Source: Syntrophobacterales bacterium
Lineage (GTDB): Bacteria > Desulfobacterota > Syntrophia > Syntrophales > UBA2192
Direction of reading: 5' to 3'
Assembly: GCA_018053845.1 (NCBI GenBank)
Contig: JAGPKU010000015.1
Coordinates: forward strand, 1 to 44,284
DNA: 44,284 nucleotides
Each line of letters begins with the position of its first letter. Position 1 is the stretch's first letter. Positions 1-44,284 of the stretch are shown here, in pieces. The notes beneath the pieces were generated by a model. The model saw nothing but the letters and a program-made list of their open reading frames with translations. It did not search any database and was not told the origin of the DNA. Position numbers and translations under genes: made by a program.

Positions 1-1
1 G

Positions 2-415
2 AAGGGCTGGAAGGCGCACGGCCGGCACCCCGATGCCCGCATCCGCGATCGTGCGGCCTGGGACGCGGCGCCCCTTCGCTCGACCTACGCCGGGGCCGTG
101 TGGGCCATGCGCAAGTGGTACCGGGGCGATGAGCGGTTACGGGGCAAGATGGACGACCTGTTACAGGATTTATACGGGACCTTCGGCTGGAAGACGAGGA
201 TGCTCGCGCCGCTCTTCGGCCGCTACGCCCTGGCAAAACTGCGCGCTGAGGAAAAGAGACTGAAGGAGGGCTGGAGCTACGAGCCGCGCATGTCGCGCGA
301 AAAGAATGCCGCTGCCCTGGCCCTGGAGAACGGCAAGCCGGGGCGCTTTGCCTTCGCCATTCCGGAGGTGACCCTGCCCGTCCGCCGTCCCGCATCGGCG
401 GGCGGCACCGGCTGA
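2..415 (+). CDS. C-terminal part of an unidentified protein, possibly a B12-binding radical SAM enzyme
   Basis: The reading frame is open from the left edge of the window to a TGA at 413-415, so only the last 137 residues are seen and the start lies outside. The fragment is basic and helical, with a WAMRKWYRG stretch and a segment around FGWKTRML followed by AEEKRLKEGWSYEP. This resembles what I recall of the tail after the catalytic barrel in B12-binding radical SAM proteins of Desulfobacterota, but no cysteine motif or cobalamin-binding motif lies in the visible part, so the family is a guess. A strong hairpin with A and T tracts at 459-492 ends the transcript. That the frame is coding is fairly sure (continuous, GC-rich third positions). 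Confidence 0.55.
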   Translation, partial: KGWKAHGRHPDARIRDRAAWDAAPLRSTYAGAVWAMRKWYRGDERLRGKMDDLLQDLYGTFGWKTRMLAPLFGRYALAKLRAEEKRLKEGWSYEPRMSREKNAAALALENGKPGRFAFAIPEVTLPVRRPASAGGTG

Positions 416-458
416 GCGCCACGCGCCGCTTCCGATTCTTGCATGGCGGAAGAACAAA

Positions 459-492
459 AAAAGGGGGCAACCGGTGACGGCCGCCCCCTTTT
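459..492. terminator. bidirectional rho-independent terminator
   Basis: A perfect 10-bp inverted repeat, AAAAGGGGGC at 459-468 and GCCCCCTTTT at 483-492, has a 14-nt loop. An A-run precedes it and a T-run ends it, so it can end transcription in both directions. It lies between the plus-strand fragment ending at 415 and the minus-strand collagen-like gene ending at 559. Confidence 0.85.
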
Positions 493-558
493 CGTATCCA
501 ATGCTGTGTGGCCTGGCGGGATAAACCGCCCGCAGTCAGGGAGTCCGGCACGACCCCG

Positions 559-1167
559 TCACTGGACGCAGATGAAGGTGAACGAAAGGGACCCCCCCTC
601 TGATCCGCCGGGGACATTGACCCCCGTCTGGATGCCGAGGGCGCTTTCACTTGTGCCCGTGATCACGATGCTCACCGCCTGAGACGCGAACGATTGGGCA
701 CCGGCTATGGTCGCCGTGCACACGGGGATGTTGTCGAACATCTGCCCGAACTGGATGAAATAGAACGTGCAGGGAATCCGGCCCGCACCGTAGGAACAGG
801 TCGTCACGGACGGGGCATCGACGGTAAAACCGCTTCCCTGGATGATACGGCCGCTTGCGTCCACGCTGCCGTAGACCACCCTTTGGATCCCGGCCGCCGT
901 CCCCGCCGGCCCTTGCGGTCCCTGGGGTCCGGCCGGCCCCATCGGCCCCGGCTCACCCTGCGGCCCCGGAGGCCCTGCAGGCCCCGGGGGACCCGGCTCC
1001 CCCGGAGGACCGGGAGGCCCCGGGGGTCCGGGGATGAGCTTGATGTGCTGGAAGAAGTCCTTGAAAAAATAAAACGGGTGGTGATACCCCGCTCCAGTCG
1101 CGGCGGCATAGGTGATCAGCGAAACGGAGAGAAGAATTCCCGCAATTGCCAGGACCGTCTTTTTCAT
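559..1167 (-). CDS. secreted collagen-like triple-helix repeat protein
   Basis: A 202-residue protein. The ATG at 1167 is chosen because it has an AAAGGAGGGG ribosome site just upstream and opens a classical signal peptide ([13 protein letters not shown]...); a longer open frame upstream has no such features. Residues about 1-23 form the export signal. A block of about 15 Gly-X-Y triplets rich in GPP, GEP and GPQ follows from about residue 44 to 90, able to form a collagen triple helix. The last 110 residues form a Cys-containing beta-rich domain ([10 protein letters not shown], then YFIQFGQMF) of the kind that may drive trimerisation in bacterial collagens; that role is inferred. The gene stands alone, between a terminator and a divergent DUF1846 gene. 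Surface or extracellular location is likely. Confidence 0.88.
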
Positions 1168-1558
1168 ATACCCCTCCTTTCGGCAAGGCCGGCTGCGGCA
1201 TCGGCCCGAGAAAAACCCCCATTCACGCAGGCGGACGACAAACGAAACCCGGCTCTGGAAAGAGCGACGATGCGGCTGACATCCGGCACCCCGGCACGAC
1301 GCAAACGCGCGGTGCGCGCGGACGGGAAGCGCGAGGAACAGGGAGCGAAGCGATCCATCCGGGGTGGGCGATTTCAATGATTATCGACTATCCGCAGGCA
1401 AGTCAAGGGGAAAGATGGGCGATCGGGGAAGCCCCGCCCGGCCGTCGCCCCTGCCGGCCATGCCGGGCCTGCACGGACCCCCGCAAAGCGCTTTACAAAA
1501 GGCCCGAAACGCGTTAACGTCCCCGCCGTTACCATTCTGTAACCCGACGGGGGCGGCG
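1168..1558. other. 391-bp divergent intergenic region
   Basis: This separates the collagen-like gene (minus) from the DUF1846 gene (plus). It holds the ribosome site of the collagen gene at 1171-1180, a weak promoter candidate for that gene at 1377-1406, and a GTTAC-N6-GTAAC dyad at about 1530-1545 just before the DUF1846 start. That dyad could be an operator or leader hairpin. I see no convincing small gene. Confidence 0.5.
1377..1406 (-). promoter_or_regulatory. weak sigma70-type promoter candidate for the collagen-like gene
   Basis: Read on the minus strand, TTGACT (1406-1401) and AATCAT (1382-1377) are 18 bp apart. The -35 is good and the -10 is a 4 of 6 match. It would give a leader of about 200 nt. 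Confidence 0.3.
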
Positions 1559-3076
1559 ATGAACGGGAAGGTGGGGTTCGACAACGAGAAGTACATCGAG
1601 GAGCAGTCGACGGAGATCCTCGAGCGCGTGGGGAGAACCCACAACCGTCTCTACCTCGAGTTCGGCGGAAAGCTCCTGTACGACTATCACGCCGCCCGGG
1701 TCCTGCCGGGCTACGACCCCAACGTCAAGCTCCGGCTGCTGCAGCATCTCAAGGACAAGGTGGATCTGCTGCTGTGCATCTTCGCGGGCGACATCGAGCG
1801 CAAGAAGATACGCGCCGACTTCGGCATCACCTACGACGCCGACGCCCTGAAGCTCATCGACGACCTGCGCAACCGGGGCATCAGCGTCCTGGGGGTCGTG
1901 ATCACCCGCTTCGAGAACCAGCCCGCGGCCCGGCAGTTCAAGAACAAGCTCGAGCGGCGCGGCGTCCGGGTCTACACGCACCGCTACACGAAGGGCTACC
2001 CCACCGACGTGGACCTCATCGTGAGCGACGAGGGCTACGGGGCCAACGACTACATCGAGCCGACGAAACCCCTCGTCGTCGTCACGGGGCCCGGGCCGGG
2101 CAGCGGAAAGCTCGCCACCTGCCTCTCCCAGCTCTACCACGACTACCGCCGGGGCATCCACTCGGGCTACGCGAAGTTCGAGACCTTCCCGATCTGGAAC
2201 CTGCCGCTCAAGCACCCCGTCAACGTCGCCTACGAGGCCGCCACGGCCGACATCCGGGACTTCAACATCATCGACCCCTATCACCTGGAGGCCTACGGCA
2301 AGACGGCCGTCAACTACAACCGCGACGTGGACGCCTTCCCGCTCCTTCGGCGCATCATGGAGCGGATCACGGGCGGCGAATCCTTCTACAAGTCGCCCAC
2401 GGACATGGGGGTCAACCGCGCGGGCTTCGCGATCGTGGACGACGAGGTGACCCGGGAGGCGGCCCGGCAGGAGCTCATCCGCCGCTACTTCCGCTACCGC
2501 TGCGAGTACGCCATGGGGTTCGCCGACCGAGAGACGGTCCAGCGGGCCGAACTGCTGCTGAAGGACTTCCACCTCGTGCCGGAAGACCGCAGGGTCGTCG
2601 AGCCCTCCCGGCAGGCGGCGCGCGAGGCCCAGGCCCAGGACAAGGGCGACGAGGGCATCTTCTGCGGGGCCGCCATCGAGCTTGCGGACGGCACCATCGT
2701 CACGGGCAACAACTCGCCGCTGCTGCACGCCGCCTCGAGCGTCGTCATCCACGCCATCAAGCACCTGGCGGGCATCCCGGCCATGATCAAGCTGCTGCCC
2801 GAATCCATCACCGAGTCGGTACGGAACCTCAAGACGCGCATCCTCGGGGAGAAGAGCGTGAGCCTCGACCTGGAGGAGACGCTCATCGCCCTCTCCATCA
2901 GCTCCACCACCAACCCGGCCGCGCAGCTGGCCCTCGAGCGGCTCAAGGAGCTGAAGAACTGCGAGGTGCACATGACCCACATCCCCACGCCGGGAGACGA
3001 GGCCGGCCTGCGGCGCCTGGGCGTGAACCTGACGAGCGACCCGAACTTCTCCACGAAGGACCTTTTCATCGCTTGA
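1559..3076 (+). CDS. DUF1846 / UPF0371 family protein
   Basis: A 505-residue protein, the usual full length for the family. The start MNGKVGFDNEKY fits the conserved N terminus I know for DUF1846 proteins, which argues for the ATG at 1559 over longer upstream frames, although the ribosome site (GGGGGCGG) is poor. Recognisable family signatures follow: LYLEFGGKLL (31-40), AGDIERKKIRADFGITYD (76-93), TKGYPTDVDLIVSDEGYG (144-161) and a P-loop-like glycine run GPGPGSGK (177-184). Proteins of this family have known structures but no settled biochemical role that I know of, so none is assigned. The protein is probably cytosolic: there is no signal or membrane segment. The family is common in Firmicutes, so its presence here may reflect transfer. 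Confidence 0.93.
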   Translation: MNGKVGFDNEKYIEEQSTEILERVGRTHNRLYLEFGGKLLYDYHAARVLPGYDPNVKLRLLQHLKDKVDLLLCIFAGDIERKKIRADFGITYDADALKLIDDLRNRGISVLGVVITRFENQPAARQFKNKLERRGVRVYTHRYTKGYPTDVDLIVSDEGYGANDYIEPTKPLVVVTGPGPGSGKLATCLSQLYHDYRRGIHSGYAKFETFPIWNLPLKHPVNVAYEAATADIRDFNIIDPYHLEAYGKTAVNYNRDVDAFPLLRRIMERITGGESFYKSPTDMGVNRAGFAIVDDEVTREAARQELIRRYFRYRCEYAMGFADRETVQRAELLLKDFHLVPEDRRVVEPSRQAAREAQAQDKGDEGIFCGAAIELADGTIVTGNNSPLLHAASSVVIHAIKHLAGIPAMIKLLPESITESVRNLKTRILGEKSVSLDLEETLIALSISSTTNPAAQLALERLKELKNCEVHMTHIPTPGDEAGLRRLGVNLTSDPNFSTKDLFIA

Positions 3077-3124
3077 ATTCGCAGGCGGCTCCGGTGTAGG
3101 CTACGGGCAAAGGAGAAGGCTCGC

Positions 3125-3262
3125 GCAACAAGCAGCGAGGAACAACAGGATCAAGCATCAAGCAACAAGGTAAACCCCTTCCATGGGAACCCTCGCTGCT
3201 CGAACCTTGCCCCTGGTTGCTTCTTCAGAAGCTCATGCTGCTCGGGCCTCGATGCTTGATGC
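3125..3262. repeat. 7-nt-period array with inverted partner arms
   Basis: From 3125 the sequence reads as consecutive heptads GCAACAA, GCAGCGA, then one 9-nt unit, then GGATCAA, GCATCAA, GCAACAA (to 3168). Complementary arms follow before the next gene: 3131-3140 pairs perfectly with 3191-3200, 3150-3159 pairs perfectly with 3251-3260, and 3160-3170 pairs with 3212-3222 with one mismatch. The first two pairings interleave, so they cannot form one simple hairpin. This is one of a family of such elements in the window. Confidence 0.7.
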
Positions 3263-3298
3263 GGCAAATCGGACAGACCTTCTTCGGAGGAGATCCTC

Positions 3299-3475
3299 AT
3301 GAGCAAGCAGCTGGACCCGGAGCAGTTCGAGGACATCAAGGAGATGATGGTCTACGAGGTGGTGCTGTCGGAGGCCCTCGTCAACCTCCTGGACCGCAAG
3401 GGCATCGTCAAGAAGGCGGAACTCCTGGAGGAGATCAAGAAGATCAAGTCGAAAACCCTCGAAAAGAAGAAATGA
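3299..3475 (+). CDS. 58-residue charged helical protein of unknown function
   Basis: The ATG at 3299 follows a clear GGAGGA site (about 3286-3291) at good spacing, and the frame runs to a TGA at 3473-3475. The peptide begins MSKQLDPEQF and continues as an almost unbroken amphipathic helix rich in Glu and Lys, ending in KTLEKKK. GC-rich third positions support coding. No signal peptide or cysteines. It looks like a small helix-hairpin or oligomerising protein, but I recognise no family. The lipoprotein gene begins 19 nt downstream, so the two are probably co-transcribed. Confidence 0.72.
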   Translation: MSKQLDPEQFEDIKEMMVYEVVLSEALVNLLDRKGIVKKAELLEEIKKIKSKTLEKKK

Positions 3476-3494
3476 CCGCGCGCCCGATCCCTTC

Positions 3495-5198
3495 ATGACC
3501 ATGCGGACAACGACGCGATGCGCCCTCGGGGTGATGGCCTTCCTGGGGGCCTCGGCCCTCGCCTCCTGCCATCCCCTGCAACGGTCGGCCCTCCCCGGCC
3601 CCGACGAACTCACGGTCCGGGCGGCCCCCGGCACGCCCGGCGCGCCCCGCGATCTGGCCGCGCGCTTCCTGGCCCGCGCCCCCTTCCCGCTGCCGTCGAG
3701 GACCCCGATGCACGAGGGGCTCTGCTACGCCGAGCCGTTCTTTCACGACCCGGCGCTCGATCCCGCCGGGAGGGACACGGACCGCTACAACGGCGTCGAA
3801 ACGGCGCACCTCTTCTTCAGCGCCACGCACGGCACGCCTGAGACGTGGCTCGCCGCGCCCAACGGCAAGGACCCCGTGAAGTGCCCCCAGAGCGCATCGG
3901 AGTCCCACGTCGTGGATCCGGGGAAAATGCGGCTCGGCAACGGCACGGGCACCGGCGACGGGATGCGGTACTTCTGGCAGTGCGCCTCGAACGTGTTCGC
4001 CCACGGGCCGAGGCAGTGCCCGGCGCCCGCCCCGGAGTTCGGCTGTCCCGAGGGCTTCGACGGCACGCAGGACACGGTGCTCTCGAGGAACGCCTACGAG
4101 CGCTGGGGTCCCATGCTCGCACCGGGCCTCCGGATGGCCTGCGGCTTCTCGACGGCCGCCTTCTGCGGCCCCGAGGACACGGACCGGGTCTGGGGTCTCT
4201 TCGACCGGTCGTCGAACCGCTACGGCGTCGCCGACGCCTTCATCGAGGGGTTTCGCCAGGGACGCCGGGGGACGGTGCCCGTGTGCATCACGCGGGGAGG
4301 CCCCGACGTGGAGCGGACGGCCCTGTTCGACGAGGCGTTCTCCCCGTCGCCGAGCCCCTTCGTGATCTCCCACTACCACGCCCAGTACCCCGTTGTCTTC
4401 CGCCCGGCCGCACCTGCCGAGAGAGCCGCCGACGAGGGCTCCCCCCAGTGGGCGCCCATCTACAGCCTCCGGCCCATGCCGCTTCCGCATGCGCTCAAGG
4501 CCCTCTCCTGGCGGCGGATCGACGGGGCGCTCCACTCGACGGATCTCGAGGGGACCATGGGGCTTGCCGTGCAGGCGGACCCGAAAAGCGGCGCCGTGCA
4601 CCTGATCGGGCGGGCGTCATTCGACCCGGGCGTACGGCCCCTGCGGGAGGAAGAGTACCTCGATCGCGCGGAGCGGTTCCTGCGGCGCATGGGTATGGCC
4701 GAGGCCGCCGCGAAGCCCGAGGGGGTCCGCATGATGCTCGAATCGGTCCCCGTCGTCAACCGGACCTACGCCGTGACCCGGAGCCAGAAGAGCGTGATCC
4801 TCCACTACCGGCGCGAAGTCGATCTGGACGGGAAAAGCGCCCCCGTTGTCGGCGACGGCGGCCTGATCCGGGTCGTGCTGAACAGCGACGGGTCCGTCGC
4901 CCGCGCCGCCAAGACCTGGCGGGAGATCGCGGGGGTCCGGAAGATCGCCCGCGTCAAGCCCTTCGAAACCACGTACCGGGAGGCTGAGCAGATGCTCGAC
5001 GATCCCGGGGGATACCGCCTGGACGGCTGGGCCTGGGGCTACAAGGAGCACGGAAGCGGCGAGGAGCAGGGCGACCTGAAGATCGTGCACGTTTTCTACT
5101 TCACCCCGAAGGCGGGGGCCACCGAGGCCGGCCTCGCACCCCGGCGGATCGAGATCGCCGCCCATCTCGACGTCTCCGAGGCGACGATCGACCGGTAG
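3495..5198 (+). CDS. lipoprotein with possible caspase-like (clan CD) domain and PepSY-like C-terminal region
   Basis: A 567-residue protein. Residues 1-24 form a lipoprotein signal with lipobox LASC (Cys25). Two hydrophobic strands each end in a candidate catalytic residue: AHLFFSATHG (His112-Gly113) and MRYFWQC (Cys163). This strand-HG ... strand-C arrangement is the hallmark of clan CD cysteine peptidases such as caspases and gingipains. The region between is rich in Gly, Ser and Cys. The C-terminal third contains V-V-G-D-G-G-L-I-R-V and a WREI segment reminiscent of PepSY-like regions found with DUF6345-type proteins. I am fairly confident that it is an exported lipoprotein; the peptidase fold is inference from motif spacing. 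There is no obvious ribosome site at the ATG, so translation may be coupled to the 58-residue gene. Confidence 0.8.
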   Translation: MTMRTTTRCALGVMAFLGASALASCHPLQRSALPGPDELTVRAAPGTPGAPRDLAARFLARAPFPLPSRTPMHEGLCYAEPFFHDPALDPAGRDTDRYNGVETAHLFFSATHGTPETWLAAPNGKDPVKCPQSASESHVVDPGKMRLGNGTGTGDGMRYFWQCASNVFAHGPRQCPAPAPEFGCPEGFDGTQDTVLSRNAYERWGPMLAPGLRMACGFSTAAFCGPEDTDRVWGLFDRSSNRYGVADAFIEGFRQGRRGTVPVCITRGGPDVERTALFDEAFSPSPSPFVISHYHAQYPVVFRPAAPAERAADEGSPQWAPIYSLRPMPLPHALKALSWRRIDGALHSTDLEGTMGLAVQADPKSGAVHLIGRASFDPGVRPLREEEYLDRAERFLRRMGMAEAAAKPEGVRMMLESVPVVNRTYAVTRSQKSVILHYRREVDLDGKSAPVVGDGGLIRVVLNSDGSVARAAKTWREIAGVRKIARVKPFETTYREAEQMLDDPGGYRLDGWAWGYKEHGSGEEQGDLKIVHVFYFTPKAGATEAGLAPRRIEIAAHLDVSEATIDR

Positions 5199-5249
5199 GC
5201 CCGTGAGGACGGGCCCGTGCCGGGTCCCGGGGTCATCGAGGGAATAGAC

Positions 5250-5371
5250 TCCCTCTGCCCTCACGAGGGAGAGCTTTTCGACAGGCTCAGGGCCGTGAGT
5301 GCATCGAACGGGGCACGGGTGAGGGGGCCTCGAGACGCGACACCTTCCCCTCTCCCGCCGTGGGAGGGGAA
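5250..5371. repeat. composite intergenic palindromic repeat (REP-like)
   Basis: Three dyads lie in the gap before the alpha/beta hydrolase: TCCCTC/GAGGGA (5250-5270), a 24-nt block at 5277-5300 (core TTCGACAGGCTCAGGGC) that recurs exactly in opposite orientation at 10864-10887, and TTCCCCTCTCCC (5345-5356) pairing with GGGAGGGGAA (5362-5371). The TTCGACAGGCTCAGGG core is a very widespread bacterial intergenic repeat. Confidence 0.7.
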
Positions 5372-5413
5372 ACGCAAGAGCGGTTTCCTGGGATGAACGG
5401 AAGGGGAAAAGCA

Positions 5414-6508
5414 ATGGAGACGGGCATGGACGCGCCCCGCGCCGTCGAAGCGCTCGCCGAGCGGCTCGTCGCGGCGCTGGAGGCCTTCGAGTCGGCCCAG
5501 CGGCACTATTTCCCCGGGGCCGCGCCGCAGCTGCGCGCGCAGTTCGCGCCGGTCGCCGACGGTCTTTCGAAGGCCCGGAAGGCCCTGGAGGAGACGCCCG
5601 TCCGGCCCGGGCAGGAGGCTCTCCGCAGGGCCCTGTTGGACGCCTCGGCGCAGTGCCTCGACGCCCTGGCGACGGCGACGCAGGGCGAGGGGCTCGAGGC
5701 CTCGCTCGCCCACTTCCGCAAGGCCGGCCGGAGGATACACCGTGTCCAGGAGGCCCTGCTGCCGCTCTGCCCGCTATCCCCCGCCGTGAACCGATACTTC
5801 CTCGAGCCCGACCTCCGGGACCGCGCGGCCGAATTCTTGACCGAACCGGGAGCCAACCCCGCCGCGGGCCTCTTCCACGGCGGCCTCGAGGACGACCCCT
5901 ATGCCCGGGGAAGCGTCTCGTTCTACATCCCCGAGAGCCGGGAGGGCTCGGAGCCGATGCCGCTGGTCGTCGCCCTGCACGGGGGATTCGGCCACGGGCG
6001 GGATTTCCTCTGGACGTGGCTCCGCGAGGCGCGCAGCCGGCGCTTCGCCCTGGCCTGCCCCACCTCGCGGAACATCACGTGGTCCATCACGGGGCCCGAC
6101 GCCGACGCGCCGCTTCTGCAGAAGACCCTCGCCTATGCGGCCGACCGCTGGAACATCGACCGCGGCCGCGTCCTGCTGACGGGGCTCTCCGACGGGGCCA
6201 CCTACGCCCTGAAGCGCGCCCTCGACGCGGAGACGCCGTTTTCGCGCTTTGCCCCGTTCTCGGGCATCCTGGTTCCCTTCGACATGAAGCACGCCAAGGG
6301 GCGGCGCATCTACTGGGTGCACGGGGCGAAGGACTGGATGTTCCCCGCCTGGAGGGCGAAGATGGGCGAGAAGGAACTGCGGGCCGCCGGGGCGGACGTG
6401 ACGCTCGAGATCGTCCCCGACCTCTACCACGCCCACCCGCGCGAGAAAAACGGCCCCGTCCTGGCCTGGTTCGAGCCCCGGCTCTCCCTGGCGCCCCAGG
6501 GCGTCTGA
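5414..6508 (+). CDS. alpha/beta hydrolase (phospholipase/carboxylesterase-like)
   Basis: A 364-residue protein. The ATG at 5414 has AAGGGG eight bases upstream; an in-frame start at 5360 lies inside the repeat and is less likely. Residues 1-150 are an all-helical domain with no family I recognise. From about 180 comes an alpha/beta hydrolase: HGG oxyanion-hole segment (189-191), nucleophile elbow GLSDG (Ser259), acid candidate Asp307 in GAKDWMF, and His339 or His341 in DLYHAHP. The layout matches predicted esterases of the phospholipase/carboxylesterase type. There is no signal peptide, so it is probably cytosolic. The substrate is unknown. The helical N-terminal extension is unusual for such enzymes. 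Confidence 0.85.
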   Translation: METGMDAPRAVEALAERLVAALEAFESAQRHYFPGAAPQLRAQFAPVADGLSKARKALEETPVRPGQEALRRALLDASAQCLDALATATQGEGLEASLAHFRKAGRRIHRVQEALLPLCPLSPAVNRYFLEPDLRDRAAEFLTEPGANPAAGLFHGGLEDDPYARGSVSFYIPESREGSEPMPLVVALHGGFGHGRDFLWTWLREARSRRFALACPTSRNITWSITGPDADAPLLQKTLAYAADRWNIDRGRVLLTGLSDGATYALKRALDAETPFSRFAPFSGILVPFDMKHAKGRRIYWVHGAKDWMFPAWRAKMGEKELRAAGADVTLEIVPDLYHAHPREKNGPVLAWFEPRLSLAPQGV

Positions 6509-6556
6509 CGGCTCGCCGCCCGCGGCGAATCGCCGCCTCGCACCGACTCCCCGCCC

Positions 6557-7477
6557 TCAATCCTGTCCCGGGACCATGTCCGCCTTCCGGCTCTCGCGCA
6601 GCCGGATGACCGGCAGCAGCGCCAGGGCGGTCACGATCAGGGCGATGCCCCAGCCCTCCCAGAAGCCGATCGGCTCGCCCAGCTGGAGCCGCGAGCCCGT
6701 CATGCCGATGACGGGCACGGCCAGGGTGCCCAGCCCCGCCGGCCCGGCGGGCAGGCGGCCGATGACGTAGGTCCACAGCAGGAAGGCGACCCCGCAGACC
6801 AGCACGGCGTTGTAGGCGATCGACCCGATGAAGTAGGGCGACCAGTCGATGGGCGGCGACGGCACCAGGAAGGCGGCGGGGATGAGCGGCAGGGTCCCGA
6901 AGATGAGCTGCCACGTGGTGAGGCGGATGAGGTCCAGCCTGCGGTAGCGGCGCTGCAGGAGCTTGACGATGACGGCACCGGCGGCCCAGCACACCCCGGA
7001 GATCACGGCGAGCATCTTGCTCTGGGGCGTGCCCCCGAGGGCCCAGGGCTCGAGGATGCAGACGAGCCCGCAGAAGGCCAGGACGATGGGGACCCACAGG
7101 GCGCCCCGCACCTTCTCGTCCAGCACGAGCCAGGCCAGCAGCAGGATCCAGAAGGGCATGGTGTAGACGAGGATCGAGGTCTTGCCGGCCCCGCCCGTCT
7201 CGAGGGCCCAGACGATGAGGCCCGTCCCGAGGGCCGTCTGGGTGAGGCCGAGGATGGCCGTCCAGGCGGGAAAGGGCGGCCGCAGGGGCTCGCGCCGCCA
7301 GGCCATGAAGACGAAGAGGAACACGCTGCCCAGGGCCATCCGCAGGGCGTTGAAATCGAAGGGCCCCGCGTAGCGAAGCGTCTCCTTCATGACGACCCAG
7401 TTGTAGCCCCAGATCAGGGAGATGAAGGCGAGGGCCAGGACCGGGCCCGCTGCGGATTTCCCTGGGTTCGGCCTCAT
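6557..7477 (-). CDS. EamA-family (DMT superfamily) membrane transporter
   Basis: A 306-residue protein with about ten hydrophobic segments in two repeats of five, the standard length and shape of EamA drug/metabolite exporters. The first repeat opens with ALAFISLIWGYNWVVMKE, the typical first helix, and contains the TQTALGTGL and ILVYTMPFW segments seen in the family. The ATG at 7477 lies 13 nt after the stop of the upstream membrane-protein gene, so the two form one transcript. The exported substrate cannot be read from sequence. Confidence 0.92.
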   Translation of the reverse strand: MRPNPGKSAAGPVLALAFISLIWGYNWVVMKETLRYAGPFDFNALRMALGSVFLFVFMAWRREPLRPPFPAWTAILGLTQTALGTGLIVWALETGGAGKTSILVYTMPFWILLLAWLVLDEKVRGALWVPIVLAFCGLVCILEPWALGGTPQSKMLAVISGVCWAAGAVIVKLLQRRYRRLDLIRLTTWQLIFGTLPLIPAAFLVPSPPIDWSPYFIGSIAYNAVLVCGVAFLLWTYVIGRLPAGPAGLGTLAVPVIGMTGSRLQLGEPIGFWEGWGIALIVTALALLPVIRLRESRKADMVPGQD

Positions 7478-7490
7478 GCCGCTTCGGACC

Positions 7491-8468
7491 TCATGGCTCG
7501 GCCTTCTTGATCCTGAGCAGGGCCAGCAGGGAATCCTTGATGTCGCGGGCCGTGCCCGTGAGCCCCGAGAACGCGCCGCCCACCTTCCCCTTCGAGGCGG
7601 CCCAGAGGGCCCGCGAAATGCGCGCCGTGCCGTTCCCGACGATCTGACCGAGGAGCTTGGCCGCCTCGGCCGTGGCCGAGCGGCGCAGCGCCCGGCGGTC
7701 GGCGGCGACGAGGCTGCCGCACCAGCGCCTGGCGATGATCCCCACGCGCAGCGTGAGAAAGGCGTTGGCGGCCCCCGTGAGGATCGAGGTGATCACGATG
7801 GACGCGGCGGCCTGCATGCCCGGCACGGAGAGGCTCACGGCGCCGAGCGCCGACGAGAGGATCGGCTCGACCTGCTCGCCGATCTCCGCCTCGTCGAGCT
7901 CCCCCGCAACGAAGGCCGTGGCGGCCACGTTGGCGTAGAGGCGCAGGAGTTCCCGCAGCGCCGGGCGCTGGGCGTAGATCGAGGCGATCCGCCAGACCAT
8001 GCGGACGTGGGCCGTCAGGACGAAGAGCGTGTCGAGCCGGCCGCTCTGGGAGACGGCCGTGATGACGAAGACGGCCGCGGCGCTGTCGCGGATGACGGCA
8101 TCGCACTCCCGGCCGAGGTCCTCCAGGGCCTTTTCGATCCCTGCGCGGTCCGAGAGGTCATGGCCCCGGAGGCGGGGGTTGGCGGCCAGGCGCTTCCGGA
8201 GGGCCTCCAGGTGGCGGGAGAATTCCGGCTCCGTTTCGGTTGCGGGCGGCGCAAGGGGCTTGGGCAGCCGCAGGAAGAAGACCGCCGCGGCCAGGACGAC
8301 AGCGGCATAGAGCCCGACCAGGAACCACAGCACGGCCGTCCCGAAGGCCGGGCTCACCCGGTCGGCGAGCGCCACCGCCTGCGCCGTCTGGTTGACGACG
8401 AAGAGAACGAAGAACAAGAGGATCACGCCGCTCACCGCGAGCGCGACGTTCCTGACCGTGTTGTACAT
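7491..8468 (-). CDS. integral membrane protein, DUF697/YcjF-like
   Basis: A 325-residue protein. Two N-terminal transmembrane segments (about 5-26 and 45-66) are followed by a soluble helical stretch and then hydrophobic, small-residue-rich helices between about 125 and 245 that include TLFVLTAHVRMVWRIASIYAQRP. This resembles the core of DUF697 proteins, which are inner-membrane proteins often linked to envelope stress or division. The family match is by eye and moderate. The gene follows the zincin gene by 76 nt and precedes the EamA gene by 13 nt on the same strand. Confidence 0.75.
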   Translation of the reverse strand: MYNTVRNVALAVSGVILLFFVLFVVNQTAQAVALADRVSPAFGTAVLWFLVGLYAAVVLAAAVFFLRLPKPLAPPATETEPEFSRHLEALRKRLAANPRLRGHDLSDRAGIEKALEDLGRECDAVIRDSAAAVFVITAVSQSGRLDTLFVLTAHVRMVWRIASIYAQRPALRELLRLYANVAATAFVAGELDEAEIGEQVEPILSSALGAVSLSVPGMQAAASIVITSILTGAANAFLTLRVGIIARRWCGSLVAADRRALRRSATAEAAKLLGQIVGNGTARISRALWAASKGKVGGAFSGLTGTARDIKDSLLALLRIKKAEP

Positions 8469-8544
8469 GTCGTTTGACTCCGAAACGGCTGTAAAGGCCC
8501 CGTGACGGCGCGATGCAGGGATGCGCCCCGGTCGGCGGCATGAC

Positions 8545-8922
8545 TCACTCGTATCCCAGCTCGGCCAGCTCCTCCTCCGTCATCCCGATGAAGTGCGCCA
8601 CCTCGTGGACGACGGTGATCTCGATCTCCTCCTCGAGTTCCTCGAGGGTCTCGCACATCTCCTCGAGGGGCCCCTGGAAAATCTGGATCGTGTCCGGGTA
8701 CTGCAGGGTGTCGAAGTGGGAGCGCTCGATGAGGGAGGCCCCCGTATAGACGCCTAGCAGGGGCTCGTCGGGCGGAAGCCCCATCTCCTCGAGCAGTTCC
8801 GGCGAGGGCCACGGCTGGACGGAGATGACCATGTTGTCCAGGTGCCGACGGATCTGCGGCGGGATGCGCCGGATAGCCCGCTGGACGGCCCGGTCGAATT
8901 CCCTGGCGCTCAGCTTCCTCAC
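8545..8922 (-). CDS. metallopeptidase family protein (zincin_1 / DUF1025 type)
   Basis: A 125-residue protein. The GTG at 8922 overlaps the TGA of the upstream cysteine hydrolase gene by four bases (8919-8922) and has a GGAGG site, so this start is preferred over a longer open frame. The zinc site is HEVAH (106-110) followed by FIGMTEEEL, the exact layout of the small zincin_1 family. A preceding acidic block (ETLEELEEEIE) and GVYTGASLIERS are also family-like. Whether it is an active protease and on what substrate is not known. Translational coupling with the hydrolase is likely from the overlap. Confidence 0.9.
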   Translation of the reverse strand: MRKLSAREFDRAVQRAIRRIPPQIRRHLDNMVISVQPWPSPELLEEMGLPPDEPLLGVYTGASLIERSHFDTLQYPDTIQIFQGPLEEMCETLEELEEEIEITVVHEVAHFIGMTEEELAELGYE

Positions 8923-9485
8923 GTCCCCGCCACCTCCGCCAGGAAGGCCTCGAGCCCCATCACCCGCAGAAGCGGCTCCAGCGGGTTCCTGCGGTAGATC
9001 GCGAGGCAGCTTTCGTGCATCTCGCGGCTGAAGCTCGCGCAGCAGTCCTCGAGGATGATCACCCGGAAGTCGTTCGACAGGGCGTCGAAGGCCGACGAGA
9101 GCACGCACCAGTGGGTCGCGATGCCGCAGAGCGCCACGGTGTCGGCCCCCAGCAGCCGCAGCGTCTGGTCCAGGTCCGTCTTGTAGAAGGCGCTGAAGCG
9201 CCGCTTGGGGCAGTAGAGGTCCGTTTCGGCCTGCACGAGCAGGTCCGTCACCTCGGCCCCCCTCGTCCCCCGGATGGAATGGTTCTTCATCCTGCCCTGG
9301 AAGATGAAATCGCCCGGCAGGAAGCTGTCCATGGAGAAGATGACGGGGACGGCGCGCGCCCGGGCTGCTTCCGTCAGGCGGTTGATGGCGGGCACGATGG
9401 CGCGGCCCAGTTCCTTGATGGGCATGGGGTGGGCGCCCTCGAGCGTGTCCTTGAGCATGTCGACGATCACGACGGCCGGCTTCAT
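8919..9485 (-). CDS. cysteine hydrolase, isochorismatase/nicotinamidase family
   Basis: A 188-residue protein. The ATG at 9485 has a GAGAGGA ribosome site; the frame extends further upstream without one. The family triad is present: Asp9 in VVIVDM, a lysine in CPKRRFSAFYK (Lys94 is the likely one), and Cys127 in GIATHWCV. The length is normal for the family. Members hydrolyse nicotinamide, isochorismate, ureidoglycolate or peroxyureidoacrylate; the substrate is not decided by sequence alone. It heads a four-gene minus-strand operon and is transcribed divergently from the 140-residue gene at 9631. Confidence 0.9.
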   Translation of the reverse strand: MKPAVVIVDMLKDTLEGAHPMPIKELGRAIVPAINRLTEAARARAVPVIFSMDSFLPGDFIFQGRMKNHSIRGTRGAEVTDLLVQAETDLYCPKRRFSAFYKTDLDQTLRLLGADTVALCGIATHWCVLSSAFDALSNDFRVIILEDCCASFSREMHESCLAIYRRNPLEPLLRVMGLEAFLAEVAGT

Positions 9486-9630
9486 GCGGGAATCCTCTCC
9501 AACAGGGTCATGGGTCTGCAATCTACCAAAACGCCCCTGTTTAAGCACGGAAAAAGAGGGGGCCGCCCGGCCGGGCTCAACTTTCCCGTGCCCGGAGCCG
9601 ATCATAGGAGAGTATCGAGGAGGTCGAGAC

Positions 9631-10053
9631 ATGCGGGAAGCGCTGACCGAGGCCGAGATCCACCGGCTGGGCGTGCACATCGTCCGCGAGGAGCTGCAGC
9701 AGGACGGCTGGCTCATCCTGGATGTCAACGTCAACCCCAAGGTGAATCCCCAGATCATCGCCCGGAGGAACGGCACCCTGGGGCACGTGCTCGTCCGGAC
9801 GGCCCGGCACCCCAACCGGGGGGCCGTGGAGAACGACGACGTCGTCCGCCGGTGCCTGGAGCACGCCGCGCAGCACAACGCCCTGTGCTACTTTGCCGGC
9901 CTGCGGGTCAGCCACGCCGACGCGTCCCGCCTGCACGACGAGAAGGCGATGGGCTTCCCCTTCAGGGGCGAGGGGGTCCTCGTCGCCTACGCGGGCCTGG
10001 AGGAGCTGAAACCCCGGGGCGCAGAGGCGTTGCGATTCCTCCTCGTCCCGTGA
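9631..10053 (+). CDS. 140-residue protein of unknown function
   Basis: The ATG at 9631 follows GAGGAGG at seven bases, which settles the start against a much longer upstream open frame that runs antisense to the cysteine hydrolase. The protein is a compact alpha/beta domain: a helix (TEAEIHRLGVHIVREEL), strands around WLILDVNVNP and HVLVRTARHP, and a C-terminal stretch GVLVAYAGLEEL. The strand pattern with an Asp then a V-R-T segment recalls restriction-endonuclease-like folds, but the catalytic Glu-X-Lys is not evident, so this is only a loose idea. I recall similar unnamed proteins in Desulfobacterota. No signal peptide. Confidence 0.75.
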   Translation: MREALTEAEIHRLGVHIVREELQQDGWLILDVNVNPKVNPQIIARRNGTLGHVLVRTARHPNRGAVENDDVVRRCLEHAAQHNALCYFAGLRVSHADASRLHDEKAMGFPFRGEGVLVAYAGLEELKPRGAEALRFLLVP

Positions 10054-10210
10054 AGCGGCGCGGCGCCGCCCTCACCGTTGCCGCCCGGGCCGGCCTCTCT
10101 TGCGAATATCCCGGGTTCCGTCAAACGGCATCTCGCGTGCCGCGTTTCCCTTCGTGTCGTTTCGAGTGCATCCCCCTTGACCTTTCCCGGCGGGCAGGCT
10201 CTTCCCCGCG

Positions 10211-10558
10211 TCAGGCCACCTGCAGGATGCCCGCGTAGACGACGTCGCCCGTCGCCTTCGAGACGCCGATGAGCATCGTGCCGCCGTCGACGACCAGGAA
10301 GGGGTCGAGGCCGCACTCGACGACCCAGCAGTCCCTCAGCGCCGCGGCCAGCGTTTCGTTCGCCGCGAAGTAGGCCTCGAAACCCGCCGGCGCCCCGTCG
10401 GCGACACCGCTGATGGAGAAGACCCCCTTGTCGGCCAGGTAGGCCCGGGCGATCTGCTCGGCCTCCTGCCTCGTGATCGCCGGTTCTTTCTCCTTCCGGG
10501 TCGTCCCGGTCTTCTTCGCAGGGCCTTTCGATGTCTTCTTTTTTTTCGCCTCCGCCAT
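10211..10558 (-). CDS. small unknown protein with Lys-rich N terminus
   Basis: A 115-residue protein. The ATG at 10558 (MAEAKKKK...) has GGAAGGTG upstream; the longer frame to 10624 runs into repeat DNA. Residues 1-30 are low-complexity Lys/Thr/Ala, probably disordered. From about 31 a single alpha/beta domain follows: TRQEAEQIARAYL, then FSISGVAD, FEAYFA, DPFLVVDGGTMLIGVSKATGDVVYAG. The end, with a hydrophobic strand, V-D-G-G and a K-A-T-G-D-V motif, recalls Imm35/PepSY-like small domains, but I cannot assign a family. It converges on the 140-residue gene, leaving 157 bp with no clear terminator. Confidence 0.68.
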   Translation of the reverse strand: MAEAKKKKTSKGPAKKTGTTRKEKEPAITRQEAEQIARAYLADKGVFSISGVADGAPAGFEAYFAANETLAAALRDCWVVECGLDPFLVVDGGTMLIGVSKATGDVVYAGILQVA

Positions 10559-10682
10559 GATAAAACACCTTCCGAATGGATGACGAAAACAGCGGTGCCC
10601 CCCGCTGCGAGGGGCACCGAACATGAACGGCTCTCACACGCCTCCCCTCCCTTGGAGACGGTGTCGCAATTCCGATGTTGTC

Positions 10683-10755
10683 ATTCCGCACAAGCTGGGC
10701 GCGATGCGGAATCCGGTCTTTTCAATGAATTCTGGATTCCCGCTTGCGCGGGAAT
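10683..10755. repeat. tandem palindromic units, second one dRS3-like
   Basis: The unit ATTCCGC ... GCGGAAT (10683-10689 and 10706-10712) is followed by ATTCCC-N8-GGGAAT at 10736-10755. The second matches the consensus layout of the Neisseria dRS3 repeat, a motif also common in other proteobacterial intergenic regions. Confidence 0.75.
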
Positions 10756-10863
10756 CACATGCTCTCGGCGTTTTTCAATATTGCGGCACGGCCTCTTGAC
10801 GGGAGGGGATAGAGGGGAGGATGAATGATTTCAAGACCCCCTCACCCCTGCCCCGTTCGAGAA

Positions 10864-10925
10864 ACTCACGGCCCTGAGCCTGTCGAAGGGCTCGCCCGCG
10901 GAGGGGGAAAAGGAAGATCCCCCTC
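10864..10925. repeat. REP-like block plus CCCCCTC hairpin
   Basis: The 24 nt at 10864-10887 (core CCCTGAGCCTGTCGAA) are the exact reverse complement of 5277-5300. Next to it GAGGGGGA (10901-10908) pairs perfectly with TCCCCCTC (10918-10925). Confidence 0.75.
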
Positions 10926-11044
10926 CACCCTCCTTGTGGCCGCCCTCGTCCGCTTCGCGGGGCGGCCCGGAAGGGAATGAACCGGACAGGGTTGCGCCCC
11001 CGTACGGGACGCCCCCGGTCAAAGGCGGAAAGAAGGGGAGAGCA

Positions 11045-13072
11045 TTACTTGTGGAGGATCCGGTAGTCCACCACGGAGACGCCCTTCTCGTAGACGATGA
11101 CCGGGTTGAGATCGATCTGGTCGAACCCCGGGTAGTCGTCGGCGATCTTCGCGAGCCTGCCCATCACGTCGACAAGGGCCGCGATGTCCTTCGGGGCTCG
11201 GCCCCGCGCCCCCGCCAGGATCGGGTAGCCCTTGATCCCCGCGATCATCCGCTCGAAGTCGCCGGGCGAGGCCGGCAGCAGGCACAGCTGCACGTCCCTG
11301 TAGATCTCCGCGAAGATCCCGCCGAGGCCGAACAGCATCGTCGCCCCGTACTGCGGGTCGCGGGCGATACCGAGGATCACCTCGACGCCGCCGGGCGCCG
11401 CCATGGGCGAGATCGTGACCCCCTCGATCCGTGCGCCGGGAGCCTTTTTCCGGATCGTGGCCATCATGGCCTCCCAGGCCTTTCGAACGCCCGAGGGCGC
11501 GATGCCGAGCGCGACACCCCCCACGTCCGTCTTGTGGGAGATGTCGGGCGAGACGACCTTGAGGGCCACGGGCCGGGTGAAGCGCCTGGCCAGCTTGACG
11601 GCCTCGGCCGCGCTTCCCGCGGGGGCCGCCGTGACGGCCGGGATCCGGTAGGAGCGCAGCAGGCGCACCGCCGCCGGCGCGGGCATGAGCCGGAGCCTCG
11701 GCCCCCCGCCGTCCGCCTTGCCGTGCGCCTCGGCCGCCCTGGGCTTGACTTCCTCGTGGGCGAAGAACTGCGCCAGGGCCCGAACGCCCCGCTCGGGCGT
11801 GGGGTAGACGGGGATGCCCTTCTGGTGCATCTTGAGGGCCTCCTCGCGCTCCACCTCGGCCCCTCCGCAGAACACGACGAGCTCGCCCTTTCCCGTCACG
11901 ATGTCCGAGGCGCCGTGGACGGGGTCCCCGAAGATCACCACGCTGGTGTCGTAGTCGGACTTCGCCTCGGCGATCGTCTTCGAATAGAGGCCGGGGTCCG
12001 TGATGGCGTCGCCCGTCAGGTCGATGGGGTTCGTCAGGCCGCAGTGCGCGGGCAAAAACGCCCGGAGCCTCGCCTTGAGCTCCTCCGGCGGGAAGGGGAC
12101 CTCGAGGCCGTACTTTTCGGCCTCGTCGATGCCCAGGATTGCGGCGCCGCCGGAGCTCGAGATGAACAGGAGCCGCTTGCCCGCCGGCCGGTCCAGGTAG
12201 GCCAGGCCCTTGGCGAAATCGTAGAGTTCCTCGAGGCTGTCGGCCCGCACGACGCCGTATTTCCTGAAGATGGCCTGGTAGATCTCGTCGCTCCCCGCGA
12301 GGGACTTCGTGTGGCTCTCGGCGGCCACGCGGCCCCTGGCCGTGCGGCCCGACTTGAGGATGACGACGGGCTTGGCGGCCTGCCGGAGCGCCTCGAGGAA
12401 GGCAGCGGGGCGCTTCACGCCCTCGATGTAGCAGGCGATGACCTTCGTGTTGGGATCGTCGTTGAAGTAGTGGATGCAGTCCGACTCGTCCACGTCGGCC
12501 CGGTTGCCGAGGCTGACGAAGCCGCTGAAGCCCAGGTGCTCGACGCTCGCCCAGTCGATGAGGGCCGCGCCGACGGTGCCGCTCTGGGAGATGAAGGCGA
12601 TGCGGCCCCGCGTCGTGATGAGCGGCCAGGATGCGCAAAGGCCGCTGTAGGGGATGTTCACGCCCTGGCAGTTGGGCCCGACGAGGCGCACGCCGTGCTC
12701 CCGCCCCGCTTTCGCCAGCTGCGCCTGGAGCTTTTCACCCTCCGCCCCCGCCTCGGCAAACCCCCCGGTGATGACCACGGCGGACTTGACGCCGGCCTTG
12801 CCGCACTCCTCGACGGCCCCCACGACCATCCGGGCGGGGATGACGACCACGGCCATGTCCGCGGGCGTCGGAGTCGCGCCGATCGCCGGGTAGGCCCTGA
12901 GCCCCAGGATCTCGTCGGCCTTGGGGTTGACGGGGTAGATGGGTCCCGTGAAGCCGGCGTGGATCAGGTTGTAGAGGATGTCGTAGCTGAGTTTTCCGGG
13001 CGTACTCGAGGCGCCGATGAGGGCCACGCTCGCCGGCCTGAAGATGGCATCCAGCGGACGGATCGATTCCAT
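11045..13072 (-). CDS. ADP-forming acyl-CoA synthetase (acetate-CoA ligase type, fused alpha-beta)
   Basis: A 675-residue protein. The ATG at 13072 has AAAGGAGG upstream, so the open frame beyond it is not used. Domains in order: CoA-binding Rossmann domain (about 1-130, LIGASSTPGKLSY), succinyl-CoA-ligase-like domains (GPNCQG 132-137; the phospho-histidine candidate His254 in AAESHTKSLAG), then a C-terminal ATP-grasp domain (about 455-675) ending in DQIDLNPVIVY. This is the single-chain ACD layout, which converts acyl-CoA, ADP and phosphate to acid, CoA and ATP, or the reverse. The acyl substrate is not determined. In anaerobes such enzymes save ATP at the end of acid degradation; that is inference here. 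The gene stands alone. Confidence 0.93.
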   Translation of the reverse strand: MESIRPLDAIFRPASVALIGASSTPGKLSYDILYNLIHAGFTGPIYPVNPKADEILGLRAYPAIGATPTPADMAVVVIPARMVVGAVEECGKAGVKSAVVITGGFAEAGAEGEKLQAQLAKAGREHGVRLVGPNCQGVNIPYSGLCASWPLITTRGRIAFISQSGTVGAALIDWASVEHLGFSGFVSLGNRADVDESDCIHYFNDDPNTKVIACYIEGVKRPAAFLEALRQAAKPVVILKSGRTARGRVAAESHTKSLAGSDEIYQAIFRKYGVVRADSLEELYDFAKGLAYLDRPAGKRLLFISSSGGAAILGIDEAEKYGLEVPFPPEELKARLRAFLPAHCGLTNPIDLTGDAITDPGLYSKTIAEAKSDYDTSVVIFGDPVHGASDIVTGKGELVVFCGGAEVEREEALKMHQKGIPVYPTPERGVRALAQFFAHEEVKPRAAEAHGKADGGGPRLRLMPAPAAVRLLRSYRIPAVTAAPAGSAAEAVKLARRFTRPVALKVVSPDISHKTDVGGVALGIAPSGVRKAWEAMMATIRKKAPGARIEGVTISPMAAPGGVEVILGIARDPQYGATMLFGLGGIFAEIYRDVQLCLLPASPGDFERMIAGIKGYPILAGARGRAPKDIAALVDVMGRLAKIADDYPGFDQIDLNPVIVYEKGVSVVDYRILHK

Positions 13073-13395
13073 AGGTCCTCCTTTGTCGTGCGGTTGCGGT
13101 GAAGAAACGGTGGGTCCCCCTGACAGACGGCCGAATCCTACCACAGAGCCCCTGCATTTTCTATGGGGAAGTCGCTTCCGCGAAACCGGCTCGACGGCAC
13201 TGCCGTGACGCGGTTGCGCAGGCAGGCCCTCGGCCCCTTCTTCGGACATCCGCCGGCGCCGGGCCCGGCACCTGCCGTCCCGGCTTTTTTTCTCAAGCGG
13301 CCCAAGGCGACTGCCGATAGAAAGACCAAGGGTGACCGATCGGGTGCCGCAGGGGATTTCTTTGCCCCGCACCAGAGAGGATCGGAGAAAGGGCC
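13073..13395. other. 323-bp divergent intergenic region
   Basis: It separates the acyl-CoA synthetase (minus) from the 92-residue gene (plus). It holds the two ribosome sites, a GC-rich palindromic stretch around 13250-13275 and a run of seven Ts near 13284. I see no good promoter and no small gene. Confidence 0.5.
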
Positions 13396-13674
13396 ATGCA
13401 GCGCGACTTCTCAAGGTATTCCCTCGATCCCGCCGAGCTTCGCGAGAGGAAAGAAGAGCTCAGCCGGCTCGGCACCGTCCGGGACCAGATCGTCAAGGCC
13501 CTCCAGTCGGCGATCCTGAAACCGGACCAGCGGGAGCGGCTGAAGAAAGCCCTCCCCCTCTACGAGCGGAAGATCCGGGCGCTGCGAGAGCGGATCATCG
13601 CCGGCGAACTGCTGGGCAACCTCAACCCCGACGAGACCCACATCCCGACCCATTACCAGGACCGGAAGAGGTAA
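13396..13674 (+). CDS. 92-residue coiled-coil-like protein of unknown function
   Basis: The ATG at 13396 follows GGAGAAAGG at suitable spacing. The product is highly charged and predicted helical over residues 10-70 (PAELRERKEELSRLG, then RERLKKALPLYERKIRALRER), a heptad-like pattern, with a polar tail that ends HIPTHYQDRKR. There is no signal peptide or membrane segment. No family is recognised. The gene stands alone, divergent from the acyl-CoA synthetase. Confidence 0.7.
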   Translation: MQRDFSRYSLDPAELRERKEELSRLGTVRDQIVKALQSAILKPDQRERLKKALPLYERKIRALRERIIAGELLGNLNPDETHIPTHYQDRKR

Positions 13675-13754
13675 GCGAGCGCCCGCACGCGCGATGACCT
13701 CCGTCCTGCATGGTCCTCTGCCTGTTGCCGTAAGCCCGCGAACATCGCAAGAGC

Positions 13755-13833
13755 GGAAGTCAGGAAGAGCGCCCCGGGGAAAAGAAAGAATCCCGCATCC
13801 TCTCCGCCCTTCTGCCCTTTCTTCCTGATTTCC
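13755..13833. repeat. long imperfect intergenic hairpin
   Basis: GGAAGTCAGGAAGA (13755-13768) pairs with TCTTCCTGATTTCC (13820-13833) over 14 positions with a single G-T wobble. A purine-rich arm comes first and a pyrimidine-rich arm second, as in the periodic elements, but the periodicity is less clear here. Confidence 0.6.
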
Positions 13834-13921
13834 CGGCCTTCGCCCGTTCAGGGGCTTCCCTGCCCGGATCCCGCGAGACGGGCCTCCAAGCATGCCCGGC
13901 GGTCCTCATGCGCCTTTCCCC

Positions 13922-13950
13922 TTGCGAATTGCCCCCCTGTTCGATATAGA
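13922..13950 (+). promoter_or_regulatory. sigma70-type promoter for the MBL-fold gene
   Basis: TTGCGA (13922-13927), 17 bp, TATAGA (13945-13950). The -10 is the same as in the pyrR promoter of this window. Confidence 0.6.
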
Positions 13951-14088
13951 ATCCCTGAGTTTTCGTCTCGGGGTCGAGAGTCCGGTGTCATGAAGATCCG
14001 ATGCATCCGGTGATCCCTGCGCAGGCACGTTCCGATCTTCTTGTCCTCTCAACTTCCTGAATTCCATCTTTTCAAGGAGGGTCCGTCC

Positions 14089-14988
14089 ATGAGGCATCGC
14101 ACAGCGGGAAAGGTCGCGGAAAACCTGTGGTACTTAGGCCGCGAGGAGTCGGGGGTCTACTGGCTCGAGGGTCGGGACGGCTCCATCCTGATCAACGGAG
14201 GGCTCGCGCACATCCTCCCCGACGTCCGGAGGCAGATGGAGGACTTCGGACTCGATGCGGCGAAGCTCACGAAGATCCTCATCCTCCACTCGCACTTCGA
14301 CCACATCGGCGTCATCCCCTGGTTCAAGCGCAACTGGCCGGCCATCGAGGTCTGCGGCTCGGCGGAGACCTGGCGGATCCTCCAGATGCAGAAGGCCGTC
14401 GACATCGCCAACCAGTTCAGCCGGGTCGTGGCGGAGAAGATGGGACTCGGGGCGGCCCTGCAGGGCGTGGATTTCGCCTGGCGCGACGACATCACGGGGA
14501 CGACCGTGGGGGAGGGCGACCGGATCGACCTGGGCGGGACGGCGCTGGACATCCTGTTCACGCCCGGCCACACGAACTGCTCCATCACGGCCTACGAACC
14601 CGAACGCAAGGCCCTCTTCGCCTCCGACGGCGGCGGCATCCCCTACCGGGACGGCTCCTTCGCCTCGGCCAACACCAACTTCACCCAGTACCTCGAGAGC
14701 CTCGAGAGGATGAAGCCCCTGGCCGTGGAGTTCCTCTGCGCCGACCACTACGGCTACGTCACGGGCGAGGACGCCCGGGGGTTCATCGACCTGACCCTGC
14801 GCGAGGGCCGGAAGCTGCGCGCCCTGATGGAGGGGATCCTCCGGGAAAAGGGCGGCGTCGACGAGGCCGCGAAGGCCATGAACGTCCTGTTCTACAAGGA
14901 GTGCCCGGATTACTTCATCGCGCCCGACATCCTCGAGGGCGTCTTCCGGCAGATGATGAAGTTCCTCGAGAGGAACCTGCAGTCCTGA
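14089..14988 (+). CDS. MBL-fold metallohydrolase
   Basis: A 299-residue protein. The ATG at 14089 has AAGGAGGG upstream, which excludes the in-frame start at 14041. The metallo-beta-lactamase signature HSHFDH (67-72) is intact, followed by the third-metal-ligand region TPGHTN and a FASDGGG segment carrying the bridging Asp. These give the normal two-metal site. The C-terminal 60 residues are helical. Substrate unknown: the fold covers lactonases, glyoxalase II, thioesterases and others. No signal peptide, so cytosolic. Its own promoter (13922) and downstream terminator (15013) make it a single-gene unit. Confidence 0.92.
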   Translation: MRHRTAGKVAENLWYLGREESGVYWLEGRDGSILINGGLAHILPDVRRQMEDFGLDAAKLTKILILHSHFDHIGVIPWFKRNWPAIEVCGSAETWRILQMQKAVDIANQFSRVVAEKMGLGAALQGVDFAWRDDITGTTVGEGDRIDLGGTALDILFTPGHTNCSITAYEPERKALFASDGGGIPYRDGSFASANTNFTQYLESLERMKPLAVEFLCADHYGYVTGEDARGFIDLTLREGRKLRALMEGILREKGGVDEAAKAMNVLFYKECPDYFIAPDILEGVFRQMMKFLERNLQS

Positions 14989-15012
14989 CCCCCCTGCGCA
15001 TCGATCCCCCGC

Positions 15013-15048
15013 GGGGCTGCCGCCCGGGCAGCTCCCTTTTTTTTATTT
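15013..15048 (+). terminator. rho-independent terminator after the MBL-fold gene
   Basis: GGGGCTGCC and GGGCAGCTCCC form a GC-rich stem with a short loop, followed by eight Ts at 15037-15044. Confidence 0.85.
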
Positions 15049-15073
15049 ATTCGCCCCGGCTCTCGATAATCGC

Positions 15074-15102
15074 TTGAAAAGCGACACCGGCACTGTCATA
15101 CT
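15074..15102 (+). promoter_or_regulatory. sigma70-type promoter for pldA
   Basis: TTGAAA (15074-15079), 17 bp, CATACT (15097-15102; 4 of 6 match to the consensus). It lies 36 nt before the pldA start. Confidence 0.5.
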
Positions 15103-15137
15103 CGCGCAGCGATGACCCGTCGGGAAAGGGGGGGGAC

Positions 15138-16151
15138 ATGAACCGTCGACCGCTGCTCGCGTCTCTGCTGGTCGTCCTGCTCTGCGGTGCACCGGGCTGC
15201 CCCGCGTCCGCGGCCGGCGGCCTCGAGGGCTGCGCCGCAATCGACGACGACGCGGCGCGGCTCCGTTGCTACGACGAGGCGGCCGGCCGCAGACCGAAAG
15301 CCCCCGACGCGCAGGCGGCGCCTGCGCCTCCCGCGGCACCGAAGGGTGAGGAGCCGACCTTCCTGTCCAAGCGCTGGCAGCTCGACGAGAAGAGCCGTCA
15401 GAGGCGCTATGCGATCATGTCCCACCGGCAAAATTACATCCTGCCCTACACCTACAACTTCCACCAGGAGAAGGCGACCTACGAATCGGCCTACCCGGAC
15501 GTGGAGATCCAGGACGCCGAGGTCAAATTCCAGATCAGCCTCAAGATGAAGCTCTGGGAGGACATGTTCGGGCTGCCCTTGGACCTCTGGGCCGCCTACA
15601 CGCAGCTCTCCCTTTGGCAGTTCTACAACAAGGACTACTCCTCGCCTTTTCGGGAGACGAACTACGAGCCGGAGATCCTCCTCAACTACCGGACCAACAC
15701 GGATATCCTGGGCCTCGTGCGAAGCCGCTACATCCAGGTCGGTCTCAACCACCAGTCCAACGGGCGGGCGGAGCCCCTTTCCCGGAGCTGGAACCGCGTG
15801 GTGGCCAACTTCGGCTTCGAACGCGACGTCTTCAACGCCCAGATCAAGACCTGGCTCCGCGTCCCCGAGAGCGCCGACAAGGACGACAACCCGGACATCA
15901 CGTCCTACCTGGGATACGGGGAGATCTGGGCCGGCTACATCTGGGGGAAATGGCACCTGGGGCTCATGTTCCGCAACAACCTGCGTTTCGGCGGCGACAA
16001 CCGCAGCGCCGTGCAGCTCGAGGCAAGCATCCCCCTGATCGAGCACCTCAACGGCTACATCCAGTACTTCACGGGGTACGGGGAGACCCTGATCGACTAC
16101 AACCATTACTCGAACCGCATCGGCGTGGGCCTGATGATCCAGGACTGGTAG
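15138..16151 (+). CDS. pldA: outer-membrane phospholipase A
   Basis: A 337-residue protein. Signal peptide about 1-26. Next comes a short domain with LEGCAAIDDDAARLRCYDEAAG, a Cys-X(n)-CYD motif seen at the N terminus of several exported proteins, and a Pro/Ala linker. The beta-barrel begins near residue 80. The OMPLA catalytic triad is intact: His205 and Ser207 in NHQSNG and Asn219 in SWNR; the 14-residue His to Asn spacing equals that of E. coli PldA (His142, Ser144, Asn156). The enzyme hydrolyses acyl chains of phospholipids in the outer leaflet as a calcium-dependent dimer. The CAP-domain gene begins 12 nt downstream and is probably co-transcribed. Confidence 0.95.
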   Translation: MNRRPLLASLLVVLLCGAPGCPASAAGGLEGCAAIDDDAARLRCYDEAAGRRPKAPDAQAAPAPPAAPKGEEPTFLSKRWQLDEKSRQRRYAIMSHRQNYILPYTYNFHQEKATYESAYPDVEIQDAEVKFQISLKMKLWEDMFGLPLDLWAAYTQLSLWQFYNKDYSSPFRETNYEPEILLNYRTNTDILGLVRSRYIQVGLNHQSNGRAEPLSRSWNRVVANFGFERDVFNAQIKTWLRVPESADKDDNPDITSYLGYGEIWAGYIWGKWHLGLMFRNNLRFGGDNRSAVQLEASIPLIEHLNGYIQYFTGYGETLIDYNHYSNRIGVGLMIQDW

Positions 16152-16163
16152 GAGGGACGTGGC

Positions 16164-16841
16164 ATGCGCGACAAGGTTCCCCTCCGAAGTGCGCGGCGGC
16201 GGCTCGCCCGACTCGCCCTGACGGCCGCCTTCGCGTTTCTGGCGCCCGTGCCCGCCGGGGCCGCCGCGGATGTCGATTACACCGCCCTCGCCGATCAGGT
16301 CGCCAAAGAGATCAACCTGGCCCGGACGAACCCGGGGGCCTATGCCGCCTGGCTCAAGGGGCAGCGTCCCTGGTACCGGGGCACGCAGCTCAGGCGCCCC
16401 GGGGAGACGCCGATCCGGACGAAGGAGGGCCTTGCGGCCGTCGACGAGGCCATCCGCTGGCTCGAGAAGCAGCGGCCCGTGGGCGCCCTGGGGCTCTCGC
16501 GCGGGCTGTCCCTGGCCGCCCGCGACCTCGTGGCGGCCCAGGGGGCATCGGGCGGTTTCGGCCACACGGGCCCGGACGGCAGCTTGCCGTCCGATCGGAT
16601 CGAGCGCCACGGCCGATGGGAGTCCGTGATCGGGGAGAACGTCGCCTACGGCCAGAGGACGGCCCGCGACGTGGTGGCGGCCTTCATCGTCGACGACGGC
16701 GTGCCCGGCCGCGGGCACCGGAAGAACCTCTTCAATGCATCCTTCCGCGTGATGGGCGTCGATTGCGGTCCCCACGCCGCCTACGGCATCACCTGCGCGA
16801 TCACCTTCGCGGGCGCATTCCGCGAGAAGACCGGCTTCTGA
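16164..16841 (+). CDS. secreted CAP-domain (SCP/PR-1-like) protein
   Basis: A 225-residue protein. The ATG at 16164 has a GGAGGGA site. An Arg-rich N terminus and hydrophobic segment (about 15-35, ending AGAAA) form a signal peptide. The rest is one CAP domain: an opening helix with INLARTNPGAYAAWL, GLSRGLSLAARDLV, then FGHTGPDG, IGENVAYG and the signature GHRKNLFN. The two CAP histidines (in GHTG and GHRKN) are kept, so the metal-binding cavity looks intact. Two Cys near the end may pair. Bacterial CAP proteins have no common known activity; lipid or metal binding is proposed for some. It follows pldA in the same transcript. Confidence 0.92.
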   Translation: MRDKVPLRSARRRLARLALTAAFAFLAPVPAGAAADVDYTALADQVAKEINLARTNPGAYAAWLKGQRPWYRGTQLRRPGETPIRTKEGLAAVDEAIRWLEKQRPVGALGLSRGLSLAARDLVAAQGASGGFGHTGPDGSLPSDRIERHGRWESVIGENVAYGQRTARDVVAAFIVDDGVPGRGHRKNLFNASFRVMGVDCGPHAAYGITCAITFAGAFREKTGF

Positions 16842-16886
16842 AGCCGTCCGCCCGGCGTCCGCGCCGAACGCCCTCCCCCGCCCCGC

Positions 16887-17810
16887 CTACGTCCCCTGCC
16901 GGGAACGCTCCCCGTATCGCCTGAGCGGCAGCACGAGCCCGAAGAAGGGCACCAGGTACATGGCCGCCGTCATCGTCTCCCGGGGCCCGAAGAACTGGGC
17001 CGAGAAGACGATCATGAGGACGTTGTTCATGTGCGCGATCATCACGGCGCCCGCCAGGCGGTCTTCCACGGCGCCGCGGCGGAAGAAGAGGATGCCCGCG
17101 GCGGCATAGAGCGCCGACAGGGCGATGCCGACGAGAACCGCCTCCCCGATGAGGCCGGGGTCGTTGTAGAAGACGTCGGCATGCTTCGAGAAGACCCCGA
17201 GGTTGATGCAGGCGAACAGGACGAGGTTCACGGGGTAGGCGCGGCGGTTCGCGGCCTCGAGCAGCCGGGGCGCAGCGCGCCGGAGGGCCTGCACGGCGGC
17301 GATGGGGACGAAGATCGCGAGGGCCAGCACGCGGAGCATGTCCCAGAAGGACAGCTCCACGCTCGTCGAAAGGACGATCTCGACGACGGCCGGCAGGCTG
17401 AAGGGCACCAGCAGCGAGGTGATGACGGTCACGACGAGGACCCGGGCGCTGTTGCCCCCCACGAGGTTCGACATGAACGGCGCCACGACGCCCGTGGAGA
17501 CCGCGGTCAGCAGGAGCGCCGAGAGGGCGTACCCGGGCAGGACGATCCGGAACAGCCCGTAGAGGATCGGGGGCAGGACGACCATCTTCAGAAAGACGAG
17601 GGCCAGCAGCGGTAAGCCCGCCCGCCGCAGGGCATCCCGGACCGCCTCGAGCCGAATGGAGAGGAAGCTCATGAAGAAAAGGGCCATGAGGCACGCCAGC
17701 GGGTAGGGCTGCAGGAAGGCAAAGACCCCCGGGCAGCAGATGCCGGCCGCCATCGACGAGAACACGACGGCAAGCAGCAGGATGTCTCTCGGCCGGAACG
17801 GGAGCGCCAT
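16887..17810 (-). CDS. bile acid:sodium symporter-like (BASS/SBF) membrane transporter
   Basis: A 307-residue protein with nine or ten hydrophobic helices. The segments LLLTAVSTGVVAPFMSNLVGGN (about 118-139) and AGAVMIAHMNNVLMIVFSAQFFGPRE fit the two crossover regions of the SBF/BASS transporter fold. The substrate is unknown; bacterial members move organic acids with sodium. The start lies 9 nt after the stop of the MaoC-like gene, so the two are co-transcribed. It converges on the CAP gene with only 45 bp between and no clear terminator. Confidence 0.82.
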   Translation of the reverse strand: MALPFRPRDILLLAVVFSSMAAGICCPGVFAFLQPYPLACLMALFFMSFLSIRLEAVRDALRRAGLPLLALVFLKMVVLPPILYGLFRIVLPGYALSALLLTAVSTGVVAPFMSNLVGGNSARVLVVTVITSLLVPFSLPAVVEIVLSTSVELSFWDMLRVLALAIFVPIAAVQALRRAAPRLLEAANRRAYPVNLVLFACINLGVFSKHADVFYNDPGLIGEAVLVGIALSALYAAAGILFFRRGAVEDRLAGAVMIAHMNNVLMIVFSAQFFGPRETMTAAMYLVPFFGLVLPLRRYGERSRQGT

Positions 17811-17819
17811 GGCGGGGGC

Positions 17820-18278
17820 TTACTCCGCGCCCTTCGGGCGGCGGCGGACGATCTGGTTGCCGATGACCGTGAAGACCGTCTCGCCCCTCTGGTTCCAGGC
17901 GGAGTAGCGGAAGCGGATGATGCCGCGGTCGCCGGCCTTCGAGGGCCGAAGCTCGAGCACCTCGCCCGCGGCCCGCAGCGTGTCGCCGGGGCGGACGGGC
18001 TTGAGCCACTTCAGCTCGTCGAACCCCGGGGACCCCAGGCTGTTTTCCGCGTTGAGGGCGCCCGTCATGAGGAACAGGCGGAACGTCAGGGCGATCGTGT
18101 GGATCCCGCTCGCGATGAGCCCCCCGTACGGGGTTTCCTTCGCCGCCTCGGCGTCGACGTGAAAGACCTGCGGGTCGAAGTGCATGGCAAAATCGATGAT
18201 CTGCCCCTCCGTCACCGTCATCCCCGGCGACTCGAACCGGTCGCCCACCTTGAAATCGTCAAAATACAGCGTCGCCAT
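17820..18278 (-). CDS. MaoC-family (R)-hydratase/dehydratase
   Basis: A 152-residue protein, the normal size for a single hotdog-fold MaoC domain. The catalytic segment is HFDPQVFHVD with Asp35 and His40 at the five-residue spacing of (R)-specific enoyl-CoA hydratases, followed by YGGLIASGIH, the conserved second half of the site. The predicted reaction is hydration of trans-2-enoyl-CoA or a related dehydration. The acyl substrate is unknown. It is first in a two-gene operon with the BASS-type transporter, which might suggest handling of an imported organic acid; that is inference only. Confidence 0.92.
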   Translation of the reverse strand: MATLYFDDFKVGDRFESPGMTVTEGQIIDFAMHFDPQVFHVDAEAAKETPYGGLIASGIHTIALTFRLFLMTGALNAENSLGSPGFDELKWLKPVRPGDTLRAAGEVLELRPSKAGDRGIIRFRYSAWNQRGETVFTVIGNQIVRRRPKGAE

Positions 18279-18420
18279 CTTCCCTCCCCGCCTGCAGGCG
18301 CCCCTTGCCGAACGTGCCGGGCACGGGATGCCCAGGCTGCCTCTCTATAGCATCCCGGCCGCCTGCAAATCCACGCTTTCTTTTCAGGGCAGGCCTTTCC
18401 GCGGCGCCGCCCCGCGCGAA

Positions 18421-18449
18421 TTGACATTCCCCGCGAACCCCACTATAGT
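18421..18449 (+). promoter_or_regulatory. strong sigma70-type promoter
   Basis: TTGACA (18421-18426), 17 bp, TATAGT (18444-18449): a perfect -35 with ideal spacing and a near-consensus -10. It lies 31 nt before the lipoprotein gene at 18481. Confidence 0.8.
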
Positions 18450-18480
18450 GACCCCACGATCCCCAAGGAGAAAAACGGCC

Positions 18481-18861
18481 ATGAAAACCCTGAAGACGGC
18501 TTCGGCGCTGATGCTGCTCCTTGCCCTGGCGATCGCGCCTGTCCTGTCCGGCTGCGCGAACCAGGGGAGGGGCGAGGCCGGGGCGCTCCTCGTCCAGGAC
18601 TTCCGGAAAATGGACAACGACGAGCTGCTGCTCTACTATTACCGCCTCACCGAGGAGATCGACCGCCGCGAGCGATCGGGTCCCCCGTCGTCGGTCGGCA
18701 TCGGCATCGGCGGCGGAAGCTGGGGCTCCGGCAGCGGGGGCGGCGTGGGCGTCGGCCTCTCCACATCAGCCCCCGTGGGCGGCGGCGGGTCGGACGAGCT
18801 CAGGAGCCGCCGCGCCGAGGTGCGCGCGGAGATGCAGCGCCGGAACATGAAGCTGCCCTGA
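18481..18861 (+). CDS. small glycine-rich lipoprotein of unknown function
   Basis: A 126-residue protein. The ATG at 18481 follows AAGGAG and a strong promoter. The signal ends in lipobox LSGC (Cys at about 24). After it come a short acidic helix (MDNDELLLYYYRLTEEIDRRE), a Gly/Ser-rich low-complexity stretch of about 45 residues (GIGIGGGSWG...), and a closing basic helix (DELRSRRAEVRAEMQRRN). The two flanking helices may pair across the flexible Gly segment. I recognise no family. A strong promoter and a short transcript suggest an abundant envelope protein; that is inference. Confidence 0.82.
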   Translation: MKTLKTASALMLLLALAIAPVLSGCANQGRGEAGALLVQDFRKMDNDELLLYYYRLTEEIDRRERSGPPSSVGIGIGGGSWGSGSGGGVGVGLSTSAPVGGGGSDELRSRRAEVRAEMQRRNMKLP

Positions 18862-18877
18862 GGGCGGCGAGGCCAAC

Positions 18878-18976
18878 GGCGGAAGGTCGAAGGATAAGGG
18901 GTCCCAGATCCTGTCCGACGGCCTTTTTCTGTTCCCGACCCTTTGTCCATGATCCTTTTCCCTTGAACCTCCGGCC
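18878..18976. repeat. 8-nt-period array with pyrimidine-rich partner arm
   Basis: Octads GGAAGGTC, GAAGGATA, AGGGGTCC run from 18881 to 18904. A pyrimidine-rich arm follows (about 18938-18976) with TCCTTTTC and CCTTGAAC units. GGCGGAAGGT (18878-18887) pairs with ACCTCCGGCC (18967-18976) at 8 of 10 positions. Confidence 0.55.
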
Positions 18977-19099
18977 ATGGGCCGCGGGCACCCTTCTTGC
19001 ACTCTTCCATTGAAAACCGGTCATTGCGCAAGGGCATGGGCGATAATGCAATCCCGAGAGCTTGCATCGCCATGCCCGCAATGACGATCCCCGGTGTCC

Positions 19100-19969
19100 A
19101 TGCCGTCGCCTCCAAAGAAGAAAAAGACCGCCAAATCGATGCATTCGAGATCGACAGGGGCCCGGACCCTCGCCGACGTCCTCGGCGGGTGCCGAACGCT
19201 CAAGGCCTGGCTTCGGCCCGGGAAGGGCGTCGCGGCGGAAGCCTTCGTGATCCTGGCCGAGGGCCTTTCGGCGGGCGACCGGGAATTTCTTGCCCGCACG
19301 GCCGACCTCGTCGTCGAACCCGCCGAGGACCTCGCCGGACGCCTCGCCGCGCTTGCACGGGAGAACCGGCAGCTCAAGTCGCTGAGCCTCAGCGACGAGC
19401 TCACCGGGCTGTACAACAAGCGGTTCTTCTCCATCCAGCTCGAGATCGAGATGGCCCGCTCCCGGCGGACGGGCCAGCCCTGCTGCCTGATGATGATCGA
19501 TTTCGACAACTTCAAGGACATCAACGACCGCCTCGGCCACGACGAGGGCGATCGTTTCCTCACCCAGATGGGGGGCCTGATCCGCGAGAAGCTGCGCCCC
19601 ACGGACTTTGTCTGCCGTTACGGCGGCGACGAGTTCGCCGTCATCATGCCCGCCACGTCCCTGCTGGACGCGATCGGCATCGCGAAGCGCCTGCGGGAGT
19701 TCACCGGCCGCTTCACCTGGAAGATGGCCCTTCGGGTCACGGCGAGCTTCGGGCTGGCCGCCTTCGAGCCCTCGAGCCCCGCCGATGCTGAAGAATTCTT
19801 CAAACAAGCCGATAGGGAATTGTATCGGGCCAAGAAGGCCGGCAAGAACCGCATCTGCCACCCCGCCCAGGCTGCGGCCCAGGCCCGGCAGCGTCAGCCC
19901 GTCGGCCGGGAAGAGCGGGAGGCGCTGCTCGGCCTCGAAGCGGCTTCGCCCGATCAAACCGGAAGGTGA
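19100..19969 (+). CDS. diguanylate cyclase (GGDEF domain)
   Basis: About 289 residues; the start is uncertain. GTG at 19094, ATG at 19100 and ATG at 19139 are all possible and none has a clear ribosome site. Residues up to about 90 form a small helical N-terminal region (FVILAEGLSAGDREFLARTADLVVEPAEDLAGRL) that resembles a degenerate receiver-like or helical spacer. The GGDEF domain begins at SLSDELTGLYNKRFF. The active site is intact (RYGGDEF, about 174-179), and an RPTD motif lies exactly five residues before it, so the product-inhibition I-site is kept. It should make cyclic di-GMP. There is no signal or membrane segment. The MinD/FlhG-type ATPase follows after a repeat element. Confidence 0.92.
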   Translation: MPSPPKKKKTAKSMHSRSTGARTLADVLGGCRTLKAWLRPGKGVAAEAFVILAEGLSAGDREFLARTADLVVEPAEDLAGRLAALARENRQLKSLSLSDELTGLYNKRFFSIQLEIEMARSRRTGQPCCLMMIDFDNFKDINDRLGHDEGDRFLTQMGGLIREKLRPTDFVCRYGGDEFAVIMPATSLLDAIGIAKRLREFTGRFTWKMALRVTASFGLAAFEPSSPADAEEFFKQADRELYRAKKAGKNRICHPAQAAAQARQRQPVGREEREALLGLEAASPDQTGR

Positions 19970-20055
19970 GAGGGTGGGAGGGCAAGAAGGTCGGAGAACC
20001 GGAGACGGGCGAACAGCGGAAAGCACTTTCAAACTTCTGACCTTCTCACCATCGG
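19964..20055. repeat. 8-nt-period array with inverted 8-nt-period partner
   Basis: Starting across the stop codon, octads AGGGTGGG, AGGGCAAG, AAGGTCGG, AGAACCGG, AGACGGGC run from 19971 to 20010. The partner arm is AACTTCTG, ACCTTCTC, ACCATCGG (20032-20055), also exactly period 8. AGAAGGTC in the first arm pairs with GACCTTCT in the second. Confidence 0.72.
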
Positions 20056-20098
20056 ATTCGAGCCGAGGAGACACCGCTTCCCGAGGAGCGATGAATAG

Positions 20099-20920
20099 AT
20101 GACCGAGCACCCCGCCAAACGTCCCCTCATCGCCACGATCACCAGCGGCAAGGGGGGCGTGGGCAAGACCTTCGTCACGGTGAACCTCGCCGCATCCCTG
20201 GCCGCAGGGGGCCGGAAGGTCCTCGTGGTCGACTGCGACCTGGGGCTTGCCAACGTGGACATCATGCTCGGCCTCCATCCCCGGTTGAGCCTCAAGGATG
20301 TTCTCTTCGGCAGCGCCCTGCCGGAAGACGTGATCCTCCCGACGAAGGCGGGCTTCGACCTCCTGCCGGCCTGCTCCGGCGTTCGGGAGATGGCCCAGCT
20401 GCTGTTCGAGAAGATCCAGATCGTCAAGGGCGTGCTCTCGTCCCTGGAGGGCTACGACGTCATGCTGCTCGACACGGGGGCGGGGATCGCCGAGACGGTC
20501 CTGCAGTTCAACCTCCTGGCGCCCCGGAACATCGTCGTCCTGAACCGCGAGCTGACGTCGATCACGGACGCCTATGCCCTGATGAAGGTCATGCACCAGA
20601 TCTTCGGCAGAGACGCCTTCAGCCTCGTTGTCAACGCCGTGGCCGATGACCGCGAAGGCGAGAAGATCTTCCGTCACGTCGACGGCATCTGCCGCCGCTT
20701 CCTCGGTTTCGCCGCGGACTACCTGGGTCCCGTCTACCGGGACGAGGCGGTGCCGCAATCCATCCTCCGACAGGAACCCCTCGTCCTGGCCGACCCGGGA
20801 TCGAAGACGTCGGCCTGCTTCGGCCGCATCGCCGGAGCCTTGCAGCGCCGGGGGCGGCCGTCCCCCCCGGTGCAGGCGATCGTCAAAACGGAGGTCGGCG
20901 CCCGGGGAATCCTGCATTGA
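20099..20920 (+). CDS. MinD/ParA-family ATPase, FlhG-like
   Basis: A 273-residue protein. The ATG at 20099 follows CGAGGAGCGA at rather long spacing. Deviant Walker A SGKGGVGKT (16-24), switch I region DCDLGLANVDIMLGL, and Walker B YDVMLLDTGAGI identify a P-loop ATPase of the MinD/FlhG group. The D-x-D-L-G-L-A-N-V-D segment is typical of FlhG/MinD2. The C terminus has a short basic-hydrophobic tail but no clear amphipathic membrane-targeting helix. FlhG controls flagellar number, yet no flagellar or chemotaxis gene is nearby, so a different positioning role is possible. Its neighbours are a diguanylate cyclase upstream and ctpA downstream. Confidence 0.9.
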   Translation: MTEHPAKRPLIATITSGKGGVGKTFVTVNLAASLAAGGRKVLVVDCDLGLANVDIMLGLHPRLSLKDVLFGSALPEDVILPTKAGFDLLPACSGVREMAQLLFEKIQIVKGVLSSLEGYDVMLLDTGAGIAETVLQFNLLAPRNIVVLNRELTSITDAYALMKVMHQIFGRDAFSLVVNAVADDREGEKIFRHVDGICRRFLGFAADYLGPVYRDEAVPQSILRQEPLVLADPGSKTSACFGRIAGALQRRGRPSPPVQAIVKTEVGARGILH

Positions 20921-21028
20921 CCGGCGAAACGCCTCGGGCCCCAAGGTTTCCAATCCCCATCGTGACTTCCCGTCGGCCGCCGGACACCGGCCTTCTTCCC
21001 CTGAAGCGGTTTTGCCGGAAAATATTCA

Positions 21029-21056
21029 TGGACATTTCGTAAAAACGTGCTACCTT
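21029..21056 (+). promoter_or_regulatory. promoter candidate for ctpA
   Basis: TGGACA (21029-21034), 16 bp, TACCTT (21051-21056), inside a locally AT-rich stretch unlike the rest of the window, about 35 nt before the ribosome site of ctpA. Confidence 0.35.
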
Positions 21057-21097
21057 GTTGAACTGATCATTATGTTCGCGGTTTCATGGAGGATTTC

Positions 21098-22417
21098 ATG
21101 AAAAGTGCCAAGGGCAAGCTCTTCGCGACCCTGTGCCTTCTGATGACGCTGTTCGTTCTCTTCGGCCCTTACGGGGACAGCCGGGTCTCGGCCGTCGACA
21201 CCTCCACCTACAAGAGCCTCAAGATCTTCAACGAGGTCCTCGACATCGTCGAGAAGAACTACGTCGAGGAGGTCAAGCAGAAGAAGCTCATCGAGGAGGC
21301 GGTCAACGGGATGATCAAGTCCCTCGACCCCCACAGCGCCTACCTGACCCCCGACCAGTACAAGGAACTCCAGGTGGACACGAGCGGGACCTTCGGCGGC
21401 CTCGGGATCGTCATCTCCATGCAGAACGACCAGCTCACCGTGGTCTCCCCCATCGAGGACACGCCCGCGTTCAAGGCGGGCCTGAAGGCCGGCGACCGCA
21501 TCCTGAAGATCGACGGCCAGATCACGAAGGGCATGTCCATCCAGGACGCCGTCAAGAAGATGCGGGGCCCCGAGAACACCAGGGTCACCCTGACCATCCT
21601 GCGCAAGGACATGAAGGAGCCCAAGGACTTCGAGATCACCCGCGCCGTGATCAAGATCAAGAGCGTCAAGCACAACGTCTACGAAGACAGCATCGGCTAC
21701 ATCCGCATCTCGGCCTTCCAGGAATCCACCGTGGACGAGCTCAGGAAGGCCCTCCAGCAGATCAACGGGAAGTCCAAGGACCTCAAGGGCATCGTCGTCG
21801 ATGTCCGCAACAACCCCGGGGGGCTGCTGGACCAGGCCGTCAAGGCATCGGATGCCTTCCTGAAGTCGGGCACCATCGTGTCGACCAGGGGCCGCGCCAA
21901 GGCCATCGAGAGCAAGTTCGTCGCCCGGGATGACGGCAGCGAGCCCATGTGCCCCATCGTGGTCCTCGTCAACGAGGGCACGGCCAGCGCTTCGGAGATC
22001 CTCTCCGGCGCCCTGCAGGACAACGGCCGGGCCATCGTCCTCGGGATGCCGACCTTCGGGAAGGGCTCGGTGCAGACCGTGATCCCCCTCGAGGACGGCT
22101 CCGCCCTGAAGCTGACGACCGCCAAGTACTACACCCCCAAGGGCCGCTCCATCCAGGCCGAGGGCATCAAGCCGGACATCGTGGTCGAGCCCATCCGCCA
22201 GGCGGAGGGCCCCGAGACCGCCGAGGCCCAGATGCTGCGGGAAAAAGACCTCAAGGGGCACATCCGGGGGGATCGCGAGGCCGAGCAGAAGCCCGCCGAA
22301 GGCAAGGGCAAGGAGCAGGGCAAGGACAAGACCGATCTGCAGCGGGACAATCAGCTGAAGAGCGCCGTCGACATCCTCAAGAGCTGGGAGGTATTCAAGC
22401 GCATCGGGAAAAACTGA
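21098..22417 (+). CDS. ctpA: carboxyl-terminal processing protease (S41)
   Basis: A 439-residue protein. The ATG at 21098 is preferred over 21086 because GGAGGA lies just before it. N-terminal signal/anchor about 8-24. A helical segment (FNEVLDIVEKNYVEE) precedes the PDZ domain (about 95-185, containing GGLGIVIS and AGLKAGDRILKIDG). The protease core carries NNPGGLLDQAV, the nucleophile Ser297 in EGTASASE and the general-base lysine Lys322 in FGKGS. The C-terminal 60 residues are a charged Lys/Glu-rich tail. It acts in the periplasm on the C-terminal ends of exported proteins. The divergent polysaccharide deacetylase follows 17 nt downstream, an order seen often in Gram-negative bacteria. Confidence 0.95.
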   Translation: MKSAKGKLFATLCLLMTLFVLFGPYGDSRVSAVDTSTYKSLKIFNEVLDIVEKNYVEEVKQKKLIEEAVNGMIKSLDPHSAYLTPDQYKELQVDTSGTFGGLGIVISMQNDQLTVVSPIEDTPAFKAGLKAGDRILKIDGQITKGMSIQDAVKKMRGPENTRVTLTILRKDMKEPKDFEITRAVIKIKSVKHNVYEDSIGYIRISAFQESTVDELRKALQQINGKSKDLKGIVVDVRNNPGGLLDQAVKASDAFLKSGTIVSTRGRAKAIESKFVARDDGSEPMCPIVVLVNEGTASASEILSGALQDNGRAIVLGMPTFGKGSVQTVIPLEDGSALKLTTAKYYTPKGRSIQAEGIKPDIVVEPIRQAEGPETAEAQMLREKDLKGHIRGDREAEQKPAEGKGKEQGKDKTDLQRDNQLKSAVDILKSWEVFKRIGKN

Positions 22418-22434
22418 GAGGCGCGGGCTGACCC

Positions 22435-23382
22435 TTGAAGCGCAGGAAGAAAAGGCGGTCTTCCGAAAGCCCGTGGACGACGGTGTCCCTCGTCCTCCTG
22501 GTCGCATGCATCACGGGCCTCCTCGCCCTGTGGCTGATCCCCGAAGGCGGCCGGCGGGACGGCGCCCCGCCCCCGCCGTCGAGGGAACCCGCCGGGGCGG
22601 CCCCGGTTGCCGTCCCGGACAGGACCGGCAAGGCCCCAGCCGGCGGGAAGGGCGCCGGGGGGAAACGGGTCGCCATCGTCATCGACGACATCGGTTACGA
22701 TCCCGACACGCTGGGAAGGCTGCTGGCCATCGAGGCCCCCCTGGCCTTCTCGGTGCTGCCGCACACCCCTCATGCCCGATCCTGCGCCGAAGCCATCCAT
22801 CGGGCGGGTCGGGAGGTTCTCCTGCACCTTCCCATGGAACCCCACGGCTGGCCGGAGCGGGACCCCGGCCGAGGGGCCCTGTTTGTCTCCATGACGGCGA
22901 GCGAGATCCGCCGGGTTCTGCTGGAAGACCTGCAGGACGTGCCGCACGCGCGGGGGGTCAACAACCACATGGGCTCGAAGTTCATGGAGGATCGGGAAGC
23001 GCTCCGCGTCGTTTTCGGCGTGCTGCAAAAGAGGGGCCTCTACTTCGTGGACAGCCGGACGACGGAAGCCTCCGCGGCGCGGGAGCTGGCCGCGGAGCAA
23101 TCCCTGCGGTTCGCCGAGCGGGACCTCTTCGTCGACGAGGCCGAGGGCCGCAGCCGGGCCGCGATGCACCTGGAAAGGCTCCTGGACACCCGCGACGCCT
23201 GGAGCGAGCGGCTGCTGATCGGGCACCCCTACCCGGAGACGGTGAGCGCCCTGGAAGAGACGATCCCCCGGCTCGCCGCCGCGGGAATCCGCCTCGTGAG
23301 CCTCTCCGACCTCGTCGACGGCCGGCAGGCCCCCCGGGGCGAGGGCCCGCGCAGAGAACCCAAGAGGAACCGAAAGCCATGA
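22435..23382 (+). CDS. divergent polysaccharide deacetylase family protein (YibQ-like)
   Basis: A 315-residue protein. The start is a TTG at 22435: it gives a basic N terminus (MKRRKKRRSS) before a single membrane anchor (about 15-36), and no better start lies before the anchor. A Pro/Ala/Gly linker leads to the catalytic-like domain from about 78 (VAIVIDDIGYD), with HLPMEPHGWPE, NNHMGSKFMED and a DSRTT segment, all typical of the divergent deacetylase family (formerly DUF610). Family members are probably periplasmic and linked to peptidoglycan or septal work; no activity is proven that I know of. The stop overlaps the start of the TPR gene (ATGA at 23379-23382). Confidence 0.9.
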   Translation: MKRRKKRRSSESPWTTVSLVLLVACITGLLALWLIPEGGRRDGAPPPPSREPAGAAPVAVPDRTGKAPAGGKGAGGKRVAIVIDDIGYDPDTLGRLLAIEAPLAFSVLPHTPHARSCAEAIHRAGREVLLHLPMEPHGWPERDPGRGALFVSMTASEIRRVLLEDLQDVPHARGVNNHMGSKFMEDREALRVVFGVLQKRGLYFVDSRTTEASAARELAAEQSLRFAERDLFVDEAEGRSRAAMHLERLLDTRDAWSERLLIGHPYPETVSALEETIPRLAAAGIRLVSLSDLVDGRQAPRGEGPRREPKRNRKP

Positions 23383-25082
23383 AGAAAACCACCCGGAGCG
23401 CAATCCTTCTGGCCGTCGCACTGGCGGCCCTGGGCGGCCTTGCCGTCCCCGCGGAGGCAAAGCAAGCCGCGACGCCCGATGCCTCGCGCGACGCCGCCTA
23501 TCACTACTCGATCGGCACGATGCTCGCCCTGGACGGAAAGCTCAAGGAGTCGGCTGCGGAGTACGAGAAGGCCCTCGCCCTGGACCCCAAGTCGGCCTTC
23601 CTGGCCGGGGAGCTGGCCTCGCTGTACGTCAAGATGGGCGACCTGGACCGGGCGCTTGCCGTCTGCGAACAGTCCCTCGTCCACAACCCCGAGCGCGCGG
23701 AGACCTACGCGCTCATGGGAAGCATCTACCTCTTCAAGAAGGACTACGAGAAGGCCATCGGGGCCTACCGGCGCGTCATCGCCCTGGACCCGAAAAACCA
23801 CGACACCTACCTCTACCTGAGCGTGATCTACGCCGAGCTCAAGCGCTACGACGAGGCCGTGGCGACGCTGCGGTCGCTCCTCGAGAAGGACCCCAAGAGC
23901 GTCATGGGCCACTACTACCTCGGCAAGATCTACGGGGAGATGAAGCTCTACCAGGAGGCCGCGGCGTGGATGGAAAAAACCCTCGCGCTGAAGCCCGACT
24001 TCGAGTCCGCCCTCTCCGATCTTGCGCTGCTCTGCGAGATCCGGAACGAAACCGCCAGGGCCCGGGAGATTTACGGCCGGCTCATCGAGGAGCACCCCCT
24101 GCGCATGGGCTACCGGCTGCGCCTGGCGAAGCTCCACATCCGGGAGAAGCGCTACGCCGAGGCCATCGGGATCCTCGAGGAGGTCCTGAAACTCGACAGC
24201 CGCAACCGCGAGGCGCGCATCACCCTGGCGCTCGCGTACCTGGAAACCCAGAACGCGCAGCGCGCCGTCGAGGAGCTCAACACCCTGCTGGCGAGCGCTC
24301 CCAACGACCACGAGGCGCGCTATTTCCTCGGCGGAGCCTACGAGGAGAGGAAGATGCCCGGCGAGGCGCTCGAGGAGTACGATCGCATCCCCGCCGCATC
24401 GACCCTCTACGGCAGCGCCCAGGTCCGTGCGGGCTACATCCTGAAGGGACAGGGCAAGACCGCCGAGGCCATCGTGCGGGCCCGCAAGGCCCTGGCGGCC
24501 AAGAAAAACGAGCCGGCCCTCTACGGTCTGCTGGCCGCTCTCTACGAGGCCGACGGCAAGCTCGCCGAGGCCGAGACGACCCTCAAGGAAGGCATCGCGG
24601 CGGCGCCGCAGAACACGGACCTGCGCTACCGGCTCGGGATGCTCTACGACAAGACGGGGCGACCCGACGACGGCATCCGCGAGATGGAGGAGATCCTGAA
24701 GCAGGAACCCGAGAGCCCCGAGGCCCTCAACTTCATCGGCTACAGCTGGGCGGACCGGGGGATTCGGCTCGACGAGGCCGAGGCCATGATCAAGAAGGCC
24801 CTCTCCCTGAAGCCCGGCGACGGATTCATCACCGACAGCCTCGGCTGGGTCTATTTCCGGAAGAACCGGCTCGACGAGGCCATCCGGTACCTCAAGGAGG
24901 CGGCAGCCATCCTGCCCGAGGATGCGGCGATCGCCGATCACCTGGGGGATGCGTTCGAAAAGGCCGGCCGGCTCAAGGAGGCCCTCGAGCAGTACGAGAA
25001 GGCCCTGAAGCTCAAGCCCGACATGAAGGGGCTGGGCGGGAAGATCGACGCCCTGCGGGTCCGCCTGGGCGGGGAGAAGTAA
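23379..25082 (+). CDS. exported TPR-repeat protein
   Basis: A 567-residue protein starting at an ATG that overlaps the deacetylase stop by four bases; a longer open frame upstream is an artefact. Signal peptide about 1-27 (MKKTTRSAIL... ending AEA). The rest is at least 13 tetratricopeptide repeats of 34 residues, with canonical positions such as AAEYEKALALDPKSAF, AIGAYRRVIALDPKN and ALEQYEKALKLKPDM. It is a periplasmic or outer-membrane-associated scaffold, judged by the signal and neighbours. Together with the DUF4292/LolB-like lipoprotein that follows, this is an arrangement I recall from Desulfobacterota. Confidence 0.9.
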   Translation: MKKTTRSAILLAVALAALGGLAVPAEAKQAATPDASRDAAYHYSIGTMLALDGKLKESAAEYEKALALDPKSAFLAGELASLYVKMGDLDRALAVCEQSLVHNPERAETYALMGSIYLFKKDYEKAIGAYRRVIALDPKNHDTYLYLSVIYAELKRYDEAVATLRSLLEKDPKSVMGHYYLGKIYGEMKLYQEAAAWMEKTLALKPDFESALSDLALLCEIRNETARAREIYGRLIEEHPLRMGYRLRLAKLHIREKRYAEAIGILEEVLKLDSRNREARITLALAYLETQNAQRAVEELNTLLASAPNDHEARYFLGGAYEERKMPGEALEEYDRIPAASTLYGSAQVRAGYILKGQGKTAEAIVRARKALAAKKNEPALYGLLAALYEADGKLAEAETTLKEGIAAAPQNTDLRYRLGMLYDKTGRPDDGIREMEEILKQEPESPEALNFIGYSWADRGIRLDEAEAMIKKALSLKPGDGFITDSLGWVYFRKNRLDEAIRYLKEAAAILPEDAAIADHLGDAFEKAGRLKEALEQYEKALKLKPDMKGLGGKIDALRVRLGGEK

Positions 25083-25100
25083 GGCGGAGCCTTTCTCAAG

Positions 25101-25205
25101 AAGAGGGTAAGAGGGTCAGAACGTAAGAAGATTCGAGAATCGTACAACATGAGTATGGCCGTGAACACATCCAACCCTCTCACCCTCTCACCCTCTCACC
25201 TTCTT
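25101..25205. repeat. 8-nt-period array with inverted 8-nt-period partner
   Basis: Octads GAGGGTAA, GAGGGTCA, GAACGTAA, GAAGATTC, GAGAATCG run from 25103 to 25142. The partner array is ACCCTCTC three times then ACCTTCTT (25174-25205). AAGAGGGTAAGAGGGT pairs with two consecutive partner units at 14 of 16 positions, and in more than one register. Confidence 0.78.
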
Positions 25206-25214
25206 AAGGCGTGC

Positions 25215-26018
25215 ATGGGCAGAATTCGCGGAATGGACAGACTGGCCGCGGCGGTGCTTGCCTGCTGCCTGCTCGCCGGCTGTGCCCGCGAGGGGGGGCT
25301 CGTCGTCCCCGCGAGGGACATGCCGCCGCCGGAAGCCCTCTGGGAGAGGCTCCGTGCCGATGCCGCCCCCGGGAAAATCCTCACCGGCATCCTGCACGTC
25401 ACGGCGAGCCTGCCCCGGGAGAGGCACACGTTCAAGATCGCCGCGGCGGCCATGCGGCCCGACGGCCTGCGCCTCGAAGACCTCTCGGTCATCGGCCTGC
25501 CGGACTTCATGCTCACGGTGAAGGGCGAAGAGATCCGGCTGTTCCTGCCCCGCTCCGGGGAGTTCCTGATCGGGACGGAGTCGTCGGAGGAAATCCGGCG
25601 CATCTTCCCGCCGCCGGTGCGTCCCCTGGACCTCGTGGCCCTGCTGTACGGGCAGCCCCCCGGCATCCCCGGGGCGAAGACCCTCAGGGGCTCCGTGGAC
25701 GGAAACCGCTTCCGGGTGGACGTCTACACGGGCGGCGACTGGGCCCAGTCCCTCTGGGTGGATCCGGCCACGGGACGCCTGGCGCGGCTGGAGATCGCCG
25801 GCCGCAACGGGGGCACGGGGTACACGGCGCAGTTTCACGACTTCACGGAGGCAGGATCGATCGTTGTCCCCGGCCGGATCGAGATCGAGACGGCGGGCCC
25901 GGCAACCCTCCGCCTGTCGCTTCGCAACACGGACCCGGAGTTGGCGGGCCGGGACGACGACGGGGACTTCTTTCTGCTCACCCCCCCCGAGGGCGTCACC
26001 CCCAGGGCGGCCCGGTGA
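25215..26018 (+). CDS. LolB/DUF4292-like outer-membrane lipoprotein
   Basis: A 267-residue protein. The ATG at 25215 has a weak AAGGCG site; 25233 is also possible, and the longer frame from 25149 lies inside the repeat. Signal with lipobox LAGC (Cys23). The body is a beta-rich domain of the LolA/LolB type: GKILTGILHVTASLPRERHTFKIAAAAMRPDGLRLEDLS, then LTVKGEEIRLFLPRSGEFLIG, which matches the half-barrel strands of DUF4292 lipoproteins. The predicted role is a lipoprotein or lipid carrier at the outer membrane; that is inferred from fold. It ends the plus-strand envelope cluster. Its stop codon merges with the A-run of the convergent terminator. Confidence 0.82.
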   Translation: MGRIRGMDRLAAAVLACCLLAGCAREGGLVVPARDMPPPEALWERLRADAAPGKILTGILHVTASLPRERHTFKIAAAAMRPDGLRLEDLSVIGLPDFMLTVKGEEIRLFLPRSGEFLIGTESSEEIRRIFPPPVRPLDLVALLYGQPPGIPGAKTLRGSVDGNRFRVDVYTGGDWAQSLWVDPATGRLARLEIAGRNGGTGYTAQFHDFTEAGSIVVPGRIEIETAGPATLRLSLRNTDPELAGRDDDGDFFLLTPPEGVTPRAAR

Positions 26019-26055
26019 AAAAAAGGCGCCCGGCCTCGCGGCCGGCGCCCCTTTC
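26018..26055. terminator. terminator shared by the lipoprotein gene and the tol-pal operon
   Basis: GGCGCCCGGCC (26025-26035) pairs with GGCCGGCGCC (about 26040-26049) with one bulged base. On the minus strand it is followed by seven Ts, so it is a strong terminator for the tol-pal operon. On the plus strand the T-run is weaker (CCTTTCGTT). Confidence 0.85.
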
Positions 26056-26137
26056 GTTCATTTCGTTTGTTCGTTTATTTCGTTTTGAGTCCTGCTTCGA
26101 GCACTTCCCTCACTTCTTTCACTTCCATCACTTCAAT
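26052..26137. repeat. two 9-nt-period arrays at the 3' end of cpoB
   Basis: On the plus strand: TTTCGTTCA, TTTCGTTTG, then one 8-nt unit, then TTTCGTTTT (26052-26086), and CACTTCCCT, CACTTCTTT, CACTTCCAT, CACTTCAAT (26102-26137). The second array overlaps the cpoB stop codon. Read with cpoB they are purine-rich, as in the other arrays, but there is no inverted partner; a terminator stands in its place. Confidence 0.75.
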
Positions 26138-26955
26138 TCTGTGAGCTTGGCCTTCGCGACGCGCGCCTGGTTCGTGCCGGGGTACTTCTTGATGATCTGG
26201 TTGTACACGATCCTGGCGCTCGCCTTGTCGCCGAGTTTCTGGAAGGCCATCCCCTGCTTCAGCAGGGCAAAGGGGACCTTGTCTCCGTTCGGGTAGTCCT
26301 TGACCACCTTCTGGTACTCCACGATGGCCCTCTCGAACTTGTCCTCCACGTACCAGGTTTCGCCGATCCAGAACTGGGCGTTGTCCGAGTAGGCCGTCTT
26401 GGGGTATTGCTTCAGGAACTTCAGGAACTCCTCGCGGGCCTTGACGTACTGGCCCTCCTTGAAGAGCTTGTAGCAGGCGTTGTAGGCCGCCTCCACGTCG
26501 TTTTTCGGCTCCGCCGTCGCCTCGGCGGCCCCGACGCCCGTCCCCTCGACCTTAGCGCCGTTGGGCGTCTCCTTCTTGGCGATCCCGAGGAAGTTCTCGA
26601 TGTAGCCGATCCGGAAGGCCATGTCGTCGAGTCGGCCCTTGAGGTTCTGCCCCTTCCCGACGCCGGAGAACTCCTTGTGTATCTCCTCGACCTGCCCCCG
26701 TATCGTCTGGACCTGGTCCCGGACGCTGCCGAAGTCGGCGCCGAGGTCGGCCTGGTTTTTCCGGAGATCCCGCGTCGTGTCGGCCTGACTCTTCTCGAAC
26801 GCGTCGAGCCGGGCCTGGAGCTTGTCCACGTCGGCGCGCAGCGCCGCGATCTTGCTGTCGGAGTCCCGTTGTGTTTTCTTGAGGTCATCGGTCGTGGCAC
26901 AGCCCCCGATACACAGCAGCACGATGGACACCACAATGACGGTCGTTCGTTTCAC
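26128..26955 (-). CDS. cpoB: Tol-Pal system protein CpoB (YbgF)
   Basis: A 275-residue protein. The GTG at 26955 is preferred: GGGAGGG precedes it, and it starts VKRTTVIVV, a compact lipoprotein signal with lipobox IGGC. A further GTG at 26973 would put that ribosome site inside the coding region. Residues about 25-110 form a coiled coil (KIAALRADVDKLQARLDAFEK), then a linker, then TPR repeats from about 155 (AYNACYKLFKEGQYVKAREEFLKFL and two more). The lipobox is unusual, since E. coli CpoB is periplasmic and soluble. It coordinates outer-membrane constriction with peptidoglycan synthesis through TolA. It is last in the tol-pal operon, 24 nt after pal. Confidence 0.93.
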   Translation of the reverse strand: MKRTTVIVVSIVLLCIGGCATTDDLKKTQRDSDSKIAALRADVDKLQARLDAFEKSQADTTRDLRKNQADLGADFGSVRDQVQTIRGQVEEIHKEFSGVGKGQNLKGRLDDMAFRIGYIENFLGIAKKETPNGAKVEGTGVGAAEATAEPKNDVEAAYNACYKLFKEGQYVKAREEFLKFLKQYPKTAYSDNAQFWIGETWYVEDKFERAIVEYQKVVKDYPNGDKVPFALLKQGMAFQKLGDKASARIVYNQIIKKYPGTNQARVAKAKLTELK

Positions 26956-26979
26956 CGTGATCCCTCCCCTCACCGTCCG

Positions 26980-27582
26980 CTACTTCTCGGAATACACGAA
27001 GGTCGCATTGCGGTTCCTGCGCCAGCAGGCCTCCGTCGGCTCCGTGCAGATCGGTCGCTCCTCGCCGTAGCTGATGGTCTTGATGCGCTTGCGGTCGATC
27101 CCGAGGTTCTGCAGGTAGCGCGCCGCCGCATCGGCCCTCTGCTGGCCGAGGGCGAGGTTGTACTCGTTGGTCCCGCGGTCGTCGCAGTTGCCCTCGATGG
27201 TGAGGCTCTTCTTCGGGCTCGCCTTGAGCACCTGGGCCACCTTGCCCAGGATCTCGCGGGCCTCGGGGCTGAGCTCCGCCCGGTCGAAATCGAAATAGAT
27301 CCGCGAGAGGTCCTTGAGGCTCGCCGCCTCGGCCGCCGCCCGGTCGCGCTCCGCCCGCTCGCGGGCCTCCTGGTCCCGGATGGCCTGCTCGCGCAGGGCC
27401 CGGTCACGCGCTTCCTGCTCGGCGCGCTGCCTGGCCAGTTCCTCATCGGAGAGCCCCGGTTTGGTCCCGGCCTTCGTCACGTCCTCCTTCGTGGCCTTCT
27501 TCGGGGCGCTGCACCCGCTCGTCAGCGAAAGAGCCAGCACGAACGCCATGATGATTGCCGGAAGGACCCCGCATCGCCTCAT
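26980..27582 (-). CDS. pal: peptidoglycan-associated lipoprotein Pal
   Basis: A 200-residue protein. Signal with lipobox TSGC (Cys at 24). A very charged helical linker (about 45-88, EELARQRAEQEARDRALREQ) separates it from the OmpA-like domain. That domain opens with IYFDFDRAELSPEA and carries the peptidoglycan-binding segment EGNCDDRGTNEYNLALGQQRADA, including the Asp and Arg that bind diaminopimelate. Pal anchors the outer membrane to the cell wall and binds TolB. The long helical linker is an extension compared with E. coli Pal. The gene lies 109 bp after tolB. Confidence 0.95.
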   Translation of the reverse strand: MRRCGVLPAIIMAFVLALSLTSGCSAPKKATKEDVTKAGTKPGLSDEELARQRAEQEARDRALREQAIRDQEARERAERDRAAAEAASLKDLSRIYFDFDRAELSPEAREILGKVAQVLKASPKKSLTIEGNCDDRGTNEYNLALGQQRADAAARYLQNLGIDRKRIKTISYGEERPICTEPTEACWRRNRNATFVYSEK

Positions 27583-27691
27583 TGCCTTTCCTCCTTTGAA
27601 CCCTGCGCTCAGCCCTCCGGGCCCGATGAGACAAGTGCCCGTAAGGAAATTGTTTTTGACGGGATTGTCTTAAACCATCCCTCCGATGCCG

Positions 27692-29017
27692 TCAATAGAA
27701 ATTTAGGTGGGGCGACCACGTGGGCGACACGTAGGCATCGAGCCCCTCGTGGATGACGCGCACGTTGGTACCGTTGGCGTTCATGACGCAGACCCTCGAC
27801 TTGCCGCCCGCCCGAGACACGAAGGCGATGTAGCGGCCGTCGGGCGACCAGGCGGGGTTCTCGTTGCGGCCGCCGTTGGGGGTGAGCTGCACGGGCATCC
27901 CCCCCTCGGCCTCGATGACCATGATCTGGAACGAGCCGCCCGCCCGGCCCTCGTAGGCGATGCGGTTTGCACGGGGGTGCCAGGCCGGGGAGGTGTTGTA
28001 GCCCCCCTCGAAGGTGAGCCGCCGCACGTTGGCGCCGCCGGCGTCCATGAGATAGATCTGGGGCGTGCCGCCGCGGTCGGAAACGAAGGCGATCTGTTTG
28101 CCGTCGGGCGACCAGGTGGGCGAGACGTCGATGGCCGGGTCCTGGGTGAGCCGGGTCATGCGGCCGTCGGCGAGATTCAGGATGTAGATGTCCTCGCTGC
28201 CGTCCTTGCTCGAGGTCACGAGCATCCGCTTCGAGTCGGGCGACCAGCTGGCGGGCAGGTTCAGCCGTCCCGTCGACAGGATCCGCCTCGTCGTCCGGCG
28301 GTTGAGATCCATGACATGGAGGTCGGGGTTGCCGTCCTTGTAGGACAGAAACGAGATCTGGCGGCCGTCGGGCGACCACTTGGGCGACAGGGTGATGGAG
28401 CCGAAGTTCGTGAGCTTCACCGGCTCGGTGCCGTCGTAGTTGACGGCGTAGATCTCCGAGGAGCCGCCCTTCTTGCCGGCGAAGGCGATCTTGGTGTCGA
28501 ACAGTCCCTTTTCGCCCGTCAGCGCAACCAGGATCTCCTGGGCGAACCGCACGACCATCTCCTTGCGCTCCTCGATCTTGCCCGTGTAGCGCTTGCCCAC
28601 GAGGAGCTTGCCCTGCACGACGTCGAAGAGGCGGCACTCCAGGGTGAGGTCGCGGCCGCTCACCGTGAACCCGCCCGTCACGAGCGACTCGGCGCCGATG
28701 CCGCTCCAGGCCGGAAACGGGATGTTCTCCGTGGCGATGCCGAGCTTCGCCTGGTCGACGAGGAAGGCCTTGCGGTCCAGGACGTTGAAGTACCCCGTGA
28801 TCTCCAGGGTCTTGCCCAGGGTGTCGGCGAACCAGGGCGAGAGGCTGTCCTGGCCGGCGGCGTTGTTCATGTTCTTGAAGGTCGTGACGGCGATCGGGAA
28901 CTTCTGCGCCGAGGGGGAGTCGATGTTGATGTAGACCTTGGCGCCGGCGGACGGGGCGACGGCCAGGACAAGGAGAATGGCTACGGACAGGCACCGCACG
29001 ATTCTTCGCGTTCTCAT
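27692..29017 (-). CDS. tolB: Tol-Pal translocation protein TolB
   Basis: A 441-residue protein. The ATG at 29017 (MRTRRIVRCL) is chosen over an upstream in-frame start at 29128, because that region is occupied by an intergenic hairpin. Signal peptide about 1-24, ending AGA. N-terminal domain 25-160 (INIDSPSAQKFPIAVTTFKN), then a six-bladed beta-propeller with the repeated motif SPDGRQISF / WSPDGKQIAFVSDRGG. These are the hallmarks of TolB. It is periplasmic, binds Pal and links TolA to the outer membrane. The length matches the family. Confidence 0.96.
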   Translation of the reverse strand: MRTRRIVRCLSVAILLVLAVAPSAGAKVYINIDSPSAQKFPIAVTTFKNMNNAAGQDSLSPWFADTLGKTLEITGYFNVLDRKAFLVDQAKLGIATENIPFPAWSGIGAESLVTGGFTVSGRDLTLECRLFDVVQGKLLVGKRYTGKIEERKEMVVRFAQEILVALTGEKGLFDTKIAFAGKKGGSSEIYAVNYDGTEPVKLTNFGSITLSPKWSPDGRQISFLSYKDGNPDLHVMDLNRRTTRRILSTGRLNLPASWSPDSKRMLVTSSKDGSEDIYILNLADGRMTRLTQDPAIDVSPTWSPDGKQIAFVSDRGGTPQIYLMDAGGANVRRLTFEGGYNTSPAWHPRANRIAYEGRAGGSFQIMVIEAEGGMPVQLTPNGGRNENPAWSPDGRYIAFVSRAGGKSRVCVMNANGTNVRVIHEGLDAYVSPTWSPHLNFY

Positions 29018-29068
29018 GGTCTTCTCGAACACCTCCCGATGTGGCCTTCTGCAATCCTTCATCGATGA

Positions 29069-29116
29069 AATCCCCCTCGCATTTCCCCCGGCAAAAAAAG
29101 GGGGACGAGGGGGATT
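29069..29116. repeat. CCCCCTC long hairpin between tolA and tolB
   Basis: AATCCCCCTCG (29069-29079) pairs perfectly with CGAGGGGGATT (29106-29116), and the inner CCCCC (29085-29089) pairs with GGGGG (29100-29104). A related hairpin, GTCCCC ... GGGGGAC, lies at 29205-29227, near the end of tolA. Confidence 0.8.
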
Positions 29117-29204
29117 CTTCGTTCTCACTCTCTTGACACCCTGTACCCGGACGCTTCAGTTTCCTTCTTCATGGGCTGTTCGAAAATGAAGGGATGCGCC
29201 CCCG

Positions 29205-29227
29205 GTCCCCTTTTTGCGAAGGGGGAC
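29205..29227. repeat. CCCC/GGGGG hairpin after tolA
   Basis: GTCCCCTT (29205-29212) faces AAGGGGGAC (29219-29227) with one extra G, loop of about six bases. It lies 12 nt after the tolA stop and could be an RNA processing or attenuation point between tolA and tolB. Confidence 0.55.
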
Positions 29228-29238
29228 GGAAGTGCCGA

Positions 29239-29967
29239 TTACCTGCGGTAATCGGCCGAGCGGAACCGGATCCCCAGATCCACGCTCGAGTCCTGGATCC
29301 AGGACGGCAGCGGCGGGAAGGGGTCGGACTTCCGGATCGCCCGGTAGGCCGACTGGTCGAAGTAGCTGTTCCCCGAGCGCTTCTCGAACCGGATCTCCGT
29401 CACCTGGCCGCTGCGCAGCACCCGCACGTCGAGGACGGCCTCGAGGTTCTTGTCCGCCAGGATGCTCTGCGGCAGGGCCCAGTTCTGCCGCACCCGGGAC
29501 CAGATCTGCGCGTAGTACTGGCTCATCAGCGAGGCCGCGCTGCCCTGCCCCGAGAAGGGCTGGCCGCCGGCATCGGCGGCGTCGGCCCTCTTCCGCATCT
29601 CCTCGATGGCCTGGTTGAGCCGGGCCGCGTCCTGCTTCTGGGCCGGCGCATCCTGCTTGAGCAGCGGCGTGGGTGTTTTCGTGACGATGCTCTTCTTGAG
29701 AACGATCGCGTTGTCCCGCACGCTCTCCCGGAAGGCCTCGCTCATGACCTCCCTCGAGAGGGCCGCCGTGGGGCTCCTGGCCGGGCCGGCCGGGGCGCTC
29801 ACGAGGTCCACGGAGTAGGCGGGCCCGAAGGTCCACGTGCGCGACGGGAAGGCCGGCGAGAAGAAGAGCACGGAGAGGGCGATGGCGTGGATGAGCAGCG
29901 ACAGCGCGACGGCCGCATTCAGGCTCGACGGGCCGTCGGGTCGCCACCGGAGGATTTTCGCAGTCAT
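29239..29967 (-). CDS. tolA: TolA-like energy transducer (TonB/TolA C-terminal family)
   Basis: A 242-residue protein. The ATG at 29967 overlaps the tolR stop by four bases. One N-terminal membrane anchor (about 16-38, SLNAAVALSLLIHAIALSVLFF), a short periplasmic segment with Lys/Gln/Ala stretches (KKSIVTKTPTPLLKQDAPAQK, RLNQAIEEMRKRADAAD), then the C-terminal TonB/TolA domain from about 150 (SQYYAQIWSRVRQNWALP, VLRSGQVTEIRFEKRSGN, FPPLPSW). It is shorter than E. coli TolA (421 residues) because the long helical domain II is reduced. It transmits proton-motive energy from TolQR to TolB and Pal. Its place in the operon makes TolA the best name. Confidence 0.9.
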   Translation of the reverse strand: MTAKILRWRPDGPSSLNAAVALSLLIHAIALSVLFFSPAFPSRTWTFGPAYSVDLVSAPAGPARSPTAALSREVMSEAFRESVRDNAIVLKKSIVTKTPTPLLKQDAPAQKQDAARLNQAIEEMRKRADAADAGGQPFSGQGSAASLMSQYYAQIWSRVRQNWALPQSILADKNLEAVLDVRVLRSGQVTEIRFEKRSGNSYFDQSAYRAIRKSDPFPPLPSWIQDSSVDLGIRFRSADYRR

Positions 29968-30389
29968 CTCGAATCCCTGGGCGGTTCCGTGATCATGCCG
30001 AGCTTGTCGATCCCGGCTTTCCGGACCTCGGACATGACCTGGACGACGAACCCGTACGGGACCTCCTTGTCCGCCCGCATGAAGAGCTCCCGGTCCGTCC
30101 TGGCCTTGAAGATGCTCTCGAGCTTCGCGCTCAGGTCGGGAAGCGTCGTCTTGAACTCGTTGATGTAGATCTCCTGCTTGCCGTTGATCGTGAGCACGAG
30201 CTTCTCCTCGCTCACGTTGATGCTCTTGGCCTTCACGCGCGGCAGGTTGACGTCGATCCCCATCTGAAGCATGGGCGCCGTGACCATGAAGATGATGAGC
30301 AGCACGAGCATCACGTCCACCAGGGGGGTGACGTTGATCTCGGAGAGGGGCTTGTTGCCGTTGTCTGTTCTTCGTCTGAAGCGGGCCAT
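29964..30389 (-). CDS. tolR: TolR (ExbD/TolR family)
   Basis: A 141-residue protein. One N-terminal membrane helix (about 18-41, INVTPLVDVMLVLLIIFMVTAPML) carries the essential proton-channel Asp in PLVDVMLVL. The rest is a periplasmic domain ending PPRDSR. With TolQ it forms the inner-membrane motor of the Tol system. It starts 3 nt after tolQ stops and its stop overlaps the tolA start, so the three are translationally tight. Confidence 0.95.
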   Translation of the reverse strand: MARFRRRTDNGNKPLSEINVTPLVDVMLVLLIIFMVTAPMLQMGIDVNLPRVKAKSINVSEEKLVLTINGKQEIYINEFKTTLPDLSAKLESIFKARTDRELFMRADKEVPYGFVVQVMSEVRKAGIDKLGMITEPPRDSR

Positions 30390-30392
30390 GGG

Positions 30393-31136
30393 CTATTTGT
30401 GCAGGTAGTGCCTCTCGACGATGTTGAGAAACTCGGAGGCGAAATTGTCCATCTCCAGGGAGATGTTCCGGATGCGGTTCAGGTAGTAGTTGTAGAATAC
30501 CACCGCCGGGATGGCCGCGGCAAGGCCGAAGGCGGTGGCGACGAGGGCCTCGGAGATCCCGGGCGCCACCACGGCCAGGGTGGCCGACCCGCGGGCGCCG
30601 ATGCCGCGGAAGGCGTTCATGATGCCCCACACGGTGCCGAACAGGCCGATGAAGGGGCAGGCGCTGCCCGTCGTGGCCAGGAACCCCAGCAGGCTCTCGA
30701 GCTTGGAGGTCTCGGTCCCGCAGGCCCGGTGGAGGGCCCGCTCCACGTTGTCGAGCCCCCGCATCTCGATGCCCGGCCCGTCCAGGAGGTCCGCCGGGGT
30801 CCCCCTGGAGGAGGTGCGGCTGATCTTGCCCAGCTCGAGGTAGCCGGCCCGGAAGACCTCGGCGATGGTGGAGTGGGGGTACCGCTTCGACTCGGGCAGC
30901 ACGTCGGAGAGCTTGCTCGAGTTCATGTAGGCGTCGAGAAACTGGTTGTTCTCCTTCTCCGTCTTCGAGAGGACCCGGTACTTCATCAGGATGACGGCCC
31001 AGGAAATGATGGAGAAGACGAGCAGCAGAAGCAGGACGAACTGCACCATCGGTCCCGCGTCGACGACCATCTGGAGGAGATTCCCCCGGAATTCCCCCCC
31101 GAAGTCAACGGCGGATACCGCAAAGAGAGTTCCCAT
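30393..31136 (-). CDS. tolQ: TolQ (MotA/TolQ/ExbB proton channel family)
   Basis: A 247-residue protein. The ATG at 31136 has GGAGG upstream; the open frame continues to 31274 without support. Three membrane segments: about 27-50 (FVLLLLLVFSIISWAVILMKY), about 150-172 and 190-220. The conserved core is present: ERALHRACGTETSKLESLLGFLATTGSACPFIGLFGTVWGIMNAF and GISEALVATAFGLAAAIPAV. It is the first gene of the tolQRAB-pal-cpoB operon and the proton channel that powers TolA. Confidence 0.96.
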   Translation of the reverse strand: MGTLFAVSAVDFGGEFRGNLLQMVVDAGPMVQFVLLLLLVFSIISWAVILMKYRVLSKTEKENNQFLDAYMNSSKLSDVLPESKRYPHSTIAEVFRAGYLELGKISRTSSRGTPADLLDGPGIEMRGLDNVERALHRACGTETSKLESLLGFLATTGSACPFIGLFGTVWGIMNAFRGIGARGSATLAVVAPGISEALVATAFGLAAAIPAVVFYNYYLNRIRNISLEMDNFASEFLNIVERHYLHK

Positions 31137-31476
31137 GACGACCTCCGGGTCCGACCGGGCCGGCCCCCAAATGCGAGGAGACGATGGAGCGAGACCTCGC
31201 ATCCATCGCCTTGGGGCAGCGACCCTGACAATGTAAAGTGGCCTATACGTAATGGATATGGCCCCCGATGTCAACCCTTTTCCGGGCAGGACCGGGCCCG
31301 GGGTTCAGGGGACAGGGGATGAAACAACAGAAAGGAAATCCCCCTCTGTCCCCCTTTTGAAAGGGGGTTTTGAATTTCAGTTTCGGGGCGAAACAGACCC
31401 ATCGGGCGCCGGCCTCGGGGAGGAGCGCCTCCTTCGCGGGCTCGGCGCCTTTTCGGCGGCCGTCTGTATGGATTTC
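31137..31476. other. divergent region upstream of tolQ
   Basis: On the minus strand TTGACA at 31274-31269 is a candidate -35 for tolQ, but the nearest TATA-like -10 (TATAGG at 31247-31242) is 21 bp away, so the promoter call is weak. The CCCCCTTT/AAAGGGGG hairpin lies at 31350-31367 and a GC-rich dyad near 31405-31455. No gene seen. Confidence 0.5.
31336..31367. repeat. CCCCCTC-family hairpin
   Basis: AAATCCCCCTC (31336-31346) is followed by CCCCCTTT (31350-31357) that pairs with AAAGGGGG (31360-31367). The first block is the same as the outer arm of the hairpin at 29069, whose partner arm is absent here. Confidence 0.7.
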
Positions 31477-31505
31477 TTGACTCCGGCGCGGGCCTCTGCT
31501 ATAGA
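31477..31505 (+). promoter_or_regulatory. sigma70-type promoter of the pyr operon
   Basis: TTGACT (31477-31482), 17 bp, TATAGA (31500-31505). Transcription should begin near 31512, giving a leader of about 160 nt that contains the attenuator. Confidence 0.8.
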
Positions 31506-31526
31506 CCCTGCAACGCCCTTTTAAGA

Positions 31527-31628
31527 GCAATCCGGAGAGATTGAAAAAGGTCGCCCCCATGACTGTCACCGTTGCTTGTCGGCCGCCGAAAGAACAGGAC
31601 CTTCCCGGATGAGGGAAGGTTTTTTTTT
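31527..31628 (+). promoter_or_regulatory. PyrR-dependent transcription attenuator of the pyr operon
   Basis: Three mutually exclusive structures can be drawn. (1) Anti-antiterminator: CAAT-CCGGAGAG-ATTG (31528-31543); its core ATCCGGAGAGATT matches the known PyrR-binding consensus ARUCCNGNGAGGYU at all fixed positions but one, and that change keeps a base pair. (2) Antiterminator: ATCCGG (31530-31535) with CCGGAT (31605-31610), and AAGGTC (31547-31552) with GACCTT (31598-31603), nested. (3) Terminator: ACCTTCCC (31599-31606) with GGGAAGGT (31613-31620), then eight Ts. PyrR bound to (1), with UMP, would stop (2) and let (3) form, ending transcription before pyrR. The model is known from Bacillus; its use here is inferred from sequence. 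Confidence 0.85.
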
Positions 31629-31672
31629 GCGTGCCGGGAGGGTCCCGGGTGCGGACCGCGGAGAGGAGGGAC

Positions 31673-32212
31673 ATGAAAAAGCGAAAAGTCGTCATGGACG
31701 CCGAGGGGATCGAACGCTCCCTGACGAGGGTGGCCTACCAGATCCTCGAGAAGAACAAGGGGGTCGAGAACCTCGTCCTGGTGGGGATCCAGAAGGGGGG
31801 GGTCCTGCTGGCGGAGCGCCTCGGGAAGAAGATCTCCCAGATCGAGGGGGTCCCCGTTCCCGTGGGCAAGCTCGACATCACGCTGTACCGGGACGACATC
31901 ATGACGTCCGGCAGGGCGCGCCAGATCGGCAAGACGGACATCCCCTTCTCGCTCGACGGCAAGAAGGTCGTCCTCGTCGACGACGTGCTCTTCACCGGCC
32001 GGACGATCCGGGCGGCCATGGACGCCCTGATGGACTTCGGCAGGCCCACGCTCATCCAGCTGGCCGTTCTCATCGACCGGGGCCACCGGGAGCTGCCGAT
32101 CCGGGCGGACTTCGTCGGGAAGAATCTCCCCTCGTCCCACTCGGAGGAGGTGATCGTCAAGATCTCGAAGCGCAAGACCTCGGACTCGGTCACCATCGAG
32201 GAGGCCTTCTAG
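31673..32212 (+). CDS. pyrR: PyrR, pyr operon attenuator protein / uracil phosphoribosyltransferase
   Basis: A 179-residue protein. The ATG at 31673 follows GAGAGGAGGG; an in-frame frame from 31631 begins inside the terminator and is rejected. The PRPP-binding motif is [17 protein letters not shown] (about 101-117). Also typical are [25 protein letters not shown] and the final Arg/Lys-rich stretch. PyrR binds pyr mRNA when UMP is high and also has weak uracil phosphoribosyltransferase activity. It is the first gene of pyrR-pyrB-pyrC and its own leader carries the expected binding site. Confidence 0.96.
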
Positions 32213-32225
32213 CGGCCGGACGCAG

Positions 32226-32285
32226 GGCAGGCGTCCCGCCTGCCACCCTTAATATAGAGGTAGACAGGCGAGACGCCTGTCCTAC
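32226..32285. repeat. two related hairpins between pyrR and pyrB
   Basis: GGCAGGCG-TCC-CGCCTGCC (32226-32244) and ACAGGCG-AGA-CGCCTGT (32264-32280), the latter extended by GTAG and CTAC around a bulge (32260-32285). They share the core AGGCG-N3-CGCCT but in altered arms, as members of a repeat family would. No U-run follows either, so they are not terminators. Confidence 0.7.
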
Positions 32286-32305
32286 TCTGATCCACGGGGT
32301 TTGAC

Positions 32306-33229
32306 ATGAAACTGGCCAGAAAAGACCTCCTGGGCATCCAGGAGCTGAGCGTCGAGGAGATCAACCTCATCCTCGACACGGCGGACTCCTTCATCGACGT
32401 TTCCACGCGGGAGATCAAGAAGGTGCCCACCCTGCGCGGCGTCACCGTGGTGAACCTCTTCTACGAGCCCAGCACGCGGACGCGGACCTCCTTCGAGATC
32501 GCCGCCAAGCGCCTGAGCGCCGACACGATCAACATCGCCACCTCGACGAGCAGCGTCGTCAAGGGCGAGACCTTCATCGACACGGCCCGCAACCTCGAGG
32601 CCATGAACCCGGACATCATCGTGCTGCGCCACAGCGCCGCGGGCTCGCCCCACATGCTCTCCCGGGCGGTCCGGCAGTCCGTCATCAACGCGGGCGACGG
32701 GGCCCACGAGCACCCCACGCAGGCCCTGCTGGACATGATGACCATGCGGGAGAAGAAGAAGCGCCTCGCGGGCCTCAAGGTGGCCATCGTGGGGGACATC
32801 GCCCACAGCCGGGTGGCCCGCTCGAACATCTACGGCCTCACCAAGATGGGGGCGACGGTGAGCGTGGGCGGCCCCATCACCATGATGCCCCGCTTCATCG
32901 AGCGCCTCGGCGTGGAGGTCCACTACCGGCTCGAGGACGCGATCCGGGACGCCGACATCATCATGATGCTGCGCATCCAGCTCGAGAGGCAGGAGACGAA
33001 CCTCTTCCCCTCGCTGAGGGAGTACGCCCGGTACTACTGCCTGAACCGCTGCAACATCGCCGCGGCCAAGGACGACGTCCTCATCATGCACCCGGGCCCC
33101 ATGAACCGCGGCGTCGAGATCTCGCCGGAGATCGCCGACGGGCCCTACTCGGTCATCCTCGAGCAGGTCACCAACGGGGTGGCCGTGCGGATGGCCCTGC
33201 TCTATCTCTTGTCGGGAGGCAAATCATGA
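32306..33229 (+). CDS. pyrB: aspartate carbamoyltransferase, catalytic chain
   Basis: A 307-residue protein, the normal size. The carbamoyl-phosphate site [13 protein letters not shown] (about 52-64) and the HPTQALLDM segment are intact, together with [11 protein letters not shown] near the end. It condenses carbamoyl phosphate and aspartate in pyrimidine synthesis. No pyrI gene follows; pyrC overlaps its stop by four bases (33226-33229), so this is the type that works with an active or inactive dihydroorotase partner. The ribosome site before the ATG is weak (GGGGT). Confidence 0.97.
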
Positions 33230-34524
33230 CGATGCTGCTCAGGGGCGGAAGGGTGATCGACCCCTCCCAGAAGATCGACGATGTCCTGGACGTCCTGATC
33301 GAGGGCGGGAAGATCGCCGCCACGGGGCGCAACCTCGTCGACGACGCCAAGGGGAGGAAGAAGGACCCGGCCCTCACGGTCCTGGATCTCAAGGGAAAGC
33401 TCGTCGTCCCGGGTCTCATCGACATCCACACCCACCTGCGGGAGCCGGGCTACGAGTACAAGGAGACCGTCGCGTCGGGGTGCGCGGCGGCCGTGGCGGG
33501 CGGCTTCACGTCCATCGCCTGCATGCCCAACACCAACCCCGTCAACGACACCCGTTCCGTCACGGAGTTCATCCTGCGGCAGGCCCAGAAGACCGGCCTC
33601 GCCCGCGTCTACCCGATCGCCGCCGTCAGCAAGGGTTCCGAGGGGAAGGTGCTCACCGAGTTCGGCGATCTCAAGGAGGCCGGCGCCGCCGGTTTCTCCG
33701 ACGACGGCAGGCCCGTCATGCACTCGGGCCTCATGAAGCGGGCCCTCGAGTACGCCCACTCGATGGACCTGCCCATCGTCGCCCACTGCGAGGATCTGCA
33801 GCTCTCGAAGGGGGGGCTCATGAACGAGGGCCTGGCCTCGACGGAGCTCGGCATGCCGGGGATCCCCGCCGTCTCCGAGGACATCATGGTGATGCGGGAC
33901 ATCCTGATCGCCGAGTACGTCGGGACCTCCGTCCACATCTGCCACGTCAGCTCCGCCGGCGCCGTGCGGATCATCCGCCAGGCCCGGGAGCGCGGTGTGC
34001 GGGTGACGGCCGAGACGGCGCCCCACTACCTGCTGCTCACCGACGAGGCCCTCAAGGGCTTCGACACGAACTGCAAGGTCAACCCTCCCCTGCGGGCCGC
34101 CGAGGACGTGGCCGCCGTCCGGGCGGGGCTGCGCGACGGGACGATCGAGGTCATCGCCAGCGACCACGCCCCCCACTCGGCCATCGAGAAGGAGGTGGAG
34201 TTCGAGTACGCCGCCAGCGGCATGGTCGGCCTCGAGACCTCGCTGGGGCTGTGCTGGAAGCTGGTGGAGGAAGGCGTGCTGACCCCCTCGGAGCTCATCG
34301 CCCGGATGACGGTGCATCCCGCCCGCATCCTGCGGATCCCCGGGGGGACGCTGAAGAAGGGCGCCGATGCCGACGTGACCGTCATCGACCCGAAGAGGGC
34401 CTGGACGGTGGACGCCCGGACGTTCCGCTCCAGGAGCCGCAACACCCCCTTCGACGGCTGGAAGCTCCCCGCGAAGGCCGTCCTCACCATCGTCGGCGGG
34501 GAGATCAAGTACAATGACTTGTAG
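33226..34524 (+). CDS. pyrC: dihydroorotase (class I)
   Basis: A 432-residue protein starting at an ATGA overlap with pyrB. Metal ligands: HTHLREPG (about 67-74, with DIHTHL), ECxx carried by later segments, and SDHAPH (about 310-315). MPNTNPVND and the HCEDLQL and CHVSSAGAV segments are the usual class I landmarks. All metal and catalytic positions I can check are kept, so it should be active rather than a pseudo-dihydroorotase. It closes carbamoyl-aspartate to dihydroorotate. It is the last gene of the pyr operon; the stop is followed at once by a period-7 array. Confidence 0.96.
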
Positions 34525-34593
34525 GGTGGAGGGCCGCGGGTAAAGGGTAGAGGAAAATCCCCTTCCCTTTCACCCGTCACCCGTCACCGGTCG
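34524..34593. repeat. 7-nt-period array with inverted 7-nt-period partner
   Basis: From the last base of the pyrC stop: GGGTGGA, GGGCCGC, GGGTAAA, GGGTAGA, GGAAAAT (34524-34558). The partner: CCTTTCA, CCCGTCA, CCCGTCA, CCGGTCG (34566-34593). GCGGGTAAAGGG pairs with CCCTTTCACCCGT over 11 positions. The second arm ends five bases before the recO start codon, in place of a ribosome site. Confidence 0.8.
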
Positions 34594-34598
34594 CCCCC

Positions 34599-35369
34599 AT
34601 GAAGACTTCTCAAAAAACGAAGGCCATCGTTCTGCGCTCGCTCGACTACGGCGAGTCGGACCGCATCCTCACCTTCCTCACCGACGAGTTCGGCAAGCTC
34701 AAGGGCATCGCCAAGGGGGCAAGGCGCAGCCGGAAACGCTTCGCCAACGCCCTGGAGCCCTTCTCGCTGACCACCCTGCAGTTCTCCCGGAGGGGGCGCG
34801 GCGGGCTCGCCCTCATCGAGGGCTCCGACGTCATCCGCCATTTCGCCGGCATCCGGGAGGACCTCGACCGGACCCTCACGGCGGCCTGCGTGGCGGAGCT
34901 GGCCGAGCACTTCTCCGCGGAGGGAAAGAAAAACCTCCCGCTCTTCGACCTTCTCGCGGATTTTCTCGGCTTCATCGATGCCGGCCGGATGACGGAGACG
35001 GCGGAGCGGTTCTTCGAGCTGCGCCTCCTGAAGGCGGCGGGATTCGAGCCCGTGCTGGACCGCTGCGTCACCTGCGGGATGCCCCTGGAGGACATCGCCT
35101 CGCCCCTGTTCGACTGCCGCGAGGGCGGCATCCGCTGCCCGCGCTGCGCCGTGAGCGGCCCCGATTTCATCCCCGTCTCGGCCGGCACCCTGCGGACGCT
35201 GCTGATGGGCCGGGACATCGACTTCGAGAGGATGCCCCGGATCGCCCTGTCGGGCCCCATGGCCCGGGAAGGCCGGGAGGTGCTCGGCTGCTTCATCCGC
35301 CACCTCACGGGCCGGGAGCTCAGGTCCGTGAGCGTGCTGGCGGAGATCCGGAAGCGCTACGGTGTTTAG
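34599..35369 (+). CDS. recO: DNA repair protein RecO
   Basis: A 256-residue protein. N-terminal OB-fold: TKAIVLRSLDYGESDRILTFLTDEFGKLKGIAKGARRSRKRF, a clear RecO signature. A helical domain follows, with a four-cysteine zinc finger, CVTCGM (149-154) and CREGGIRCPRC (about 167-177). RecO works with RecF/RecR to load RecA on SSB-coated DNA. The start has no ribosome site: a pyrimidine-rich array reaches to within five bases of the ATG, so translation may rely on other features or on coupling with pyrC. Confidence 0.95.
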   Translation: MKTSQKTKAIVLRSLDYGESDRILTFLTDEFGKLKGIAKGARRSRKRFANALEPFSLTTLQFSRRGRGGLALIEGSDVIRHFAGIREDLDRTLTAACVAELAEHFSAEGKKNLPLFDLLADFLGFIDAGRMTETAERFFELRLLKAAGFEPVLDRCVTCGMPLEDIASPLFDCREGGIRCPRCAVSGPDFIPVSAGTLRTLLMGRDIDFERMPRIALSGPMAREGREVLGCFIRHLTGRELRSVSVLAEIRKRYGV

Positions 35370-35370
35370 A

Positions 35371-35467
35371 GAAGTTGGGAAGTTGCAAAGTTTGTAAGAG
35401 CCGGGAGCATGCTTCCGGTCGGCAGCGCGTCCGAGCTTCCTAACCTCATCGCTTCATAACTTCGCCT
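35371..35467. repeat. 8-nt-period array with inverted 8-nt-period partner
   Basis: Directly after the recO stop: GAAGTTGG, GAAGTTGC, AAAGTTTG, TAAGAGCC (35371-35402). The partner: CTTCCTAA, CCTCATCG, CTTCATAA, CTTCGCCT (35436-35467). Both are exactly period 8. A small GGAAGC-type dyad lies between them. Confidence 0.78.
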
Positions 35468-35473
35468 TTTCTA

Positions 35474-35502
35474 TTGACAGGCCCCCCTCGAAATGCTACT
35501 TG
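35474..35502 (+). promoter_or_regulatory. promoter candidate for glyQ
   Basis: TTGACA (35474-35479), 17 bp, TACTTG (35497-35502). The -35 is perfect, the -10 is weak. A GACGGG-G-CCCGTC palindrome follows at about 35540-35553. Confidence 0.5.
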
Positions 35503-35603
35503 TCGCGCTCGACACATCCCCGTTTTAACAGGCGTTTTACGCGACGGGGCCCGTCTTCGATCAACCGGCGGCCCGCAGGGCCGCACAGCGGGAGGTAACG
35601 GAC

Positions 35604-36488
<885 letters not shown>

Positions 36489-36574
36489 GCCGTAAGGCTC
36501 AGTGCGTAAGGGCATAAAGAAAGAAGAGTTAACAAACAGGCGTAACGCAATAGGCGTCGGGTCGCGAGGAAGGC
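36489..36574. repeat. 7-nt-period array between glyQ and glyS
   Basis: Starting at the base after the glyQ stop, twelve consecutive units each begin with G or C and measure 7 nt (two measure 8): GCCGTAAG, GCTCAGT, GCGTAAG, GGCATAAA, GAAAGAA, GAGTTAA, CAAACAG, GCGTAAC, GCAATAG, GCGTCGG, GTCGCGA, GGAAGGC. The inverted partner is weak here; a pyrimidine-rich stretch lies at 36575-36597. Confidence 0.68.
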
Positions 36575-36627
36575 GCACCCTCTTCCTCTGATCCCGGCGC
36601 CCGGTGCCTGAACATCGGAGATTCTCA

Positions 36628-38700
36628 ATGGCGAAGGAGCTGTTTCTCGAGATCGGGACGGAGGAGATCCCCGCGGCCTTCCTGCCGAAGGCGATCGCGG
36701 ACATGGAGGAGATGATCCGGAAGGAATTCGCCGCGAACCGGATCCGGCACGGCGCGGTGAAGGCCATGGCCACCCCCCGCAGGCTCGCGCTGTGCGTGGC
36801 CGGCGTCGCCGAGCGGCAGGAGGACCAACTCATCGAGAAGCTCGGGCCCGCCAAGAAGGTCGCCTACGACGAGCAGGGCAACCCCACGAAGGCGGCCCTC
36901 GGCTTCGCGAAGGGACAGGGCATCGACATCTCGGAGGTCGAGATCATCTCGACGGACAAGGGCGAGTACATCGGCTCGCGCAAGAAGCTCGAAGGCGGGC
37001 TGACGGCCGAGCTGCTCCCGACGCTGCTTCCCCGGTTCATCCTCTCGATCCCCTTCAAGAAGTCCATGCGCTGGATGAACCTCGAGATCCGCTTCGCCCG
37101 TCCCATCCACTGGATCGTGGCCCTCTTCGGCGGCGAGGTGATCCCCTTCAAGATCGAGAACATCGCAAGCGGCGACACCTCCCGCGGGCACCGATTCATG
37201 AGCCCCCGGCCCTTCAGGGTGAAGGGATTCAAGGACTACCTCGCCAAGACGCGCAGGCGCTTCGTGCTCGTCGACCCCGAGGAGCGGCGCCGGATCCTCC
37301 TCGAGGAGGCCCGGAAGGCCGCGGCGTCCGCAGGGGGAAAGATCCTCGAAAACGAGGACCTCATCGGCGAGGTCTCCTTCCTCGTCGAGTACCCCTCGGC
37401 GGTGCTGGGCAACTTCGAGCCGGACTACCTGAAGCTCCCCAAGGACGTCCTGACCACGACGATGATCTCGCACCAGAAGTACTTCCCCGTCGTCGACGCC
37501 TCGGGCGGCCTCATGGCCCACTTCGTGACGATCAACAACACCGTGGCGAAGGACCCCTCCGTCGTGGCCCGCGGCAACGAGAAGGTGATCCGGGCGCGCC
37601 TGGCCGACGCGAAGTTCTTCTTCGAGGAGGACCAGAAGACCCCCCTGATGACGCACTTCGAGGCGCTGAGGAAGGTCGTCTTCCACTCGGCCCTCGGCAC
37701 ATCGTATGACAAGGTCATGCAGTTCCGGGAGCTGGCGGCCTGGATCGCCGACAGGGTCAACCCGGCCCTGAAGGACACGGTGGACCGGACGGCGCTTCTC
37801 GCCAAGGCCGACCTGGAGACGAAGATGGTCTACGAGTTCCCCGAGCTCCAGGGGACGATGGGGCGCGAGTACGCCCTGATCCAGGGGGAAAACCCCGTGG
37901 TCGCGCAGGCCGTCTACGAGCACTACCTGCCCACGTCGGGCGGCGGCGACCTGCCGCGGACCGAGGAAGGCGCCATCGTCAGCATCGCCGACAAGACGGA
38001 CACGATCGTGGGCTTCTTCGGGATCAACGTGATCCCCACGGGCACGGCCGACCCCTACGCCCTGCGCCGGCAGGCCCTGGGCATCATCAACATCATCCTC
38101 GACAAGGGCTGGCCCATCGATCTGCCCGAACTCATCGACCGCAGCCTCGCCATCCTCGCGAAGAAGCTCAAGCGACCGGCCGAGGAGACGAAGCGCGACG
38201 TCCTGGAATTCTTCAAGGGCCGCTTCTCCAACCAGCTCGTCTCCCAGGGGCGCCCCTACGACGTCGTGGAGGCCGTGCTGGCCACGGGTCTCACGGACCT
38301 CGTGCAGGCGATCAACAAGATCGAGGCCGTCGAGGCCACCAAGGGCGACCCCGACTTCGAGCCCCTGGCCGTGGCCTTCAAGCGGGTCAGCAACATCCTC
38401 AAGGACTTCAGGGACGGCCGCGTCGATGCCGCGCTCTTCGAGAACGAGGCCGAGGGGGCCCTCTACAGCGCCTACACCGAAATCCGGAAGAAGGCCGAGG
38501 CCCTCATCGAGGCCGGCGACTACCGGGAGGCCCTGCTCGAGATGGTCCGCCTGCGCAAGCCCGTGGACGACTTCTTCGAGGCCGTCCTCGTCATGGCCAA
38601 GGACGAGCGGGTGAGGTTCAACCGCCTCTCGCTGCTCGAGGCCGTGGCGAAGCTCTTCCACCGGGTGGCGGACTTCTCGAAGATCGTGACGGAAAAGTAA
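36628..38700 (+). CDS. glyS: glycyl-tRNA synthetase, beta subunit
   Basis: A 690-residue protein. The ATG at 36628 opens with AKELFLEIGTEEIPAAFLPKA, the standard GlyS N terminus; an in-frame GTG at 36604 is less likely. Internal landmarks: FARPIHWIVALFGG, LVEYPSAVLGNFEPDYL, VLTTTMISHQKYFPV, RLADAKFFFEEDQKTPL, and the C-terminal anticodon-binding-type helical region (RKPVDDFFEAVLVM). It is the tRNA-recognition subunit of the alpha2-beta2 glycyl-tRNA synthetase. The stop is immediately followed by a period-7 array. Confidence 0.98.
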   Translation: MAKELFLEIGTEEIPAAFLPKAIADMEEMIRKEFAANRIRHGAVKAMATPRRLALCVAGVAERQEDQLIEKLGPAKKVAYDEQGNPTKAALGFAKGQGIDISEVEIISTDKGEYIGSRKKLEGGLTAELLPTLLPRFILSIPFKKSMRWMNLEIRFARPIHWIVALFGGEVIPFKIENIASGDTSRGHRFMSPRPFRVKGFKDYLAKTRRRFVLVDPEERRRILLEEARKAAASAGGKILENEDLIGEVSFLVEYPSAVLGNFEPDYLKLPKDVLTTTMISHQKYFPVVDASGGLMAHFVTINNTVAKDPSVVARGNEKVIRARLADAKFFFEEDQKTPLMTHFEALRKVVFHSALGTSYDKVMQFRELAAWIADRVNPALKDTVDRTALLAKADLETKMVYEFPELQGTMGREYALIQGENPVVAQAVYEHYLPTSGGGDLPRTEEGAIVSIADKTDTIVGFFGINVIPTGTADPYALRRQALGIINIILDKGWPIDLPELIDRSLAILAKKLKRPAEETKRDVLEFFKGRFSNQLVSQGRPYDVVEAVLATGLTDLVQAINKIEAVEATKGDPDFEPLAVAFKRVSNILKDFRDGRVDAALFENEAEGALYSAYTEIRKKAEALIEAGDYREALLEMVRLRKPVDDFFEAVLVMAKDERVRFNRLSLLEAVAKLFHRVADFSKIVTEK

Positions 38701-38801
38701 AGGTCCAAGGGTAAAGGCGAAAGGGAAAAAGGAAAGGACCAAGGAAGCCGTTTCCCCGATCCTTTTATATTGTCCTTTAGCCTTTGTCCTTTAACCTTCA
38801 G
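38700..38801. repeat. 7-nt-period array with inverted 7-nt-period partner
   Basis: From the last base of the glyS stop: AAGGTCC, AAGGGTA, AAGGCGA, AAGGGAA, AAAGGAA, AGGACCA, AGGAAGC (38700-38748). The partner: CCTTTAG, CCTTTGT, CCTTTAA, CCTTCAG (38774-38801). The second arm runs into the 3' end of the broken minus-strand gene at 38791. Confidence 0.8.
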
Positions 38802-38980
38802 CCTGTTCTTCCGCTTCCCGGACATCGAACATCGTCAGCCGCACGAAGGCGTTCACCTGATCCGTTTCGATCAGGACGCGGACACGCCTGCCGCCGGTGA
38901 CGACCTTGGGGGACGTCGTTCGACTCCGACGGGAGCGTCTTCAGCGGTTTCTTGCCGCAGCGGCAGGCGACGCGGCTCAT
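38791..38980 (-). pseudogene. small protein gene broken by a one-base frameshift
   Basis: On the minus strand an ATG at 38980 opens MSRVACRCGKKPLKTLPSESNDV with strongly GC-rich third positions. The frame then turns poor, while the neighbouring frame continues KVVTGGRRVRVLIETDQVNAF... to a TAA at 38791-38793 with coding-like codon use. The two join perfectly if one base is removed from a run of five Gs (38908-38912, plus strand), giving a 62-residue protein with an N-terminal CRC motif and a beta-rich end. It is either a real frameshift mutation or a sequencing error in the homopolymer. The function is unknown. There is no convincing ribosome site at the ATG. Confidence 0.55.
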
Positions 38981-39132
38981 GCTCCGGGATCCCTTCGGGT
39001 CGATGGCGCGCACCGGGGGCTCTGAGTTCCGAGCGAGGCTCGTTGCGGAAACGAGGCGGGAGCCGGTGCCTTTAAAGCACAGGAACGGAAGAGATTCAGC
39101 CGGGAAACCGAAATATTCGCCGAAGGGACATC
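38981..39132. other. gap between the broken small gene and the membrane protein gene
   Basis: It contains degenerate direct and inverted motifs (for example GAGCGAGGCTCGTT at about 39028) but no gene with a ribosome site. With the repeat and the broken gene it makes a stretch of 432 bp without an intact gene after glyS. Confidence 0.45.
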
Positions 39133-40920
39133 CTAGGACCCGCCGCACCGAAAGAGCGCCACCGGGCGGGATTCGAACCAGGCCTTCAGCCTCTCCATGT
39201 CGATCCTCCGCTCCTGCCGGATGCGATATCCGCTGTCACCGATACGGGACAAGAGCTCCCGCGTGAGATCGTTGCGGACGAACAGCACGGTGACCCAGGG
39301 ATCCGTCGTGAGGATGAGAATGTCGTAGTCGCGCACCACATCTACGGGATGACCCACCTGGTTGTACTCCCGGCCGAGGTTCGGAGCGAAATGGAAGGCC
39401 CGCTCCGGGTCGTCCTCGAACCGAAGACGGTCCGGGGCCTTCGCTTTCTCGAAGGTTCGGTACCAGAACACCTCGGGCCGCTCGCGCAGAAGGATTTCCG
39501 GGTTGACCCGGATCCGGGCGCCTCGCAAAAAGAGATCGCTATGGGCGATCGCCGGGTTCACGTACCCCCAGAGGTCCACGATCTCCCGGTCGTTCATGTA
39601 CCCGAAGGCGTTGAGTTCCGTCGTGGCCACCCGCCACGAGGCGGGCAGGATCCGGTCGACGATCTGCCCGCCCGCCGTGTACGGCGGTGCGGGCTCACCG
39701 GACAGGCGGGACTGGTCGCTGAGCAGCGCCGCAACCCCGAGCGCCGGAACGACGGCCAGGCACAGCGAGGCGCGGAGCGCCGTCCGCAGGCCCCACCCGG
39801 CGGGAACCGAGTGCCGCGCCACCCCGAGGGGAATTCCCCGGCGGTCGAGGAAGAGCAGGGCGAAAACCGCGAGCATCAGCTCGAAGCCGACATAGTACCG
39901 CCCGTCCCCGATCGGGTTGTAGGCCGTGGCCGTGTAGAACACGAAGAGGCCGACCATCATCAGAAAATGCCACCGGATCTTCTTCTCGTCGAAGCCGCGG
40001 ACGAAAAGGGCGTAGGCGACGACCAGCGCAAAGACGGCCTGCTGGGGCTTCGCGAAGAACAGTCCCATCAACCACAGTTCCTTGGTGCCCAGGAGCGGCA
40101 TCAGGCAGAGCCGAAAGGACTTGAAGACGATGGGGTTCGGCACCCAGACCCCGTAAAAGACACGGCACAGGCCGCCGTAGAGCAGCAGGGCGCCCAGCGC
40201 CGCGGCGATCTGCCGCATCGGCACGACCCGGTCGTGTGCCCAGGACACGAGAAAGACCGACGCGCTGTACAGGATCGCATCCGGCCGGATGAGCGGCATG
40301 ACGGCTGCAGCCCACAGGGCCCGGTCCCTCCGCCCTTCCAGGTGGCAGCACAGGCTGTAGAAGAACACGAGCGACAGGAGGCCGCCGCCGAATCCGTTGG
40401 AGAAGATCTTCACGAGCGAGGGGTTTGCGGCGAACAGCAGCAGCAAAGCAAGCCGCAAGCGGTAATCCCGTCCCGTCAGGCACCGGTCCATCAGCACCAG
40501 GTGCATGCCCCCGATCACGAGCCCCAGCGCGAAATCCGCGTAGAGCAGCGACAGGCGGCTGAACCCGAAGGGCGCCAGCAGGAGGTAGTAGGCGAATTCG
40601 ACGGTCCCGGCGACCGGACGGACCGGACTGAACGAAAACAGGCCGTGATGGTGGAGGTTGTAGGCGTGCTCGAGATTGACGAACACCTCGTCGAGGTAGA
40701 ACCGGGTCGCGATGTAGGTCCCCAGGTAGGCGACGCCCGCGACGGCCAGGGCAAGCCGGTTTCTCGGCACTTCGCCGAGGCGCCCCCCCGACGCCAGGAG
40801 GCAAGACGCCGGGATCGTCGAGAACAGCAGGATCAGGGCACCGACCTTCCAGGACGGGAACCACTCCGGGTAAAGCAGCAGGGACAGCGGCGGACCCGCG
40901 TATTCATACCAGTAGAGCAT
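39133..40920 (-). CDS. multi-pass membrane protein, GT-C-type glycosyltransferase-like
   Basis: A 595-residue protein. About ten hydrophobic helices occupy residues 10-420, followed by a soluble C-terminal domain of about 170 residues (NAFGYMNDREIVDLWGYVNP...). In the first extracytoplasmic loop, after a membrane helix, comes TRFYLDEVFVNLEHAYNLHHHGLFSFSP (72-99): an acidic D-E pair followed by an aromatic/asparagine pattern and a Gly-Leu-x-F turn, the layout of GT-C enzymes that use polyprenyl-phosphate sugars, and similar to the arabinofuranosyltransferase AftB type. The donor and acceptor are unknown. The family call is by motif pattern only. It is the last gene of the glycan locus, 18 nt after the epimerase gene. 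Confidence 0.8.
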   Translation of the reverse strand: MLYWYEYAGPPLSLLLYPEWFPSWKVGALILLFSTIPASCLLASGGRLGEVPRNRLALAVAGVAYLGTYIATRFYLDEVFVNLEHAYNLHHHGLFSFSPVRPVAGTVEFAYYLLLAPFGFSRLSLLYADFALGLVIGGMHLVLMDRCLTGRDYRLRLALLLLFAANPSLVKIFSNGFGGGLLSLVFFYSLCCHLEGRRDRALWAAAVMPLIRPDAILYSASVFLVSWAHDRVVPMRQIAAALGALLLYGGLCRVFYGVWVPNPIVFKSFRLCLMPLLGTKELWLMGLFFAKPQQAVFALVVAYALFVRGFDEKKIRWHFLMMVGLFVFYTATAYNPIGDGRYYVGFELMLAVFALLFLDRRGIPLGVARHSVPAGWGLRTALRASLCLAVVPALGVAALLSDQSRLSGEPAPPYTAGGQIVDRILPASWRVATTELNAFGYMNDREIVDLWGYVNPAIAHSDLFLRGARIRVNPEILLRERPEVFWYRTFEKAKAPDRLRFEDDPERAFHFAPNLGREYNQVGHPVDVVRDYDILILTTDPWVTVLFVRNDLTRELLSRIGDSGYRIRQERRIDMERLKAWFESRPVALFRCGGS

Positions 40921-40938
40921 GCAGCCGCTGCCTCCCCA

Positions 40939-41967
40939 TCACGATACGCCGCGCAGCAGGCGGAGAATCCCCTGCCTGAGCCATGTCCGGTGCGTCGTGC
41001 CGATCTGCCGGCGCGCGGTATCCAGATTGGCGACGTACCAGTCGTATGACGCCGAAAGGGCATCGGCGTTGCTGAGGCGCGGGTGCCAGTCCAGCAGCGC
41101 CCGCGCCTTGTCGACGTCGAAAAAGAAATCCTTGTGATACGTGTAATAGTGCCAATCGGCCAGCGGCGACAGGCGCAGCGCGTCCAGGCCCCTCAGCAGG
41201 GGCACCGCCAGCGCGGCCGGCACCGACCGGATCCGCGAAGGGGACCCCGCATGCGTGATGAGCGCCTGCAGATCCTCGCGGAGCGTCCCGAAGCGGTCCG
41301 TCCCGATGTGGAAGATCTCGTTCGACGTCCTCTCGGTCATCCGGATGCAGGCATCGGCCAGTTCCGAGACCTCGACGAACTGGATCCGGTTCGCGCCGGG
41401 CCCGATGATGTAGAGGGTCTTTCCGGCCCGAATCCAGTCGAACAGGATCGAGAAGATTCCCAGGCGGCCGGGACCGACGACCGTGCGCGGGCGGACGATG
41501 GAAATGTCCAGCCCCCTTCGCCGGTAGTCGAGGCACAGGGATTCGCCGTCGGCCTTGGACCGGGCGTAGAGGCCGATCGGGTCCAGCGGGGCGGTCTCGT
41601 CGAGAGGACTGGGCCGCCGGACCCCCAGGACGGCGGACGAGGACATGTGGAGGACTTTCCGAACCCCGTGCCGCATGGCCCCGTCCAGGACGTTCCGCGT
41701 TCCGCCGACGTTGACGTCCCAGAATGCACGGCCCGCTTTCGAGATGGGGACGAGGGCCGCGATGTGAAAGATCCTCCGGACCCCCCGGCAGGCCTCGATC
41801 ACGCGATCCCGGTCCCGGACATCGGCCCGGACGAATTCCCATCGCCCCTGCGGCGGTTCGCCGGCCGGGGCCGCAAGATCGACGATGCGAACGGCCTCGC
41901 CGCGCGCCAGCAACTGCCTCGCGATGTGGATGCCGATAAACCCGGCCCCTCCCGTGATCAGATTCAT
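40939..41967 (-). CDS. NAD(P)-dependent epimerase/dehydratase (extended SDR)
   Basis: A 342-residue protein. Rossmann motif GGAGFIG (6-12), an acidic D at the end of strand 2 (VDLAAP), and the catalytic YARSK (Tyr and Lys of the YxxxK pair) after SSSAVLG. It is an extended short-chain dehydrogenase of the sugar-nucleotide epimerase or sterol-dehydrogenase-like group; residues around RPRTVVGPGRLGIF fit the latter. The substrate is probably a nucleotide- or lipid-linked sugar, given the locus. An AGGAG site lies rather far (13 nt) before the ATG. Confidence 0.9.
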   Translation of the reverse strand: MNLITGGAGFIGIHIARQLLARGEAVRIVDLAAPAGEPPQGRWEFVRADVRDRDRVIEACRGVRRIFHIAALVPISKAGRAFWDVNVGGTRNVLDGAMRHGVRKVLHMSSSAVLGVRRPSPLDETAPLDPIGLYARSKADGESLCLDYRRRGLDISIVRPRTVVGPGRLGIFSILFDWIRAGKTLYIIGPGANRIQFVEVSELADACIRMTERTSNEIFHIGTDRFGTLREDLQALITHAGSPSRIRSVPAALAVPLLRGLDALRLSPLADWHYYTYHKDFFFDVDKARALLDWHPRLSNADALSASYDWYVANLDTARRQIGTTHRTWLRQGILRLLRGVS

Positions 41968-42033
41968 GGGGCTTTCCGATCTCCTGAGACGTTCACACCG
42001 GCCGCGTCGACGGCTCGTGTCCCTTCCCCTCCC

Positions 42034-42939
42034 TCACCGGTAGATGATCAACGATGACGAAAGGGCCCAGAGGATGACGCTGACGAGCAGCGGGACGTCC
42101 GTCAGGATGACCTCCGCGGGCGAGTCACCGAGCTTTCGGACATAAAGCAGATAGTAATACCGCAGGAGGCCGTAGAGCACGAAGATGGAAGAAACCAGCA
42201 GGCCCTTGGTCCCGAACTTCGCATAGGCGTAATCCGAAACGGTGTAGAGCATGTAGGAGATGATCACACCCGTCGCGGTGAGGATGAGAAGGCTGTCGAG
42301 GAAGGGCGCGTTGTACTCGTCGAGCACTCTTCGCTTCTGTGACGGTTCCCCGCTCTGCGCGGTGAGCAGCTCCGCCCGGCGCTTCCCGAATCCGAGGAAG
42401 AGGGTCAGAAAGATCGCGGCCACATAGACCCACTCGGACGTCTCGGCCCGGACGAGGACGATCCCCGCGAGGATCCGCAGGAAAAACCCCAGTGCGATGA
42501 CGAAGACATCGATGATGACCACGTGCTTGAGCCAGGACGAGTAGGCGATGTTGATCAGGATGTAGACGCACAGGACGATGCCGAATTCCCGGGACAGGAA
42601 GAATCCCAGGAGAACACAGGGAGAGGCAACGGCGGCCGCGGCGGCAAGGGCCCTGGAGGCCGAGAGTTTCCCCGCCGGGATGGGGCGGTGCCGCTTGACG
42701 GGGTTGCGGCTGTCGGCGGCTCGGTCCAGTACGTCATTCAGGATGTAGACGCTGCCGGACACCAGGCAAAACAGAAAGAACCCGGCAAGGAGGTCCAGGT
42801 TGGCCTGGAGCGCCATGAGCTTCTTGCTGAAGATCAGAGGGGCAAAGATGAAGCCGTTCTTCACCCAATGATGGGGCCGCATGGAGACGACCACATGGGA
42901 GACGACGCCGTTCGACAGGGTCAGCGTGCGGGGGATCAT
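42034..42939 (-). CDS. decaprenyl-phosphate phosphoribosyltransferase-like UbiA-family prenyltransferase
   Basis: A 301-residue protein whose ATG at 42939 overlaps the stop of the upstream epimerase by four bases. About eight membrane helices. The signature RPHHWVKN (21-28), NDVLDRAAD (68-76; the NDxxDxxxD metal site) and NPVKRHRPIPAGKLS are those of DPPR synthase (mycobacterial Rv3806c/UbiA), which joins PRPP to polyprenyl phosphate. The second acidic motif region is IDVFVIALGFFLR. The product would be a polyprenyl-phospho-5-phosphoribose, a donor precursor for ribose or arabinofuranose units. The assignment is firm for the family, less so for the exact prenyl chain. Confidence 0.92.
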   Translation of the reverse strand: MIPRTLTLSNGVVSHVVVSMRPHHWVKNGFIFAPLIFSKKLMALQANLDLLAGFFLFCLVSGSVYILNDVLDRAADSRNPVKRHRPIPAGKLSASRALAAAAAVASPCVLLGFFLSREFGIVLCVYILINIAYSSWLKHVVIIDVFVIALGFFLRILAGIVLVRAETSEWVYVAAIFLTLFLGFGKRRAELLTAQSGEPSQKRRVLDEYNAPFLDSLLILTATGVIISYMLYTVSDYAYAKFGTKGLLVSSIFVLYGLLRYYYLLYVRKLGDSPAEVILTDVPLLVSVILWALSSSLIIYR

Positions 42940-43955
42940 TCCAACAGTCCCTTGCTTCTGCACCATGCAATGGATCGCCGCATCCCCTCCCGCAGTTCGA
43001 TCGTGGGCGCGTATCCCAACTCGGCCCGCGCCTTGTCTACGCGGCAGGCGATGTTCTTGTTCATCTCGCCGGCGACATGGATATTCATCTCGTAGAGGCC
43101 CACCGACTGCAGGCGCTTGTCGGTCCACCCGCACAAATCGGATAGCGCCCCGGGAACGAACCGCGGCTTCAGGCTGACTCCCAACAGGTCGGCGACGGTC
43201 TCGTAGATCTCCAGCATGGAGTAGGGCCGACGGTCGGCGATCCAGTACAGGTTCCCCGCCGCCTTCTCCGACCGTGCGGCCAGGATGAGGGCTTGGCACG
43301 TGTTGTCCACGTAGGACATGGAGCGGAGGTTCTGCCCGCTGCCGAACACGATGGGCTTCCCGCTGCCGATCATCTTGAAGAAACGGGTCTGGCGCGCCGG
43401 CTGGCAGGGACCATAGAACCAGCAGGGCCGCAGGATGACCGTCTCGATCCGCCCCGCGTCATGGAATGCCCGCACCTCCAGTTCCGCGTAATACTTGCTC
43501 AGACCGTAATGCATGTAGGGACGGTAGGGCGACTCCTCCGTGAACGGCTCGTGGGCGGAGGGATTCAGGCCCGCCGGCGAGTTGGAGCTCACGTAGACGA
43601 ACCGCCGCACGCCGCAGTCCGCGGCGGCGTGCAGCAGGTGCCGCGTCCCCCGGGTGTTGATGTCGTAGACGCGCCGGACATGGAAGATCGGCGGATGGAT
43701 GATTCCCGCGATGTGGAAAAGCACGTCCATCCCTTCACAGACCCGGTGCAGGGCGTTTTGGGTGATGTCGGCCCGGGCGATCTCGATCCTCGGCGAGAGT
43801 TCCTCGATTTCGCGGGTCTCCGCCCCGGGCTCCACGACACAACGGATGCGGTCCCACGGCAGGGCGGGGCCCTGCCCTTCCTCGAAGCCGTGAACGAGGA
43901 TCTCCAGAAAACGGGTTCCCAGCCAGCCCGGGACGCCGGTGACGAGCACGTTCAT
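42936..43955 (-). CDS. NAD(P)-dependent epimerase/dehydratase (extended SDR)
   Basis: A 339-residue protein. The ATG at 43955 has AAGGAG upstream; the frame to 43994 is discarded. Cofactor site TGVPGWLG (6-13) with a GxxGxxG spacing; catalytic SSNS then HYGLSKYYAELEV, giving the YxxxK pair. The later FYGPCQPARQTRFFKMIGSG and SYVDNTCQALILA are typical of sugar-nucleotide epimerase or 3-beta-hydroxysterol-like SDRs. It is translationally coupled to the DPPR-synthase-like gene (4-bp overlap). The two SDRs of this locus are not close copies of each other. Confidence 0.92.
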   Translation of the reverse strand: MNVLVTGVPGWLGTRFLEILVHGFEEGQGPALPWDRIRCVVEPGAETREIEELSPRIEIARADITQNALHRVCEGMDVLFHIAGIIHPPIFHVRRVYDINTRGTRHLLHAAADCGVRRFVYVSSNSPAGLNPSAHEPFTEESPYRPYMHYGLSKYYAELEVRAFHDAGRIETVILRPCWFYGPCQPARQTRFFKMIGSGKPIVFGSGQNLRSMSYVDNTCQALILAARSEKAAGNLYWIADRRPYSMLEIYETVADLLGVSLKPRFVPGALSDLCGWTDKRLQSVGLYEMNIHVAGEMNKNIACRVDKARAELGYAPTIELREGMRRSIAWCRSKGLLE

Positions 43956-44085
43956 GCAGAACTCCTTGCCTGTTTTCCCTGCATCATCTCGCAAGTTCCG
44001 TGCCTTGCCGGAACGGCATGAAGGCTTCCATCCAACCTCTCTTTGCGACCCCGCTTCCCTCGGTCGCCGGTCCGTCCGCCCGCCG

Positions 44086-44283
44086 TCAGTGGTGCCGTCT
44101 GCCCGCGTACTCGATGATCGAGATGATCACGGTGATCAGGAAGGCCTGGCCCACCAGCAGGATGCTGTCGATCGTGCGGGCGTTGCGCAGGGCGATGGCG
44201 CTGATCCCCAGGGTGGCGGACAGGGTGTAGATGAAGAGGACGACCCTGCGCTTGTCCCCGAGCAGCTCGTGGAGCCGGTGATG
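44086..44283 (-). CDS. C-terminal fragment of a WecA/MraY-type polyprenyl-phosphate sugar-1-phosphate transferase
   Basis: The gene enters from the right edge and stops at a TGA (44086-44088); 65 residues are seen. The fragment begins HHRLHELLG, the conserved H-H-R segment that forms the nucleotide-sugar site in WecA/WbpL/MraY proteins, followed by two hydrophobic helices (VVLFIYTLSATLGISAIAL and SILLVGQAFLITVIISIIEYAG). Such enzymes start a lipid-linked glycan by moving a HexNAc-1-phosphate to undecaprenyl phosphate. It is upstream of the epimerase on the same strand with a gap of 130 bp. Confidence 0.72.
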   Translation of the reverse strand, partial: HHRLHELLGDKRRVVLFIYTLSATLGISAIALRNARTIDSILLVGQAFLITVIISIIEYAGRRHH

Positions 44284-44284
44284 C

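Follow-up and report, generated by a model that had tools for sequence, protein, structure and literature searches.

Does a Gram-negative bacterium that lacks the DprE1 oxidase make and use a polyprenyl-phosphate pentofuranose, and which enzymes would then replace DprE1? The question is raised by the right end of a stretch of DNA of 44,284 nucleotides (hereafter the window), which is an entire contig, its right edge being the contig end. An earlier note described here a DPPR-synthase homologue, a GT-C protein, two extended SDRs and a WecA-like gene. All of these are present, all on the minus strand, and are listed below with the gene that bounds them; comparisons of sequence or fold establish the protein families, the linkage of the genes and the absence of DprE1.

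36604..38700, plus strand: glyS, the convergent neighbor, which bounds the cluster and is outside the system
39133..40920, minus strand: AftB-like GT-C glycosyltransferase, 595 aa (profile, model, fold)
40939..41967, minus strand: SDR2, NAD-type extended SDR (PF01370, 133.2 bits)
42034..42939, minus strand: UbiA-family polyprenyl-phosphate phosphoribosyltransferase (DPPR synthase/PPPRS; NF008977, 254.9 bits)
42936..43955, minus strand: SDR1, extended SDR (PF01370, 108.5 bits)
44086..44284, minus strand: WecA-like polyprenyl-phosphate sugar-1-phosphate transferase, C-terminal end only, cut by the contig end

The choice of ORFs in this high-GC DNA was guided by codon-position GC. The ATG of the synthase gene overlaps the SDR1 stop codon as ATGA, and the glyS boundary of the cluster is identical in a related genome of the same genus (G004), in which the region past the right edge was read. 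The WecA-like fragment shares 93% DNA identity with the G004 gene, whose full-length product matches PF00953 (122.8 bits) and scores 120 bits against the WecA model TIGR02380, under its cut-off of 326. In G004, the same genes form the end of a surface-glycan cluster that includes DegT and PIG-L genes, in agreement with the surface-glycan context proposed earlier. ExbB and ExbD, encoded at positions 29967-31274 of the window, fit a Gram-negative envelope.

Phosphoribose synthase and GT-C protein

The UbiA protein is, by sequence, a DPPR-synthase homologue with a predicted PRPP-dependent activity. Its score against NF008977 (254.9 bits) exceeds the curated threshold of 234, its residues 11-292 align to the solved Rv3806c (PDB 8j8j, E 2.3e-29), and both the NDxxDxxxD and KRxxE motifs were identified from the 8j8j alignment and a motif check, as were the R..E residues of loop IV (for the roles of NDxxDxxxD and the loop IV residues, see PMC11127046). 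The protein contains neither a HAD domain nor a DxDGT motif. The locus is patchy: within the genus, only 3 of the 7 genomes encode a synthase above the threshold.

Searched on its own, the GT-C protein gave nothing significant by sequence in Pfam, NCBIfam or PDB. A family profile was built from 15 relatives, with the window protein and its G004 orthologue left out; this profile finds the window protein with 86 bits (E 7e-25 at Z=5000), with none of 200 shuffles reported, and the family profile matches the solved AftB (E 3.5e-29). The first structural model, made from two sequences, was unusable (mean pLDDT 34); remodeling with 17 relatives yielded a GT-C fold with a Foldseek match to AftB (2.0e-6) and Z 18.0 over 419 residues. 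The protein carries a C-terminal non-membrane domain, and the D-E acidic motif previously noticed in it is D77-E78, with D77 almost invariant in the 17 relatives. The AftB equivalog NF041481, a terminal beta-(1->2)-arabinofuranosyltransferase (cut-off 1050 bits), is matched by 13 of these relatives (best E 3.6e-13) and has no match to the window protein at E <= 0.001. By sequence and model, the protein belongs to the AftB-like GT-C superfamily and not to the AftB equivalog. The core of the earlier note, a DPPR-synthase homologue paired with such a GT-C, is thus upheld by NF008977, 8j8j and the AftB profile and fold matches: the GT-C is AftB-like and not of an unrelated family, and the neighborhood is kept in relatives.

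The patchiness extends to this GT-C, which is present in only 2 of 149 relatives, and GT-C types vary among the SDR2 loci. In a sample of 297 genomes, nine encode this GT-C family, and eight of them belong to the 36 genomes (of 395) whose synthase exceeds the cut-off; this co-occurrence does not represent nine independent events because five of the nine genomes, in which GT-C and synthase are on separate contigs, come from one family. Fisher and hypergeometric values take no account of relatedness and are given no weight here.

Two SDRs and the proposed pentofuranose route

No DprE1 was found in the window or elsewhere in its genome, where there is no ALO match and the best match scores 23 bits, compared with 1046 in the positive genome G433; the absence noted earlier for the window thus extends to the whole genome. 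In a survey of 79 synthase loci, no locus combined SDR2 with DprE1. SDR2, which has the TGxxGxxG and YxxxK motifs and a basic/hydrophobic C-terminal tail common to most of its relatives, is a candidate lipid-linked pentofuranose epimerase. Its relatives are found near a phosphoribose synthase in the phylum of the window and also in Firmicutes, candidate phyla, actinobacteria and haloarchaea, which fits the earlier idea of SDRs standing in for DprE1. The two genes adjoin in G004, in G005, and in Syntrophomonadaceae and Peregrinibacteria MAGs; G312 contains the gene run SDR2-HAD phosphatase-synthase; and of the 15 plasmid SDR2 matches (at least 35% identity), 14 share their plasmid with a synthase that lies no more than about 13 kb away. 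One genome (G267) encodes an SDR2 relative (399 bits) yet has no synthase match at E <= 0.001, and in two others (G451 and G278) the SDR2/SDR1 pair and the synthase are on different contigs. Given the occurrence of the SDR2 family near the synthase in several bacterial phyla and haloarchaea, vaguely annotated 'epimerases' gain a concrete, testable substrate.

We consider it probable that the locus serves to make a polyprenyl-phosphate pentofuranose and to use it for a surface glycan, with SDR2, probably together with SDR1, replacing DprE1/DprE2. In the pathway that we infer, with regard to substrates, product sugar, acceptor and direction of the redox steps, the UbiA enzyme would act in the cytoplasm, with PRPP as the source of the 5-phosphoribose that it places on undecaprenyl phosphate; removal of the 5'-phosphate by a phosphatase whose gene lies elsewhere would leave lipid-P-ribofuranose; SDR2, probably with SDR1, would take the part of DprE1/DprE2 and convert the sugar on the lipid, by inversion at C2 or C3, to arabino- or xylofuranose; a flippase would move the lipid-linked pentofuranose across the membrane; and the AftB-like GT-C would add the pentofuranose to the glycan made by the adjacent cluster. 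The product is most likely a lipid-linked, epimerized pentofuranose, xylo or arabino, destined for that glycan. The earlier proposal of a ribo- or arabinofuranose glycan is retained with respect to the pentofuranose context; arabinofuranose, however, is not the default product because the published Gram-negative system has an SDR that makes xylofuranose (PMC11127046).

A 5'-phosphatase was identified neither in the window nor in the G004 cluster, although a phosphatase gene had been anticipated beyond the right edge. No HAD-type phosphatase or GMC oxidoreductase was found in the window's genome, and homologues of the G312 HAD protein are missing from G000, G004 and G005; a phosphatase of another type may act instead. 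A PHP protein of G004, with a signal-like N-terminus and a weak PHP match, is not claimed for this role; a more promising candidate is the small PHP gene that adjoins the synthase in L029 and in haloarchaea. A flippase was likewise identified in neither the window nor the G004 cluster, the SMR and LPG-TM profiles being blank across the G004 stretch; in the window, every gene of the cluster is otherwise accounted for, though the contig ends there. In G005, GtrA adjoins the synthase.

SDR1 has the catalytic YxxxK and, given the missing Asp after beta-2, may be NADP-type. It accompanies the clade-B enzymes of SDR2: the SDR2 of the window falls with those SDR2 enzymes that have an SDR1 beside them or elsewhere, and the 9 plasmid records with SDR1 are the very ones with SDR2 clade B. 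How the labor would be divided between the two enzymes can be narrowed in two ways. A tentative reading, to which we give somewhat less than even weight, makes SDR2 a C3 epimerase like ORF13 of Citrobacter youngae O2, with xylofuranose as the product; a single SDR is enough for Xylf in that system (PMC11127046), and the SDR2 motifs and the G312 gene run are compatible with such a role, but the second SDR is left unexplained, and SDR2 is likened to ORF13 by motifs. Rather unlikely is the version in which SDR2 oxidizes C2 with NAD and SDR1 reduces with NADPH, the pair replacing DprE1/DprE2 to supply arabinofuranose to the AftB-like transferase. The NAD-type Asp present in 24/24 SDR2 and absent from 11/11 SDR1 sequences points in this direction, as do the genome without DprE1 and the resemblance of the transferase to the arabinofuranosyltransferase AftB; against it, the cofactor preference rests on one position, the published GT-C takes more than one pentose donor (PMC11127046), and SDR1 is absent from many SDR2 loci.

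Alternatively, the lipid donor could remain ribofuranose, with SDR1 and SDR2 mere neighbors whose NDP-hexose product would enter the same glycan. NDP-sugar- and hopanoid-named family models match both SDRs, all under their cut-offs, and the DegT and PIG-L genes of the G004 cluster are in line with such a role. Yet SDR2 relatives are found near a phosphoribose synthase in gene clusters that otherwise differ widely, among them those of haloarchaea and streptomycetes. Together with the shared 9 plasmid records of SDR1 and SDR2 clade B, this makes the alternative unlikely.

Comparison with known systems

The mycobacterial DPA pathway (Rv3806c, Rv3807c, DprE1/DprE2, AftB) shares with the window an Rv3806c homologue and an AftB-like GT-C; the window's genome, in contrast, has two extended SDRs instead of DprE1, and no phosphatase or flippase gene was identified at the locus. 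The present analysis gives an SDR-based counterpart of this arabinan-donor pathway a broad basis.

The rhizobial cassette near nodSU on the NGR234 nod plasmid and a gene run in G511 also combine the synthase, SDR1 and SDR2 clade B. Unlike the window, both include a HAD-fused synthase, a GMC oxidoreductase, a small hypothetical protein and an SMR gene. No GMC homologue is encoded in the window's genome or in G004, and no SMR gene was seen at their locus. The NGR234 genes are presumably y4nG, y4nJ, y4nL and y4nM, names under which the literature yielded noise only. The SDR1-SDR2 pair, joined by the GMC flavoenzyme in rhizobia and G511, might constitute a separate branch in which inversion at both C2 and C3, or some other change, leads to a sugar outside ribo-, xylo- and arabinofuranose, such as lyxofuranose, a sugar that occurs in no solved carbohydrate structure according to PMC11127046. 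We regard this as unlikely. Among the 10 literature matches listed, of 3,615, nothing relevant linked lyxofuranose to an epimerase or polysaccharide.

The closest description is that of the three-component pentofuranose system of Citrobacter youngae O1/O2, published in 2024, in which a phosphoribose synthase, an SDR epimerase, a flippase and a GT-C (ORF12, GT136) cooperate, and a single SDR, ORF13, makes the difference between Xylf and Ribf (PMC11127046). The window resembles it in having a UbiA synthase, a GT-C and an SDR epimerase gene (the latter judged by motifs), adjoining a surface-polysaccharide cluster. It differs in that the synthase has no fused HAD phosphatase, no SMR/MATE-type flippase gene was seen, no local phosphatase is evident, there are two SDRs, and the GT-C is AftB-like by profile. 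With the general pathway known since 2024, the two-SDR version looks like an undescribed branch; the paired SDR1/SDR2 subtype, which an uncultured Gram-negative bacterium has in common with nodulation plasmids, suggests a route to a pentofuranose donor that is absent from the main text of PMC11127046.

Gene order and the phosphoribosyltransferase

The window is the complete contig C7 of a genome (G000) of 162 contigs and 2.65 Mb. At its right end lie five leftward genes, starting with a WecA-like gene represented by its last 199 bases only, followed by:

42936-43955, minus strand, extended SDR (SDR1)
42034-42939, minus strand, UbiA-family polyprenyl-phosphate phosphoribosyltransferase of the DPPR synthase type (the synthase)
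40939-41967, minus strand, extended SDR (SDR2)
39133-40920, minus strand, membrane protein (GT-C)

The genes are tightly packed, with the synthase start overlapping the SDR1 stop and 18 bases separating SDR2 from the GT-C gene, after which comes glyS on the opposite strand. The identical five-gene order ahead of glyS is found in G004, a genome of the same genus assembled in 5 contigs. Upstream of the five genes, G004 encodes a PHP-type protein, WbqC, PIG-L and DegT (assigned by Pfam) as well as glycosyltransferases, methyltransferases and AsnB (named from the translations), so that this region is a surface-glycan cluster; the window's genome has fragments of it on two contigs, C123 and C109.

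The window synthase scores 254.9 bits against NF008977 (cut-off 234) and aligns to the solved Mycobacterium tuberculosis Rv3806c (8j8j) with an E-value of 2.3e-29. Its NDVLDRAAD and GKRRAE motifs agree with residues examined in the main text of the 2024 study of the Citrobacter youngae O1/O2 pentofuranose systems (PMC11127046), and it lacks a fused phosphatase domain. The synthase is present in 3 of the 7 genomes of the genus and exceeds the cut-off in 36 of the 395 genomes of the phylum sample. No DprE1 was found in the window's genome and no phosphatase or flippase gene was identified in the window or the G004 cluster; elsewhere, candidate flippase neighbors do occur, namely GtrA adjoining the synthase in genome G005 and SMR or LPG-TM genes at other loci.

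The membrane glycosyltransferase

As a single query, the window GT-C protein yielded no significant sequence match in Pfam, NCBIfam or PDB, and its G005 counterpart matched AftB weakly (NF041481, E 1.4e-4; 9dlf, E 0.0046). Relatives were collected with a three-sequence profile, resulting in a 17-member alignment in which G176, R212, K267 and D449 are invariant and D77 nearly so; the corresponding profile matches AftB with an E-value of 3.5e-29. A 15-member profile omitting the window and G004 proteins, built to reduce circularity, recovers the window protein at 86 bits (76.9 bits with G005 also removed; none of 200 shuffles reported), with some circularity left because the relatives were recruited by a profile containing the window protein. 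The AlphaFold model (mean pLDDT 71.8, pTM 0.75) matches the structures of ALG12 (1e-7), AftB (2e-6, 9e-6) and further GT-C proteins; in VIA-align 2, ALG12 ranks top (Z 23.8), and AftB reaches Z 18.0 across 419 residues. Given the AftB profile match and the fold matches of the model, the window protein is therefore a GT-C glycosyltransferase of the AftB-like sequence family, scoring below the AftB equivalog cut-off and with any pentofuranose donor being putative.

In a 297-genome sample, the family is detected at E <= 1e-8 in 9 genomes, 8 of which (all except G214) encode a synthase over the cut-off, a co-occurrence that does not amount to nine independent events, as 5 of the 9 belong to one family. 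In these genomes, other than that of the window, the GT-C and synthase genes are located on separate contigs.

Linkage of SDR2 to the synthase and pairing with SDR1

The neighborhood survey comprised 79 synthase loci beyond those of the window, G004 and G005: an initial 39, including two fragments of one MAG (L007 and L039), and a further 40, consisting of 36 places over the cut-off in the phylum sample (window's excluded; a split hit in G413 left out) and 4 below it, 3 of which have long, HAD-fused frames. SDR2 (>= 300 bits) adjoins the synthase in two of the 79 loci (L029 and L041) and DprE1 (>= 300 bits) is near it in 14; the two never occur together in the 79.

With SDR2 as the query, 8 of 345 phylum genomes match at E <= 1e-60. 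Among the five best, the synthase is adjacent in the window and in G312 (SDR2, PF12710 HAD phosphatase, synthase), is encoded on a different contig in G451 and G278, and was not found in G267. A search of 72,556 plasmid records gave 19 matches at E <= 1e-25. All 15 matches with at least 35% identity were inspected: the synthase lies within the examined stretch in 12, across the record start in one and about 12 kb away, beyond an insertion, in another, and is missing from the examined stretch of AR07. Three of the four weaker matches were inspected, two lacking a synthase and one carrying a synthase and a DprE1-like gene.

Four of the 15 are haloarchaeal and two actinobacterial. Three annotated haloarchaeal loci encode LPG-synthase-TM, PHP, synthase, SDR2 and a DolP-mannose mannosyltransferase-type GT-C (PF15971, confirmed for one); the first four gene types are those of L029 and, by profile, also of the fourth record, L159. 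This plasmid cassette (L152, L153, L154, L159) includes a candidate 5'-phosphatase, the PHP protein, and a candidate flippase, the LPG-TM protein.

In a FastTree phylogeny built from 43 SDR sequences, SDR2 from the window and from G004 cluster with those of rhizobia and G451/G278 (support 0.958), in a group with weak inner support that is joined by the long branch G351. Except for G351, members of this group have an SDR1-type gene on the same stretch or plasmid. The remaining strong SDR2 (G005, G312, L029, L041, haloarchaea, actinobacteria, G267) make up a second group and have no SDR1-type gene nearby in the searched stretches. Used as a plasmid query, SDR1 retrieves 9 records at >= 44.9% identity (next match 27.6%), which are exactly the SDR2-bearing rhizobial records; the synthase is next to SDR1 in 8 of them. 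Among 390 phylum genomes, SDR1 scores at least 490 bits in four (G278, G451, G000, G511; next 221), all with a synthase match, that of G511 being below the cut-off. Because the rhizobial records are closely related, the pair represents about four lineages rather than thirteen.

Several other arrangements were observed. On two synthase-free contig stretches, L142 (5445-10526, G451) and L143 (1187-7016, G278), a run of SDR1, GMC oxidoreductase and LPG-TM genes faces SDR2; no GMC homolog was found in the window's genome or G004. A DUF362 gene directly adjoins the synthase homolog in 11 of the 79 loci (L007, L008, L009, L012, L013, L018, L026, L092, L095, L108, L111), frequently with no glycan genes around, a hint that this UbiA group may have another role. 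In two Anaerolineae MAGs (L010, 5713-8350; L016, 772-3449), two genes common to both come after the synthase homolog; from sequence only, one reads as a GHMP kinase and the other as a protein of the amino-acid-kinase type, which would suggest a tie to isoprenoid supply. An unnamed bacteriophage record from human faeces (L151, 898-5419) carries consecutive genes for synthase, HAD phosphatase, SMR, SDR and a large membrane protein, a run that looks like a serotype-conversion module. A Neorhizobium plasmid (L186, 5737-10011) encodes a HAD-synthase, a DprE1-like FAD oxidase, SMR and a third-type SDR similar to that of the phage record.

Proposed roles and comparison with known systems

According to the main text of PMC11127046, the UbiA synthase produces polyprenyl-P-phosphoribose, a phosphatase domain takes off the phosphate, one SDR (ORF13) determines xylo instead of ribo, and a GT-C adds the pentose outside the cytoplasm; arabinofuranose is tied to DprE1/E2 homologs. 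By analogy, SDR2 would be the epimerase at the window locus. The YxxxK motif is present in all 43 SDR sequences, and the NAD-type Asp in 24/24 strong SDR2 and 0/11 SDR1. A two-step pair is possible, with oxidation by SDR2 and reduction by SDR1. A common feature of most SDR2 proteins is a C-terminal tail, first basic and then hydrophobic, that could anchor them at the membrane.

We found no earlier description of the two-SDR branch in the literature; the only paper on the topic, PMC11127046, does not mention GMC enzymes in its main text and there has archaea solely in a reference title, and its supplement, which presents further loci, might include two-SDR loci.

The nodulation plasmid pNGR234a of NGR234 (L157, 7845-15910) carries, near nodSU, genes for a HAD-phosphoribose synthase, SDR1, a large hypothetical membrane protein, SDR2, SMR and a GMC oxidoreductase, a gene set that recurs in L158 and L180 and to which the records assign no pathway. 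A separate precedent in rhizobia is the noeCNHOP operon, reported in PMC5080398 to be responsible for arabinosylation on Nod factors. The order in G511 (HAD-synthase, hypothetical, GMC oxidoreductase, SDR1, SDR2 at 299 bits, SMR) makes up a gene set close to that of the NGR234 nod-plasmid region.
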